A stretch of 64,000 bases of DNA, from contig JABIFY010000106.1 in the NCBI GenBank assembly GCA_018650465.1, forward strand, positions 1-64,000. Reading direction: 5' to 3'. Below the pieces are notes generated by a model. It did no database searches. It was given only the letters and a program-made list of their open reading frames with translations, and had not been told where the DNA came from. Source of the stretch: Alphaproteobacteria bacterium. GTDB taxonomy: Bacteria; Pseudomonadota; Alphaproteobacteria; UBA2966. Of this stretch, positions 1 to 64,000 are shown piece by piece (the stretch's first letter is position 1; every line of letters begins with the position of its first letter). The translations under genes were made by a program, and so were the position numbers.

Positions 1-244
1 GATCGAGCTGAGCTTGACCATGTCCCAAGCCGACAAAAAACCGCTCACCAACGGCAAAGTCAAAGCCCTTTTGGTCCGACCCACTCATGAAGGTTATGAC
101 CAGAAGGTTGCACTGATTGAAACAATGCCAGGGACCTACATTAGTAATGTCGAACTGCCCCTGGCCGGGCAATGGGAAGTCCGTGTTGAACTGACCGCAC
201 CCGGTGGCGAGTTCCGCTTTGCCCAACGGATTTCGGTTGATTGA
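1..244 (+). CDS. fixH: FixH family protein, C-terminal part (5' end outside window)
   Basis: Frame open to window edge; ...PTHEGYDQKVALIETMPGTYISNVELPLAGQWEVRVELTAPGGEFRFAQRI is FixH-like; directly upstream of fixI and ccoS. Confidence 0.8.
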   Translation, partial: IELSLTMSQADKKPLTNGKVKALLVRPTHEGYDQKVALIETMPGTYISNVELPLAGQWEVRVELTAPGGEFRFAQRISVD

Positions 245-309
245 TGAAGATGCCGACCTGTTCATCCGTCCGGCGTCGAGGAATACTGAATGCCCAAAAT
301 TCACTCACT

Positions 310-420
310 CCGTCATACCGCACTTGATGCGGTATCTACGCGGCTGAATCGGGCGCGGCGTGACGGAATGATACCCATAATATTCGACGCATGGACCCCG
401 TATCAAATACAGGGTGACGG
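310..420. repeat. Inverted pair of REP-like palindromic elements
   Basis: CCGTCATACCGCACTTGATGCGGTATC (310-336) and reverse complement of 394-420 (CCGTCACCCTGTATTTGATACGGGGTC) match at 19/27; resembles the alphaproteobacterial GTCATCCCGGACTTGATCCGGGATC type intergenic repeat. Confidence 0.6.
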
Positions 421-479
421 AACGTGTGTTGGCAAACACCTGACAAGACCACAAAGGACGCTCCATCAGGCGGGCGCAA

Positions 480-2888
480 ATGATGAGCAATCCTGACTGC
501 AGCCACTGCGGTCTGCCTCTTGGCTCCTTAGGTGAGGTTATTCCCGGTCCCACACCGGACCTGAATTTTTGTTGTCCGGGTTGTGCCGCGGCGCATGATC
601 TGGTTGCCGGGCTGGGACTGGATCAATATTACCAGCGCCGGGTTCTGGACAATGATGCCCGGCGGATCAAGCCAGACGACAGCCAGGATGGTCTTGAATT
701 CTCCCTGTACGTGGAAGAAAAAGAAAAGTCCGGTCATCCCCAATCAACCTTGTCTTTGGTCATAGACGGTTTTCACTGTGCCGCTTGTGGCTGGCTGATT
801 GAGCAAGTCCTGGCCCGCGATTCAAGGGTCACGTGGGGTCGCGTCAATATGACGACGCAACGCCTGAATGTCACATGGACCGGTCCGGCGACCCTCGCCA
901 ATGATATCCTCGCCCCCATCCAAACCCTGGGGTATCGGCTGTTTCCCTTTGATGTGGAGCGGGTAGAGGCCGAACGTCTTGCCCGGGAAACTGACTTGCT
1001 GAAGGCCATGGGGGTGGCCGGATTTGCGGCCGCCAATGTGATGCTGTTGTCTGTCGCCATCTGGGCCGGATACAGCCAGGGCATGGGCCCGGCGACGCGG
1101 GGGTTGATGCACTGGATCTCGGCGTTGATTGCCTTGCCAGCGGTAGTCTATGCGGGCCGGTCTTTTTTCAGATCAGCCCTGACAGCCCTGGCGGCCCGGC
1201 GCGTCAATATGGATGTGCCGATCTCATTGGCTGTGATCCTGACATCCGCCATGAGTTTGTTTCAGGTTATCACCGGGGCCGAATACGCTTACTTTGATTC
1301 CGCTGTTGGTCTGCTGTTCTTTTTGCTGATCGGGCGCTATCTGGATTCCAGGGCGCGCAGTCGGGCGCGCTCGTCGGCGGCTCATTTGCTGGCCCTGACA
1401 GCCCGGCCCGTTACTGTGATCAAGACCGATGGCACCACGATGAGTATGCGCCCGGAAGCAGTCGCGCATGGCATGACCGTTCTAACGGCAGCCGGGGAAC
1501 GCATTTCAGTTGATGGCACGGTTCTGCAAGGGGCCAGCGACATCGACCAAAGCCTGCTGACGGGTGAGACCTTGCCTGTGGCCGTGACCACGGGTGATCC
1601 CGTATATGCCGGCACATTGAATGTGGGCCAAGCCCTGCAAATTCAGGTTACCGCTTCGTCGTCAGAAACAGCCCTGGCGGAAATCGTGCGGCTGCTGGAG
1701 CAGGCAGAGGAAGGGCGTGCCCGGCATGTGGAACTGGCCGAACGAATTTCACGCCTGTATGCGCCGGTCGTGCATATCCTTGGCCTCGCCACATTTGTTG
1801 GCTGGTTGCTGGCAGGGGCGACCTGGCAAACAGCACTCCTTTATTCCATTGCCGTTCTGATCATTACCTGTCCCTGTGCCCTGGCCCTGGCTGTACCGGC
1901 CGTTCAGGTCGTGGCGGCCGGGCGCCTGATGCGTCGCGGCATTTTACTCAAATCGGCGACGGCGCTGGAACGTCTGGCCGACGTTGATGCCATAGCCTTC
2001 GACAAGACAGGGACCTTGACCATCGGCCAACCAACCTTGTCCGGAGACTATCAGACGTTTGATCTGCAATTGGCCATGAACATGGCTGCCGCCAGTCGCC
2101 ACCCACTTTCCCGTGCTCTGGTGCGGGCAGGGGCTGCTCGCGGGCTGGTCGTCGATGTAACAAAGGCCTGGACCGTTGAGGAAATCGCGGGTGGCGGATT
2201 GCAGGCGATGGTCGATGGGGAAACCTGGAAGCTTGGCAGCCAGCAGTTTTGTGCGGTGTCAGATCAATGTCTTGAACGCGCAGGGACAGCAGAAAATACA
2301 GGGCCACAACTCTGGTTTTGCCGACTTGGCCTGGAACCGGTTTGCTTCCGCTTTGAAGATGAATTGCGGACCGACGCTGACCAGGTGGTCGGGCAACTGG
2401 CCGGGATGGGCTATTATCTATCTATTCTGTCCGGCGACAGGACTGCTGCGGTTAAAGCTTTGGCGACCCGGCTTGGTCTGTTCGACTGGTTGGCCGAGCT
2501 GTCCCCGGGGGACAAATATCAATGGCTGACGGATAAAGCAGCGAAGGGCCAAAAGGTCTTGATGGTTGGTGATGGCTTGAATGATGCGCCCGCCCTCGCT
2601 GCAGCCCATGTATCCCTGTCGCCAGCAACAGCAGCAGATATCAGCCAGGCAGCGTCGGATGCGGTGTTCCAGGGAGATAAATTACTGCCGGTGCAGGAGG
2701 TTTTGACAGTCGCTAAACGTGCACAGACGATCATTTGGCAAAATATCGGTTTTGCCTTTGTCTACAATGGCATATGTATACCATTTGCTGTCGCCGGGAT
2801 GGTCACACCCCTGTTTGCGGCGGCAGCCATGTCTATTTCCTCAATTATAGTCTTGACGAACAGCCTCAGATTAGGGAAGATTCAATAG
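480..2888 (+). CDS. fixI: Cu-transporting P1B-type ATPase for cbb3 oxidase assembly
   Basis: N-terminal Cys-rich CSHCGLP...CCPGC, HMA GFHCAACG, ITCPCALALAVP, DKTGTLT, GDGLNDAPAL. Confidence 0.95.
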   Translation: MMSNPDCSHCGLPLGSLGEVIPGPTPDLNFCCPGCAAAHDLVAGLGLDQYYQRRVLDNDARRIKPDDSQDGLEFSLYVEEKEKSGHPQSTLSLVIDGFHCAACGWLIEQVLARDSRVTWGRVNMTTQRLNVTWTGPATLANDILAPIQTLGYRLFPFDVERVEAERLARETDLLKAMGVAGFAAANVMLLSVAIWAGYSQGMGPATRGLMHWISALIALPAVVYAGRSFFRSALTALAARRVNMDVPISLAVILTSAMSLFQVITGAEYAYFDSAVGLLFFLLIGRYLDSRARSRARSSAAHLLALTARPVTVIKTDGTTMSMRPEAVAHGMTVLTAAGERISVDGTVLQGASDIDQSLLTGETLPVAVTTGDPVYAGTLNVGQALQIQVTASSSETALAEIVRLLEQAEEGRARHVELAERISRLYAPVVHILGLATFVGWLLAGATWQTALLYSIAVLIITCPCALALAVPAVQVVAAGRLMRRGILLKSATALERLADVDAIAFDKTGTLTIGQPTLSGDYQTFDLQLAMNMAAASRHPLSRALVRAGAARGLVVDVTKAWTVEEIAGGGLQAMVDGETWKLGSQQFCAVSDQCLERAGTAENTGPQLWFCRLGLEPVCFRFEDELRTDADQVVGQLAGMGYYLSILSGDRTAAVKALATRLGLFDWLAELSPGDKYQWLTDKAAKGQKVLMVGDGLNDAPALAAAHVSLSPATAADISQAASDAVFQGDKLLPVQEVLTVAKRAQTIIWQNIGFAFVYNGICIPFAVAGMVTPLFAAAAMSISSIIVLTNSLRLGKIQ

Positions 2889-2947
2889 TCACAGCCGAAA
2901 ATAGTATGCAATGGTGGGAACCACATTTAGTAGACGGGGCGAATAAC

Positions 2948-3118
2948 ATGGAAAATCTTGTATATTTAATTGTAATTGCTCTGGGTTTGGGTGGATTGGG
3001 CATCTTCGGCCTGTTCTGGTCAATCCGCAGCAGCCAGTATTCTGACATGGACGGTGCGGCAAACCGAATTCTTTATGATGACGAATTTGACTCGACACCA
3101 AAAGCTGGCGCTGAATAA
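2948..3118 (+). CDS. ccoS: cbb3-type cytochrome oxidase assembly protein CcoS/FixS
   Basis: MENLVYLIVIALGLGGLGIFGLFWSIRSSQYSDMDGAANRILYDDE, typical short single-TM CcoS. Confidence 0.9.
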   Translation: MENLVYLIVIALGLGGLGIFGLFWSIRSSQYSDMDGAANRILYDDEFDSTPKAGAE

Positions 3119-3191
3119 GCCGGTCCGGATAGATTGTCAGATTTAAGCGACTGAAAATCAATTTTCGGTTGAAGATGTTGGTGTATCTGTG

Positions 3192-3236
3192 TCTGCTATT
3201 ATCTTTTCTGCTATTATCTTTTCTGCCATTATCTTT
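3192..3236. repeat. 15-bp tandem repeat, 3 copies
   Basis: tctgctattatcttt / tctgctattatcttt / tctgccattatcttt, perfect except one base. Confidence 0.9.
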
Positions 3237-3374
3237 CAAGACTGATATTTTCTTTATTTTTCAGTGCTTTAATTCTGCATAGATACTTTCGATCAAATTT
3301 CCACTTAACCTTAAAATTGCAGGGATATTTATCCTGGCCCTTTCGTTCGTCTTTTTGCCTCTCTATGATCTAAG

Positions 3375-3401
3375 AGCTATTCCGGTTTAAACGGAATAGC
3401 T
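3375..3401. terminator. Intergenic hairpin, possible terminator after ccoS
   Basis: AGCTATTCCG-gtttaaa-CGGAATAGCT perfect 10-bp stem; weak T-run. Confidence 0.4.
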
Positions 3402-3523
3402 TCTACTTTGTTTGTTAGCGCATACCATGGGTTTGAAGTAACGCTGCGTTTCCGTGAAACCCGGAAACGCTCAAGTCAATGACTTTGACTGGACGGGCCA
3501 GACCAGGCCTTTGGGGAATTTGA

Positions 3524-4327
3524 ATGACGGCTACTGACGTTGATACCAAGGGTGCCTCTGGACCATTAACAATTTCGGTCGACGACCCCTGGTTATGGCT
3601 GGCAGCTGGCTGGCGGGACCTTGCCAAGGCGCCTCGTCTCAGTCTGGCCTATGGCGCGATTTTTTCCTTTGGCAGCCTCGGTTTTGTTTCCGGGCTGATC
3701 TGGTTGGACCTGCTTTATTTGTTATTGCCTCTTGGCGCCGGTTTCATGTTGGTTGGCCCCATTTTGGCCATTGGCCTTTATGAAGGCAGTCGCCGCCTTG
3801 AGGTGGGTGAAAGCGTCGGTTTTTTTGATGTTCTGAACGGCTGCCGGGAAAGCCTGCCACGCATAATGTGGGCCGGTGGCGGGCTAGGGCTGGTGATGTT
3901 TGCCTGGATGCAAATCGCCGCCTTGTTATTCATGCTGTTTTTCGGTGATGGCCATTACCCGTCCGAGCCCCACCTGATGTTCGAAATGCTGTTTTATTCG
4001 CCACGCGGGCTGGCATTTGTTTTTGTTGGCACGTCAATCGGTGCCGTGATTGCCTTCGTGGTCTTCGCTTTCAGTGCGGTTTCCATGCCTTTGTTGATGG
4101 AACGCGATGTCGACTTCATTGCCGCTGGCAAGATCAGTTTTGATGCGGTGCGCTATAATTTGCGGCCCATGTTGCTCTGGGCGGCCCTGATCGGGCTGTT
4201 TACCGCGACCGGCATCGTTACACTGTTTCTTGGCCTGATTATTTGCTTCCCATTGATCGGGCACAGTACCTGGCACGCCTATCGTGCCCTGGTACCACGA
4301 GAGGTACCAGGAGAAGGCCAGGCTTAA
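3524..4327 (+). CDS. DUF2189-like integral membrane protein
   Basis: Multi-TM protein; DDPWLWLAAGWRDLAKAPRLSLAYGAIF N-terminus, MPLLMERDVDFIAAGKISFDAVRYN, WHAYRALV end typical of DUF2189. Confidence 0.8.
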   Translation: MTATDVDTKGASGPLTISVDDPWLWLAAGWRDLAKAPRLSLAYGAIFSFGSLGFVSGLIWLDLLYLLLPLGAGFMLVGPILAIGLYEGSRRLEVGESVGFFDVLNGCRESLPRIMWAGGGLGLVMFAWMQIAALLFMLFFGDGHYPSEPHLMFEMLFYSPRGLAFVFVGTSIGAVIAFVVFAFSAVSMPLLMERDVDFIAAGKISFDAVRYNLRPMLLWAALIGLFTATGIVTLFLGLIICFPLIGHSTWHAYRALVPREVPGEGQA

Positions 4328-6153
4328 CCTGCTTCGCGGGACGCTCTCTTGCGCTCGTGTGGCAACAGCAGGCGTTTGCGCAGTCGAATTGATTTAGGCG
4401 TAACTTCAACCAGTTCATCATCCTGAATATAAGTCAGAGCTGCTTCCAGAGCCATTTGACGGTGCGGGCTGAGGCGAACCGCTTCGTCTTTGCCGGACGA
4501 GCGCATATTCGTCAGCGCCTTTACCTTCATGGGGTTCACATCAAGATCGCCGGTGCGGGCATTTTCACCAATGATCATGCCCTGATAAACAGGAATACCC
4601 GATGTTATAAACAGGTCGCCACGATCTTCCAGGTTCCACAAGGCAAAGGGAACGGAATTTCCTTGCTCGGTTGATACCAGAACGCCATTTTGGCGACGCG
4701 GCACATCACCACGCGAGGGGGCATAGGCATGGAACACACGGTTCATGACGCCGGTACCACGGGTATCGGTCATGAATTCAGGGTGATAGCCGATGAGGCC
4801 ACGGGTGGGGACATGCAAAATAATGCGGGTCTTGCTGCCACCGGAAGGGCGCATGTCGAGAAGTTCGGCGCGTCGGACGCCAAGTTTTTCCATAACGACG
4901 CCTGAATATTCATCATCCACATCGATCTGGACTTCTTCAACAGGTTCAAGGCGCTGGCCCGTTTGTGGATCGCTTTTGAACATCACGCGGGGACGGCTGA
5001 TCGACAACTCAAAGCCTTCGCGGCGCATGGTTTCGATTAACACACCCAACTGCAATTCACCGCGTCCGCCAACTTCAAAGGCGTCTCCGGATTCAGTTTC
5101 GGTGATCTTGATGGCGACGTTGCCCTCGGCTTCACGTTCCAGGCGATCCCGCAACATACGGGATGTAACCTTGGAGCCTTCTTGGCCAGCCAGCGGCGAA
5201 TCATTGACCGAAAATGTCATCGCAAGGGTTGGTGGATCAATCGGCTGGGCGACCAGAGCGTCGGTGATTTCCATGGCACACAGGGTATCAGCCACTGTGG
5301 CTTTGGTCAGACCGGCAATGGCGACGATGTCACCGGGGCCAGCTTCATCAACAGAGACCCGCTCAATGCCGTGGAAGGCCATAAGTTTGGAAATGCGGGC
5401 TTCCTGAAGCAGGGTGCCATCTGCGCTGATGGCCTTGATGACGTCATTGCGTTTGATCGTGCCTTGCGCGATCCGGCCCGTCAAAACACGGCCCAGAAAA
5501 TCGTCGCGCTCCAGCGTAGTTGCCAGCATGGCGAATGGCAGGGCAGCGGTTTCAGGTGTGGCTGATGCCGGCGCCTTCACGTGGCTCAGGATCAGATCAA
5601 ACAGCGGATCAAGGTTGTCCTTGGGGCCTTCGGGTGTTTCCGCGGCCCAGCCTTCCTTGGCGGAGGCAAACAACATGGGGAATTCAAGCTGTTCATCGTT
5701 GGCATCCAGGGCGACAAACAAATCAAAACATTCGTCATGAACTTCGTGATGGCGGGCGTCGGGACGGTCAGCCTTGTTGACCACAACAATCGGGTTCAGG
5801 CCCAGGCCCAGCGCTTTGGCTGTGACAAACTTGGTTTGCGGCATCGGGCCTTCAGCAGCGTCGACCAGGACAACGACACCATCAACCATGCTGAGGATAC
5901 GCTCAACCTCACCACCGAAGTCGGCGTGACCGGGGGTGTCGATAATGTTGATGCGTACATCGCCGCGCACAACGGAGGTACATTTGGACAGAATGGTAAT
6001 GCCGCGTTCTTTCTCCAGATCATTGGAGTCCATGACGCGTTCATCCACTTTCTGGTTGTCGCGAAAGGTGCCTGATTGGCGCAGCAGTTGGTCAACCATG
6101 GTTGTTTTGCCATGATCAACGTGTGCGATGATCGCAATATTACGCAGTTCCAT
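4324..6153 (-). CDS. typA: Ribosome-associated GTPase TypA/BipA
   Basis: [39 protein letters not shown]; elongation-factor-like domains. Confidence 0.97.
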
Positions 6154-6274
6154 CTTGTATCCCGGATATAAAAGTAAAGCGCAGGGGCCGAACTAAATGT
6201 CCAGACCCCCGCGCAGTTGGCGGCTATATACAGGGTATAGTCCTGGAAAGCAAAGAAATATTGCAGTGCATCAA

Positions 6275-7066
6275 TTAACCATAACTGGCGGACATGCCAA
6301 GGGCCGGGTCCATCTGGGTGCCATAGGGCGGGATAGGGTAGCGTAAACCCACTTTTCCAAGGGCCCGCAAGCCTTCAATACCGCGGACAAACTCGTCTGG
6401 CGGCATGGCCAGCAACATTTCATCATCGGCAACACCGCCATAGCGACGCTCGGCAAAACAGGGAATGGAAATGGATGTTTCCCTGGTCGCCAGGGCACGC
6501 CCCCACGAATCTGAACAGGCACTTTCGCCCGTGATTGTCATGTCATAGCGTTTGTAGCGCTGATGTTGCAGCCCGTTCACAAACAAGATGGTCTGGGCCG
6601 GGTTGGCGTAGAACAAAACGATATCCGGCGGGTCGAGCCTCGCGGAACGCAGGGGGGAGACGCACAAACCCTGATATTTCGCCTCAACCCGGATCATTTC
6701 ATCCTGATGAGCCTTTGACGCATCGCGATTGCCAAACCAGACACCGTCCATGGCTTCACCAGACAGATAGTTCTCGCCAGGCTCGTTCAGACCAACAATA
6801 CCGCCGCAGTTACTGCCCATGCGCGTGTTTTCATGCACGATGCCGAGCGTAAAACCGGCTGTGCGGGACTGGCCAACCATTTGGCACATGGTGAAATGAA
6901 AGTCTTTGGTGGGGGAGCGCAATCCCTTGATCTTGTTCATTTGATCGACGTCTTCAAAGAGTTTCATGCCGATGGGGATGGTTCGGATGCGCAGCGTTTC
7001 AATCAACTCCCGTGACAGCTCTTTCAGATTTGCGGCACTGGTATCAAAGTCATTGCTCTGGCTCAT
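6275..7066 (-). CDS. DUF169 domain-containing protein
   Basis: RTIPIGMKLFEDVDQM..., CQMVGQSRTAGFTLGI, GSNCGGIVGLNEPGE resemble DUF169; start taken at MSQSNDFDTS. Confidence 0.7.
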   Translation of the reverse strand: MSQSNDFDTSAANLKELSRELIETLRIRTIPIGMKLFEDVDQMNKIKGLRSPTKDFHFTMCQMVGQSRTAGFTLGIVHENTRMGSNCGGIVGLNEPGENYLSGEAMDGVWFGNRDASKAHQDEMIRVEAKYQGLCVSPLRSARLDPPDIVLFYANPAQTILFVNGLQHQRYKRYDMTITGESACSDSWGRALATRETSISIPCFAERRYGGVADDEMLLAMPPDEFVRGIEGLRALGKVGLRYPIPPYGTQMDPALGMSASYG

Positions 7067-7244
7067 GGTTTGATCTTTCTTTCCGGTTTTTGCTGTCCTC
7101 ATGAAACAGGAAAGCCAGAGGCCCGGCAAGTCATGTCAGGGCAAGTCATGTCAAGGCGAGGCATGGCAAGTGGTGGGCAAGCAAGGAGCGGTCTTCTCCG
7201 GGATCAGATTGATGTGCTAACGTCAAAATTAAAGGGAGATCATC

Positions 7245-8009
7245 ATGCGCTTGCGGCAATTTGTATTTGTAGCTGAAAAATTGGAACCAGCGATTGAGGA
7301 AATCAGTTCGGTTCTGGGTATCGAAGTCTGTTACCGGGACCCGGGGGTCGCCAAGTTCGGTCTTGAAAACGCCCTGTTTGCAGTGGGCGGCAATTTCCTT
7401 GAAATTGTGGCCCCGACCGAAGACGGCACAGCCGCCGGTCGCTATCTGGAACGCCGAAGCGGCGATGGTGGCTATATGGTGATCCTGCATTGCGACGACG
7501 CGGTTGCCCAGCGGAACCGCATCAAGTCCTTGGGCATTCGAGATGTCTGGAGCCATGATGGCCCCGAGGCATATGCGACACACTTTCATCCAGCGGACAC
7601 CGGCGGTGCAATTTTGTCCATTGATTCCATGGCTTCTGCATCTGATTATCATGTCGAGATGGCCAGCTGGGAATGGGCCGGGCCTGTCTGGCAACAACAT
7701 GTCGACACGACGACCACCAATGCCATTGTGGGCCTGGAACTTCAGGCCGAGGACCCTGACGCCCTGGCCAAAACCTGGTCCGATGTCGTAGACAAACCTT
7801 TGGCACTGCGGGCACATGCGCCGTGCATCGGTCTGGATAACGCCATGCTCAGCTTCGTCAAAGCCAAGGACGGTCGCGGCCCCGGCGTGGGTGGATTATT
7901 GCTGCAACCACAAAACCGGACAGCGATCATGGCCGAAGCCAACAAACGCGGGCAGCAAACCGGTGACAATAGTTTCATGCTGTGCGGGATGCGCGTGACG
8001 TTGATGTAG
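7245..8009 (+). CDS. VOC/glyoxalase-like family protein
   Basis: MRLRQFVFVAEKLEPAIEEISSVLG...NALFAVGGNFLEIVAPTEDGTAAGRYLERR; two-module VOC pattern. Confidence 0.75.
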   Translation: MRLRQFVFVAEKLEPAIEEISSVLGIEVCYRDPGVAKFGLENALFAVGGNFLEIVAPTEDGTAAGRYLERRSGDGGYMVILHCDDAVAQRNRIKSLGIRDVWSHDGPEAYATHFHPADTGGAILSIDSMASASDYHVEMASWEWAGPVWQQHVDTTTTNAIVGLELQAEDPDALAKTWSDVVDKPLALRAHAPCIGLDNAMLSFVKAKDGRGPGVGGLLLQPQNRTAIMAEANKRGQQTGDNSFMLCGMRVTLM

Positions 8010-8018
8010 TGTCCGCGA

Positions 8019-8492
8019 TCAAGTCAGCGGTTCGAGATCGCTTTCCAAAACGGCTTCACGAATTTCTACAGGTGTTGGTGCGGCTTCGGCGCGGGCCGCG
8101 TGGCGCAGCAATGTCGTCAAGGTGATGGACTGCAAGGTGGCGCGGGTCAGGTCTTCGATTTCATCTCCAACCATTTGCAGAGCCCGGCCGATGCCGGTAC
8201 CCACACTGGCACCGGAAACTTCAAAATCCGAAGCGAGGTTATCTTCGAACAGGGCGACCACATCATACAGGGTGATACGGTTGGGATTGGCAGAAAATTT
8301 ATACCCACCCCCGGCCCCACGGACCGATTGGATCAAGCCAGCGCGGACCAACTGACGCATAACCTTGGCCAGGTGGTGCACAGATATATCATAAGCTTCG
8401 GCAATTTCGCCGGTGGCCAGCTGGACCTCAGGATCACGAGCCAGCTCCAGAACGGCGAACAAGGCGAAGGTTGTTGATTTCTGGATTTTCAC
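8019..8492 (-). CDS. Rrf2 family transcriptional regulator without cysteines
   Basis: MKIQKSTTFALFAVLELARDPEVQLATGEIAEAYDISVHHLAKVMRQLVRAGLIQSVRGAGGGYKF wHTH typical of Rrf2; no Cys in translation. Confidence 0.85.
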   Translation of the reverse strand: MKIQKSTTFALFAVLELARDPEVQLATGEIAEAYDISVHHLAKVMRQLVRAGLIQSVRGAGGGYKFSANPNRITLYDVVALFEDNLASDFEVSGASVGTGIGRALQMVGDEIEDLTRATLQSITLTTLLRHAARAEAAPTPVEIREAVLESDLEPLT

Positions 8493-8998
8493 AATACTGC
8501 CCCATCGTCATCGTCCAGGGAAAACTCCAGCTGGACATAGGGGCCTGCCGTCATGCCGAGACTGCGAAAAAATGACAGGTTCAGGGTATCGCGGCGGGAG
8601 ACATTGGTCCGCACACTGGCGACGCCGTCGCTGCGAAAGTGGCTGAACATGGCTTGTACCAGGACACTGCCCACACGATGTTCGCGCACGTCCGCTGTAA
8701 CACCCAAGCCAAAAACCCAGCCACAAGGGGGCGAGCCAAATTCCCAGGCCCGGACCTCACCAAGGGCAAAGCCAACAGTTTCTCCCGCCAGGTCCGCGAC
8801 CAGCAAATAGCGCTGGTTATCTTCAACACCAACATACTGGTTAAAAATATCTTGCCAGTAGTCAGGTTTTGAAACCCCGCTGGTCTCGGTGTCGAGGTCG
8901 ACGATGCGTTGGTAATCTCCGGCCATTGCCTGCCTGATCGCCAAAGATGGCGAGGGGGTGGCGAGGGTATCAGGTATTTCGGTATCAGAATGCGACAT
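8489..8998 (-). CDS. GNAT family N-acetyltransferase
   Basis: LGVTADVREHRVGSVLVQAMFSHFRSDGVASVRTNVSRRDTLNLSFFRSLGM. Confidence 0.8.
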   Translation of the reverse strand: MSHSDTEIPDTLATPSPSLAIRQAMAGDYQRIVDLDTETSGVSKPDYWQDIFNQYVGVEDNQRYLLVADLAGETVGFALGEVRAWEFGSPPCGWVFGLGVTADVREHRVGSVLVQAMFSHFRSDGVASVRTNVSRRDTLNLSFFRSLGMTAGPYVQLEFSLDDDDGAVL

Positions 8999-9074
8999 AA
9001 GGGTGATTATATTCCTTTTTTATGCGATACCAAGTCCCTGATTACAATGATTACAAACCGTGGTTTTTCGATAC

Positions 9075-9482
9075 TTATTCCGGAACGACAGCTGTCACTT
9101 CAAGCTCGATCTTGCCTGGGTTATCCAGCAGGTCGACGACAAAGATCATGCTCATGGCAGGAAAATGGCTGCCCATGAGTTCTTTCCAGATTTTGCCGAT
9201 ATCCCGGCGAGCGGCCATATAGGCCGGTTTGTCACAGCAAAATGCCGTCATGCGACAGATATGTTCAGGCTTGCCACCGGCTTCGGCGAGAATGGCAATA
9301 ATATTCAGTAAGGCCTGGCGAAACTGGGGTGCGATTTCTTCTGATTCGAAAACCTGTTCAGCGGTCCAGCCGACCTGACCAGCGAGGAAAACAAGTCTGC
9401 CGGGCTTGGCGGCGATACCGTTGGAATAACCGATAGCCGGTTTCCAGCCTTCGGGAAGAAGTACGTCGTGGGGTGTTGTCAT
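9075..9482 (-). CDS. RidA family protein
   Basis: GIAAKPGRLVFLAGQVGWTAE...QFRQALLNIIAILAEAGGKPEHICRMTAF...MSMIFVVDLLDNPGKIELEVTAVVP. Confidence 0.9.
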   Translation of the reverse strand: MTTPHDVLLPEGWKPAIGYSNGIAAKPGRLVFLAGQVGWTAEQVFESEEIAPQFRQALLNIIAILAEAGGKPEHICRMTAFCCDKPAYMAARRDIGKIWKELMGSHFPAMSMIFVVDLLDNPGKIELEVTAVVPE

Positions 9483-9532
9483 TATTTTGTTTCCTTATGG
9501 TCATTTTTCCTGATCAGGAACCTTTGCACTCG

Positions 9533-9559
9533 GTCACTCCGGGGCAAGCCCGGAGTGAC
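9533..9559. repeat. REP-like perfect palindrome
   Basis: GTCACTCCGGG-gcaag-CCCGGAGTGAC, 11-bp perfect arms, same family as 19952-20048. Confidence 0.75.
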
Positions 9560-9582
9560 GAGGTGTATGGATTTGGTTCCCC

Positions 9583-10101
9583 TCATTCCTGTAACATGGG
9601 CGGGTCCATATCTTCGTCCCAGTCGTGCTCGGGCTTGGGATATTTTTCCAGCCATTTGTGCAGCCACTCAATATGTTCACGCTCTTCCAGTGCCATTTCC
9701 GTGGACAGGCTGCGAACCTGTTCGTCTGTTGTATTGTCGGCAATGCGCTGGAAAAAGTCGGCGGCGCGTTCTTCAGCTTTTAAGGACATGGTCAGGGCGT
9801 GGTGCGGCGTCATCATGTAATGTGCCTCCATGTCGACGACAGCTTCGGGTGACTGGCCACCTTCCCATTTATATTCCCAAGGTGCGATATGCGGGATCGG
9901 CGTGTCGCCTGCCTTGTCATCGATCTTGGTGATGTGCTTGCCTTCGATTTCGGCCAGTTTGTGGAACAGTTCAGCCACTTCGGTGTTGTTGTGCACTTCC
10001 ATCTGTTCTGCAAGATCGGCGTATTGCGAGGCTGCTTCAGCTTCCAGCGCGTGAGCATGGGCGAGAAACTCACCGATGTTGTTAATATCCAGGGTACTCA
10101 T
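9583..10101 (-). CDS. Rubrerythrin-type ferritin-like diiron protein
   Basis: Two ExxH motifs (EGKH, EREH) in four-helix context; start overlaps korB stop. Confidence 0.75.
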   Translation of the reverse strand: MSTLDINNIGEFLAHAHALEAEAASQYADLAEQMEVHNNTEVAELFHKLAEIEGKHITKIDDKAGDTPIPHIAPWEYKWEGGQSPEAVVDMEAHYMMTPHHALTMSLKAEERAADFFQRIADNTTDEQVRSLSTEMALEEREHIEWLHKWLEKYPKPEHDWDEDMDPPMLQE

Positions 10102-10937
10102 AATGCGAACTTTCCTTCGAGATCGGCAACCGTAGCCGAAGCGTTACCAATCGGGGGCTGAAAGGCTTCCCGCTCGCCCCGGTAAAGGACGCCAACGTTA
10201 AAGCCATCATCGGTCATCAAACGACGGGCCGCGCGGCCCAGATCGTCTGTCGGATCGACCGTTGCGTCATGTACATCATCTTTCCATTCCTTTTGGTCAG
10301 GGCGAAAAGTGACGCAGGGGCTAAGGATCTGAACGAAAGAGAAACCTGGATGTTCAATGGCTTCTTTCAACAGCTTGGCCGTGCCGTTCTGGTCGCCAGA
10401 AAAACCACGGGCGATAAAGTTGGCACCGGCAGCCAGGGCAATGACCAGGGGACGGAACGGGCTGATGCCCGAGCCGCCGGGGGTCAAGGCATTATCCCAG
10501 TCCGGCTCGGTGGTGGGTGAGGCCTGGCCTTTGGTCATGCCGTAAACCCGGTTGTCCATGACCACATAGGTCAGATCGACATTACGACGGCAGGCATGCA
10601 TGAAGTGGTTGCCGCCAATGGAAAAGCCGTCACCGTCACCACTGGCAACCAGCACGGTCATATCCGGGCGGGCAACCTTCAGACCCGCTGCCAGCGGCAG
10701 GGAACGTCCATGCACGCCGTGGAAGCCATAGCAGTCTGTGTAAGCAGGGATGCGCGAAGAACAGCCAATGCCGGAGATCACCGCAACATTTTCCGGATCC
10801 AGATTCAGTTCGGAAAAGGCCTTGGTGATGGAGCCGAGGACCGAATAGTCTCCGCAACCAGGGCACCAGACAGGCTTGATGTCGGATTTATAATCACGGG
10901 GCGTGTGTTTTGGGGTGATGGCCGTTTCGGCGGTCAT
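10098..10937 (-). CDS. korB: 2-oxoacid:ferredoxin oxidoreductase beta subunit (KorB-like)
   Basis: KPVWCPGCGDYSVLGSITKAF, GIGCSSRIPAYTDCYGFHGVHGRSLPLAAGLK, GDGDGFSIGGNHFMHACRRN. Confidence 0.9.
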   Translation of the reverse strand: MTAETAITPKHTPRDYKSDIKPVWCPGCGDYSVLGSITKAFSELNLDPENVAVISGIGCSSRIPAYTDCYGFHGVHGRSLPLAAGLKVARPDMTVLVASGDGDGFSIGGNHFMHACRRNVDLTYVVMDNRVYGMTKGQASPTTEPDWDNALTPGGSGISPFRPLVIALAAGANFIARGFSGDQNGTAKLLKEAIEHPGFSFVQILSPCVTFRPDQKEWKDDVHDATVDPTDDLGRAARRLMTDDGFNVGVLYRGEREAFQPPIGNASATVADLEGKFAL

Positions 10938-12679
10938 GATGGTGTTCCTTCCTTGACCAGAGATACGATGTCGCCGGGGCGCATCGGCAATGGGCCGGGG
11001 ATGCAATAATGTTCGGCATCTCTGGGCAGATCGATATTGGCGCGCAGATAGCCCATGAATTGGCCGCTGTGGGTTTGTTCAACGACGATGACGCGTTTGG
11101 CACCTTCAAGGGCTTTTGTCAGCTGATCCTTTGGTGCTGGCATCAGCAAACGCATGCTGATCATGCGAGCGGCATCGTCCGTACCCGCCAGGTTTTCCAA
11201 AGCTTCGAGGACCGGACCTGTGCAACTGCCCCAAGTCAGAACAACGGTATCACCTTCACCGGCCTGATCTGCCCAGTGCTGGCCATAATCAAAGTCATCG
11301 GTTTTGCGCTGGCGTTTGTCCAGCTGGATGTGGTGGTCTTTGGCCCCGCCGGACGGTGTTCCACGCGGGTTATGCTCCAGACCATCTGCGGTGTAAGCAC
11401 AGCCCGGTGTACCGGGTAAGGCCATAGGTGAAACCCCGGAGGCGGTCACGGCGTAGCGCTGATAGTTTTCTCCTTGTGCCGGTGTGGAGGCTGTTTCACG
11501 CTGGGCAATGAAAGCGATATCCGCCGGGGCGGCAATCACTGATTTAGCCTGGCCCAGGGCCTGATCACTCAAGACAATGGCAGGTGTTTGCATGGCCTCG
11601 GCCAGGTGCACTGACCATTGCGTCGTAAAGACACAGTCGCGAATGGAATTGGGTGCGACCACAATGTGCGGTGCATCACCCGGCAAGGCATATAAAGCCA
11701 TGTTCAGGTCAGACTGTTCCGACTTGGTTGGAATACCGGTGGATGGGCCGCCGCGCATGACGTCGACGATCACGACCGGGACTTCACTGGCGACAGCAAG
11801 GCCAATGGCTTCGGTCATCAGGGCAAGGCCGGGGCCGGAGGTGGCCGTCAGGGCAGGGACCCCGCCGTAAGACCCACCAATAGCCATATTAATAGAAGCC
11901 AGTTCATCTTCCGCCTGAACCAGCACGCCGCCGACCTTGGTCAGGGCAGGGGACATCCATTCAAGGATTTCCGTGGCCGGGGTAATGGGGTAGGCAGCGA
12001 CAAATCGCACGCCACCGCGAATGGCACCAAGGCCTGCCGCTTCGTTACCACTGATTAACCAGCGTCCGGCTTTCTCACCTTCGGGTGTTGGCAATTTTGG
12101 TGTCGCTGGCATGTCAGCGGCAACGCTGCGTCCGGCTTGTGCACCGGCACGGCTGGCGGTAATGGCATCCTCGCCCCGCTTGGCCAGGGCATCGCTGAGG
12201 GCGGCATCCAGGGCGTCTTCCGGTAAACCGATCAGGGCACCGACTGTGCCCAGGGCGATCATGTTGGGACGACCGCCGGGAATGGCCTTGGACAAATTCT
12301 TGAAATCAATGTCGCCGCGTCTGGCTGGTCCCTCGGTGACAAAGGCAGGCGTTTTTTTAGCCGCTGAGGCATCGCCAATAATGACAGTATTTTCGTCCAG
12401 CGGAATTTCATCGGCGAAACGCTCAAAGTTCATCCAGTCCAGGGCAATGATCAGGTCATAGCGGTCGGGCTGGGCTGAAACGGGTTCCGAAGACAGGCGC
12501 AAGAGGGCAGCAGCTTCACCGCCGCGAATTTGCGGCCCGGCAGAACGCGTCATCAGGCCATACCAGCCAGCCTTGGCGGCGGCGGCCAGCAGCATATTGC
12601 CAGCCGTAATCACACCCGATCCGCCGCTTCCGGCGAGCACCAGTGAGATGCTGGTCGCATTGTCAGTTGGTTGGTTCAT
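10934..12679 (-). CDS. korA: 2-oxoacid:ferredoxin oxidoreductase, fused gamma-alpha subunit (KorA-like)
   Basis: GSGGSGVITAGNMLLAAAAKAGWYG (gamma) followed by GNEAAGLGAIRGGVRFVAAYPITPATEILEWM (alpha); start at MNQPTDNATS. Confidence 0.9.
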   Translation of the reverse strand: MNQPTDNATSISLVLAGSGGSGVITAGNMLLAAAAKAGWYGLMTRSAGPQIRGGEAAALLRLSSEPVSAQPDRYDLIIALDWMNFERFADEIPLDENTVIIGDASAAKKTPAFVTEGPARRGDIDFKNLSKAIPGGRPNMIALGTVGALIGLPEDALDAALSDALAKRGEDAITASRAGAQAGRSVAADMPATPKLPTPEGEKAGRWLISGNEAAGLGAIRGGVRFVAAYPITPATEILEWMSPALTKVGGVLVQAEDELASINMAIGGSYGGVPALTATSGPGLALMTEAIGLAVASEVPVVIVDVMRGGPSTGIPTKSEQSDLNMALYALPGDAPHIVVAPNSIRDCVFTTQWSVHLAEAMQTPAIVLSDQALGQAKSVIAAPADIAFIAQRETASTPAQGENYQRYAVTASGVSPMALPGTPGCAYTADGLEHNPRGTPSGGAKDHHIQLDKRQRKTDDFDYGQHWADQAGEGDTVVLTWGSCTGPVLEALENLAGTDDAARMISMRLLMPAPKDQLTKALEGAKRVIVVEQTHSGQFMGYLRANIDLPRDAEHYCIPGPLPMRPGDIVSLVKEGTPS

Positions 12680-12893
12680 TACCTTGTTCTCCTTGGCCGT
12701 GGCAGCAAGCTTGCTGGGGTCGTGGCAGCAAGCGGGCTGTTTTGTGGCTCTTGTGACGCTTGTGGGGTCAAATGCTCTCAATACGCTATTACGGCCTGTT
12801 TCTGCCATGTTCGGAGGCAAATCGGGGCATAAGTTTGCCCTTTTTCGCTAATCCGAAAGTTTTTGAAGAAGACCTTACTTTTTGTCTTGACTC

Positions 12894-12924
12894 TTAAATT
12901 GGTAATCGGGTACTAAATTACATA
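12894..12924. promoter_or_regulatory. Candidate operator copy 1 (korAB / oah divergent region)
   Basis: TTAAATTGGTA-atcggg-TACTAAATTACATA; flanking 25 bases identical to 22910-22940, only the 6-bp centre differs; dyad 8/11. Confidence 0.75.
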
Positions 12925-13041
12925 ATAAAGATGTAACACCAGATTAGTCAACCTTAAAAAAGACCTGAAAAAGAGAATTTTCGAAACGGCCTCAAACACA
13001 CACTGTTTAACGACGCACACTGTTTAACAAGGAACCCCGCA

Positions 13042-14151
13042 ATGAACGCCCCTGAAACCCTGAACGATCATAACCTGGTACCCGAAGCCATTGTCCCTGG
13101 TGTGTTGTATGAAAAACGCCCGGTCAAGGATAACAAAGGCGCGGACGTCCCTGGCCTCTATAATGCCTGGATCACCCTGGATAATCCCAAGCAGTATAAT
13201 TCCTACACTACTGACATGGTGAAAGGTGTGATCCTTGCGTTCCGCCAGGCGTCTTCTTCACGTGATGTTGTGACCGTTGTCTTTACCGGCTCCGGCGACA
13301 AGGCATTTTGTACAGGTGGCAACACCAAGGAATATGCCGAGTATTACGCTGGCAACCCGCAAGAATATCGCCAATACATGCGTCTCTTTAATGACATGGT
13401 CTCTGGCATTCTGGGCTGTGACAAACCGGTCATCTGCCGCGTCAACGGCATGCGCATCGGCGGCGGTCAGGAAATCGGCATGGCCTGTGATTTCTCCATC
13501 GCCCAGGATTTGGTCAAGTTTGGCCAAGCCGGACCGAAACATGGTTCGGCTGCCATCGGCGGTGCCACAGACTTCCTGCCTTTGATGATTGGTTGCGAGC
13601 GCGCCATGGAAACGGGCATGTTGTGTGAGCCCTGGACCGCCCACAAATCATACCGTTTAGGCGTTTGCCTTGATATCGTGCCCGCCCTGAAAGTGGATGG
13701 CAAATTCATCGCCAACCCAACCGTGGAACTGGAATACACAGACGAATTTGGTCGCATCATCCATGGTGAAATGAAAACTGGTGAAGCCCTGGAAGCTGGC
13801 AAAGCATTGCTGAAACAAGGTGAAGTTGACCTTTCTTTGCTGGATGCCCGGGTCGAAGAGCTGGCCACCAAGCTTCTTTATACTTTCCCTGATTGCACAA
13901 CCAAATCAGTTGAAGAACTGCGCAAGCCCAAACTGGCAGCCTGGAACCTGAACAAGGAAAATTCCCGCGCCTGGTTGGCCAACAACATGATGACCGAAGC
14001 CCGCGCCGGTTTCCGTGCTTTCAATGAGCCTGTTGGTCGCGAACGTGAAATCGACTTCATCGATCTGCGCCAGAAGCTGGCCGTCGGCACACCATGGTCG
14101 GACGAGCTGACCGAAAGCCTGATGCCTGCCGCCCGGGTTGCAGCCGAATGA
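13042..14151 (+). CDS. oah: 6-oxocyclohex-1-ene-1-carbonyl-CoA hydrolase
   Basis: Crotonase-fold with extended N-terminus PGVLYEKRPVKDNKGADVPGLYNAWITLDNPKQYNSYTTDMVKGVI, GGNTKEYAEYYAGNPQEYRQYM, typical Oah/BamA. Confidence 0.93.
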   Translation: MNAPETLNDHNLVPEAIVPGVLYEKRPVKDNKGADVPGLYNAWITLDNPKQYNSYTTDMVKGVILAFRQASSSRDVVTVVFTGSGDKAFCTGGNTKEYAEYYAGNPQEYRQYMRLFNDMVSGILGCDKPVICRVNGMRIGGGQEIGMACDFSIAQDLVKFGQAGPKHGSAAIGGATDFLPLMIGCERAMETGMLCEPWTAHKSYRLGVCLDIVPALKVDGKFIANPTVELEYTDEFGRIIHGEMKTGEALEAGKALLKQGEVDLSLLDARVEELATKLLYTFPDCTTKSVEELRKPKLAAWNLNKENSRAWLANNMMTEARAGFRAFNEPVGREREIDFIDLRQKLAVGTPWSDELTESLMPAARVAAE

Positions 14152-14915
14152 GCTCGCCCCTGAAAGTCTGGCTTGACCGTGATGGTCAGTTGTTGCGCCT
14201 GAGACTGGCGCAGCCAAAGGCCAACATTGTCGATGCGGCAATGATTGGGGCCTTGTCAGATGCTCTGGAAAGCCATCTCAACGTCAGCACCTTGAAGGCT
14301 GTGCTGCTGGATGCCGAAGGATCACACTTTTCCTTCGGTGCCAGTGTTGAAGAACATATGCCTGATCAATGTGCAGACATGCTGGCGGCCCTTCATGCCC
14401 TGGTGCTGAAACTGGCCGGTGCACCTGTACCGGTTCTGGTTGCGGTTCAGGGACAATGCCTGGGCGGTGGTCTGGAAGTGGTTCTGGCCTGTAGCCGGAT
14501 TTACGCCGCACCTACCGCCGCTATGGGTCAGCCGGAGATTAAACTGGCTGTGTTTGCCCCGGCGGCATCTTGTTTGCTGCCAGGCCGGGTGGGTCAGGCA
14601 TGCGCCGAAGACCTTCTCTATACCGGTCGCAGTGTCAGCGGTGAAGAAGCCGGTGCCATGGGCCTGGCGGATGTCGTCACCGACGATCCTGAAGCCGCAG
14701 CCCTTGCATACTTCGATAAATATCTCGCCGGTGTCTCGGCCAGTACCTTGCGTCATGCGGTTCAGGCCGCCCGCAGCCCTCTGGTCCAGCAACTGGAAAA
14801 AGATCTCGCCCGTGTCGAGCGTCAATATCTCGACCATCTGATGTCCACGCACGACGCGGTAGAAGGCCTTGAAGCCTTCGTCGAGAAGCGTCAACCAAAA
14901 TGGGAGCACCGTTGA
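14148..14915 (+). CDS. dch: Cyclohexa-1,5-dienecarbonyl-CoA hydratase
   Basis: Crotonase family MSSPLKVWLDRDGQLLRLRLAQPKANIVDAAMIGAL; ATGA overlap with oah; position before bcrCBAD. Confidence 0.9.
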   Translation: MSSPLKVWLDRDGQLLRLRLAQPKANIVDAAMIGALSDALESHLNVSTLKAVLLDAEGSHFSFGASVEEHMPDQCADMLAALHALVLKLAGAPVPVLVAVQGQCLGGGLEVVLACSRIYAAPTAAMGQPEIKLAVFAPAASCLLPGRVGQACAEDLLYTGRSVSGEEAGAMGLADVVTDDPEAAALAYFDKYLAGVSASTLRHAVQAARSPLVQQLEKDLARVERQYLDHLMSTHDAVEGLEAFVEKRQPKWEHR

Positions 14916-14918
14916 GCC

Positions 14919-16082
14919 ATGTCTGTTCAGAAAATCGTTGATCGCTGTCAGGCTCTGTATGACGACCTTGATTTCAATGCCGTCAAAGAGTGGAAAGCGA
15001 AAGAAGAAGGACGCAAGGCCATTGGCTATATGCCGGTCTATGTCCCGCGCGAAATCATACACGCCGCAGGCATGTTGCCGGTCGGTGTTCTTGGTGGCGG
15101 TGACCAGCTGGAAGTTATCCACGGTGACGCTTACTATCAGAGCTACATTTGCCGTATTCCACGGTCGACCATCGAACTGGGTGTCACCGGTCGTCTCGAC
15201 TGTGTTGACGGCATGTTGTTCCCGTCCATCTGTGACGTGATCCGAAACCTGTCAGGCATGTGGAAGCTGTTGTTCAAGGACAAATATGTCCGTTACTTCG
15301 ATGCGCCGCAAACCTATGACGATAATATCGGCGGCAAGTTTTATAAACAGGAAATGCAGGAGCTGATTGAAGGTCTGGAAGAGCTGGGCGGTCGCAAGAT
15401 CACCGATGAAGACCTCAACAATTCCATCGCTGTTTACAACGAAAACCGCAATGTGATCGATGAGCTTTATGCCTACCGCTCGAAGGCACCATGGAAAGCC
15501 CTGACGTCTGAAATCTATCTGCTTCTGCGGGCTGGCATGGTTTTGCCGGTTGAAGAGCACACCGAATTGCTGCGTGAGTATCTTTCCGCAATCGAAAAGG
15601 AAGACCGGCCCGTACGCGACAACTGCCGCGTTGTCCTGAACGGAACGTTCTGCGAGCAGCCCCCGTTGGGTCTGGTCAAATCCATTGAAATGGCTGGTTG
15701 CTACATTGTTGATGACGACTTCATGCTGGTCACACGCTGGCTGCAGGAAGACGTACCAACAACCGGCGATCCGGTTCAGAACCTGGCCGATGCCTTCTTG
15801 CATCAGTCCGCTGAAACGGCTGCCAAATACGTTGACACCGAAGAAGCCAAAGGCAATTTCATCGTCGACAGTGTCAAAAAATATGCCGCTGAAGGTGTTG
15901 TCTTTGCGGCCCCAAGTTTCTGCGATCCAGCTTTGCTGGACCAGCCGATGCTGCATACCGCACTGAACAATAACAACATCCCGTTCACCGCTTTTCAATA
16001 TGCCGAGAACTCAGGGCAGATGCAGCCCATTCGCGAGCAAGCCGGTACCTTCGCAGATTCTATCAAGCTTTGGAGTGCATAA
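14919..16082 (+). CDS. bcrC: Benzoyl-CoA reductase subunit C
   Basis: 2-hydroxyacyl-CoA dehydratase/BCR family: VPREIIHAAGMLPVGVLGGGDQLEVIHGDAYYQSYICRIPRSTIELGVTGRLDCVDGMLFPSICDVIRNLSGMW. Confidence 0.95.
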   Translation: MSVQKIVDRCQALYDDLDFNAVKEWKAKEEGRKAIGYMPVYVPREIIHAAGMLPVGVLGGGDQLEVIHGDAYYQSYICRIPRSTIELGVTGRLDCVDGMLFPSICDVIRNLSGMWKLLFKDKYVRYFDAPQTYDDNIGGKFYKQEMQELIEGLEELGGRKITDEDLNNSIAVYNENRNVIDELYAYRSKAPWKALTSEIYLLLRAGMVLPVEEHTELLREYLSAIEKEDRPVRDNCRVVLNGTFCEQPPLGLVKSIEMAGCYIVDDDFMLVTRWLQEDVPTTGDPVQNLADAFLHQSAETAAKYVDTEEAKGNFIVDSVKKYAAEGVVFAAPSFCDPALLDQPMLHTALNNNNIPFTAFQYAENSGQMQPIREQAGTFADSIKLWSA

Positions 16083-16083
16083 C

Positions 16084-17379
16084 ATGAATATCAAAGATCA
16101 GGCGTCCACAGTCGCTGAAAAAGAAGACTCCATGTGGAAACAAAAGGAGATGATCAACGAAAACTACGAATTGCTGTCGACAGCAAACGAACGTGGTCAG
16201 AAGGTCGCTTCCACATTTGTGCCGGGCAACATCAATGAATTGCTGATGTGCTTTGATTTCGCCCGCAACTTCCCGGAAACAAATGCCCTGCAAAATGCCA
16301 TGCGTAAAAAATCCGGTGGCATGATCATGGAAGCCGAGAAGTCTGGCCACTCAGAAGATGTTTGCACCTACGTGAAAGCCGATCTCGGCATGATGATGAA
16401 AGGCAACAAAGGCCCGACCGGTTTGCCAATGCCAGATCCTGATTTGCTGATGCTGTCCTACACGGGTTGCTTCACATTTATGAAGTGGTTCGAGCTGGTA
16501 CGTGAGCAGTATCCCCAGTGCGAAACGGCCATGCTGCATGTGCCTTATCAGGCTGACGGCAACATCACCAAGAACATGCGGGACTATGTGGTCAAGCAAT
16601 TGAAGGAAGACATCATCCCGACCATGGAACGTGTGTCCGGTGTGAAGTTTGATATCGACCGTTTGCGCGAATACATGATCCAGTCGCAAAAGGCTGAAGA
16701 TGATTTGGTCTATGTGCTGCAAAGCGCCAAGAACAAACCATCCCCCATCGATGCCTATTTTGGTGGCGTTTATTACATTGGCCCAATCTTCACAGCCTTC
16801 CGCGGCACCACAGCGGCGACCGATTATTACGCAACCCTGCGCAAAGAAATCGAAGCCCGTGTCGCAGCCGGTCTCGGCCCGATTACACCTGAAGGTGTGA
16901 TGAAGGAAGAGAAGTATCGCATCGTTGTCGAAGGTCCACCAAACTGGACTCACTTCCGTGAATTTTGGAAAATGTTCTATGACGAAGGCGCTGTCGTTGT
17001 GGCCTCAACTTATACAAAAGTTGGCGGTGTTTATGACAATGGCTTCCGCCACGATCCGCAGAACCCATTGGAATCACTGGCTGATTATTGCCTGGGTTGT
17101 TACACCAACCTGAACTTGCCGGCCCGTACGGACATGCTTGAAAAGTATATTGAGGACTATCAGGCTGATGGTCTGTTGATCAACTCGATCAAAAGCTGCA
17201 ACAGCTTCTCAGCTGGTCAGTTGTTGATGCTGCGTGAAGTTGAACAGCGCACAGGCAAGCCTGCCGCCTTCATCGAAACCGACCTGGTAGATCCGCGTTA
17301 CTTCTCGCCTGCCAACGTCAAAAACCGTCTGGAAAGTTACTTCCAGATGATCAGCCAAAAACGCGACCGCGCGGCGTAA
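16084..17379 (+). CDS. bcrB: Benzoyl-CoA reductase subunit B
   Basis: [25 protein letters not shown]..., [35 protein letters not shown]; start at MNIKDQAST. Confidence 0.95.
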
Positions 17380-17393
17380 AGGAGTATCTGATT

Positions 17394-18728
17394 ATGGAAT
17401 GTTATATCGGTATTGATCTCGGTTCCACGACCACAAAAGCTGTGGTCATGGACGAAGATTACAACGTCCTGGGTCGCGGGATTACAAACTCTCGATCCAA
17501 CTATGACATCGCTGCAGGTGTGGCCAAGCACGAAGCTCTGATCGATACGCGCTTCATGCTGTTCCGCAATGCCATGAAAAATGTTGCCGCCCTGGGCGAC
17601 AAATACGAAATCTTCATGGACGAGCTGGAGCGTAATTTCCGCCTGGAGCAGTATCTGGAACAACTGATTGATCTGGATGAAACCTGCACCAAGGCTTCCG
17701 AAAACACACGTTACACCGAATGGGGTTCGGACTTGACCGAAGCCCTGGCCGGTGTGTTTAAACGCGTGGCCCTTGAGGCCCCGGATTTATTCGCCCCCGG
17801 TGCCCAGCGCAAATCAGACTTCTTCCGTGACATTGCCGGTTCGCAATATTCCACGATCAGTGAAGAAGTTGCCAAGGAAGCAGACACCCCGTTCGATGTG
17901 TTGCTCAACATCTATGACCGTTCAATCATTGACGTTGAAAACCGCATCTACACAGAAACCACCAACCAGAACCTGATGCGGGCCCTGGACCGGACTTTGG
18001 TTAACTTACCCGATCTGGCACCGGTTGCTGATGAAGTTCGGACCGAAGTCCAGAAGGTACTCGGCATTGATCTGGAAGAAACCTACGTCATTGGAACCGG
18101 TTACGGTCGCGCCCGTTTGCCGTTCTCCAAGGATCACATCCGCTCGGAAATCCTTTGTCACGGCTTGGGTGCCCACATCATGTACAACGATACCCGTACC
18201 GTGCTGGATATCGGTGGCCAGGATACCAAGGCTATTCAGGTGGACAAAGACGGTATCGTCGAAAGCTTCCAGATGAATGATCGTTGTGCTGCCGGTTGCG
18301 GTCGCTACCTCGGTTACATCGCCGACGAAATGAATGTCGGCCTGCACGAACTGGGCCCGATTGCCATGGAATCAACCCGCAAAGTGCGGATCAACTCCAC
18401 CTGTACAGTGTTTGCCGGGGCGGAACTTCGGGATCGTTTGTCCCTTGGTGAAAACCGCTCAGATATTCTGGCTGGTTTGCACCGCGCCATTATCCTGCGC
18501 GCCATGTCGATCCTGTCGCGGTCTGGTGGTGTGCATGACCAGTTCACCTTTACCGGTGGTGTGGCCAATAACGAAGCCGCAGTTTCAGCCTTGCGCGAAT
18601 TGATCAAGGAAAACTATGGCGACGTCACGATCAACATTGATCCGGACTCAATCTATACCGGTGCCCTGGGCGGTTCTACATTTGCTCGTCGCGCCGTCGA
18701 AGGTATCCCAACGGAGGCAGTAGCATGA
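17394..18728 (+). CDS. bcrA: Benzoyl-CoA reductase subunit A (ASKHA ATPase)
   Basis: [57 protein letters not shown]. Confidence 0.95.
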
Positions 18729-19567
18729 CCATTGCAGCAGGAATTGACGTCGGAACAGGCGCTGTAAAAACCACCTTGTTCAAAGTCGAAGGTGACAACG
18801 TTGAATGGTTGTCCAAACGCGTCACCCGGATCCGTCGTCGTGACCCCATGTCTCTGGTCGATGAAAGCTATGCGGCCATGCTTAAAGAAGCCGGCCTGAC
18901 AGCTGATGACGTGGACTATGTGGCCACAACAGGGGACGGCGAAAACGTGCCGTTCCGTACCGGTCACTTCTATTCCATGACCACACATGCCCGTGGTGCT
19001 GTTTATCTGGCCGAAGATGTGACAGCGGTGCTGGATGTGGGTGCCCTGCACGGTCGTGCCATCAGCATTGACGAACGCGGCAAAGTGCTGAGCTATCGCA
19101 TGACCAGCCAGTGTGCGTCCGGTTCCGGTCAGTTCCTTGAGAACATTGCCCGTTATCTTGGTGTTTCCATTGACGAGGTTGGTGATCTGTCACAGCAGTC
19201 GGATGATCCTGAGCTGGTCTCCGGTATCTGTGCTGTGTTGGCCGAAACTGACGTGATTAACATGGTTTCGCGCAGTATCTCGACGCCCAATATCCTGAAA
19301 GGTATTCACCTTTCCATGGCTGGTCGTTTGGTGAAGTTGCTGCGTGCCTCCAAAGTCAAGGAAGGCAAGGTTTTGCTGACCGGCGGTTTGGCCATGGATA
19401 CGGGTATGGTTGCGGCCATGCGCGAGGAAATGGCAAACCAGAAACTGGACGTGCCGTGTGAGAGCAGCCCCGACAGTATTTTTGCCGGTGCCATCGGTGC
19501 CGCCTTGTGGGGCGCTTTCCGTTATGAAAAACTACAAAGCCTGGGGCAGCTCGCTGAAGCGTCCTGA
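18725..19567 (+). CDS. bcrD: Benzoyl-CoA reductase subunit D (ASKHA ATPase)
   Basis: [69 protein letters not shown]. Confidence 0.95.
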
Positions 19568-19593
19568 GTATAAGTAAGTAACAAGGAGAATAA

Positions 19594-19842
<249 letters not shown>

Positions 19843-19864
19843 CCACAGCCTTCGGACAAAGAAC

Positions 19865-19923
19865 AGGCCGCCACTTAGACGATTTCGGGACGACCGAATT
19901 CGTCTAAGTGGTGGCCTTTTTTG
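19865..19923 (+). terminator. Rho-independent terminator of oah-bcr-fdx operon
   Basis: 24-bp stem AGGCCGCCACTTAGACGATTTCGG / CCGAATTCGTCTAAGTGGTGGCCT followed by TTTTTTG. Confidence 0.9.
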
Positions 19924-19951
19924 TTGGGGTTATTCTGTCAACAAAACAGTG

Positions 19952-20048
19952 GTCACTTCGGGCTTGACCCGGAGTCTCTGGTGCATCACGTTCTGCACAT
20001 TGCACATTTAAAAATTCAGTTGAGACTCCGGGTCAAGCCCGGAGTGAC
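19952..20048. repeat. Inverted pair of 27-bp REP-like elements
   Basis: GTCACTTCGGGCTTGACCCGGAGTCTC (19952-19978) and GAGACTCCGGGTCAAGCCCGGAGTGAC (20022-20048), 26/27 complementary. Confidence 0.85.
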
Positions 20049-20069
20049 GATGTAGAGGGCCATCAATCT

Positions 20070-20273
20070 ATGCTGCGCAAAATTATGATCGTGATCATGT
20101 CCCTGATCATGCTGTCGCTACTGGCTTCGCTGTTGATAGAGATCGTTGCGGCGCGTTACCTGAATGCCGTGGCCCTGTTCGGCGTGGCCAGTGTGCTGAT
20201 GTGGTTTGCATTGCAGATGTTGCAGCGGCGCAGCCATGACGTTGAAGCAGGCGACCCGGACGGCGAGGAATGA
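20070..20273 (+). CDS. Small membrane protein, unknown function
   Basis: 67 aa, two hydrophobic segments, Met start. Confidence 0.5.
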   Translation: MLRKIMIVIMSLIMLSLLASLLIEIVAARYLNAVALFGVASVLMWFALQMLQRRSHDVEAGDPDGEE

Positions 20274-20301
20274 ATTCATCGCATGATGAATGAGCTCATC
20301 G

Positions 20302-20892
20302 TCAATCTTCCCTGAGTTCGAATTTTGGCAATATGGTTTCGAAGGGCGTCTCCAACGGATCGATCATACCGGACCGTGCCAGATGGACGTAGCCCTGGAC
20401 CAGTGACCAGACCAGGGTTTCGATGGCCTTTTCATTCATCGTCCCGGATCGGAATGGTGCGCAGGCTTCTGCCAGAACGCCATAGGACGCTGACGATGTG
20501 CGCTGGAATTCAGGGTCGCTTGTGTAGAACCGGTCCTTCATAAACATCAGGGTGGCAACGGCTTCATATTCGCGGGAAAAGGCGATGTAGCCCTGGCAGA
20601 TACCTTCCAATTGCGCCTGGGGCGTGTCTGCCGACTGATCCCTGGCATCTATCATGTAACGGGTGAAGGTTTCGAACCCCTGGGCCACGATTGCCGTCAA
20701 CAAACCCTTCAGTCCTTTGAAGTGGTGGGCAGGGGCCGCGTGGGAAACACCTGCCCGGGCGGCACATTTACGTAAACTCAAGGCACCCAGGCCACCTTCT
20801 GCCAGCAGAGAAATACCAGCTTTAACAAGGGCTTGCTTCAGGTTTCCGTGATGGTGACGTTTTCCGGTGCGGGCGGCAGGCGCTTTTGTCAT
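20302..20892 (-). CDS. TetR/AcrR family transcriptional regulator
   Basis: RHHHGNLKQALVKAGISLLAEGGLGALSLRKCAARAGVSHAAPAHHFKGLKGLLTAI. Confidence 0.92.
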   Translation of the reverse strand: MTKAPAARTGKRHHHGNLKQALVKAGISLLAEGGLGALSLRKCAARAGVSHAAPAHHFKGLKGLLTAIVAQGFETFTRYMIDARDQSADTPQAQLEGICQGYIAFSREYEAVATLMFMKDRFYTSDPEFQRTSSASYGVLAEACAPFRSGTMNEKAIETLVWSLVQGYVHLARSGMIDPLETPFETILPKFELRED

Positions 20893-20902
20893 TCAGTTAT
20901 AA

Positions 20903-20960
20903 CTTGACAGTGTCAAGGTTCCATGGGATTGATGTGTGAATTAAACTTTACAGTGTCAAG
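20903..20960. promoter_or_regulatory. Paired operator for the adjacent TetR regulator
   Basis: CTTGACAGTGTCAAG (20903-20917) and CTTTACAGTGTCAAG (20946-20960) between divergent TetR and DUF2306 genes. Confidence 0.75.
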
Positions 20961-20972
20961 CACAAGGTCTCA

Positions 20973-21602
20973 ATGTCAAAAATGATGAAAATTGGAAACA
21001 TCCTGTTCTGGATTACGACACTGGCCGTCGCCCTTGTTTCGTGGCGATTTTTTGCCTTGGGTCTTGAACAAGCCTTCAACGGCATGCTGGCGCATATTCA
21101 GGAAAGGCAACTTGCATTTGTCCTGCACGTGTTTGCCGCACCGGTTGCCTTGGCGACAGGCCTGTTCCAGTTTCTGCCAAACCTCCGGTCCCGACGGCCC
21201 AATATTCACAGATGGTGCGGCCGACTCTATGGGGTCGCGGTTGTCACAGCTGGCGTGGCCGGGCTTGTCCTCGCCCTGGGATCATTTGACCGACCGGTTG
21301 CCGGGGCAGGGTTTTTGATCCTGGCCGTTTTGTGGTTGGGGACGACTGCAAGGGCTGTGCAGTTGGCGATCAAGGGGCGCATCAGGGAACATCAACGCTG
21401 GATGATCCGTTCCTGGGCCTTGACCCTGGCCGCCGTGACATTGCGCATCTACCTGCCGTTCTTCATGGGGTTTGGGCAAATGGAATATGCCGAAGCATCC
21501 AATTATGTCGCCTGGGCTTGTTGGCTGCCTAACTTGATCGTTGCTGAGATATACCTCCGCAGGTTCCGGCGACAAGAACCAGAGATGATCCCGGCGGCTT
21601 AA
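20973..21602 (+). CDS. DUF2306-like integral membrane protein
   Basis: HVFAAPVALATGLFQFLPNLRSRRPNIHRWCGRLYGVAVVTAGVAGL, REHQRWMIRSWALTLAAVTLRIYLP. Confidence 0.85.
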   Translation: MSKMMKIGNILFWITTLAVALVSWRFFALGLEQAFNGMLAHIQERQLAFVLHVFAAPVALATGLFQFLPNLRSRRPNIHRWCGRLYGVAVVTAGVAGLVLALGSFDRPVAGAGFLILAVLWLGTTARAVQLAIKGRIREHQRWMIRSWALTLAAVTLRIYLPFFMGFGQMEYAEASNYVAWACWLPNLIVAEIYLRRFRRQEPEMIPAA

Positions 21603-21629
21603 AAAAAGGCCGCTGCAATGCAGCGGCCT
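21600..21629 (-). terminator. Rho-independent terminator for the minus-strand GNAT operon
   Basis: AGGCCGCTGC-aat-GCAGCGGCCT with an A-run on its plus-strand left side (T-run on minus). Confidence 0.8.
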
Positions 21630-21665
21630 GAAGTCAGCGGAGGTAATTCGATTAACAAACGGGGA

Positions 21666-22601
21666 TCAGGCGACTTTGCGTTCCAGAGCCAATTGGTCAG
21701 AAGGTCCAAAACCATGTCTGTACAGGAAGGCCAGCAGGTCAAAGTTTTCGCGGCGGACTTCGGTGCGCACGTGGTCAACTTGCAGACCGGACAGGTTCAT
21801 CAACAATTGTGAGATCAAGGCAGAAGCGATGCCGTGATGGCCCTGGTTGGGGGCAACGCCGATAGTGTCGATGACGGCATAGGGTTCGGTTTCACCAAAA
21901 TCGCCAAAGTCCATGCGGGCCATGACAAAGCCGGAAACAAAACCATCTGTTTCAGCCACCAGAGAGACCCGGATTGCCGATTCGTCCAGGGCCTCTTTCA
22001 TGGCGCTTTGCAGATAGGTCGATCTGTCATCGCCGGTGATTGCGCGGTCAATGGATGAAATTGATTTAGCATCATCTGCGGTCATCAGACGTACATAAAC
22101 CCGGTCACGTGCCAGGGTGCCGCCGTTGGCATCAAGATCTTCGTCGGTGGAGAAATGAACGCGGGAAGTATCGCACTCGACCACATGCCGGGGCGCCATC
22201 TTGAAGCCCTGATGATCGAAGAAACGCAACAGGTCGTGTGACGTCCATGCCGCGTTGGTTTGCATCGACTTCAAACCCTTGTGCTTCAGCACGTCATCGA
22301 TCCCACTCAGCAAAGCCTCGCCGGTGCCGTGATGATCGTGGGCCGTATCGACGGCCATGGCTTCAAGGATCGCTGTTTTTGACAAACCAAATTCACCGTC
22401 GATCAAACGGGCCATGGCATAACCAACCAGGCTGCCATCTGCTTCGGCACCGACCTGAATGTAGGTTCCCTGGTCGGCCAGAACGGCCTCAAGGCGTTTG
22501 GCAAAAAAGCCGCGACGTGAACGCGCCACATGTTGACGGTCGATTTCAACAACCTCATCAAGATCGGATGCCTTGAGAGGACGGATCGTAATTTGTGACA
22601 T
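21666..22601 (-). CDS. Tandem-domain GNAT acetyltransferase
   Basis: Two GNAT repeats: ITIRPLKASDLDEVVEIDRQH...AVDTAHDHHGTGEALLSGI and YVRLMTADDAKSISSIDRAI...IGVAPNQGHHGIASALISQLL. Confidence 0.85.
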   Translation of the reverse strand: MSQITIRPLKASDLDEVVEIDRQHVARSRRGFFAKRLEAVLADQGTYIQVGAEADGSLVGYAMARLIDGEFGLSKTAILEAMAVDTAHDHHGTGEALLSGIDDVLKHKGLKSMQTNAAWTSHDLLRFFDHQGFKMAPRHVVECDTSRVHFSTDEDLDANGGTLARDRVYVRLMTADDAKSISSIDRAITGDDRSTYLQSAMKEALDESAIRVSLVAETDGFVSGFVMARMDFGDFGETEPYAVIDTIGVAPNQGHHGIASALISQLLMNLSGLQVDHVRTEVRRENFDLLAFLYRHGFGPSDQLALERKVA

Positions 22602-22648
22602 GCAGTTTCTCCTTGATGGGTACTTTAAAATCGAAATTTTGCGAAGGG

Positions 22649-22858
22649 TCAGACCCAGGCTGATGGAATATGGGCGGCGTCGATAGTGTGATTACCAAGC
22701 CCGCTCAGCGATCCTTCGACGGCTGGCAGCGGGGCAGCGGCGTCGGGGATTGTCTCAGCGACTTCGATCAATCCGTGTGACAGGGATTGAAAAAGGGAAC
22801 TGACAGACGCGCCTGGCCAAACGGTCGACGCATTGCCTTGAAAAGTTTGGATGCTCAT
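22649..22858 (-). CDS. Small protein of unknown function
   Basis: 69 aa ORF with AGGAAACG upstream of ATG; sits between candidate operator and tandem-GNAT gene. Confidence 0.5.
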   Translation of the reverse strand: MSIQTFQGNASTVWPGASVSSLFQSLSHGLIEVAETIPDAAAPLPAVEGSLSGLGNHTIDAAHIPSAWV

Positions 22859-22909
22859 GGCTCGTTTCCTGAACGAAGATCAATTTCCAGCAAAAATGGC
22901 GGGAACTGA

Positions 22910-22940
22910 TTAAATTGGTATACAAGTACTAAATTACATA
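22910..22940. promoter_or_regulatory. Candidate operator copy 2
   Basis: TTAAATTGGTA-tacaag-TACTAAATTACATA, see 12894-12924. Confidence 0.75.
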
Positions 22941-23047
22941 TTTAATTAAAATGAGTCAATAGTTTAAATGGCGCATGCGTTTCCGGATCGTCTGAAATTT
23001 GGTATATGTTTCCCGTAAAATCAGAAAATTGTCGATCAGGGGCAACT

Positions 23048-23659
23048 ATGAACAGAATCGAAACGCTGGAACAGCTGGAAAACATTTACGGTAAACCAAA
23101 GCCGCCAGCCCTGGTTAAGGTCGCCCACAAGATGACGGCGGAGTATCAATCTTTCATCGAGGCAGCACCCTTTCTGGCGTTGGCAACTTGCAGCATTGAT
23201 GGCCTGGACTGTTCACCGCGAGGCGATCTCGCCGGATTTGTGCGAATCGAAAATGACGACACTTTGTTGCTGCCAGACAGACGGGGCAATAACCGGGTCG
23301 ATTCATTGGCGAATATCATTCAAAATCCTCAGATAACCCTCATGTTCATGATTCCAGGTGTACCAAACATTATTCGTGTCAACGGTGAGGCCTGGATCAG
23401 TATCGATCCAGACAGGCTGGCATCCTTCTCTGTGAACGGGAAAGAACCCCGGTCGGTAATCGTCATCGAAATCAGGGAAATCTATTTTCAATGTGCGCGG
23501 GCCATTGTGCGGTCGAAATTGTGGGAAATGGAATCACAGATTGATCCAGACACGTTACCGTCGCCAGGTGAAATTCTTGCCGCGATGACAGATGGTCGTG
23601 AAGGCGGGATAAGTTACGATAAAACCTGGCCGGATCGGGCTAAAGAAACGCTCTGGTAA
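23048..23659 (+). CDS. Pyridoxamine 5'-phosphate oxidase-like FMN-binding protein
   Basis: FLALATCSIDGLDCSPRGDLAGFVRIENDDTLLLPDRRGNNRVDSLANIIQNPQITLMFMIPG. Confidence 0.88.
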   Translation: MNRIETLEQLENIYGKPKPPALVKVAHKMTAEYQSFIEAAPFLALATCSIDGLDCSPRGDLAGFVRIENDDTLLLPDRRGNNRVDSLANIIQNPQITLMFMIPGVPNIIRVNGEAWISIDPDRLASFSVNGKEPRSVIVIEIREIYFQCARAIVRSKLWEMESQIDPDTLPSPGEILAAMTDGREGGISYDKTWPDRAKETLW

Positions 23660-23680
23660 ATTTCATTTGAAAATGAAAAA

Positions 23681-23708
23681 GGGCAGGAGCATTTCAATGC
23701 ACCTGCCC
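23681..23708. terminator. Hairpin between convergent genes
   Basis: GGGCAGG-a-GCAT-ttca-ATGC-a-CCTGCCC preceded by AAAAA (T-run on minus). Confidence 0.6.
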
Positions 23709-23732
23709 GATAGATTGCTCAATATTTGTCGA

Positions 23733-24722
23733 TCAGGTGGATAAGGCCTGCAGCAAGTTTTGGGTAAGTGTTTTTGACATGGCGGTCACGGCGCGGCGGC
23801 GATATTGCGGCTTTGTGGTCGTTGTTTGTACCGGGCTTGTCTGTTTTTGTACCAGTTTAGCTAGTTTTTGCCCCTGCTCTTCATCGAATTCCAGGCCGAT
23901 AAATTCATCGCAACCTGTGACCCGAATGGGGGTGGAATTGGTCCCGGTGACGGCGGCATCAAGGGACGTGATTTTGCCATTTTCGCTGGCGACCCGAACG
24001 GCAACGCCAGCGAGTGGAAAATCAATGGATTCGCGGATCCGCAGCTTGGTATAGCTTGATGCCATATTGCCTTGAGCCGGGGCCGGGATATGGATGGTCG
24101 TCACCATTTCGCCGGGCTTCAGGGTAAGATAATCAATGCCATCATCATTAAAAAGATCATCCAGCGGCACCCGGCGGGAACCATCTGGTCCGGCAATTTC
24201 GATTTGTGCATTCAGCACCAGCAGGGCCGGGGCTGTATCGCCCGAATAGGCGGCGTAGCAACGCTTTGAGGTCGGAACCACGTGGCAGATTTCGCCCTCA
24301 TATTTCATGCAACCATCGTTGCTGTCGCGCCACCACTGGCTCTGGTTATAAAAATAACACCGGGTATCAAGGCAGAGGTTTCCTCCGATGGTGGCAACTT
24401 CGCGATGGGTGGCACCAGCCACTGCCGCAGCGGCCTCGGCCAACACAGCATAGTCCTGTTGAATGCCAGCATCAGCAGCAAGGACCGCCAGGGTAACGGC
24501 GGCACCAATGTGTAAGCCGTCGCCATCCCGCTCGAAGCGTTGCAGTTCAGCAACGTTGGATAATTCGATTAAATTTTCCGTTGGCGTCAGGCCGCGACGG
24601 ATATTGGCGAGCAAATCTGTGCCGCCGGAAATATAGCGAGCCTCCTTCAGAGAGCCGCGGGTTTCAAGGGCTTCAGCTAAGCTAGCCGGGCGGTGAAGTT
24701 TGAATTGGGGTAAAACTTCCAT
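23733..24722 (-). CDS. hcrB: 4-hydroxybenzoyl-CoA reductase beta (FAD/[4Fe-4S]) subunit
   Basis: FAD-binding fold with insert CYFYNQSQWWRDSNDGCMKYEGEICHVVPTSKRC (C-X15-C-X7-C-X8-C); downstream of hcrA. Confidence 0.9.
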   Translation of the reverse strand: MEVLPQFKLHRPASLAEALETRGSLKEARYISGGTDLLANIRRGLTPTENLIELSNVAELQRFERDGDGLHIGAAVTLAVLAADAGIQQDYAVLAEAAAAVAGATHREVATIGGNLCLDTRCYFYNQSQWWRDSNDGCMKYEGEICHVVPTSKRCYAAYSGDTAPALLVLNAQIEIAGPDGSRRVPLDDLFNDDGIDYLTLKPGEMVTTIHIPAPAQGNMASSYTKLRIRESIDFPLAGVAVRVASENGKITSLDAAVTGTNSTPIRVTGCDEFIGLEFDEEQGQKLAKLVQKQTSPVQTTTTKPQYRRRAVTAMSKTLTQNLLQALST

Positions 24723-24732
24723 GATAATTTCC

Positions 24733-27120
24733 TTATTCCGCCGCGACTTTGTTGGCTTGCTCACGCTCAAATCGGGCGCGGGCTTCAAACAAACGGTCGG
24801 GGGTAATCGGTGTCTCTGTCATACGCACGCCCGTGGCCATTTTCACAGCATTGGCCATGGCCGGGATGAAACTGGGCAAAGATCCTTCGCCAGCTTCCTT
24901 GGCACCATACGGCCCGTTGGGATCGATACTCTCGACCATCTTGATATCCATGGGCGGGGACTCGACCATCGTCGGTACCCGGTAATCCAGCATGTTGCCA
25001 CTGATCAGAAGTCCGTTGTGATAGCGGGTTTCTTCCGATAGCGCCTGGCCCATACCCATCCAGGCTGATCCCTGAATTTGTCCTTCACAGGACAATGGAT
25101 TAAGGGCAAATCCAAGATCATGGGCGATCCAGATATTGTCGACGGTGACTTGTGATGTGTCGGGGTCGACGGTGACTTCAACCACTTCGGCAGAATAGGA
25201 AAAGCCCATGGTCGGACCCACCGCTGCACCGCGATATTTCCTGCCGCCTTGTGCTGAAACAGGTGTGGAGAACGTCCCCTTGGCCGTAATTGTGCCTTCG
25301 TCTTTCAGGGCCTCGATCACGACGTCCATATATTCAATGCCGGGATCCTGGCTGCCATCAACTCGATACATCGTGCCGTCAAATTCGATGTCTTCCGGCT
25401 TGGCGTCCAGCAAGGTAGCTGCGGCTTCTGCCAGAATCTGGCGCATATTGCGCGCCGCATCCAGGGCCGCGTTTCCAACCATGAAAGTCACCCGGGAAGA
25501 ATAGGAGCCATTGTCTTTTGGTGTGTGATCCGAATCGTTGGCCATCAGTTTAACCTGACTGACATCCAGATTAAGGGTCTCGGCCACACATTGAACAACC
25601 ATGGTACTGGAGCCCTGACCGATATCGGCGGCCCCGGTCAGCGCCGTAACGGCACCATCAAAATCAAGCTTCAGATTGACGACCGCGTGGGGCTCACCCG
25701 TCCAGTGCACAGGCTTGGCAGCACCGGAAACATAGTGCGCACAAGCCATGCCCAGGCCCTTGTTGGGCCCAAGGTTCTTGATGCGCTCATCCCAATTGCT
25801 TTCTTTTTGCACCCAGTCCAGGCACTCCGGCAAGCCATAGGAATTCACCATGATATCGTTGGCGGTATAGACCGGCGCATCCAGCAGGTTCTTGCGCCGG
25901 ACCTCAAACGGATCAAGGCCCAGTTCGTCGGCCATACGATCCATCAGGTTTTCAATGGCGAAGCGCACATTAACTGTGCCATGGCCACGAAAGGCCCCGC
26001 AAGGCGGTGTGTTGGTCAGCACCCGATAGCCATCATATTTAACGGCTGGGATATCATAAATGCCATACATCAAGGTGCCGGCATAAAGGATGGTGACAAT
26101 GCCGTAGGATGGATAACCACCACCGCGTTGCACGACCTCTGAGGCCAGGCCCGTCAGCTTGCCGTCCTTGTTCATGCCCATCTTCAGATTGACCTGGGTT
26201 TCAGGTCGGCCCCGGTGGGTAATAAAGGTTTCCTCGCGTGAGGTTGTCAGACGAACAGTGGATCCGGTGGCCTTGGCAAGATGGGCGCAGATTACCTCAT
26301 GATGCAGGGTTTCTGTGCGGGCACCGAAACCGCCGCCCACAAAAGGTTTGATCACGCGTACCTGGCCTTTATCCAGCCCCAGACAGCGGGCAAAGATCAG
26401 GTGACCATAGAAGGGCACCTGGGTTGATGGCCAGATGGTGAGATGCTTGCGAATGGGATCATATTCCGCCACAGCCGCATTAGGTTCCATGTGCACCTGA
26501 TTAACCTCGGCGCACTGATAGCTTTCTTCGACCACCAGATCAGAATTGGCGAACTCGGCTTCCGTATCGCCTAACTCAAAATGCACATCGCGTTCCAGAT
26601 TGCCTGTGCGGCTCTCATGCAACTGCTCGGCATCGGGCGCACGGGCATCTTCAGCGGTGTAATAGGCCGGCAGTTCTTTATATTCCACCTTGATCAGGCT
26701 GATGGCTTTGGCGGCGGTGGCGGCATCAATGGCGGCCACAGCGGCAACCGGTTCACCGCGATAACGCACCCGGCCATTGGCCAGGGGGAATTCCAGCATG
26801 GCGATCGGCAAAATGCCAAAGGGTTCGGGGGTGTCGTCGCCTGTCAAGACGCAGACCACACCGGGCAGGGCTTCAGCTTCTGATGTGTCGACGGAGAGAA
26901 TTTCTGCGTGGCTGTAGCGGCCATGCAGAATACGACCGACAAGGCCGTCCTGGCCGAGATCACCAGCATATTTGGCGCGGCCCGTCACCTTGTCGGGACC
27001 ATCAATCAGCGGCAGCCGTTCGCCAACGGAACGAACTTTACGCTCCGGATTGGGGCTGGGATCGGGATGGGGGTCGTTAGGGGTGACGCTGTCGCGTGGA
27101 TGTTGAAGTTCGTCACTCAT
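24733..27120 (-). CDS. hcrA: 4-hydroxybenzoyl-CoA reductase alpha (molybdopterin) subunit
   Basis: Xanthine-oxidase family: [62 protein letters not shown]. Confidence 0.9.
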
Positions 27121-27605
27121 TCTGCGGCCTCCGAACTTGAGTTGATGATATCGGCAGCGGCCTGCACAGATTCGATGATCTTGATATAGCCTGTGCAGCG
27201 ACAGATATTGCCGCCCAGTGCTTCACGAATATCGTCTTCGCTCGGCCTTGCGTTCTGGCGCAGTAAACCTTCCGAGGCCATGATCATGCCAGGGGTGCAA
27301 TAACCACATTGCGTGCCCAGTTTTTCGTGGAATGAAAGCTGCACGGCTGAGAGTTCTCCGCGTGTAGCCTGGCCCTCAACAGTTTCGATGACCTGGCCAG
27401 CACAGGAATGCGCCAGGGTCAAACAGGACAGCCGGGCACCATCACCAACCAGCACAGTGCAGGCACCACATTCGCCGCCATCACAGCCAAGCTTGGTGCC
27501 CGTCAGGCCACAAACCTCACGCAGGTAGTCGACAAGCAACATGTTGTCAGGAACAACATCTGCCCGGGGGCGACCGTTCACGGTCAATTGCAGGACGGCA
27601 TTCAT
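27117..27605 (-). CDS. hcrC: 4-hydroxybenzoyl-CoA reductase gamma ([2Fe-2S]) subunit
   Basis: [41 protein letters not shown]. Confidence 0.92.
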
Positions 27606-27607
27606 TT

Positions 27608-28963
27608 TCAGGCCTTTCTTAAATCTCGTACGCGCACAGCCTTGCCTTCGGACCGTGGCACTTTGCCAGGACCAACCACGATCACCTTGAAGCTGACGCC
27701 GGTTGCCTGTTTCAAACGTTGTGAAATATTCTTGGTAACTTTGGCGTAATCGCCTTTTTTGACGGATGGTAACGCTTCGACTTCGACGTCAACCATGGCC
27801 ATGGATTTTCCATCGCGCACCACTAACTGATAATGCGGCGCCACACCTGGCAGGCCGATCAGGGCCTCTTCCACGGCGGATGGATAGACGTTGACGCCCC
27901 GGATCACCAGCATGTCATCACTGCGACCTTTGGCGCGGGCCATGCGCCGATGCGTGCGCCCGCAAATGCATTTATCCGGAATGATATGGGTGATATCGCC
28001 TGTGCGGTAGCGCACCATGGGCAAGGCTTCTTTGGTCAAGGTTGTGATGACCAGTTCGCCGGTTTCACCATCCGGCAAAACGTCACCGGATTTTGGGTCG
28101 ATGATCTCGAAATAAAAATGATCTTCCCACAAGTGCAAGCCACCCGGTGTTTTCGGATCAAGGGCAGCTTCAAGACATTCTGCCGCCACACCCGGGCCCA
28201 TAACCTCTGACAATCCATAATGATCGATCATAGTCAGACCCAGCCGTCGACCGGCTTCCGCTCGCAGGGCATCTGTTGCAGCCTCGGCTCCGCACAAAGC
28301 AACTCGCACGGGCGCTTTCTTGAGATCAATACCAGCTGCTTCGGCCACGTCTGCGATGTTCAGGGCGTAGGACGGGGTTGAAATCAGAGCGTCAGCCTGC
28401 ATATCGATCAACATCATGATCTGGCGATCCGTATTGCCGCCGGAAAGGGGCACAACGGTACAGCCCAGTTCTTCAGCCCCGCCATGAAAACCCAGGCCAC
28501 CCGTAAACAAACCATAGCCGATAGAGTTTTGCAGCACATCGCCCGGCTTGACGCCCGCCGCGACCAGGGAACGTGCCATCAGCGATGACCAGTTCTTCAT
28601 GTCTTTTTTACTGTAACCGACAATGGTCGGCTTCCCCGTCGTACCGGAAGATCCATGTACGCGAACAAGTTTGTCCTGGGGGACAGCAAACAGGCCCAGC
28701 GGATAGTTATCCCGCAGGTCGCTTTTGCGGGCAAAAGGGAACTTTGCGATGTCCTTCAGGGATTTAAGATCGGCTGGTTTTACACCAGCTGCATCAAATT
28801 TGTCCCGGACGGCGGCAACATTCCTGTAAGCATGACGAACAGTTTTTTGCAGCCTGCCAAGTTGAAGGGCGCGCAAATCCTTTTTTGACATGCGCTCCAG
28901 GTCGGGTTGATACATGGCAACGCTTTTACGCCGGGCTGCCGGTTTTTTATTGGTCGCAGGCAT
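27608..28963 (-). CDS. paaK: Phenylacetate-CoA ligase family (PaaK-like)
   Basis: VHGSSGTTGKPTIVGYSKKDMKNWSSLMARSLVAAGVKPGDVLQNSIGYGLFTGGLGFHGGAEELGCTVVPLSGGNT, LVITTLTKEALPMVRYRTGDIT. Confidence 0.92.
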   Translation of the reverse strand: MPATNKKPAARRKSVAMYQPDLERMSKKDLRALQLGRLQKTVRHAYRNVAAVRDKFDAAGVKPADLKSLKDIAKFPFARKSDLRDNYPLGLFAVPQDKLVRVHGSSGTTGKPTIVGYSKKDMKNWSSLMARSLVAAGVKPGDVLQNSIGYGLFTGGLGFHGGAEELGCTVVPLSGGNTDRQIMMLIDMQADALISTPSYALNIADVAEAAGIDLKKAPVRVALCGAEAATDALRAEAGRRLGLTMIDHYGLSEVMGPGVAAECLEAALDPKTPGGLHLWEDHFYFEIIDPKSGDVLPDGETGELVITTLTKEALPMVRYRTGDITHIIPDKCICGRTHRRMARAKGRSDDMLVIRGVNVYPSAVEEALIGLPGVAPHYQLVVRDGKSMAMVDVEVEALPSVKKGDYAKVTKNISQRLKQATGVSFKVIVVGPGKVPRSEGKAVRVRDLRKA

Positions 28964-28966
28964 GGG

Positions 28967-30640
28967 TCAGGATACGCCCATACGCACAGGCGCTGCCCGG
29001 TTGCCGGAACCCCGTTGTGGCAGGCGTGGCAAAGCAAAGCCTTGCTGATAACTGGCGTTCAGCAAGACAGTTTTTTTCCACAACCAGCCACCGAACAATG
29101 TAGCAAAACCGATAATGGCAAAGGAGGCAGATACGTTCAGTTCTGGCATAACTTGCAGGATCGTTAACAAGGCCCACGGTACAACGTGGCCGATCAGCAC
29201 AAGCAGCAGGCTTACGGATTTGAATTCCTTTTGCGCAAGGGGCCCGATGCCAAAGTCCTTTGCCTTGATGCGATAGGTTTGCCAGAGGATAAAGTTAACT
29301 GCCGCGAGGAAAGAACCCACCGAGAGCAAATAGGCCGGGTTCACAAAGGCGGCAGGAAAAGCCGCCTGGGCAAGTGCCAATACGCCGATGCCTTCGAACA
29401 GGCCGGTCGCGATTAACATCCACGGGATAAGCGGTGCACGCCAGGCTGGAATGCCTTTGGCCGCGAACAGGATGCGGGCCTGAGCAAACAAGAAGGCGCC
29501 GCCACAAACCCCGATGACACCATGCAGAAAGGTTAAGCCTTGAGGACCGAGAACCGATACGCCCAAAAGCCAGGGCAGAAAATCAAGCCCGACAGCCGGG
29601 AAGAATACCATTGCCAGATATATCTCCCGCGACATCCATGAGGATTGTGGGCGACGCAAAGCGTTCAGAATGCGGAAAGGGCGACCGATCTTGAACAGCA
29701 ATGTCAACAAACCCAAACCCATGACAGCAGCGCCAAAGGCATTGATCACGGGCAGGAAGTTCAGGTTAACCTGGCCCAACAACAAACCGATCCAGCTGAC
29801 AACAATCAGGCCGGAACCCATGCCTCCCAGAATAAAGTTGGTGGCACCTTTCCAGTCCCAGAATTGCTGGCGACGGCCCGTCAGGGCGTGGGCAGGATCG
29901 GCGTAAACATCGTCACCCGTCTCGTCTTCTCGGGCGTCGCGACCGGGCGTGGTCTTTGGCAGGTCGTAGACATATTTGATTTGCGGATTGGTGCCCAGTT
30001 CTTCATGCATCTGGAAGGTTTGTTTTTCCGACGCCAGTTTCGATACGTTACTTTCCGGATTGTTGAAATCACCAAAATGCAATGCCTGGGCGATGCAAGA
30101 GGCAGCACAGGCTGGTGTCGCCAGCAGGTCAACTCCTGGAGTCTGGCCCGTTTCAGCGGCTTCGTCGATGCGACTGACACAGAAAGTGCATTTGGACATG
30201 ACACTGACACGTTCCGGATGGGCCGTGGCCTTTTCCTGGCGGGTCATTTCTTTGCCATAGTAGCCCTTCATTTCATGCACAATTGTGCGCGCCTGGTAGG
30301 GGCAAGAAACGGCACAATAGGAACAGCCAATACACAGGTCATAATCCATCGTCACCAAGCCATCGGCGCGTTGAGCGGTGGCCCCGGTTGGGCAAACGGG
30401 CACGCAAGGTGGCTCTTCACAATGTTGGCAACCTGTCACCATGAACAATCGCTGAACATCGGGGAAGCTGCCGAGTTCCACATCCAGCACGCGTCGCCAC
30501 TGAACTTCAGGCGGGGTGTCATTTGCGTGTTTGCAGGCAATCGTGCAGGTCTGGCAACCGACACAACGGTTCAGGTCAACGATCATGCCCCAGCGTTTGC
30601 TGGGGTCGATGTTTGGTGAGGTGGTGTTGTTCAAACTCAT
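28967..30640 (-). CDS. Fused 4Fe-4S electron-transfer and NrfD/DmsC-like membrane-anchor subunit (PadC-PadD-like)
   Basis: N-terminal CVGCQTCTIACK, CQHCEEPPCVPVCP, CIGCSYCAVSCPYQARTI, CTFC; C-terminal multi-TM anchor; ATGA overlap with the molybdopterin subunit. Confidence 0.85.
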   Translation of the reverse strand: MSLNNTTSPNIDPSKRWGMIVDLNRCVGCQTCTIACKHANDTPPEVQWRRVLDVELGSFPDVQRLFMVTGCQHCEEPPCVPVCPTGATAQRADGLVTMDYDLCIGCSYCAVSCPYQARTIVHEMKGYYGKEMTRQEKATAHPERVSVMSKCTFCVSRIDEAAETGQTPGVDLLATPACAASCIAQALHFGDFNNPESNVSKLASEKQTFQMHEELGTNPQIKYVYDLPKTTPGRDAREDETGDDVYADPAHALTGRRQQFWDWKGATNFILGGMGSGLIVVSWIGLLLGQVNLNFLPVINAFGAAVMGLGLLTLLFKIGRPFRILNALRRPQSSWMSREIYLAMVFFPAVGLDFLPWLLGVSVLGPQGLTFLHGVIGVCGGAFLFAQARILFAAKGIPAWRAPLIPWMLIATGLFEGIGVLALAQAAFPAAFVNPAYLLSVGSFLAAVNFILWQTYRIKAKDFGIGPLAQKEFKSVSLLLVLIGHVVPWALLTILQVMPELNVSASFAIIGFATLFGGWLWKKTVLLNASYQQGFALPRLPQRGSGNRAAPVRMGVS

Positions 30641-33441
30641 GTCAAATCCCGCTTTGGACCCTTGCCCCTTGTTATTTTTACGCGAACGAGATCAGCGCCT
30701 GAGCCTGTGCCATCCGTCAAAGACAGCGATATGTCAGACAATGAATTCAGGCTGGCGAGCTTGAAGTCCTTGGCCACTGGTTGTTTCCAGTGGTCAAACT
30801 GGCCAATCATCAAAATTGTGTCAGGCCGTATGCCCGCCTTGAAGACGGCATAACCTTCCGAGGTGCCCGTCGGGCTTTCCAGCACGATGGGGTCACCATC
30901 CTCCAGGCCCAGCTTTTTGCCAGCCTCGCGGTTCATGATGACGCCTTTATGTCCGGCAACGTTATCAGCGACTTCCTTGATCAACGGCAGACCGACATTG
31001 GCACCCCATGAATACTGCATGGAGCGTGCAGTCAATGCCCAGAATTGGTAGTCATCAGGGTTCTTGCCGACTTCTTTGGCGTAGTTCTGCCAAATCTCCG
31101 GGAAAGGCTCCCACGATGGCAAAGGCTCGTATTCCTCAAGCTGGCTGTCCCACCACTTGATGTCGTTTTCGTGCAAGCGATTGGAAAGCTGAGTACCGTG
31201 GCGTTTGATCCGTTCCTGATAAGGCAGCTCAAACCGCAGGCCCTGTTTCTTAAGGGCGGGGTAGAGATACCATTCCAGTTGCGAGAAAGGGGCCAGCATG
31301 TGGCTGTTTTCCTTGAACCACTCAAGGTCGTGAACCTCTTCGCCATCCGATAGATCGTGACTGGCGGCTTTGGAGACAGAATCCCAAATCTCTTCGCGGG
31401 TGTGCGGTACGGTCGGGTCCAGACTGTAATCAAACTTGTCGTTTTTCAGACGCATGCCCGCGGCACCACGGTTGATGGCCGAGTTATATTCTTCCAGAAT
31501 GCCAACGCGTGTTGCCAGTTCCGTGGCGATATCGGTCATGTCCATGATGTCCGTGACAGGCTCCGCCACCGGCTGGCGGATCGCCCAGCCATGGTGTTCC
31601 CAATATTGTTGCACAAATTTGGTGCCACCAATGCGGATCAGCTGCATACCTTCAAGGTCGGTGGCTTCCGGCAACAAGACGTCCGCAAAGTGGTTGGTTT
31701 CATCGTCCGTGTAAGCAAAAGCGACGACGAAGGGAAATTCAGCAATACGTTTGGCGATTTCCGGCCCGTTCCAGTGTGAAATGGAGGGGTTGGTTCGATA
31801 ACAAATCCACATGTCGGGATTGGTTTGCTTGGGCCAGTTTTCCGGCTGTTTTTTCTGGAACAACCACGGCAGATGTGCCGGGCCCAGTGCAGCCGACCAC
31901 GGAGAGTCTGCCGCCAGAGGCACCAACGTATTGTAACCGTTGCGGATCTTCGGATCTTTCTGCCAGCCTTCTTTCGAGGTTTCGTTGAAGGGGTAATGCA
32001 TGAAGCCGTCCGGCCCCGGCGTGGCAGATTTTTTGCGGTTATCCGCCGGGCGGTTCAGCTTGACGGCTGTACCCAAAGTACCACCTGGAACTTCCAGTGC
32101 CCCAACAAGCGTGCACAGAACAGTTCTGGCCCAGCAGCAGTTGTAGCCGCCCCAGCCATTGTTCACCGATTTGCCCAGCATGATTGAAACCGGCCGGAAG
32201 GGCAGGGTTTCACCATCAATTTCGATCGTCTCGCCAATGCGGGCGTGGGCCACAAATTCGTCAGCGATACGGCGAATGTTTTCGGCTGGAATATCACAGG
32301 TTTCCGCAGCCCATTCCGGAGAGTAGGGCGTTACATGCTCAATCAGTTTTTGGAACGACGTACCGGCTTCGATGTTGGAGTGTGACCATTCTTGATCGTC
32401 AGGGCCTTCTTCTACACCTGTCACAGTATAGATGCCGCCAAGAGCTGGTTTGTTAATCAAGGCATCATAAGTCTTGGCGGTATTGTCGCTGAGGTCCCAG
32501 ATCAAAGGCTTGCGGCTTTGTGGATCACGCAGAAAATAACCGTTGGGACCAACCAGGTATGGTGAATTTGTATCATCGCCCAGAAAGGGGATGTCGCAAA
32601 TTTCTTCCCAGTCCCGTTCCACAATAATGCGGTGGATCAAGGCATAGAGGAAGGCAGCATCTGTTTTAGGCTTGATAGGGACCCATTCGGCGGACAGGGC
32701 ACCGGTAACAGACAGGTGCGGTTCGACCTGAACACGTTTAATGCCGCGCTCGCGCGCATTTGCTTCCCGCCAGACACCGGCGGGGCCACTGGCCGCTTCA
32801 ATATTATGACCGCAATTGATTATGTATTCGGTATAGGGGGTGTCTTGCGAAATGGTGAAGGCCCGATGCCATAACTCACCATAAAGATGCTCCGAGTGAT
32901 AACATTTCACACCCTGGCCCGCACCATATCCTTGATCAATGGCCCCCCAGGCAGACAGAAATGCCGGCCATGAACCCATATATTGAACCGGTGTGCCACC
33001 ACCACCTGTGGTCATGGCAAGGCGGGGAAAGCCGCTGCCATCTCTCAAGCCCTTGGCCCGCATTTCCTTCATACGGTCGGCTACGATATCCAGGGCTTCG
33101 TCCCAGGAAATTGGCACAAAGCCCGGGTCTTCTTCGCGGCCCTTTTTTGGGTTGGTGCGCTTCATGGGTTGCTGAATACGGTTTGGATTGTACGTCTTCT
33201 GGACCAGGCCATAAGCTTTGACGCAAACCCGTCCACCGCCTGGATGCTCTCCGGTGATGTCAAAATTACTCTCAACACGCATGGCGACGCCGTTTTCGAC
33301 TTCCACCTTCAAAAGGTCCGGTCCGGCAACACACTGATAACAATAGACCGGGACTTTTTTACGGCTGTTGTCGCCAGTGCCTGCGACGGTTTCTGGTGCT
33401 TTTACAGCGTTTGCGTCTGGGGTGTTGGAGACATCCGTCAT
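30637..33441 (-). CDS. padB: Molybdopterin oxidoreductase catalytic subunit, phenylacetyl-CoA:acceptor oxidoreductase-like
   Basis: YCYQCVAGPDLLKVEVENGVAMRVESNFDITGEHPGGGRVCVKAYG..., FVPISWDEALDIVADRM, MILVLPEATDLEG-type motifs; next to paaK; no Tat signal apparent. Confidence 0.75.
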   Translation of the reverse strand: MTDVSNTPDANAVKAPETVAGTGDNSRKKVPVYCYQCVAGPDLLKVEVENGVAMRVESNFDITGEHPGGGRVCVKAYGLVQKTYNPNRIQQPMKRTNPKKGREEDPGFVPISWDEALDIVADRMKEMRAKGLRDGSGFPRLAMTTGGGGTPVQYMGSWPAFLSAWGAIDQGYGAGQGVKCYHSEHLYGELWHRAFTISQDTPYTEYIINCGHNIEAASGPAGVWREANARERGIKRVQVEPHLSVTGALSAEWVPIKPKTDAAFLYALIHRIIVERDWEEICDIPFLGDDTNSPYLVGPNGYFLRDPQSRKPLIWDLSDNTAKTYDALINKPALGGIYTVTGVEEGPDDQEWSHSNIEAGTSFQKLIEHVTPYSPEWAAETCDIPAENIRRIADEFVAHARIGETIEIDGETLPFRPVSIMLGKSVNNGWGGYNCCWARTVLCTLVGALEVPGGTLGTAVKLNRPADNRKKSATPGPDGFMHYPFNETSKEGWQKDPKIRNGYNTLVPLAADSPWSAALGPAHLPWLFQKKQPENWPKQTNPDMWICYRTNPSISHWNGPEIAKRIAEFPFVVAFAYTDDETNHFADVLLPEATDLEGMQLIRIGGTKFVQQYWEHHGWAIRQPVAEPVTDIMDMTDIATELATRVGILEEYNSAINRGAAGMRLKNDKFDYSLDPTVPHTREEIWDSVSKAASHDLSDGEEVHDLEWFKENSHMLAPFSQLEWYLYPALKKQGLRFELPYQERIKRHGTQLSNRLHENDIKWWDSQLEEYEPLPSWEPFPEIWQNYAKEVGKNPDDYQFWALTARSMQYSWGANVGLPLIKEVADNVAGHKGVIMNREAGKKLGLEDGDPIVLESPTGTSEGYAVFKAGIRPDTILMIGQFDHWKQPVAKDFKLASLNSLSDISLSLTDGTGSGADLVRVKITRGKGPKRDLT

Positions 33442-33547
33442 CGGACTATCCTTGTCATCAGTTAAGAAGTCGGCGGTTAAAAAAATTGGTTGGCAACCTG
33501 GTGCACACCCCAAAAGGCGCTGTCAGGCTGCCAACGATCTGGATCTT

Positions 33548-33952
33548 TTATAGGTTGGCCTTGGCAACTTTGGCTGCCAGGCGTTCACCTGTTTTGGCCA
33601 TATCGACGACAAAACGGGTGTGCTTGCCCTTGCCGCATTCTTCAATATTATCCGAGGCTGTAACTTCCAGCGTCACAAGCCTGCCTTCAACTTTGGCAAC
33701 TGTGGCGGTAATGTCGACGTCCATGCCCATGGGGGTGGCGGCGGTGTGGGCGACAGAAACATGGGTTCCGACACTGTCTTCACCCTCGTCACAATGTTCG
33801 ACCAGTAAATCGCGGCAAGTTTGTTCAATGTCCCGGATCAGTTCCGGCGTGGCGTAAATGCGAAGGTCTTCGCCCATGAAGTCGATTGTACGCGCCTTGT
33901 CGACGGTGAAATTGCGCGTCACACTCAGGCCTGCGACCAAACTATCTTTCAT
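33548..33952 (-). CDS. Hot-dog fold acyl-CoA thioesterase (FlK-like)
   Basis: TPELIRDIEQTCRDLLVEHCDEGEDSVGTHVSVAHTAATPMGMDVDITATVAKVEGRLVTLEVTASDN...KHTRFVVD. Confidence 0.8.
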   Translation of the reverse strand: MKDSLVAGLSVTRNFTVDKARTIDFMGEDLRIYATPELIRDIEQTCRDLLVEHCDEGEDSVGTHVSVAHTAATPMGMDVDITATVAKVEGRLVTLEVTASDNIEECGKGKHTRFVVDMAKTGERLAAKVAKANL

Positions 33953-34055
33953 CCCTGTATTCTCCAGTTGTCACGCGCAAACACGCGATGACGGGTTAAT
34001 CCCCCAATTATCGAGAGGAATTCTAGGCCTGTGAGAACACGGGGGCAATCAAATT

Positions 34056-34100
34056 GTTGGGCACCCCAACGTTTTATTTATAAGTTATTGAAATGTAACT
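34056..34100. promoter_or_regulatory. Two dyads upstream of the thioesterase-pad-paaK-hcr operon
   Basis: GTTGGG-cac-CCCAAC (34056-34070) and AGTTA-ttgaaatg-TAACT (34083-34100). Confidence 0.45.
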
Positions 34101-34156
34101 AATAAAAATTTGATATTTGGAGTTTTGAGTAGTTGGGGAACTGTGGAAACCAGACT

Positions 34157-36850
34157 TTATGCTGATGTGCTCTTCAAAGGCTGGATGCTCATAGAGGCCA
34201 TCGCAGTCAAAGCGCCTTCATAATAAGCCAGCCGACTGAGCGTATAGGCTGAGGCCGATCCCTTGGATTTGAAGGCATTTTCGTCTTCTGGTCCATCTTT
34301 AATGAATTTGTGGGCTTTCTCTATCTCCTTCATGGCATTCGATGCCAAAGTCAGAGCTTCTTTTGCCTTGTCAGTGGTTGAGAGATCAATATCGCCAACA
34401 AGACCGAGGGCAAATGCCATTTGATCCGCCGACAATTCACCGATCCGGTCGCCTTCTTCAAACTTGCCAAATAATGTGGCTTCTTTCAGGCCCAGACCAG
34501 GCAGGGCGTTGAAATTAGACGTACCGGAGGAAATCGTAATTTTATTGCCATTTAGCGCTTCGATCTGGAAGACACGCTCGTCAATGCCGTCAGTCAAGGA
34601 AGCACGCCCTTGAATACCAAGGACCGAGTTAATTTTGAACGTCAGGTAACCAAAGGTGTCGTCCTGATCAATGGTCACTTTAGACTCTGTTCCATTGACG
34701 CCGATAAAAAATGTCTGGGCATCTCGAACAGTTGTCCGGGCACCAACAGTCAGAGAGTTTTCGACCGGGATTGGACCGCCGGGAAGGCCAAGCTTGGAAA
34801 GCGTGTTCGAGCCATCCGCATCAAAGGCGATGTCATAACCCTGGTGGGTCATGCCACCGCCGAACTGGTGGGTATATTGAAGAGTGCCCGTTGAATTAAA
34901 TTTGGCCATGTGACCGTCCAGACTGCTGGACTGGGTCTCGCCCGTCAGGGTGCCGGTCGTGCTGCCGGTGACATAGACGTCATCTGTGGTGGTATCAATG
35001 GCGATGCCGAAGTTTTTGTCGGTATCTGTCGTGCCCACATAAGAGACAAAATTCACGGATGCACTGGCGCCGGTATCATCGACAGAAAGCACAAAACCAT
35101 CCGTGCCGCCACTGTGGGCATTAACAACCGAGGCCGCCAGTGTGCTGCTGGATGTGAAGCCGGAAATAAAAGGGTCGCCGTTGCTGTCCAGAGCAATGCC
35201 TGTGATGTCTCCGTCCGAGCCTACAGTGCCCAGGCTTTGGTCATAGGTCAGCGAACCGGCGCTATCATATTTACGCAGGTAGCCATCGGCGTCGGCCATA
35301 CCGGTAACAAAAATATCGCCAGAAGAATTTACGGTAATCGCTTTTGCTGTCTCATCGCCAGCGCTTGAAAACTGTTGGTTGAAGGCCAGTGTGCCATCGG
35401 TGTCCAGCTTGGCAATATAGGCGTCTGTGCCGCCGCTGTAGGTCTGGTCTGACGCCATGGCACCTTCAGTAATACCTGCAGCATATATATTGCCGCTGGT
35501 GTCAAAAGAGATATCCAGCGCCGCGTCCATGGCGTAAGGACCCAACTGACGGGTCCAGAGTTCTTCACCTTCGGAGTCGAATTTGGAAATGAAGTTGTCC
35601 GTCCCGAAATCAAGAGCCGCCGCCGAGAGGGAGCCGCCTGTCTGGCCGGCAATAACAACATTGTCGCTGGCATCAACGGCAACTGAAAAGCCACCTGCTG
35701 ATTGGTTTGAGCCCAGCATTCTTGAAAAAAGCAGAGCGCCACTGGCATCGTATTTCTGCAAGAATATATCGGAGCCGTCGACATTGATCTGGCCTTCCAT
35801 GTCGCCAGAAGTCGTACCGACAACATAAACATTGCCTTGAGAATCCGTCGCGACACCGTTGGCGCTTTCGCCATGGAACTCGCCATCATAATTACTGTCT
35901 ATATTCTGGTAAAATACCTGATTTGGGTCTGCGGCAGCCAGGTCATCGACCTTCAGCAAGAAGCCATTAGCCAGATCACCACTACCGCTTCGACCCGTGA
36001 CATACACTGAGCTTGATTCGGCGGCAGCCGCATGGGCCAGCGACACGGTCTCGCCACTGCCAATGTTGGCCTCAAGCCCATATGAGGTTTCGGATTCGCG
36101 ATGAACAGCAAAGTTGGTGGAAAACCCGGCAGTGCTCAGGTCGGAATTGATCTGGGTTGTAATGTCATCCAGGGACAGGCTGGCGGCGTCAGATAAATTG
36201 ACGGTGACATCTGTGGTAATACTGTTGAGGGTAACTGAAACCGTAAAAGCGTCAGAGGCTGTCAGTTCCGGAACGGCGCTGTCACGAGTTGTCGCAATAT
36301 GATTGCCACGGAAGGCAGTGTCATCAGAGGCCGGTGGAATTGAGATATTGGATTTCAGCACGTCAGACTTCAGTTCGGCAACCAGGTTGACGTTGCTGAA
36401 ATCGGTTTTGTTCACAAAATCCTTGATTTCTGTCAGATATCGCGAGTACTGGCGCTCAAGCAATGTCGACATGGCATTGCCTGCAGATGTTCCTGCATAT
36501 TCAGTCAGCTCTTCAAGTTTTGCGAGGCCTTTATATATGGCAAACAGGTTCTTGTAATCATCATCGACATCATCGCGGTCAAACAGGGGATCGGTTAGAT
36601 CGATGACATCCTTGCCAGAGAAGACGCGCTCCTCGATGGTGCCGGTTTTTTGCCGGGCCAACATCCACGGCGGAATAGGGGTCTTGGTATCAATATCTAG
36701 AATATCTTTCAGGGCACCAGAGGCCAGTTTGTCCGCATGCTTGGATGTACCCATGAACGCACCAGTCGTGTAAAAGCTCGACAACGAATTGAAATCGAAT
36801 GTCGGCAGTACATACTTTGGTGTTTCACTGGTGCTCGAAAGCGGCAACAT
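34157..36850 (-). CDS. SBBP-repeat beta-propeller protein with flanking flagellin-IN-like segments
   Basis: Repeated GVATDSQGNVYVVGTTSGD / SVAVDASDNVVIAGQTGG / DISFDTSGNIYAAGITEG / GIALDSNGDPFISGFTSS units; TVSVTLNSITTDVTVNLSDAASLSLDDITTQINSDL and LTFKINSVLGIQGRA...LPGLGLKEATLFG. Confidence 0.75.
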   Translation of the reverse strand: MLPLSSTSETPKYVLPTFDFNSLSSFYTTGAFMGTSKHADKLASGALKDILDIDTKTPIPPWMLARQKTGTIEERVFSGKDVIDLTDPLFDRDDVDDDYKNLFAIYKGLAKLEELTEYAGTSAGNAMSTLLERQYSRYLTEIKDFVNKTDFSNVNLVAELKSDVLKSNISIPPASDDTAFRGNHIATTRDSAVPELTASDAFTVSVTLNSITTDVTVNLSDAASLSLDDITTQINSDLSTAGFSTNFAVHRESETSYGLEANIGSGETVSLAHAAAAESSSVYVTGRSGSGDLANGFLLKVDDLAAADPNQVFYQNIDSNYDGEFHGESANGVATDSQGNVYVVGTTSGDMEGQINVDGSDIFLQKYDASGALLFSRMLGSNQSAGGFSVAVDASDNVVIAGQTGGSLSAAALDFGTDNFISKFDSEGEELWTRQLGPYAMDAALDISFDTSGNIYAAGITEGAMASDQTYSGGTDAYIAKLDTDGTLAFNQQFSSAGDETAKAITVNSSGDIFVTGMADADGYLRKYDSAGSLTYDQSLGTVGSDGDITGIALDSNGDPFISGFTSSSTLAASVVNAHSGGTDGFVLSVDDTGASASVNFVSYVGTTDTDKNFGIAIDTTTDDVYVTGSTTGTLTGETQSSSLDGHMAKFNSTGTLQYTHQFGGGMTHQGYDIAFDADGSNTLSKLGLPGGPIPVENSLTVGARTTVRDAQTFFIGVNGTESKVTIDQDDTFGYLTFKINSVLGIQGRASLTDGIDERVFQIEALNGNKITISSGTSNFNALPGLGLKEATLFGKFEEGDRIGELSADQMAFALGLVGDIDLSTTDKAKEALTLASNAMKEIEKAHKFIKDGPEDENAFKSKGSASAYTLSRLAYYEGALTAMASMSIQPLKSTSA

Positions 36851-37253
36851 TTTCCTGGTTCCTGATCACTTGACCCTCCAACCCGGCAATTTCTGCCGGT
36901 GCGGAGCGCAAAATGCCTTTAAATTGTCCATTAAGGGCATTGGTTACGGGGATATCTGCAATAACCGTGCTAGTTCTGGCTAATTGACAGCATTTATTGA
37001 AATTTATATGCCAGGCCTGTTGCCGGATTTACCTGATCTTAAACAGCTGGCGCTAAAGTGCCCTGGATCAGGTAGTGTCGGAAAAGTTTTTCGCTAATTG
37101 TAGTGATTTCCGATAGTGAGTAACTTATTTGGTATCAATCTTGCGTTGCTTGTTTGTGATTTAACCAACATGGCTAACGGATCGTGAAATTCAGCTGTGA
37201 TCAATTTGATGCTATTTGTGATATTTCTCGCAATTTGATGCGGACAAAAGAGG

Positions 37254-38867
37254 ATGTCAGGCACTGCGCCTGACAGAACCAGAATAATGACATTGAGACC
37301 TGTACCCAACGTTACGCCGCTGCCGTCGCTTGTGCGTTCGCAAGCCCGCGACAAGATAAAGACCATTGACGAGCTGGCCGACATTGCGGCAAAAGCTCGC
37401 GCTGCCGGGCGCTCGGTCGTACTGGCACACGGCGTTTTTGACCTTGTTCATTTGGGTCATGTTCGGCATCTGGAAGCCGCCGCTCGCGAGGGCGATATTC
37501 TGATTGTGACCTGCACAGCGGACGAACATGTCAATAAAGGACCAGACCGGCCGGTATTTCATGACCAGATCAGGGCTGAAATGTTGGCGGCTATGGAATG
37601 TATTGACTGGGCCGGGATCAGTTTCTTCCCGACAGCAGAACAAGTCATCGAAATCATCAAGCCTGACGCCTATGTCAAAGGTCAGGATTATGCGGATTCA
37701 GACGAAGATGTGACCGGCGGCATTGATCTGGAGCGTCAGACCGTTGAGGCCCACGGCGGCAAGGTTGTCTTTACCGAAGACATCACTTTTTCATCGTCTT
37801 CTTTAATAAATGAACATTTTGCCCGTTTCGATCCGGAAGTTCAGTCTTACCTGGATGAAAAGCGTAACGAGAATTTGCTCGACCTGGCCCTGGCGGCTGT
37901 CGACAAAATAGCTGACCTCAAGGTTTTGGTCGTTGGTGATGCAATCATTGATGAATACCAATATACCGTGCCCATGGGGAAATCGGCCAAGGAAAACATT
38001 ATTGCCAGCCGGTTCGATGGTCGTGAAGTATTTGCCGGTGGCGTTGTTGCCGCTGCCAATCACCTTTCAAGCTTTTGCAAACAAGTAGAAGTTTTGACCT
38101 GTCTGGGACGGCGGGACAGTTATGAAAGCCTGATCCGCGAAAGTTTGAACGAGAATGTCAGCGCCAGCTTTGTTTACCGGCGCGGCGTGCCAACAACCCG
38201 CAAATGCCGGTTCGTTGACCCCGGCCACATGCGCAAACTGTTCGAAGTGTATCACTTTGATGATACCCCGCTGTCTGGCCATTCAGAAAGCGAGTTTTGT
38301 AAACTGATTGAAGAGCAAGCACCAAAGTATGACGTGGTTATCGTCACCGATTTTGGCCACGGTCTGATGACCCGCAAGGCAATTGATAAAGTGACCAGCA
38401 AGGCGAAGTTCCTTGCGGTGAATGCCCAGTCGAACAGTGCCAACCATGGCTTTAATTTGATTACCAAATATAAAGAAGCTGATTATATTTCGATTGATGC
38501 ACCGGAAGCGCGTCTTGCAACGGGCGATCAGTTTTCTGATTTGGGTGTTTTGATAGAAGATGATCTCAGACGTCATATTGATTGCCGAAATTTTGCGGTG
38601 ACACATGGCGAAAATGGCTCGGTTGTCTACGAACCCGGCAAGGGCGTCAGCCGCGTACCCGCCTTTACCCGACAAGTCGTTGATACTGTGGGTGCAGGGG
38701 ATGCATTTTTGGCCATTACCGCGCCTATCATTGCCAGTGGCGTTCCCATGGAAATAGCTGGCTTTATTGGTAATGCCGTTGGCGCTCTGAAGGTCGGAAT
38801 TGTTGGTCACCGTCAATCTGTCGGTAAAGTTCCCCTGGTCAAGTTCCTCACCGCTTTATTGAAATAG
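37254..38867 (+). CDS. Bifunctional nucleotidyltransferase / PfkB-family sugar kinase (HldE-like with reversed domain order)
   Basis: N-terminal HGVFDLVHLGHVRHL (HxGH) then PfkB LVVGDAIIDEY...DTVGAGDAFLA. Confidence 0.88.
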   Translation: MSGTAPDRTRIMTLRPVPNVTPLPSLVRSQARDKIKTIDELADIAAKARAAGRSVVLAHGVFDLVHLGHVRHLEAAAREGDILIVTCTADEHVNKGPDRPVFHDQIRAEMLAAMECIDWAGISFFPTAEQVIEIIKPDAYVKGQDYADSDEDVTGGIDLERQTVEAHGGKVVFTEDITFSSSSLINEHFARFDPEVQSYLDEKRNENLLDLALAAVDKIADLKVLVVGDAIIDEYQYTVPMGKSAKENIIASRFDGREVFAGGVVAAANHLSSFCKQVEVLTCLGRRDSYESLIRESLNENVSASFVYRRGVPTTRKCRFVDPGHMRKLFEVYHFDDTPLSGHSESEFCKLIEEQAPKYDVVIVTDFGHGLMTRKAIDKVTSKAKFLAVNAQSNSANHGFNLITKYKEADYISIDAPEARLATGDQFSDLGVLIEDDLRRHIDCRNFAVTHGENGSVVYEPGKGVSRVPAFTRQVVDTVGAGDAFLAITAPIIASGVPMEIAGFIGNAVGALKVGIVGHRQSVGKVPLVKFLTALLK

Positions 38868-38875
38868 AGGACAAT

Positions 38876-39484
38876 ATGAAACGTAGTGCCACTGAATATT
38901 TTGCTGAAGCGGCCCGTATGTTGATGTCGGTGGAGATCACCGACGGTGAGGGCTCAACGGTTGATATCGAGGACTTTGTCGATAGGACAATTGCCAAATG
39001 CCGCGACGCACATATTGCCGGGAACAAGGTTATGTTTGTCGGTAACGGCGCCAGCGCATCGCATGCCAGCCACATGGCCGCCGATTTTTCCAAAAACGGT
39101 CGCATCCGATCCGTTGCCTTCAATGATGCTGCCGCGCTGACCTGTTATGCCAATGACTATTCCTACGAAGAAGTCTTTTCAAAACAGATTGAAATGCAGG
39201 GACAGGCAGGCGACGTACTGATTGCGATTTCCAGTTCGGGCGAATCAGAGAATATTATTCTGGCTGCCAGAGCGGCCCGCAAAATTGGCGCTGGCGTGAT
39301 TACCCTGAGTGGGTTCGAGACGGGCAACCGTTTGCGCCAGTTGGGTGACCTGAATGCCTGGGTACCATCGCCGGACTACGGCTTTGTTGAAATTGCCCAT
39401 CTGGGTGTTATCCATGCCGTTGTTGATCTGGCCGCCGATCACGCAGCGAAAAGAGAAGTAATTGAAAAAAGGTTCAGAGCATGA
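38876..39484 (+). CDS. SIS-domain sugar isomerase, GmhA-like
   Basis: NKVMFVGNGASASHASHMAADFSKNGR, DVLIAISSSGESENIILAARAARKIGAGVITLSGF. Confidence 0.85.
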   Translation: MKRSATEYFAEAARMLMSVEITDGEGSTVDIEDFVDRTIAKCRDAHIAGNKVMFVGNGASASHASHMAADFSKNGRIRSVAFNDAAALTCYANDYSYEEVFSKQIEMQGQAGDVLIAISSSGESENIILAARAARKIGAGVITLSGFETGNRLRQLGDLNAWVPSPDYGFVEIAHLGVIHAVVDLAADHAAKREVIEKRFRA

Positions 39485-40494
39485 GTGAGACCACAAAAAC
39501 CTGGAACGTATTGGTCACCGGCGGGGCCGGTTACGTGGGCAGTAATCTTGTTCCCAAACTTCTGGATGCCGGACATGGTGTCACCGTTCTTGACCTGTTT
39601 TTGTACGGCGATGGTGAAGATGTTTATGGTGACTACACCAGCCATTCAGCTTTGCGTCAGGTCAAAGGCGATTTGCGCGACATCGAAACCGTTCGCGATG
39701 CCCTGACCGGTTGTGATGCGGTCATTCATCTGGCCTGCATTTCCAATGACCCGAGCTATGATCTTGATCCGGAACTGGGAAAATCCATCAATTTTGATGC
39801 CTTCAGACCCCTTGTTCAGGCTGCCAAAGCCGAAGGTGTAAAGCGTTTTATCTACGCCTCATCTTCCAGCGTCTATGGCATCAAGGATGAAGCGGAAGTG
39901 ACGGAAGAATTATCGTTGGAACCGCTGACAGATTATTCCAAATTCAAGGCCATGTGCGAAGAAGTGCTGGAGGAAGAGCGCGAACCGGGTTTTGTGACGC
40001 TCACGATACGGCCTTCAACGGTTTGCGGCTACGCCCGCCGCTTGCGCCTTGATTTAACGGTCAACATACTGACGGCCCATGCGGTTGAAAATGGCAAGAT
40101 TACCGTTTTCGGTGGCACTCAAAAACGCCCGAATCTTCATATCGATGACATGACAGATTTGTACCTTGCCTGTCTGCAATATGATGATATGAAGATTGAC
40201 GGCAAGATCTATAACGCCGGATACGAAAACCATACTGTTGGCGATATCGCAGAAATGGTGCGCGATGTTGTGGGCAAGGATGTTGAAATTGTCACAACGC
40301 CTTCTGATGACTTGCGCTCCTATCACGTTTCTTCCGAGAAGATGAAGAATGAACTTGGTTTTGTGCCGACCCACACTATTGCCGATGCGGTTCAGGATTT
40401 AATGGCCGCCTTCAAAGCGGGCAAGATTTCCGATCCCATGAGCAATGAAAACTACTACAACATCAAAACCATGCAGGATCTGGGCATGAAATAG
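39481..40494 (+). CDS. NAD-dependent epimerase/dehydratase (SDR)
   Basis: VLVTGGAGYVGSNLVPKLL, IYASSSSVYG, YSKFKAMCEE. Confidence 0.9.
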   Translation: MSETTKTWNVLVTGGAGYVGSNLVPKLLDAGHGVTVLDLFLYGDGEDVYGDYTSHSALRQVKGDLRDIETVRDALTGCDAVIHLACISNDPSYDLDPELGKSINFDAFRPLVQAAKAEGVKRFIYASSSSVYGIKDEAEVTEELSLEPLTDYSKFKAMCEEVLEEEREPGFVTLTIRPSTVCGYARRLRLDLTVNILTAHAVENGKITVFGGTQKRPNLHIDDMTDLYLACLQYDDMKIDGKIYNAGYENHTVGDIAEMVRDVVGKDVEIVTTPSDDLRSYHVSSEKMKNELGFVPTHTIADAVQDLMAAFKAGKISDPMSNENYYNIKTMQDLGMK

Positions 40495-40609
40495 GCTTGT
40501 TTCAGACTTTTGTCGCTGAAAAGTCCCCTTTATTGAAGCGCCGAAAGGTTTTGTTTACCAAGCTGGCGTTACGCTTGAGACCCTTTTAATCGCGCTTGCG
40601 AGGTTTGCC

Positions 40610-41230
40610 GTGCGTGTCGGTCTCGACTTTGATAACACCCTTGCGGAATACGACCATTTGTTCGCCAACCTGGCGGTCGAAACAGGTCTGTTCGCCAAGT
40701 CCCCGGGCGGCAAACGCGACGTCAGGGATCAACTCCGTTTGCGACCAAATGGTGAATATTTGTGGCGACGGCTGCAGGCCATGGCTTATGGCCCATGTCT
40801 CGACGAAGCCCAACTTTTTGCCGGCGCAGCTGAGTTTCTCACAGCTTGCCGTGACGCCAAAATAGAAGTTGTTATCGTCAGTCACAAAACCAGATTTCCG
40901 GCTTGCAAAGAGTTTAAAACGGATATGCGCCAAGCCGCTTTGGACTGGATGAAACGCAGGGACTTTTTTATCGTCGACGGATTTGCTTTAAAATCTGAAA
41001 ATATTCACTTCGCCGATAGCCGGTCAGAAAAAGTCCAAATGATATCCGAATTGAAATGCAACTTCTTTGTTGATGATCTTGAAGAGGTTTTTATTGAGCC
41101 TGGATTTCCGGTATCCACCGGGAAGGTTTTGTTTGCGCCGGACCAAACCAGGTCGAGCTTGCCCGTTAAACATTGTCGCCACTGGAAAGAAATTGCTGAT
41201 GTCATCATTGGCCAGCCAGCCTACGCTTGA
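40610..41230 (+). CDS. HAD-like hydrolase
   Basis: GLDFDNTLAEYDHLF (DxDxT), VVIVSHKT, FFVDDLEEVF. Confidence 0.75.
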   Translation: MRVGLDFDNTLAEYDHLFANLAVETGLFAKSPGGKRDVRDQLRLRPNGEYLWRRLQAMAYGPCLDEAQLFAGAAEFLTACRDAKIEVVIVSHKTRFPACKEFKTDMRQAALDWMKRRDFFIVDGFALKSENIHFADSRSEKVQMISELKCNFFVDDLEEVFIEPGFPVSTGKVLFAPDQTRSSLPVKHCRHWKEIADVIIGQPAYA

Positions 41231-42266
41231 TAGCGACGCCTTGCGGCACACTGCCAGTGAACTTCTGGGCCTGCCCGTTGTGAAGCTTGAGGCGACGCAT
41301 GGTGGTGGCAACAACAGACTGTTCCGGGCGGATGTCGCCAACGGTGGATCCTATGCCTTCAAGGTCTATGGAAGCCGGGAAGACGATCCGCGTGATCGCA
41401 TGGGGGCCGAAGTCGGGGGCCTTGAATTTCTTGAACGTTATAATGTTTCTGCCGTTCCCCGTGTCATCGCCCATGATCGCGAAACCGGTTGCGCCTTATA
41501 CGAATGGATTGAAGGCGCGCCCGTTAACCCACCAAGTGTCATAGATGTTGATGCCGCCTTGCGGTTTGTTGCCGAACTTCAAGCCCTGGGAGGTGTAGAC
41601 GGAACCGAACGTTTGCCTCTCGCATCTGCTGCAACGCTTTCCGCAGATGCCGTCGTCAAACAGATAGAGTCCCGCCGGGCCCGGTTCGATGTCTTGCGCG
41701 CCACTGATGACGGTATGGCAGATCTGTTTTCTTTTCTTGATGACGATTTTGCGGCCATAAGATCGTCAACGGTCACTGCGGCACACTCAGCCTTTGCCCG
41801 GGCCAACCTTGATTTCAATTCTGAGCTCAGACAAAGCCAGTGGGTTCTCAGTCCATCAGATTTTGGTTTTCATAATACTCTGCGCCGAAAATCAGGACGC
41901 CTTGCTTTTATTGATTTTGAATATTTCGGCTGGGATGATCCGGCCAAACTGGTTTCTGACTTCTTGCTGCATCCGGGCATGACTCTGTCCCGGCCGTTCC
42001 GCCAGCGCTTTTACAAAGGAGCCATGGCTGTGTACGGCGATGCAGATGCTGCCTTCAAGGCCCGCCTCAATGCTTTATATCCGCTGTATGGCCTGTGTTG
42101 GTGCCTGATTATTCTGAATGAATTCCTGCCTGATTTTTGGGCCCGCCGCGTCGCTGCTGCCGGGACACTGGATGCCAGTGTTGTCCGCAGTCGCCAATTG
42201 CAGAAAGCACGCCGCATGTTGGCCCACGTAGAAGAAAGTATCGAAAATGGCCCCCGCTTTGACTGA
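41199..42266 (+). CDS. APH/choline-kinase-like phosphotransferase
   Basis: GGGNNRLFRADVANGGSYAFKVYGSREDDPRDRMGAEVGGLEFL, LSPSDFGFHNTL, FIDFEYFGWDDPAKLVSDF. Confidence 0.85.
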   Translation: MSSLASQPTLDSDALRHTASELLGLPVVKLEATHGGGNNRLFRADVANGGSYAFKVYGSREDDPRDRMGAEVGGLEFLERYNVSAVPRVIAHDRETGCALYEWIEGAPVNPPSVIDVDAALRFVAELQALGGVDGTERLPLASAATLSADAVVKQIESRRARFDVLRATDDGMADLFSFLDDDFAAIRSSTVTAAHSAFARANLDFNSELRQSQWVLSPSDFGFHNTLRRKSGRLAFIDFEYFGWDDPAKLVSDFLLHPGMTLSRPFRQRFYKGAMAVYGDADAAFKARLNALYPLYGLCWCLIILNEFLPDFWARRVAAAGTLDASVVRSRQLQKARRMLAHVEESIENGPRFD

Positions 42267-43110
42267 AACGCCTTTGGATCAAACACCCGTGTACCAAACA
42301 CCGGCTCTTGATCAACGCTCAAAGGATTTACGCCACGATTGTGTTGCTGCCATGGAGGGCGGCGGTCGCGGCCATCTGCCATCGGCTTTGTCCCTGATGG
42401 AAATCCTGCGCGTGCTTTATGACGATGTTCTGAGCTTTCGCAGCGACCAACCTGACTGGCTTGAGCGCGACCGTTGCATATTATCCAAAGGCCACGGCTG
42501 CCTGGGGTTGTACGCTGTGCTGGCTGACAAGGGATATTTTCCCAAGGCGGAGTTGCTCACCTATTGCAAACGCGATTCGATCCTTGGTGGCCATCCTGAA
42601 CGGGACAAAGTGCCCGGCGTAGAGGCCTCAACTGGTGCTCTGGGTCATGGGCTTGGTATTGGTGTTGGCATGGCCCTGGCCGCACGTATTCAAAAGCGCG
42701 ATAGTCGGGTGTTTGTTGTTACCGGTGACGGCGAAATCAACGAAGGCAGTGTCTGGGAAAGTGCAATGTGTGCGGGCAAGCATGGCCTGGACAACCTGAC
42801 AGTGCTGGTCGATTACAATAAATTGCAGTCCTATGGTTCCACATACGATGTGCAGGACCTGGAACCATTGGCCGACAAATGGCAAGCTTTTGGCTTTGCG
42901 GTCGACAGTGTCGATGGTCACGATGTCGCCGACTTACAGCAATCCCTGAAGCGTCTACCCTATACGGCCGGCAAGCCAAGCGTTGTTATTTGCCACACGG
43001 TCAAGGGGAAAGGCATCGCCCACATCGAACACCAGGCGGGTTGGCACCACAAATCAAAAATCTCGGCGGAAGAAATTGACGCCCTCTATAAAGCAGTGGA
43101 GGCCGCCTGA
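42247..43110 (+). CDS. Transketolase, N-terminal (ThDP-binding) subunit
   Basis: GRGHLPSALSLMEILRVLYDDVL, SKGHGCLGLYAVLADKGYF, GDGEINEGSVWESAMCAGKHGLDNLTVLVDYNKLQSYG. Confidence 0.93.
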   Translation: MAPALTETPLDQTPVYQTPALDQRSKDLRHDCVAAMEGGGRGHLPSALSLMEILRVLYDDVLSFRSDQPDWLERDRCILSKGHGCLGLYAVLADKGYFPKAELLTYCKRDSILGGHPERDKVPGVEASTGALGHGLGIGVGMALAARIQKRDSRVFVVTGDGEINEGSVWESAMCAGKHGLDNLTVLVDYNKLQSYGSTYDVQDLEPLADKWQAFGFAVDSVDGHDVADLQQSLKRLPYTAGKPSVVICHTVKGKGIAHIEHQAGWHHKSKISAEEIDALYKAVEAA

Positions 43111-44063
43111 TGCGTCGCACAGCCCTGGATATGGTTTATGAATTGGCCAAGGAAGATGATCGGGTCGTCTTCATTGGATCGGACCTTGGTGCCGGCACCA
43201 TGGATAACTTCCGTGAAGAAATGCCAGACCGGTTTTTCATGGAAGGCATTAACGAAGCCAATATCATCGGCATGGCCGCCGGAATGGCCATGGACGGCTT
43301 GATACCTTTTGTAAATACAATCGCCACATTCCTGACGCGCCGCTGTTATGAACAAGTCGCTGTTGATCTCTGCTTACACAACCTGCCGGTCAAACTGATC
43401 GCCAATGGTGGCGGTATGGTTTATGCCCCACTGGGCCCAACTCATATTGCTCTGGAAGACATGGCCATTATGCGGGCCTTGCCCAATATGTCCGTCTTCG
43501 CGCCGTCTGACAAAGAAGAAATGCGCAAGCTGGTGCCCGCGACCATGGAAGTTCGTGGCCCATCCTACATTCGTCTGGCGAAGGGTGGGGATGAAGTTAT
43601 CTCGAATGATCATGACGGTTTTGAAATCGGTCGGGCCATTGAATATCGGGACGGCGGCGATGTGGCTTTTATTACGACGGGTATTTTAACCAACCGCGCC
43701 ATGGCTGCCGCAGATGAATTGAAGGCAGAAGGTATTAACGTCAGTGTCTTGCATATGCATACGGTGAAACCGCTGGACGAAGGCGCCATCATGAAGGCTG
43801 CACGCAGGGCATCATTGGTCGTCGTCGCCGAAGAGCATTCCCGCATTGGCGGCCTCGGCAGCGCTGTAACGGATTTGCTGGCCGGGTCCTTTGGGGCTGG
43901 CGGTCCACAGATTCTCACCCTGGGTGTGCCGGATGTCTTTACCGACAAATATGGCTCACAGGATGATCTGCTGGAGATTTATGGTTTGCAGCCACAGCAA
44001 CTGGCGCAATCTGTTCGCGATGCTGTTTCTTCATCGTCACCCATAACAGCTGTCGGCGGCTGA
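43110..44063 (+). CDS. Transketolase, C-terminal subunit
   Basis: DRFFMEGINEANIIGMAAGMAMDGLIPFVNTIATFLTRRCYEQV; VVVAEEHSRIGGLGSAV. Confidence 0.93.
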   Translation: MRRTALDMVYELAKEDDRVVFIGSDLGAGTMDNFREEMPDRFFMEGINEANIIGMAAGMAMDGLIPFVNTIATFLTRRCYEQVAVDLCLHNLPVKLIANGGGMVYAPLGPTHIALEDMAIMRALPNMSVFAPSDKEEMRKLVPATMEVRGPSYIRLAKGGDEVISNDHDGFEIGRAIEYRDGGDVAFITTGILTNRAMAAADELKAEGINVSVLHMHTVKPLDEGAIMKAARRASLVVVAEEHSRIGGLGSAVTDLLAGSFGAGGPQILTLGVPDVFTDKYGSQDDLLEIYGLQPQQLAQSVRDAVSSSSPITAVGG

Positions 44064-44103
44064 TTTTTAAAAACGAATTCACATCGCAAGAAGAAGATTA
44101 ATT

Positions 44104-45216
44104 ATGTCCGAATTTCGTGTTCGCTACAGTTACCTGCCGCAACAATTTGAAAATGTTGATGATCTTTTCGAAGAGATCAAGAAGTTCATTCCGACAGGTG
44201 ACTTTACCCTCGGCGCACCGCTGAGCGAGTTCGAAGGTCGCTTTGCCGATTTGATCGGTACGCGTCACGCCATCGGTGTTGGGTCCGGGACAGATGCGTT
44301 GAAACTTCCACTGAAAGCCGTTGGTGTTGGTCATGGCGATGAAGTCATCACTACAGCAAACACGTTCATTGCGACGGTCGGTGCCATCAACGAAATTGGC
44401 GCAACAACTGTCTTTGTCGATTGCGATGATACTTTTTGCATGGATGTGAGCCAGGTTGAAGCCGCTATTACCGAACGCACAAAGGCGATCATGCCGGTTC
44501 AGTTTACTGGCGAGATAACAGACATGCCCAAGCTGATGGAAATTGCCGACCGACATAATTTGCCGGTTGTTGAAGATGCCTGCCAGGGTATCCTGGCCAG
44601 CATTGACGGCAAACGGGCAGGGACATGGGGCATTGCTGGTGGCTTTTCATTACATCCCCTGAAAAACCTGAATGTCTGGGGGGACGGCGGGGTTATTGTT
44701 ACCGATGATGATGACCTAGCCGCCAAACTCCGGTTGCTCAGAAACCATGGTCTTCAGAATCGTGATGAAATCGCTTTGTTGGGCTATAATTCACGACTCG
44801 ATACTTTGCAGGCCATTGTTGGCAACTGGTTGATCGGTGACACCCACGAGATCACACAAAAACGCATCGACAACGCTGCCGTTTATGACGCAGCCTTTGC
44901 AGATCTGACGGGGATTATTATTCCGCCACGCCGGGAAAATGTGAAGCGGGTTTTTCATCTTTATATTGTGTTCGCTGAAAGTCGCGATGCCTTGTATGAA
45001 TATTGCCTTGAAAAGGGTGTGGAAGTCAAAATCCACTACCCTATACCCCTGTACCAACAGGAAGGCCTGGCGCACCTGGGTTACAAGGCCGGAGATTTCC
45101 CGGTGACAGATCGCCATGCCGACAGCATCATTACCTTTCCAACCGATCAGCACCTGAACCGCGAACAACTGGATATCGTTATCCAGACTGTGCGCGATTT
45201 TTACGCAGGCAAATAA
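44104..45216 (+). CDS. DegT/DnrJ/EryC1/StrS PLP aminotransferase
   Basis: GVGSGTDALKLPLKAVGVGHGDEVITTANTFIATV, FSLHPLKNLNVWGDGG (catalytic Lys present). Confidence 0.92.
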   Translation: MSEFRVRYSYLPQQFENVDDLFEEIKKFIPTGDFTLGAPLSEFEGRFADLIGTRHAIGVGSGTDALKLPLKAVGVGHGDEVITTANTFIATVGAINEIGATTVFVDCDDTFCMDVSQVEAAITERTKAIMPVQFTGEITDMPKLMEIADRHNLPVVEDACQGILASIDGKRAGTWGIAGGFSLHPLKNLNVWGDGGVIVTDDDDLAAKLRLLRNHGLQNRDEIALLGYNSRLDTLQAIVGNWLIGDTHEITQKRIDNAAVYDAAFADLTGIIIPPRRENVKRVFHLYIVFAESRDALYEYCLEKGVEVKIHYPIPLYQQEGLAHLGYKAGDFPVTDRHADSIITFPTDQHLNREQLDIVIQTVRDFYAGK

Positions 45217-45221
45217 TAGTC

Positions 45222-46334
45222 ATGGCAAATACCTGGCGCGTACCATACGTCAATTTCCCGGTCCAATGGGCGGAAGAAGCGGAACTTGTTCGGGAATGTA
45301 TTGAGGCGGTTTTCAGCCGTGGCGATTTCGTTGGCGGCGGGGCTGTTGCAACATTTGAAGCAGAAGCGGCAGCCTATTGCGGTGTTAAACACGCCGTTGC
45401 CCTTAATTCCGGTACTGACGCTTTGATCATGTCCATGCGGGCACTGGGGATCGGGCCAGGTGACGAAGTCATCACACCGCCAAACTCCTTTGTGGCCTCA
45501 ACCGCTGCCATTGCGCATTTGGGCGCAACACCTGTATTTGCAGACGTCTTGCCAGATCAGAATATTGATCCGGAAGCTGTGGCCAACGAAATAACGCAAA
45601 ATACCCGCGCAATTATGCCGGTCCATCTGACAGGCCGAGTGGCAGATATGGCACCGATCATGGACCTGGCCAAACAGCATGGATTGCAGGTGATTGAAGA
45701 TGCGGCCCAAGCCATCGGCTCATTGTATGATGGCAAGAAGTCGGGGACGTTTGGTGATGCCGGATGTTTTTCGGCCCATCCCCTCAAAAACCTGAATGCC
45801 GGTGGTGACGCCGGTTTTGTGACGACCAACAATGGTGATCTGGCGGAAAACCTGCGGCGCATGCGCAATCACGGCCTTGAAGGCAGAGATACCGTGCTTG
45901 AATGGGGTTGGGTATCGCGCATGGATACGCTGCAGGCTGCGCTTCTGAGTATGCGCCTTGCTCGCCTCGACAAGGTCAATGCCCGTCGTCGGCACAATGC
46001 CAGCCTGTATCACGAATTACTCGATCCCCTGCATGTCTTCATGCCGCCAGAGCGCAAAATCGAGCACAACACCTGGCATACTTTTGTCATTCAGATAGAG
46101 CGACGAGAGGCTCTGAAAGCCTGGTTGGCAGAAAAAGGCATTGAAACCGCAGTTCATTATCCAGTACCACTTCATTTACAGCCCGCAGCTATCGAGCTCG
46201 GTTATCGTGAAGGGGACATGCCAGAAACAGAACGCCAGGCGGCGCGTATCCTGACGCTACCGGTCAATCAGTTCCTGAAAGATGAAGATATCGAATTCGT
46301 CGCAAATGCAGTGAACAGGTTTTTTGCCGCCTGA
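45222..46334 (+). CDS. DegT/DnrJ/EryC1/StrS PLP aminotransferase
   Basis: ALNSGTDALIMSMRALGIGPGDEVITPPNSFVASTAAIAHLGATPVFADV, FSAHPLKNLNAGGDAG. Confidence 0.92.
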   Translation: MANTWRVPYVNFPVQWAEEAELVRECIEAVFSRGDFVGGGAVATFEAEAAAYCGVKHAVALNSGTDALIMSMRALGIGPGDEVITPPNSFVASTAAIAHLGATPVFADVLPDQNIDPEAVANEITQNTRAIMPVHLTGRVADMAPIMDLAKQHGLQVIEDAAQAIGSLYDGKKSGTFGDAGCFSAHPLKNLNAGGDAGFVTTNNGDLAENLRRMRNHGLEGRDTVLEWGWVSRMDTLQAALLSMRLARLDKVNARRRHNASLYHELLDPLHVFMPPERKIEHNTWHTFVIQIERREALKAWLAEKGIETAVHYPVPLHLQPAAIELGYREGDMPETERQAARILTLPVNQFLKDEDIEFVANAVNRFFAA

Positions 46335-46356
46335 GTTTGATTTGATCCGAAGCGAA

Positions 46357-47865
46357 CTACCAGCGAAGCACCTTTGTTTTGCGCTGGTCATTGCCCAGTT
46401 TTTGAATCTCCGGATTTCTGTAGCTTGATGTTCCACCTTCGTAGCTTCCGGTGATTTCATCCAGAATTGCACCGTTTTGACTACTGAAGCTGTGACCGGT
46501 TCCCTGTTTGATGGTCACCAGTTCACCGATCTGCAATTGTTTGTCTTTGCCGTCCAGGACCAGCGTCAGATCACCCCAGAGCAAATGAAATGTTTCATCT
46601 CGGTCAGTATGGGTATGTTCCGGATGGTTTTGGCCCGGCAGCATGGCGATAACTTTTTTGCAATAATCGCCATTCACAGCCGTTATCAAAAGGGCACCGG
46701 TTTGTGAAAAGTTTTCCAATCCAAAATGGTGGGAAAGTTCAACGCCAACTGGATCAAGAACCCGAACGCCTGCCTCATTAAACATGGCGCGAAATGTTGT
46801 CATATGCTGCTCGGCATAATCGATGACAATATTGTCGCAAATCTGTTGAATGGGCGCATGTGGTTCATAGGATAGTGTTGCCATACCCCCTTCTGGCAAA
46901 GTTCCAGGTGCCGCCTGACCCGACTGGCGGGGAAAGGCGATATAGAGTTGATCTTTATTGAGTGGATCGCCATTCGGGATCGTTTCGCGGGCAAAAACAC
47001 CACGGGATAAGTCAAGCAAAGAACTACTTTCACCTTCCGTGATGATTTTGTCCTGCGTCGGACCGCAAGCAGAAGCAGCGTGCAAGGCCGCCAGGACCCA
47101 GGCGCTGGTTTGCGCCGGGTTCATGGAATAGCCGTTCAGCGTGACGGTATCGGTTGGCAGTCCCACATGACGCTCAAATATGCGGCAGCCCTTGGCGGCA
47201 GCGATGGTGACGATACCTGTATCACTTGGGTCTTCATGGCCGGAATAACCGATCGTGACGCCTTCATAACGACGCATCATGCGGTCGATAAAATTCATAT
47301 GCAGATTGGTCGCCGGGCTGGGGTAGAGGGCAACACAATGCAGGATTGCCAGTTGTTCGCAGCGTGGCTTCAGGTAGGCATACAGGGCATCGATTGTTGA
47401 TACATCGCAACCACCTGTCGAGCAAATCAATGGCTTGCCCGTCGCGGCGGCAGCTGCCAGCAAGGGAGTATCTTTGGCACTGCAACTTGCGATTTTCAAT
47501 ATGTCCACGCCGTGGGCAATGGCCTTGGTGACGGAGCGTTCATCAAACGGGGTGATCATAACTTTCATATCGACCGCCCGAACGGCTTCGATCATGGCAA
47601 GGAAGTCATCGTCGCTGATGGCTGTTTCGCGAAAGCGCTTGATGTGTTTGTTGCTGGAGTCGTCAGCATCTTTGTGGACGAAGGTCTCCAGGTCCCGGTA
47701 TTGAAACTTGACGGCCGCATTGATCCCGTGCCGATCTTTGATTTCGGCCAGTTCGGCGATCAAATTCAAGCCATGCTGTCGACTTCCCTGATGGTTGTTC
47801 GCCATCTCGAAAACAAACAGATTTTCAAACAAAGACTCCGGCACTTTAAGGAAACCTCCAAACAA
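46357..47865 (-). CDS. N-acetylneuraminate synthase-like (NeuB) with C-terminal cupin domain
   Basis: FEMANNHQGSRQHGLNLIAELAEI...AVKFQYRDLETFV, YSGHEDPSDTGIVTIAAAKGCRIFERHVGLPTDT; C-terminus PGQNHPEHTHTDRDETFHLLWGDLTLVLDGK cupin. Confidence 0.88.
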   Translation of the reverse strand: MFGGFLKVPESLFENLFVFEMANNHQGSRQHGLNLIAELAEIKDRHGINAAVKFQYRDLETFVHKDADDSSNKHIKRFRETAISDDDFLAMIEAVRAVDMKVMITPFDERSVTKAIAHGVDILKIASCSAKDTPLLAAAAATGKPLICSTGGCDVSTIDALYAYLKPRCEQLAILHCVALYPSPATNLHMNFIDRMMRRYEGVTIGYSGHEDPSDTGIVTIAAAKGCRIFERHVGLPTDTVTLNGYSMNPAQTSAWVLAALHAASACGPTQDKIITEGESSSLLDLSRGVFARETIPNGDPLNKDQLYIAFPRQSGQAAPGTLPEGGMATLSYEPHAPIQQICDNIVIDYAEQHMTTFRAMFNEAGVRVLDPVGVELSHHFGLENFSQTGALLITAVNGDYCKKVIAMLPGQNHPEHTHTDRDETFHLLWGDLTLVLDGKDKQLQIGELVTIKQGTGHSFSSQNGAILDEITGSYEGGTSSYRNPEIQKLGNDQRKTKVLRW

Positions 47866-48052
47866 AAAAGCAGCGGTGGCGCTACATAAGAATTATTATC
47901 ACATTAGATGGGAGTATATTTCACTGATCCATCTTGCAAATAGCCTAACCCACAAGCTACTCACGAATAATTAACGAAAATCAAATATTTGATATAGAGG
48001 CAAAGAAGATTTTGCTACCAATAATCAAGACGTTGAGGCATTTTTTGGACTT

Positions 48053-49867
48053 ATGAAAGCCAGTACCTACATTTTTGATCAATTAAGTGCGCAGGGCGTC
48101 GAAAGAGTGTTTTTTGTGCCCGGTGGCGGTGCCATGTATTTGGTAGATGCCCTTGGGCAGCACCCGGATATTGAAGCTGTCGCCATGGTGCATGAACAGG
48201 CTGCTGTGATTGCGGCGGAATATGATGCGCGTATGCGCCAAGGCTTGGGTGTTGCCCTGGTGACCTGTGGTCCTGGTGCCACAAATGCCATGACGGGCCT
48301 GGCTGGCGCGTGGATTGAATCCAGTCCGGTTCTGGTGATATCCGGGCAAGCCAAATCCACAGATATCAACAAGCCCATTAACGTTCGCCAGCAAGGCGTG
48401 CAGGGGCTGAGCATTCGCAATGTTGTCGCGCCTATCACCAAATACGCACACAGTTTTACAGATGTGAGTGAAGTTCCAGCAAGTATCGAAAGTGCCATTC
48501 AATCCGCGCTGTCAGGCAGGAAGGGACCGGTCTGGCTGGATGTTCCACTGGATATTCAATCTGCTGAACTCACCGATGTCCGACCTGTATCTGTTGCATC
48601 TGAACGTCAGCAAGACGATATGCCTGAGCTCAAAGATGCGCTTGACCTGATCCGCAAGGCTGAACGGCCCATGTTTGTAATCGGACATGGCGTCCGCATT
48701 GCCGGGGCAGCAGAAGATTTTCGTCAACTTAGTGATGAATTACAAATTCCGGCCTGTTTTACATGGAATGCCATGGACCTGCTGCCAGCCGATGACGTTG
48801 CCAATATTGGCCGCCCGGGCACAGTGGGGCTGAGGGCCGCCAACATCGCCCTGCAAAATTGTGATCTGATGATCTCTGTTGGCTGTCGGCTCGACAATAT
48901 CGTGACGTCCTACAACAAACAAACCTTTGCCCGGTCTGCCAAAAAACTGGTTGTCGATGTGGATAATGAAGAATTGAAGGGTCATGGCGATTACGCCGAC
49001 CTGGCCATTTGCCAGGATGCCAAGATTTTTTTGCGTGCCCTGAACGATCAATTGAGTGCTGGTGACCTCGCCATGACGGACGAATGGACAGCTTACACGA
49101 CAAGTCTGAAAAACCGATTTTCGTCTGCATATGAAAACAGAATTTTGCCGCCGTCCGATGAAATCGGGCACTACGAACTGGCAGACCTGTTTTCTGAAAT
49201 GCTGCCGCCAGCCCAGGACATCGTGATTGGCAGTTCCGGCATGGCCATTGAAATTATTTTTTCCAGACTGGCAAACAAGGCTGGCCAGCGCCTGATGTTG
49301 ACGTCAGGTTTGGGGGCTATGGGATATGGTATTCCGGCGGCAATCGGCACCAGCTTCAATAGTGCTGCGAAAGGCCGTCAAACCATTCTGATCGAAAGTG
49401 ATGGCAGCTTCTGGTTTAATTGTCAGGAACTGAATGTCATCAAGACGCGACAAAGTCCGATCAAGATGTTCATCCTTAACAATGATGGCTATGCCTCGAT
49501 CCGGGCCAGTGGCAAGGTGCATTTTGAAGGACGGAATTTTGGCGGTGAAGCTGAAACAGGCCTGCAGCTTGGTGATATTTGCGCGATGGCCGAGAGTGTT
49601 GGAATTCCAGCGCGCCGCGTAAGTGCCCGGGATGAACTTGAAGCGGCCATTAAGGAAACGTTGGCTATCGAAGGCCCTGCCTTGTGCGAAATCATGTTGA
49701 ACAAGGATGAAGGCCTGTTTCCAAAAGTCGGAACTGTGCTGGACCCACAAGGCAAGCTTGTTTCATTGCCCATGGAGGACATGTTGCCGCTGCTTGATCT
49801 TGAAGATTTACAGTCGGTTATGCTGGTACCCCTGGCTGAAGCCAGTTTACAGTCTCGCAAGGCTTGA
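48053..49867 (+). CDS. Thiamine diphosphate-dependent acetolactate synthase-like enzyme
   Basis: GVERVFFVPGGGAMYLVDALGQHPDIEAVAMVHEQAAVIAAEYDARM, TCGPGATNAMTGLAGAWIESSPVLVISGQ, ESDGSFWFNCQELNVI...ILNNDGYASI. Confidence 0.9.
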   Translation: MKASTYIFDQLSAQGVERVFFVPGGGAMYLVDALGQHPDIEAVAMVHEQAAVIAAEYDARMRQGLGVALVTCGPGATNAMTGLAGAWIESSPVLVISGQAKSTDINKPINVRQQGVQGLSIRNVVAPITKYAHSFTDVSEVPASIESAIQSALSGRKGPVWLDVPLDIQSAELTDVRPVSVASERQQDDMPELKDALDLIRKAERPMFVIGHGVRIAGAAEDFRQLSDELQIPACFTWNAMDLLPADDVANIGRPGTVGLRAANIALQNCDLMISVGCRLDNIVTSYNKQTFARSAKKLVVDVDNEELKGHGDYADLAICQDAKIFLRALNDQLSAGDLAMTDEWTAYTTSLKNRFSSAYENRILPPSDEIGHYELADLFSEMLPPAQDIVIGSSGMAIEIIFSRLANKAGQRLMLTSGLGAMGYGIPAAIGTSFNSAAKGRQTILIESDGSFWFNCQELNVIKTRQSPIKMFILNNDGYASIRASGKVHFEGRNFGGEAETGLQLGDICAMAESVGIPARRVSARDELEAAIKETLAIEGPALCEIMLNKDEGLFPKVGTVLDPQGKLVSLPMEDMLPLLDLEDLQSVMLVPLAEASLQSRKA

Positions 49868-49893
49868 TGCGGTCAAGATAAGGACCACCTGAC

Positions 49894-52122
49894 GTGTATT
49901 TCAATATTTCAGAGTCTGATCTGGACGAAATCCTGCAACATACGCCGGATGTCTGGGCGGCCCTGAAAAATCAACGTTTGTTTATCACTGGTGGCACCGG
50001 GTTCTTTGGTCGCTGGATGTTAGCCAGTATCTTACACGCCAATAAACGGCTTGAGGCAGGTATTCAGGTTGTTGTCATGAGCCGGAACCCCGCAGGGTTT
50101 CTGTCGTGTTTTCCAGAAGCCGACGATCCGATGATCACTTTTCACAAAGGTGACTTGCGGTATTCAGAATTTCCGCCGGGACCATTTTCACGCATCATTC
50201 ACCTGGCGACGGATTCAAAATTTTCGGATGAAGATGAACATTTGCAAATTATGGATGGCATCATTTCAGGGACGCGTCGCTTGCTTGATTTCAGTGTTGG
50301 TCCAGCCCAGGCCAAAGATTTCCTCTATGCCAGTTCCGGGGCACTCTATGGTGCGTTAAGGACGGGGCAGACGCGGTATACAGAAGACTGTGATGCAGCC
50401 CCTTTGCCTGACAACCCACGCTCCCTGATCGGAAATGCGAAACGCATGGCGGAACAAATGTGCACCCTGTATTACGCACGATCCGGCTTGCAAACAAAGG
50501 TGGCCAGGTGCTTTGCTTTTGTCGGGCCGCATTTGCCTATGAATTCCTATTTTGCCATGGGGAACTTTATTCGGGACGCGGTTGAGAAAGACAAAATCAC
50601 GATTGCCGGTGATGGATCGCCGGTTCGTTCATATTTGTATGCGGCTGATTTGACAGCGTGGCTGTGGCAAATTCTGGTGCAGGGCCAGCCTAACAGGGCT
50701 TACAACGTGGGGTCAGACCAGTCGCTCGACATGAAAAGTTTGGGCCACCTGGTAAAAGATGCTGTGGCGCCAGAAAAATCTGTAGATATCATCGGAGATG
50801 TTGGCAAAAAGCCGGACCTGTCGATTTACGTGCCGTCCATAGACCGGGCAAAGAACGAACTGGGCTTGGAAGTCTGGACATCTTTAGACGAAGCCGTGCG
50901 CAGGACCGCCCAATGGTACGCCGAATTTGGTGACGCGGATGTCAGCACATCAGACAAATTCACTGGGAAAGTACTGACAGACTGCCGCGTCTGCGGTGGC
51001 AATCTGTTGGCAAATCCTCTGTTGCAGTTTGAGAATATGCCAGGTGCCGCGCAATATATGCCGGACGAAGACACGCTTGCGACAGACAAGGGTGAAAACC
51101 TGAATGTTTGCCAGTGCCCGGATTGTGGCCTGGTTCAGCTCAATGGTGCGCCTGTTTCCTACTACCGTGAAGTCGTGCGGGCGGCTGGCTTCTCTGATGA
51201 GATGAAGGCATTCCGTAAGAAACAATTTCAGGAATTCTCGTCAAAATACGAACTTGCAGGACGAAAGGTTTTGGAAATCGGTTGCGGCAAAGGGGAATAT
51301 CTCCGGCTCCTGAACGATCAGGGGATGGCGGCCGAGGGTCTGGAATATGCTCAGGCTTCGGTTGATGCATGCGTTGCATCAGGTTTGGTGGCACATCAAG
51401 GATATCTGGATGATGACATGCCGGGATTGTCGGGATTACCAGGATTGCCAGGGGGACCTTATGATGCCTTTGTGATGTTGAACTTCCTGGAACACATGCC
51501 TGATCCCCGGAAGGCGTTGAAAAATTTGCGTGCAAATTTGGCTGATGGCGGCATCGGTCTGATCGAAGTTCCGAACTTCGATATGATCGTTAAGGAAGGC
51601 CTGTTCTCCGAATTTATCAGCGATCATCTATTCTATTTTACGCGAGATACACTGTTGAATTTGTTGAATATTTCAGGATTTGAGGTGCTCGACTGTCAAG
51701 CTGTCTGGCATGACTATTCCCTGTCGGCAACGGTGCGAATCCGACCGCAGACTGACCTGTCCGATTTTTCGGTGGAACAGAATAAAATAAGCGCTGAAAT
51801 TAACAGCTTCATCGACAAACATGCGCCAGGACAAGTGGCCATATGGGGAGCAGGCCACCAGGCGTTGGCTGTCATCAGTCTGGCGAAACTGGCCGGGCGC
51901 GTGAAATATGTCGTCGATTCAGCCGATTTCAAACAAGGTAAATTCACCCCTGCAACACACCTGCCAATTGTCAGTCCAGCGACGCTGATTAGCGATCCGG
52001 TTGATGCTGTGATTGTGATGGCAGCCAGCTATTCCGATGAAGTCGCCAGGGTCATACGGCGGGACTATGATGCGTTAATTGACGTCGCAGTATTGCGCTC
52101 CTTCGGCCTTGAGAAAGTCTGA
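49894..52122 (+). CDS. Fusion: NAD-dependent epimerase/dehydratase + SAM C-methyltransferase with Zn-binding and C-terminal Rossmann-like domains
   Basis: FITGGTGFFGRWMLASI; CRVCGG...CQCPDCGLVQL; VLEIGCGKGEYLRLL; QVAIWGAGHQALAVISLAKLAGRVKYVVDSADFKQGKFTPATHLPIVSP. Confidence 0.88.
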   Translation: MYFNISESDLDEILQHTPDVWAALKNQRLFITGGTGFFGRWMLASILHANKRLEAGIQVVVMSRNPAGFLSCFPEADDPMITFHKGDLRYSEFPPGPFSRIIHLATDSKFSDEDEHLQIMDGIISGTRRLLDFSVGPAQAKDFLYASSGALYGALRTGQTRYTEDCDAAPLPDNPRSLIGNAKRMAEQMCTLYYARSGLQTKVARCFAFVGPHLPMNSYFAMGNFIRDAVEKDKITIAGDGSPVRSYLYAADLTAWLWQILVQGQPNRAYNVGSDQSLDMKSLGHLVKDAVAPEKSVDIIGDVGKKPDLSIYVPSIDRAKNELGLEVWTSLDEAVRRTAQWYAEFGDADVSTSDKFTGKVLTDCRVCGGNLLANPLLQFENMPGAAQYMPDEDTLATDKGENLNVCQCPDCGLVQLNGAPVSYYREVVRAAGFSDEMKAFRKKQFQEFSSKYELAGRKVLEIGCGKGEYLRLLNDQGMAAEGLEYAQASVDACVASGLVAHQGYLDDDMPGLSGLPGLPGGPYDAFVMLNFLEHMPDPRKALKNLRANLADGGIGLIEVPNFDMIVKEGLFSEFISDHLFYFTRDTLLNLLNISGFEVLDCQAVWHDYSLSATVRIRPQTDLSDFSVEQNKISAEINSFIDKHAPGQVAIWGAGHQALAVISLAKLAGRVKYVVDSADFKQGKFTPATHLPIVSPATLISDPVDAVIVMAASYSDEVARVIRRDYDALIDVAVLRSFGLEKV

Positions 52123-52126
52123 CAGT

Positions 52127-52636
52127 ATGAGTGATATCAGCAAGGTTATCGAGCTTCTGGAAGAAACCGTCTCTGATGCAAGTCAGGGATTGGGAGAAGA
52201 ACTTTTTCATGCTGTCAGCAAACTGACGCCGATGGTTAATGTCGAATTGCTGATCCGCGACGAAGAAGGCAGAACACTGTTGACCTGGCGGGATGATGAG
52301 CTCTATGGGCCTGGGTGGCATTTTCCGGGCGGTGTACTCCGATTCAAAGAAACTTTTGCGCAACGCATCGAAACCGTTGCCAGGCTGGAATTGGGATCGA
52401 CGGTAAGCCATGCGGAACATCCGGACCAGGTACGTGCGTCCATGAACGAAACAAGGGATATTCGTGGCCACTTCGTTTCATTGCTTTTCTACTGCCAATT
52501 GACGTCGCCGTTGGATGATAATCGCAAAGCGACAAACGCCGAGCCGCAAAAAGGGCAATGGGCCTGGCACACACAAAAACCCGACAACCTGCTGCCTGTT
52601 CAAGATCGTCAGTTTGGCTATATATTTGAAGACTAG
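52127..52636 (+). CDS. NUDIX hydrolase (GDP-mannose hydrolase-like)
   Basis: PMVNVELLIRDEEGRTLLTWRDDELYGPGWHFPGGVLRFKETFAQRIETVARLELG. Confidence 0.8.
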   Translation: MSDISKVIELLEETVSDASQGLGEELFHAVSKLTPMVNVELLIRDEEGRTLLTWRDDELYGPGWHFPGGVLRFKETFAQRIETVARLELGSTVSHAEHPDQVRASMNETRDIRGHFVSLLFYCQLTSPLDDNRKATNAEPQKGQWAWHTQKPDNLLPVQDRQFGYIFED

Positions 52637-52762
52637 CTTTCTGAATATATATCTTTGGTAAGGCAAATTTAACGCAAATGACGCATCCTGGTTTGATGTC
52701 TTCGGTCGCCTGAATTTATTCCGCTGGCCGCATTGCGAGTACCATCCTTTCGGGAGAACTGA

Positions 52763-53875
52763 ATGTCTTCGTCCGCGCTGTTAAATGAAGCAAGTTTGAC
52801 GCCAGCCGAACAGGCCAAGCGTAACGACCTGGCTTCGCGCAAACCTTATGTTGCAAGCAAACTTGCCAACATCAGCCGCATGGAACAGCGTGGTGAAATC
52901 AGCCCGATCATCCGCGTGGAAAAAAGTTATCTCTGCAATTTTCAGTGCACACATTGCTCTGCCGAATATTATATGGACCGGCATTTTGAAAAGGTGCACA
53001 AGACGTCGGATGATCGCTCCCGGATCGATCTGGATTTTGTCCGCAAACTTTCCAAAGAAGCCGATGAACTGGGACTGGCGCGCTTTGTGATTACGGGGGG
53101 CGAGCCTCTGGTGATGCGTGACTTTGACGCGGTCGTTGAAGCTATTGATCCTGACAAGCACTACATCATTACCGATACCAACGGCTGGTTTCTGGATGAT
53201 GAGCGTGCCCGCCACATTAAGAGTATCGGCGTTGAAAAAGTACAGCTATCCCTCGATAGCATGATCGAAAAAGATCACGACAGTTTCCGCAATAAACCAG
53301 GCTCATGGAAAAAAGCCATGCGGGCAATTGAAGCCACACTGGATGCCGATCTGAACTTGCTGTTGTCAACTGTCCTGGTCAAGGGACGGGTCCAGACCGA
53401 TGAATTCCGCCAGATGTGCGAATTTGCCACGGAGCGCGGTGTCGGCCTTTATGTGTCCTATGCCAAGCCCACTGGCTCCTGCACGGATCATCCGGAATTT
53501 GTTATCGACAAAAAAGATGCCGATATCCTGCGCGAGATGGAAAAACAGTACAGTGTCTTTACTCACATGACGCCGTCATATGGTTCGCACAAGGGCTGCA
53601 TTACGGTGAAAGGTATTATTACGGTGACATCAACCGGCGAGGTCACGCCGTGCCCCTATATTGATTTTTCCCTTGGCAACCTTCAACAGACATCGCTGAA
53701 AGAAGTTCTGGATCGTGGCATGGCCAATCCCTGGCTCGGCCCCCATCGTCCCGATTGTCTGATCGGTGAAGACCCGAAGTTTATTGATCTACACACAGAG
53801 GTGACCTCCCGCTATCTGGAACTGCCGGTTCCCTGGGGTGAAGGTTTTACCGCTGATGACAAGCTGACGGATTAA
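52763..53875 (+). CDS. Radical SAM protein (SPASM-like)
   Basis: YLCNFQCTHCSAEYY (CxxxCxxC), FVITGGEPLVMRDFD, C-terminal GEVTPCPYIDFSLGNLQQTSLKEVL. Confidence 0.92.
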   Translation: MSSSALLNEASLTPAEQAKRNDLASRKPYVASKLANISRMEQRGEISPIIRVEKSYLCNFQCTHCSAEYYMDRHFEKVHKTSDDRSRIDLDFVRKLSKEADELGLARFVITGGEPLVMRDFDAVVEAIDPDKHYIITDTNGWFLDDERARHIKSIGVEKVQLSLDSMIEKDHDSFRNKPGSWKKAMRAIEATLDADLNLLLSTVLVKGRVQTDEFRQMCEFATERGVGLYVSYAKPTGSCTDHPEFVIDKKDADILREMEKQYSVFTHMTPSYGSHKGCITVKGIITVTSTGEVTPCPYIDFSLGNLQQTSLKEVLDRGMANPWLGPHRPDCLIGEDPKFIDLHTEVTSRYLELPVPWGEGFTADDKLTD

Positions 53876-53886
53876 GGCGAAGAATT

Positions 53887-54684
53887 ATGCAGCAAACAAA
53901 GGCAGACGAGACAGTGGTAGATGTGTTTGATGGGTTTGGCCGATGTATTCCGCAAAACCTTGTCGCCTCCGCTCATGTGGAAACACGCCGCTATTTCCAC
54001 TGTAATCAGCCAGCAATAGATTATGACGCCATCTATGTCCGCATTGCCAAAAACCTGGGTGGCAGTGACCAACTGGGTCCCGAGGACTTCAGTCAACGTT
54101 GCCTCGGCATTCTGGAAAGAATTCGTTCAACCCCTGAGCATGCCAATCTGCTCAACGCCGTACATATGCCCTTTTTTCTGCCGTCTGCCGAGTCGGGCGA
54201 CATCGGTACGGATCTCGAAAACAAATATTTGCCTGGCCTTGAAAAATCGTTCAAGGAAATGTTCCCGGAAAATGATTTCACAAATCACACCAGTGCATCG
54301 ATCACCGGAAATTTGTCGGTGGCACCGAAGGGACGACATGGCAACGTGCTGGAAAAATTATCCGGTGAAGTTGTCGTCGGTATCTATTTTCTCTCCTTAG
54401 CCGAATACTCTGTTCCCGCCGCCAGAGAGCAAGTCGAGAAACTTGACCCTGATTTCAGTCTGGCTGGTGGCTTTGATACCTGTGCTGCCATGATCGGCTC
54501 GCCCGACTTGTTATTACGCAAGGATGGCTATCCACCCCTATTGTGGTTTGCAGGCCTTGAAGGGGAAGAGCCGGACGTGAACTATCACATCGAAGCCTAT
54601 GGCCATGACCTGACATTCAACAGGCGGTTCCACCTGGGAAATGCGGCTGAATATTGGGCCAATGGATTGGTTATAACGGGGTAA
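53887..54684 (+). CDS. Protein of unknown function between two radical SAM genes
   Basis: 265 aa ORF starting 11 bp after previous stop; no family recognised. Confidence 0.8.
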   Translation: MQQTKADETVVDVFDGFGRCIPQNLVASAHVETRRYFHCNQPAIDYDAIYVRIAKNLGGSDQLGPEDFSQRCLGILERIRSTPEHANLLNAVHMPFFLPSAESGDIGTDLENKYLPGLEKSFKEMFPENDFTNHTSASITGNLSVAPKGRHGNVLEKLSGEVVVGIYFLSLAEYSVPAAREQVEKLDPDFSLAGGFDTCAAMIGSPDLLLRKDGYPPLLWFAGLEGEEPDVNYHIEAYGHDLTFNRRFHLGNAAEYWANGLVITG

Positions 54685-54744
54685 GGTTTGATTTATCCAT
54701 GATTGCTGATTGCAAGGAATTATTACCAATGGGGAATTGTTTTT

Positions 54745-56466
54745 ATGAATAATCAGGTTCAGCAAAAACCGGTTCTTCTATTTTTGATTCCCATGTATGT
54801 GAGTTATTCATCATTTATAGAACCATTTGATAACGGTAGAAGTTATCAAAAGAAGGATGGAAAATTCTATAACAGTCTTTCAACGGACATCCCCTTGGGG
54901 CCGATTTCCATCAGTGCCTATGTGAAACAGTTTGTTGATATCGACGTTCGGCAAATTGATTTTAATGTCGAGCTCAACCACGTTGATGCATTTCCCTATG
55001 ACAACTTTCGGGACTATTGCCTTGAGCATCTAAACGGCATTGATTTCAAGCCCGATATTGTTGGCGTCTCCTCGCTGTTTTCACCCTCCATGTTCAATTT
55101 CCTCGACTGTGGAAGCGTGGCGAAAGAACTATGGCCCGAGGCGCTGGTTCTTGGTGGTGGCAACATTCCAACCAACAGTTATGAATACATGTACAGCAAT
55201 CTGGAATGTGACTATTTCGATGCACTTTGCTTCGGCGAAGGCGAAAAGCCGCTTAAAGATCTTCTGCTGGCTGAAGACAGGTCCAGCTATCTGGAAACTT
55301 CGGATTCATGGATTACCAAATCAAAATCAAAGCCTGAAAACCTGTTTATTCCAAAGCATGATTTTATCGAAGATCTGGATGAAATTCCCTTCTTTGACTA
55401 CGACCTGATCGATATTTCCAGAAATAGTGCCAATCCCGTTACAACCAGCTTCCACAGCATTGATAACAAAATCGGCTTTCACATCATGACATCGAGAGGC
55501 TGTCCGTATCTCTGTACATTTTGTGCCTCTCACAGAACTCATGGCCGAAAGATGCGCTACCACAGTGTTGAGCGGGTAAGGCAAGACCTGACACGTCTGT
55601 GCCAGCAATATGACGCGACTCAGGTCATTTTTCAGGATGACCACCTGATGAGTGACAAGGCCAGGGTTTGCGAATTGCTGGATATTGTCAAAGAATTGAA
55701 GCTGGATTCCCTGTACCAGAATGGCTTGACACTTTACGCCCTGGACCGGCCCATGCTCGAGGCATTTTTTAATGCAGGCGTGCGGCACCTGGTTTTGCCG
55801 GTTGAATCGGGCAGCGAAAAAGTTCTCAAGGAACAGATGAGAAAGCCGCTAAAATTTGGCATCTCCGAAAGGGTTGCTGAGGATTGTCGGGACTTGGGGA
55901 TTTACACCAATACAAATATTCTGATCGGCATGCCGGGTGAAACAAAGGCTGATATCGAGGAAGCCAGGCTTAACCTGAGAAGAATTAAAACCAACTGGTT
56001 CAATGTGGCCTGCGCAAGCCCGCTTGTTGGCAGCGAGATGTATGAGACCGCGTCTAGGAAAGGCTTTATTAGCGGTGACGTTATGGGGGCAGACTATCAT
56101 CACGCTGTGATAAACACGGATGAGTTCTCTGCAGCCTATATCCAGAGAATGCAGTATATTTTCAATCTTGAGCTCAACTTTATTTACAATCAAGACGTTC
56201 TTTGCGGTGATTTTGAGATGGCCCTGAAGGGTTTTGAGAATGTTATTAAAGTGAGACCAGATCACGCGTTTGCACATTACTTTGCGGCCAAGGCCTATTT
56301 TCAATTGGGAAACATTGAGCGATACAACGCCTGCCGGAACAAGAGCGAACACTTTGCGCAGCTACCATTCTGGAAGGATTGGATCGAGTATTTTCAGTTG
56401 CCGAATTTGGGGGAAGAAGTTTTTTCGACAGATAAAGCGTCGGCAGCCAGTGCAGCGCCGGTTTAA
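54745..56466 (+). CDS. B12-binding-type radical SAM protein with TPR-like C-terminus
   Basis: PDIVGVSSLFSPSMFNFLD...LVLGGGNIPTN...ALCFGEGEKPLKDLL, GCPYLCTFCASHR; end MALKGFENVIKVRPDHAFAHYFAAKAYFQLGN. Confidence 0.9.
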   Translation: MNNQVQQKPVLLFLIPMYVSYSSFIEPFDNGRSYQKKDGKFYNSLSTDIPLGPISISAYVKQFVDIDVRQIDFNVELNHVDAFPYDNFRDYCLEHLNGIDFKPDIVGVSSLFSPSMFNFLDCGSVAKELWPEALVLGGGNIPTNSYEYMYSNLECDYFDALCFGEGEKPLKDLLLAEDRSSYLETSDSWITKSKSKPENLFIPKHDFIEDLDEIPFFDYDLIDISRNSANPVTTSFHSIDNKIGFHIMTSRGCPYLCTFCASHRTHGRKMRYHSVERVRQDLTRLCQQYDATQVIFQDDHLMSDKARVCELLDIVKELKLDSLYQNGLTLYALDRPMLEAFFNAGVRHLVLPVESGSEKVLKEQMRKPLKFGISERVAEDCRDLGIYTNTNILIGMPGETKADIEEARLNLRRIKTNWFNVACASPLVGSEMYETASRKGFISGDVMGADYHHAVINTDEFSAAYIQRMQYIFNLELNFIYNQDVLCGDFEMALKGFENVIKVRPDHAFAHYFAAKAYFQLGNIERYNACRNKSEHFAQLPFWKDWIEYFQLPNLGEEVFSTDKASAASAAPV

Positions 56467-56485
56467 GGTGATGACACAGAAATAA

Positions 56486-57742
56486 TCAACGTCGACGTTG
56501 GTAGGACAATGGAGCGGAGGTCTGGATGCCGGGTGTTATCTTTGGGTCTTCCAGAAACCGGCCCACGCAATAGTCACAGGCGCCCAACTGATCTTTGTCA
56601 AAAACAAAATCCCGAATAATTGACTTAAGCGTTTTTGCATTTTCCTGATTGCTGGCAAACCCCGCAATGTCGACATAGTCGCTTTCATCTTTTGGAACGG
56701 CTTTTAGACGATCAACATGTGCCGAAAATGGACAGCGATAAAATTTACCATCCAGTATCGTAAACAAGTTTTTCGCGCAGCAACGCTTATACACATCTTT
56801 CTGCTCGTCCACGCTTCTGTGTTGCGGGCCGATGGCGGCACAATCGGTCCAATTCTGCGCTTTGGCTGCATAATAGGTAATTTTGTTCTCGTCCAGGATC
56901 TGTTTTAGCTGGTCGATGTTTCGAGACAATGCCTCATAGTCGGTCACAATCAGCACGATCTTTGCGTTCATAAGTGCTTTGAGGACATCTCCCTTGGGAA
57001 CGATTGTGCCATTGGTGTAGATGACAACCTTTTTGATTTTTTCGTGGGCAGACAAGTGGGTCAGGACAAGATCAATTCGCTTGTTCATGAATGGCTCTCC
57101 ACCGATTACACGAAATTCATTGACCTCGTCGACTTCATTCAAAAATGAATCAACTGTCATGATCAAGCTGGCGGAATCGTAATTTATTGGCGTCTCATAA
57201 TATTGCATCAAGTTTGAGCAATCCTGGCATTTAAGAGAGCAGCGCTCGGTAATGACAAGGTCGACACTGCGCAAGAATATTTTGTCAGGCGTCAGATAGC
57301 TCTCATGACAAAGAATGCAAGTCGACACAGAATATTCGAGAAATTCCAATGGTCCCTTACAGGCATGTTCGCTGATATCGATCCCCTTCAGTAACAAGCC
57401 TCCAGCGATCCAGTTTTCATAACCCAGTTCAGACAACTGAAGGACGACGTCGCCAATATCAGCCGCTGCGATGATAAAACAAGCGTCGGAATAACGGTTG
57501 ACTAGTTCGCTGGCAGGAATGACTTCGCATCCCGGCAGGTCAAGTTTTGATTTGTCTCCGTTGTTGTCACAGATGCAGGCAATACTAATGCCGACACTTG
57601 TGCAAAAGTTGAGCAAAACCTGGCCTGCGAAGCCGGCACCAAAAATCACAACCGGCGACTCCTGTTCTCGCAGGTCATCCAGAGACTGAACGGGTGGCGT
57701 GTTGACGGGATATTTATCCATAACGTTTTCGGGCCTTGTCAT
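56486..57742 (-). CDS. Radical SAM protein with N-terminal Rossmann-like domain
   Basis: VVIFGAGFAGQVLLNFCTSVGISIACICDNN; VITERCSLKCQDCSNLMQYY (CxxxCxxC); FRVIGGEPFMNK. Confidence 0.88.
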   Translation of the reverse strand: MTRPENVMDKYPVNTPPVQSLDDLREQESPVVIFGAGFAGQVLLNFCTSVGISIACICDNNGDKSKLDLPGCEVIPASELVNRYSDACFIIAAADIGDVVLQLSELGYENWIAGGLLLKGIDISEHACKGPLEFLEYSVSTCILCHESYLTPDKIFLRSVDLVITERCSLKCQDCSNLMQYYETPINYDSASLIMTVDSFLNEVDEVNEFRVIGGEPFMNKRIDLVLTHLSAHEKIKKVVIYTNGTIVPKGDVLKALMNAKIVLIVTDYEALSRNIDQLKQILDENKITYYAAKAQNWTDCAAIGPQHRSVDEQKDVYKRCCAKNLFTILDGKFYRCPFSAHVDRLKAVPKDESDYVDIAGFASNQENAKTLKSIIRDFVFDKDQLGACDYCVGRFLEDPKITPGIQTSAPLSYQRRR

Positions 57743-58853
57743 AACAGACCAGCAGTAATGGCAAAGTCAGTTGATAGCGTATGAGACGCGGGATCATGGC
57801 GCTTTCACCCGGTCTGGAAGAATAATGTTTTAGACCATCAGAAATAGCGCTGCGCCTGATCAGGCCATGGACAAATTTATATATCGTAAAAAAGTTACTG
57901 GTTTTGAGGCTGCCACAGAGCCTGATCAACTGAATAACCGTGTAGGCAATGCGGGCATTGCCACATCTCTGCTCGATTTGAAGCGTATCTGTATCTGTAT
58001 TTTCCAGGTAGTGCTGGACGCTGGCCAGCGCCTTTAGAAAGCCGAACAGCACCGCAGGGTTTTTGCCGAATGAAGATGTTGCTGAAGTATTGAGGGGATG
58101 CAACAGGTGGTGAACAACCGGAGACGCAACGTAAGCCAGCGAATTGGCGAACACCAGAGTGTCAAAGTTGTAAGATACGTCCTCAAAGGCTGACAGCCCT
58201 TCGTCGAAAACCACGCCCGCTTTATGCAACATCGATGATCTGAATAAACGACCCCATGAGTATACAAACAAGGGATGTTTATTGGGTTGGTTCAGGTAGG
58301 TGATAACATAATCGCGCAAATCAGCCCGCCCGAGTACACGGTCGTCTGGAAAAACCAGTGTTGGTGATGAGGGCTTGCCCTCGCCATCCAAAAAAGTCGT
58401 GAAACCACCGACTGTTATATCCGCCCCGGTTTCGTGTGCAATTTTGTAAAGCGACGCGAGCGCGTTCTCTGCGAGAATATCATCAGCATCCGCAAATATT
58501 ACGAACTCGCCGCGTGCCATTTTGAAACCCAGATTACGGGCAGCTGAAACACCATTGTTCTCGCAGCGCAAAATAGTTATGCGTGGATCTGCGGACCACT
58601 TTTCAAGTATTGCGCCAGATTGGTCTGTAGAGCCATCGTTGACAAAGATGATTTGCAGTTTTTCATGGGTTTGCCCGGTCAGGCTGGATATGCATTCATC
58701 GAGCCAAGGTGCCGCATTATAGACAGGTACAATAACACTGATAGCACCTGGGGTCTGGCTTGCAATATTGCTGTCGTCAACCAAAATATCGTTTCCTTGG
58801 GGGGCTGGCTTATTCGGCTGCAATCCGGGATTCGTCAAAGCCGACAAGCTCAC
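57714..58853 (-). CDS. Glycosyltransferase family 2
   Basis: ISVIVPVYNAAPWLDECISSLTGQTHEKLQIIFVNDGSTDQSGAILEKW, GEFVIFADADD. Confidence 0.95.
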   Translation of the reverse strand: MSLSALTNPGLQPNKPAPQGNDILVDDSNIASQTPGAISVIVPVYNAAPWLDECISSLTGQTHEKLQIIFVNDGSTDQSGAILEKWSADPRITILRCENNGVSAARNLGFKMARGEFVIFADADDILAENALASLYKIAHETGADITVGGFTTFLDGEGKPSSPTLVFPDDRVLGRADLRDYVITYLNQPNKHPLFVYSWGRLFRSSMLHKAGVVFDEGLSAFEDVSYNFDTLVFANSLAYVASPVVHHLLHPLNTSATSSFGKNPAVLFGFLKALASVQHYLENTDTDTLQIEQRCGNARIAYTVIQLIRLCGSLKTSNFFTIYKFVHGLIRRSAISDGLKHYSSRPGESAMIPRLIRYQLTLPLLLVCYDKARKRYG

Positions 58854-60654
58854 AGATGTCCAGAATTTTTGTTACGCCGCGGTGGTTTTCAAGAATCTGA
58901 TAAGAAATCTGGGTAATATGTGATGGCACGGCAATGATTACGACAGGCACATTGTTGTCTTCAAGAATCGAGGGGGCACAGATGTTTTTGCCATAAAAAT
59001 CCATCGTCCGCTTGCTCTCCGAAATATCGATTGGATAGACGTCGGGACCCGCAAAAATGCTGTCATTCTTGAACAGGTCCATGGCGGAAATCGTCATGCC
59101 CCAGATCGCAATCTTGCCGTATTGTTTGACAAGAGAAGAGACATTGCGATCAAGGTTTTCCCGCAACTGCGGTGGCAATGGAATATGGAATTTCTGCTGG
59201 CAATGATCACAGGAGATATAGTCGATAGCGAAGAGCTTGACATCTTCCCAAGTGCAGTCGCCACCACAGGTCGGGCAAGTAGCGGAGATCGTTTCCCGAC
59301 CCATCCGATCGTCCAGGCTATGTAGTTCTACGGCTTCCAACTGACCTGCGGCTTCGGTTGAATCTGATATCTCCCGTGCCAACAGCGCTAATTCCTGGTC
59401 TGTCATCTTTGAAATGTTGATCTGGGGGCAGCCGTCTTTAAGGTATTGTACCTTATCCTTGATCAGTCCGTTCTCACAGGCATTGCGATAGACGGCGGAA
59501 CCCGGGAAAGGTTTGATCAGCGTCAGATGGACCAGGTATTCTGGATGATCGTGCCACCATTTCATTGTTTTGGCGGCACTTTCAGCGGTTTCTTCCACAT
59601 CACCGAAGATAAAGCAGCCATAGGAAGATATGCCCTGATCCATGACTTCTTTCAGGACGCGTTCCGTTTTTGCCATCGTCAAGCCTTTGCGCATGCTCTT
59701 GAGGATCGCGTCGTCGGCACTTTCCAGGCCAAAGAACATAACGTCCAGACCGCCCTTTTTCATAATTGGCAGCAAACCAGGCTTGACGATGTTGATGGCG
59801 AAATCTGCGTGCCACGGAATACCATAAGGGCCCATCCGTTCACTGAAAGCCTTGGCGTCTTCGTATTTGGGCGCAAATAACTCGTCTGCCATTGATATGT
59901 ATTCAATGTTGAAATTCTCGACCAGGTAATCAAGCTCTCCAAAGAAGTCATCAAGCGAGCGACGACGATATTTGTGACCAATGGAATGAAAGCAAAATGT
60001 ACAACTGTAGGGGCAAGACCGACTGCCCAACATTGGCACCATTTGTGTTGCGCTCAGGCCACCGAAACTTGAAGGGGGCGTCGCAAGATATTTATCCAGC
60101 TGAAATCCCTCATAGTCAGGCCAGGGAATTGTATCAATATCTTCAATATCGTCTCTGGTTGCTGTTTTCGTGAAAGTGTCGCCGTCTTTAATGATCAGCC
60201 CGTCGACGGCAAATATATCGGTTACATCTTCCAGGCATTGGGCAAACTCGACGACTGTTGCCTCACCTTCACCAATCACCCCGTAATCAGCGTATTCCAG
60301 TGCTTCCATCGCGACATTGGGATCGGCAGAAATTAAACCGCCACCAACGACGGTGAGAATATCGCTATCAAGTTTTTTCACGACTTCAATAACATGTTTG
60401 ACGAGGTGATATTGCGGCGATAATCCACCAGTACCAACAATGTTGATGTTATGCTGTTTGATCGCCTCTTCAATAACTGTGCTGACTTTGCCTTTCGTAT
60501 GATTAAGGTTCAGCGTATGAACATTGAAACCTGCATGTTTCAGGCTCGAAGAAATGTAAGCCATGCCGAGGGGAAAAACGTAACCGTCACCAACTGTTTG
60601 CACCAGACGCGGCATGATGAGCAAAAACTCAAGTTTGTTCCCGAAAACAGCCAT
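58810..60654 (-). CDS. B12-binding-type radical SAM protein with zinc ribbon and C-terminal Rossmann-like domain
   Basis: FPLGMAYISSSLKHAGFNVHTLNLN...GVIGEGEATVVEF; SCPYSCTFCFHSIGHKYRRRS; CPTCGG...CDHCQQ; IAIWGMTISAMDLFKND...VYPIDISESK. Confidence 0.9.
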   Translation of the reverse strand: MAVFGNKLEFLLIMPRLVQTVGDGYVFPLGMAYISSSLKHAGFNVHTLNLNHTKGKVSTVIEEAIKQHNINIVGTGGLSPQYHLVKHVIEVVKKLDSDILTVVGGGLISADPNVAMEALEYADYGVIGEGEATVVEFAQCLEDVTDIFAVDGLIIKDGDTFTKTATRDDIEDIDTIPWPDYEGFQLDKYLATPPSSFGGLSATQMVPMLGSRSCPYSCTFCFHSIGHKYRRRSLDDFFGELDYLVENFNIEYISMADELFAPKYEDAKAFSERMGPYGIPWHADFAINIVKPGLLPIMKKGGLDVMFFGLESADDAILKSMRKGLTMAKTERVLKEVMDQGISSYGCFIFGDVEETAESAAKTMKWWHDHPEYLVHLTLIKPFPGSAVYRNACENGLIKDKVQYLKDGCPQINISKMTDQELALLAREISDSTEAAGQLEAVELHSLDDRMGRETISATCPTCGGDCTWEDVKLFAIDYISCDHCQQKFHIPLPPQLRENLDRNVSSLVKQYGKIAIWGMTISAMDLFKNDSIFAGPDVYPIDISESKRTMDFYGKNICAPSILEDNNVPVVIIAVPSHITQISYQILENHRGVTKILDICELVGFDESRIAAE

Positions 60655-60956
60655 TGCATTTCCTGACGTTAATGTTCGAATGATTATAGGGTAATTATCA
60701 TGCCAGTCTTTAAATAACCGTGAATCGCGATCTGTAATCGGGTAGAATAGCAGGGCAAATGATCCCGTATTTGGTCATTCAAATTGACCCTGGAAGTTTC
60801 AATTTGCCAGTGCAGACCCCTCCAGTTTACATGACCGTCATTCCCTATAATGTTTTGTAAAGAAACCGGGTATAAGAGTAACCTGGACAATGAGACTACG
60901 GTTTGTTTGATGCGAAATGTTTTGTGTAATGTCAGTTTTTGGGGGCAAAACGGTCT

Positions 60957-62144
60957 ATGGCCAAAACCAAGTTAATTCTTTTTCATTCCGGTCACGAAAA
61001 TGATCTGATTATGGAGGAGGCGTTTACAATTCTGTTTCGCGAGAAAGGCATTGAAATAGTAGCGCTGAATGGCGCGAGTGCAGAATCGGCCAGCAACCTT
61101 TTGGAGGTTGTTCAAGACTCCCCGGAAGATTTTATTGCAGTTGTTGGGCTTGGGGCCTACATTTTCAAATTTTTTGATGGTGAGGCGCCAGCGATACACC
61201 GCACATTGAATATCCCCCTGGTCATATTTATCATGGATCATCCGGGATACAGTATGATTGAAATGCCGGAGGGGATTGAAGACGCCCTGTATATAACGGG
61301 TTGCGAAGACCATGAAGCCTATTGGCGGAAGCACAGGCCTCTCGACAAAAATGTCATCACAGTGAAAAATATTGCGTGGGCAAATACAGCTGAGTCTCTG
61401 TCTCCCGATTTAGAAAGTTTCCTAAAAAGAGATCCCATCATTTTTGCGCCGGTAAACCTGAGCATGGCGGGATTATCGACTGAAAACTGGTGGGCATATG
61501 TTGAGCAACAGCACGAACCGGTGCTGTCGGTTATTAAAGATTCTTTTGCTCTGGTCGTTCAGAATTTCAATATGTGTGTGGATGATGCTATTGATGAAAT
61601 TCTGTTTGATAAATCGATTGAACTGGAATTACTGCAACGGGTAGAAGCGTCTCGATGCGTAGATGGCTTAACCAAGATGTGGCGTCGAAATTTTGTGATT
61701 GGCAGTCTGATTGATCTTCCCATCGTGGTCTCAACAGACTATGTGCCAGAACAGTTTTTGGGTAAATATGCCGATAAATTCATTCAGACTTCGGGGTATA
61801 TGACAGTTGAGCTTATGTCAAAAGTACAGTTTCTAATCAATATTCCGCCACCCAGACCAAAAATGGTCCATGACCGAATAGGCAAATGCATCGATGCCGG
61901 GGCTGTTTTGTTGACTGAACCAACCAGCGGAATCCAGGAAATCCTTAAAGAAGACAGGGATTATATCGGCTACACCTATAATGCCGACTCGCTCCGTGAA
62001 ACTGTCACTCATGCGTTGAATAACCCGGCTGATGCATATGAAATGACAATCTCGGCAAAAAAACAATGGGACGAGAAAGTCGGTGATGGATCTGCAATCA
62101 AAGTGCTTTTGGAAGCTATTGCTGATATGCCGAAAGCAAGTTAG
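60957..62144 (+). CDS. Glycosyltransferase-like protein (GT4/CgeB-type C-terminus)
   Basis: KCIDAGAVLLTEPTSGIQEILKEDRDYIGYTYNADSLRETVTHALNNPADAYEM resembles GT4/CgeB C-termini; start at MAKTKL after GGGGG. Confidence 0.55.
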   Translation: MAKTKLILFHSGHENDLIMEEAFTILFREKGIEIVALNGASAESASNLLEVVQDSPEDFIAVVGLGAYIFKFFDGEAPAIHRTLNIPLVIFIMDHPGYSMIEMPEGIEDALYITGCEDHEAYWRKHRPLDKNVITVKNIAWANTAESLSPDLESFLKRDPIIFAPVNLSMAGLSTENWWAYVEQQHEPVLSVIKDSFALVVQNFNMCVDDAIDEILFDKSIELELLQRVEASRCVDGLTKMWRRNFVIGSLIDLPIVVSTDYVPEQFLGKYADKFIQTSGYMTVELMSKVQFLINIPPPRPKMVHDRIGKCIDAGAVLLTEPTSGIQEILKEDRDYIGYTYNADSLRETVTHALNNPADAYEMTISAKKQWDEKVGDGSAIKVLLEAIADMPKAS

Positions 62145-62246
62145 TCGGGGCCGTGATCGTGGCTGATCATGCATTTGTCTCTGACAGAACTTGTTAACCA
62201 ATTTCAGTTTACAATTAGTCTGGATTGACTGTGATTAAGAAGGACC

Positions 62247-63587
62247 ATGACGCGCGCTGTCGAATTACGTCATAAAATTCTGGAACTGGTGGAGGAATAT
62301 GCGAAGGAAGCATTTCCTGAGCGCGGCTTCACGCCTGGCCGGGATGCGGTACCCGTCAGCGGTATGGTCTTTGGCAGCGAAGAGCTCACCAATCTTGTTG
62401 ATGCCTCGCTCGATTTCTGGCTGACGACCGGACGTTTTAATGACGAATTCGAACTCAAGCTCGCCCAAACCATGGGCACGCGCCACGCCTTAACAACAAA
62501 CTCAGGGTCCTCGGCAAATCTGGTCGCCGTGTCTGCGCTGACATCTCCTTTGCTGGGTGACAGGGCATTGCGCCCTGGTGATGAAGTTATCACCTGTGCG
62601 ACCGGCTTTCCGACAACCGTTAACCCCATAATACAAAATGGTTTGGTGCCGGTGTTTCTTGATGTCGATATTCCAACTTACAATATGGATATGGCGGCCC
62701 TTGAGGCGGCGATTTCCCCTCGGACCCGTGCCATCGTATTGGCCCATACGTTGGGGAATCCCTTTGATCTGGCACGTGTGATGAAGGTGGCTGAACGTCA
62801 CGGTCTGTTTGTTGTTGAAGATTGTTGCGACGCCTTTGGGGCGACTTACAATGATCAGAATGTTGGAACTTTTGGGGATTTCTCAACGGCCAGTTTTTAT
62901 CCGGCCCACCATATGACGACGGGTGAGGGCGGGGCTGTATTCACCAGTGGCCCAAAATACAAACGCATCGCTCGATCATTTCGGGACTGGGGGCGGGATT
63001 GCTGGTGTGACCCGGGTGCCGACAATACCTGCGGTAAGCGGTTTGAACATTCGCTGGGAGATTTGCCAGCCGGATATGATCACAAATATACATTTTCTCA
63101 TCTTGGTTACAATCTCAAGATGACGGATATGCAAGCGGCCGTCGGGCTGATTCAACTGACACGGCTGGATGAATTTCATAACATTCGCCAAAGAAATTTT
63201 GACTATCTGACGGAGATACTGTCAGATTTTGAAGACTTCCTGGTGCTGCCCGAAGCAACTGAAAACAGCAAACCTTCGTGGTTTGGGTTTCCGCTGACAT
63301 TACGCCAGGATGCACCTTTCGACCGAAACGAACTGATCAATTATTTTGAGGAAAATCGTATCGCCACGCGCCTGCTTTTTGCCGGCAACCTGATACGCCA
63401 ACCTTATATGATAGGTCAGGATTATCGGGTTATGGGTGATTTGGCAAAATCAGATCTGGTGACGGGCAAGACCTTCTGGATAGGTTTGTATCCGAAGTTG
63501 AACACCGGGCATCTTGACTACGTTTATGACACCATGTCTGCATTTGTCCGCAACTTTGCAAATCAAAACGCCCAAGCTTCAAATTAA
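62247..63587 (+). CDS. rfbH: CDP-6-deoxy-4-ketohexose 3-dehydrase-like (RfbH/E1)
   Basis: [61 protein letters not shown] (His replaces PLP Lys), [17 protein letters not shown] [2Fe-2S] Cys region. Confidence 0.92.
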
Positions 63588-63620
63588 TCTTCTGTTTTCC
63601 GGCCAGATTTCGACGCCAGT

Positions 63621-64000
63621 TCAGGCGTAGTCGAAGTTCCTGTACATCATTTTCAGGTTACTGCGCTGGATCATGCGACCAATGCCACCGGGATGATTTT
63701 GGTAGAGGTTCATGGTGTTCTGGATGTAATCCTTCTGATCCACCGTGTGATAGAACTGAATTTTCACACCACTGTCTTCTGACCTGATTTCCCGTGGATC
63801 AACGCTGAAACGATTTGAACTCAAGGCCTTGAAGTCATAGTCGAACAGCTTTTCGCTGGTTGCCTGATCCTCGTGCAAATGCTGCTTGCGATGGATGACA
63901 AAAGCCGTCAGTTGTTCAAAGAAGCGCGCAGTTTCTTCCTGCCAGAGGTTTGCTTCAGCCAGAATAGAGTGGATTGTCCGGCACAGGATGTTGGCGACTT
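63621..64000 (-). CDS. C-terminal fragment of a protein continuing beyond the window (possibly radical SAM)
   Basis: Frame open to window end: ...ANILCRTIHSILAEANLWQEETARFFEQLTAFVIHRKQHLHEDQATSEKLFDYDFKALSS...GGIGRMIQRSNLKMMYRNFDYA. Confidence 0.6.
   Translation of the reverse strand, partial: VANILCRTIHSILAEANLWQEETARFFEQLTAFVIHRKQHLHEDQATSEKLFDYDFKALSSNRFSVDPREIRSEDSGVKIQFYHTVDQKDYIQNTMNLYQNHPGGIGRMIQRSNLKMMYRNFDYA

Follow-up and report, generated by a model that had tools for sequence, protein, structure and literature searches.

In Rhodopseudomonas palustris, the benzoyl-CoA reductase operon badDEFGAB is repressed by BadM, an Rrf2 protein, and activated by AadR, a member of the FNR family (PMC6191541). 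Binding of BadM to its site, within a 212-bp probe from the badC-badD region, was demonstrated by EMSA. Aminobenzoates are acetylated by BadL, and in the presence of acetamidobenzoates BadM binds less strongly (PMC6191541). In Betaproteobacteria, the repressors BzdR and BoxR, which control the bzd and box genes of the benzoyl-CoA pathway, act through repeated short half-sites, TGCA repeats in the case of BzdR (PMC6449761). A survey of aromatic regulation in Betaproteobacteria looked for BzdR/BoxR sites ahead of the had-oah-dch-bcrCBAD-fdx operon of Thauera and found none (PMC6449761). The kind of system formed by BadM with BadL is already known, the repressor from one bacterium.

We analyzed a 64,000-nucleotide stretch of an alphaproteobacterial genome (the window) that carries a benzoyl-CoA reductase locus. 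Here we describe a palindrome that occurs at three places in the window and that we propose is the operator of a BadM-like protein encoded in the same stretch. This candidate operator would repress the oah-bcr operon, the kor-badLM operon and a tandem-GNAT gene, with a product of BadL relieving repression, a reading to which we assign a probability of roughly 85%.

Results

The benzoyl-CoA reductase genes form an oah-bcr operon (13042..19842, + strand) comprising oah, dch, bcrC, genes for further reductase subunits and a ferredoxin gene, and its products match TIGR03200, TIGR03189 and TIGR02263 above the family cut-offs. On the opposite strand lie korA, korB and genes for a rubrerythrin and a RidA-like protein (9075..12679, −, taking an internal ATG as the korA start), followed on the same strand by a BadL-like GNAT acetyltransferase gene (8489..8998, −) and an overlapping gene for a BadM-like Rrf2 repressor (8019..8492, −). 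These genes probably constitute one kor-badLM operon. The Rrf2 assignment is supported by matches to PF02082 (E = 2.7e-28) and, above cut-off, TIGR00738. Beyond the oah-bcr operon is a gene for a tandem GNAT protein (21666..22601, −), both halves of which resemble BadL. A 4-hydroxybenzoyl-CoA reductase gene set (23733-27605, −), whose gamma subunit scores just below its family cut-off, adjoins the bcr cluster. We found no bcrC on known plasmids. As in R. palustris, a BadM-like Rrf2 protein and an adjacent GNAT protein are associated with a benzoyl-CoA reductase operon.

A reading of the window from sequence only had pointed to a 31-base element at 12894-12924, between the divergent korA and oah genes, 25 bases of which recur at 22910-22940 around a different 6-bp core. 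This description was exact in its coordinates: all 25 arm bases are identical, with 0 mismatches, shuffled versions of the window gave 0 matches, and the two 31-mers share 27/31 positions overall. Searching the genome (4.8 Mb in 163 contigs) with up to 3 mismatches recovered the element at 12894 and 22910 only, with no unrelated copies, and a reversed control pattern gave none at the same threshold. In a sister genome of the same genus (G003), whose Oah protein is 97% identical, both copies occur at the same places and are letter-identical, spacers included. In a genome of another genus (G002; Oah 72% identical), a diverged copy of the first site, CTTGACTCGTTAATTGGTATTGTAGTACTGATTTGCATAATAAGG, is found at the equivalent position.

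Scanning 85,462 species genomes for BcrC yielded 80 loci, mostly from Betaproteobacteria with some from Alphaproteobacteria. Gap-free alignment of their kor/bcr promoter regions gave a single common motif, a 30-bp palindrome centered on GTAC with the consensus A(A/T)nnnGTATTnnGGTACCnnAATACnnn(T/A)T, in which half-sites recur every 8 bp. The motif scored at least 20 bits in 71 of 82 alpha- and betaproteobacterial kor/oah-bcr promoter regions, which are the loci used to build the matrix and include a few near-identical species. The reversed matrix reached this score in 0/82 regions, and each of twenty symmetric column-permuted matrices in 0 or 1. Regions below 20 bits were mostly cut by contig ends or had been wrongly set because korA was lacking. 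Since the matrix derives from these same regions, the weight of the argument falls on two independent tests: the badL leaders described below and a matrix made from 56 betaproteobacterial promoters alone. Applied to the window, the betaproteobacterial matrix placed sites at 22913 (29.7 bits), 8969 (29.5 bits) and 12897 (29.0 bits) at the top, with the next score at 6.9 bits; 60 Markov-shuffled windows had a mean of 8.1 bits and a maximum of 21.9 bits.

The motif redefines the first site. Operator 1 (12897..12926, no strand; 30.2 bits with a matrix made without the window's family) takes in most of 12894-12924 and has its GTAC center at 12910-12913. The inverted repeat reported earlier does match at 8/11 positions about its own center, but the true symmetry lies 4 bp rightward, and that off-center dyad corresponds to two of the motif's half-sites. 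Centering on GTAC explains the conserved TACATA tail. Likewise, the spacers do differ between the two copies, as had been noted, but part of the supposedly variable core sits inside the true palindrome. The suggestion that the element is a transcription-factor operator is supported, as neither outcome named in that reading as refuting it was seen: the genome has no unrelated copies, and conservation upstream of oah and korA orthologs is strong. An anaerobic aromatic regulon is likewise supported, but its scope is wider than local, as the operator is common to Alpha- and Betaproteobacteria.

The window holds three candidate operators, not the two counted earlier. Operator 2 (22913..22942, no strand), upstream of the tandem-GNAT gene on the minus strand, scores 31.5 bits and is exact in G003. 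Operator 3 (8969..8998, no strand; 29.3 bits) lies over the first badL codons and overlaps the badL start as called from the ATG at 8998; in G003, it is kept with changes (24.0 bits). Translation of badL could also begin at a TTG roughly 19 codons further in. A relaxed genome-wide pattern matched 14 places, compared to 42 for its reversed control, and those outside the three window sites scored at most 18.2 bits. As this is too weak for a 4.8-Mb genome, we claim no more regulon members. The 18.2-bit match (C52:113331; L167:1496-1525), approximately 100 bp upstream of a gene for a TRAP-type substrate-binding protein, could be a chance match at such a score.

Operator 2 has a PPOX flavoprotein gene (+, 23006) on one side and the tandem-GNAT gene (−) on the other. 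In G003, the tandem GNAT gene stays beside the site and the gene across from it differs, making the tandem GNAT, the only conserved neighbor, the likely target; we rejected the PPOX gene for the same reason. A 69-amino acid ORF (22649-22858, −) separates operator 2 from the tandem-GNAT gene; this part of the window does not align with G003. Among the other genomes, only some have a clear site ahead of the tandem-GNAT gene. Several betaproteobacterial loci have a motif copy, then a hemerythrin-like gene, then the tandem GNAT, a recurring but incomplete pattern. Examples of such hemerythrin-like genes are L057:18433-18906, L067:17489-18040 and L062:17547-18041.

We examined how operator 1 is placed relative to promoter elements. 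A promoter-like site for kor-badLM (12922..12951, −) consists of TTGACT (12946-12951), an 18-nt spacer and TATTAT (12922-12927), with a 10/12 match, and its −10 element overlaps the operator. Offset counting over 68 distinct sites placed this −35 at a fixed distance from the operator (offset 49-51) in 24 of them. On the other strand, the sequence can tentatively be read as an oah-bcr promoter (12887..12916, +) with TTGACT (12887-12892), an 18-nt spacer and TACTAA (12911-12916). TTGACTC directly upstream of the operator is kept in the window, G003 and G002; because the −10, which falls inside the operator, is weak, we have low confidence in this promoter.

BzdR sites are TGCA repeats (PMC6449761), and no such repeats were present in 12680-13042 or 22602-23005; with none at the kor-oah gap, BzdR/BoxR was rejected as the regulator. 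On the bcr side, an FNR-like box (at most 1 mismatch) occurs at a fixed distance upstream in 32/68 related sites, where 0.3 were expected. In L056, L062, L067, L080, L115 and others, such a box (TTGAYNNNNRTCAA) precedes the operator by about 50 bp. The boxes in many betaproteobacterial loci recall activation by the FNR-type AadR in R. palustris, but the kor-oah gap of the window contains no FNR/AadR-type site, its best match having 3 mismatches. The FNR/AadR site is an accessory feature, separate from BadM binding.

A BadM ortholog (about 44-53% identity) was present in all 20 betaproteobacterial bcr genomes tested, most of which have no BadM within 10 kb of bcrC, and a badL gene lay directly upstream of badM in 20/20; the pair is also present in G003 and G002. 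Most related genomes have the motif ahead of badL. In all 12 loci where badL-badM lies away from kor, the pair carries a motif copy of its own, and of 17 further betaproteobacterial badLM loci, 15 have their own site and 2 lack one. Where badLM follows kor on the same strand, an own site was found in 0/9 loci; the window and its sister G003 are exceptional in having both this arrangement and an own site. An own site wherever badLM is apart from kor is what BadM autoregulation predicts. Of the two candidates put forward in the sequence-only reading, the Rrf2 gene at 8019 gained support, BadM-BadL being the sole conserved local regulator recognized, and the TetR gene at 20302 did not.

The BadM-like proteins also differ from the Fe-S Rrf2 regulators, which belong to the same superfamily. 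While Fe-S regulators of the IscR/NsrR type have three conserved cysteines, the 39 BadM relatives have 0-1, and the window protein has none. The usual three-cysteine cluster is therefore impossible, making an Fe-S sensing mode unlikely.

We weighed other explanations for the palindrome. The one that survives best, although we consider it improbable, is that another regulator, either unlinked or encoded at a poorly conserved position, binds the palindrome and controls both the bcr genes and badLM. The site and BadM co-occur near-totally in our sample, so co-occurrence alone cannot discriminate between the two, and two alphaproteobacterial genomes (G158 and G337) have the site on a contig where no BadM was found. 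However, among the bcr neighbors that are conserved over 22 loci and shared with the window, judged by cluster membership, BadM was the only DNA-binding family recognized. Moreover, the site tracks badLM wherever badLM leaves kor. A site that travels with a regulator gene is the usual signature of autoregulation. Finally, the benzoyl-CoA reductase operon of R. palustris is a known target of BadM (PMC6191541).

Two further possibilities are very unlikely. Palindromes of this size are bound by TetR proteins, and the TetR gene at 20302 is located between the sites at 12894 and 22910; but the G003 cluster, in which both sites are letter-exact, contains no match to this TetR, and the proteins that bcr loci have in common do not include it. 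Barring an unlinked copy in G003, we therefore rejected it. The second is that the conservation reflects core promoter elements alone, with no repressor site. The right edge of the motif does coincide with the TATTAT −10, and the −35 is at a fixed offset. However, the columns that carry most information (GTATTnnGGTACCnnAATAC) form a palindrome, unlike a promoter consensus, and they keep their shape where the flanks differ, both in the leaders of badL and close to tandem-GNAT genes. Least probable of all is that the similarity arose by chance or through a small mobile repeat. The 25 identical bases in two copies could stem from a copied fragment, but there are just two copies in 4.8 Mb and 0 in shuffles, and the element is conserved at the same promoter in dozens of other genomes, which refutes it.

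Discussion

A model that accommodates these observations places BadM on the 30-bp palindrome that the divergent promoters of kor-badLM and oah-bcr flank, where it would cover the kor −10 and, tentatively, core promoter elements of oah. By occluding both promoters, BadM bound at one site could repress both operons. With badL-badM closing the kor operon and carrying a site of its own, BadM may also limit its own synthesis, and at a further operator copy, site 2, it would repress the tandem-GNAT gene. By analogy with R. palustris, the GNAT enzyme BadL would make an acetamidobenzoate-type ligand that lifts BadM off. Such a switch would hold the genes for oxygen-free benzoate breakdown, and badM itself, off until the inducer appears. 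The sites, their conservation and positions, and the co-occurrence with badLM can be read directly from the genomes, whereas we infer that BadM is the protein bound, that it represses and which ligand releases it.

The proposed arrangement differs from that of R. palustris in several respects. Here, divergent kor and oah-bcr operons share one site, badLM has its own site, and the tandem GNAT is an extra target, accompanied by a hemerythrin gene in several betaproteobacterial loci. The features that appear to be new are an operator conserved across two classes, a switch common to kor and bcr, autoregulation of badLM, and the tandem GNAT as a target. If the known R. palustris BadM site has the same palindrome, the operator would instead be a confirmed known element in new hosts.

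More speculatively, BadM could be the long-missing repressor of the bcr operons of Alpha- and Betaproteobacteria and, in addition, the controlled tandem GNAT could make or remove an acylated aromatic inducer. We regard this combination as rather doubtful; if true, it would describe a feedback circuit of a repressor, BadL and a regulated BadL-like paralog.

The conserved operator names BadM as a candidate regulator of bcr genes in Betaproteobacteria, and the motif matrix lets the BadM regulon be sought in any genome. It also brings a BadL-like tandem acetyltransferase into the candidate regulon and would put kor, the ferredoxin-reducing 2-oxoacid oxidoreductase, under one switch with the reductase that it may feed.
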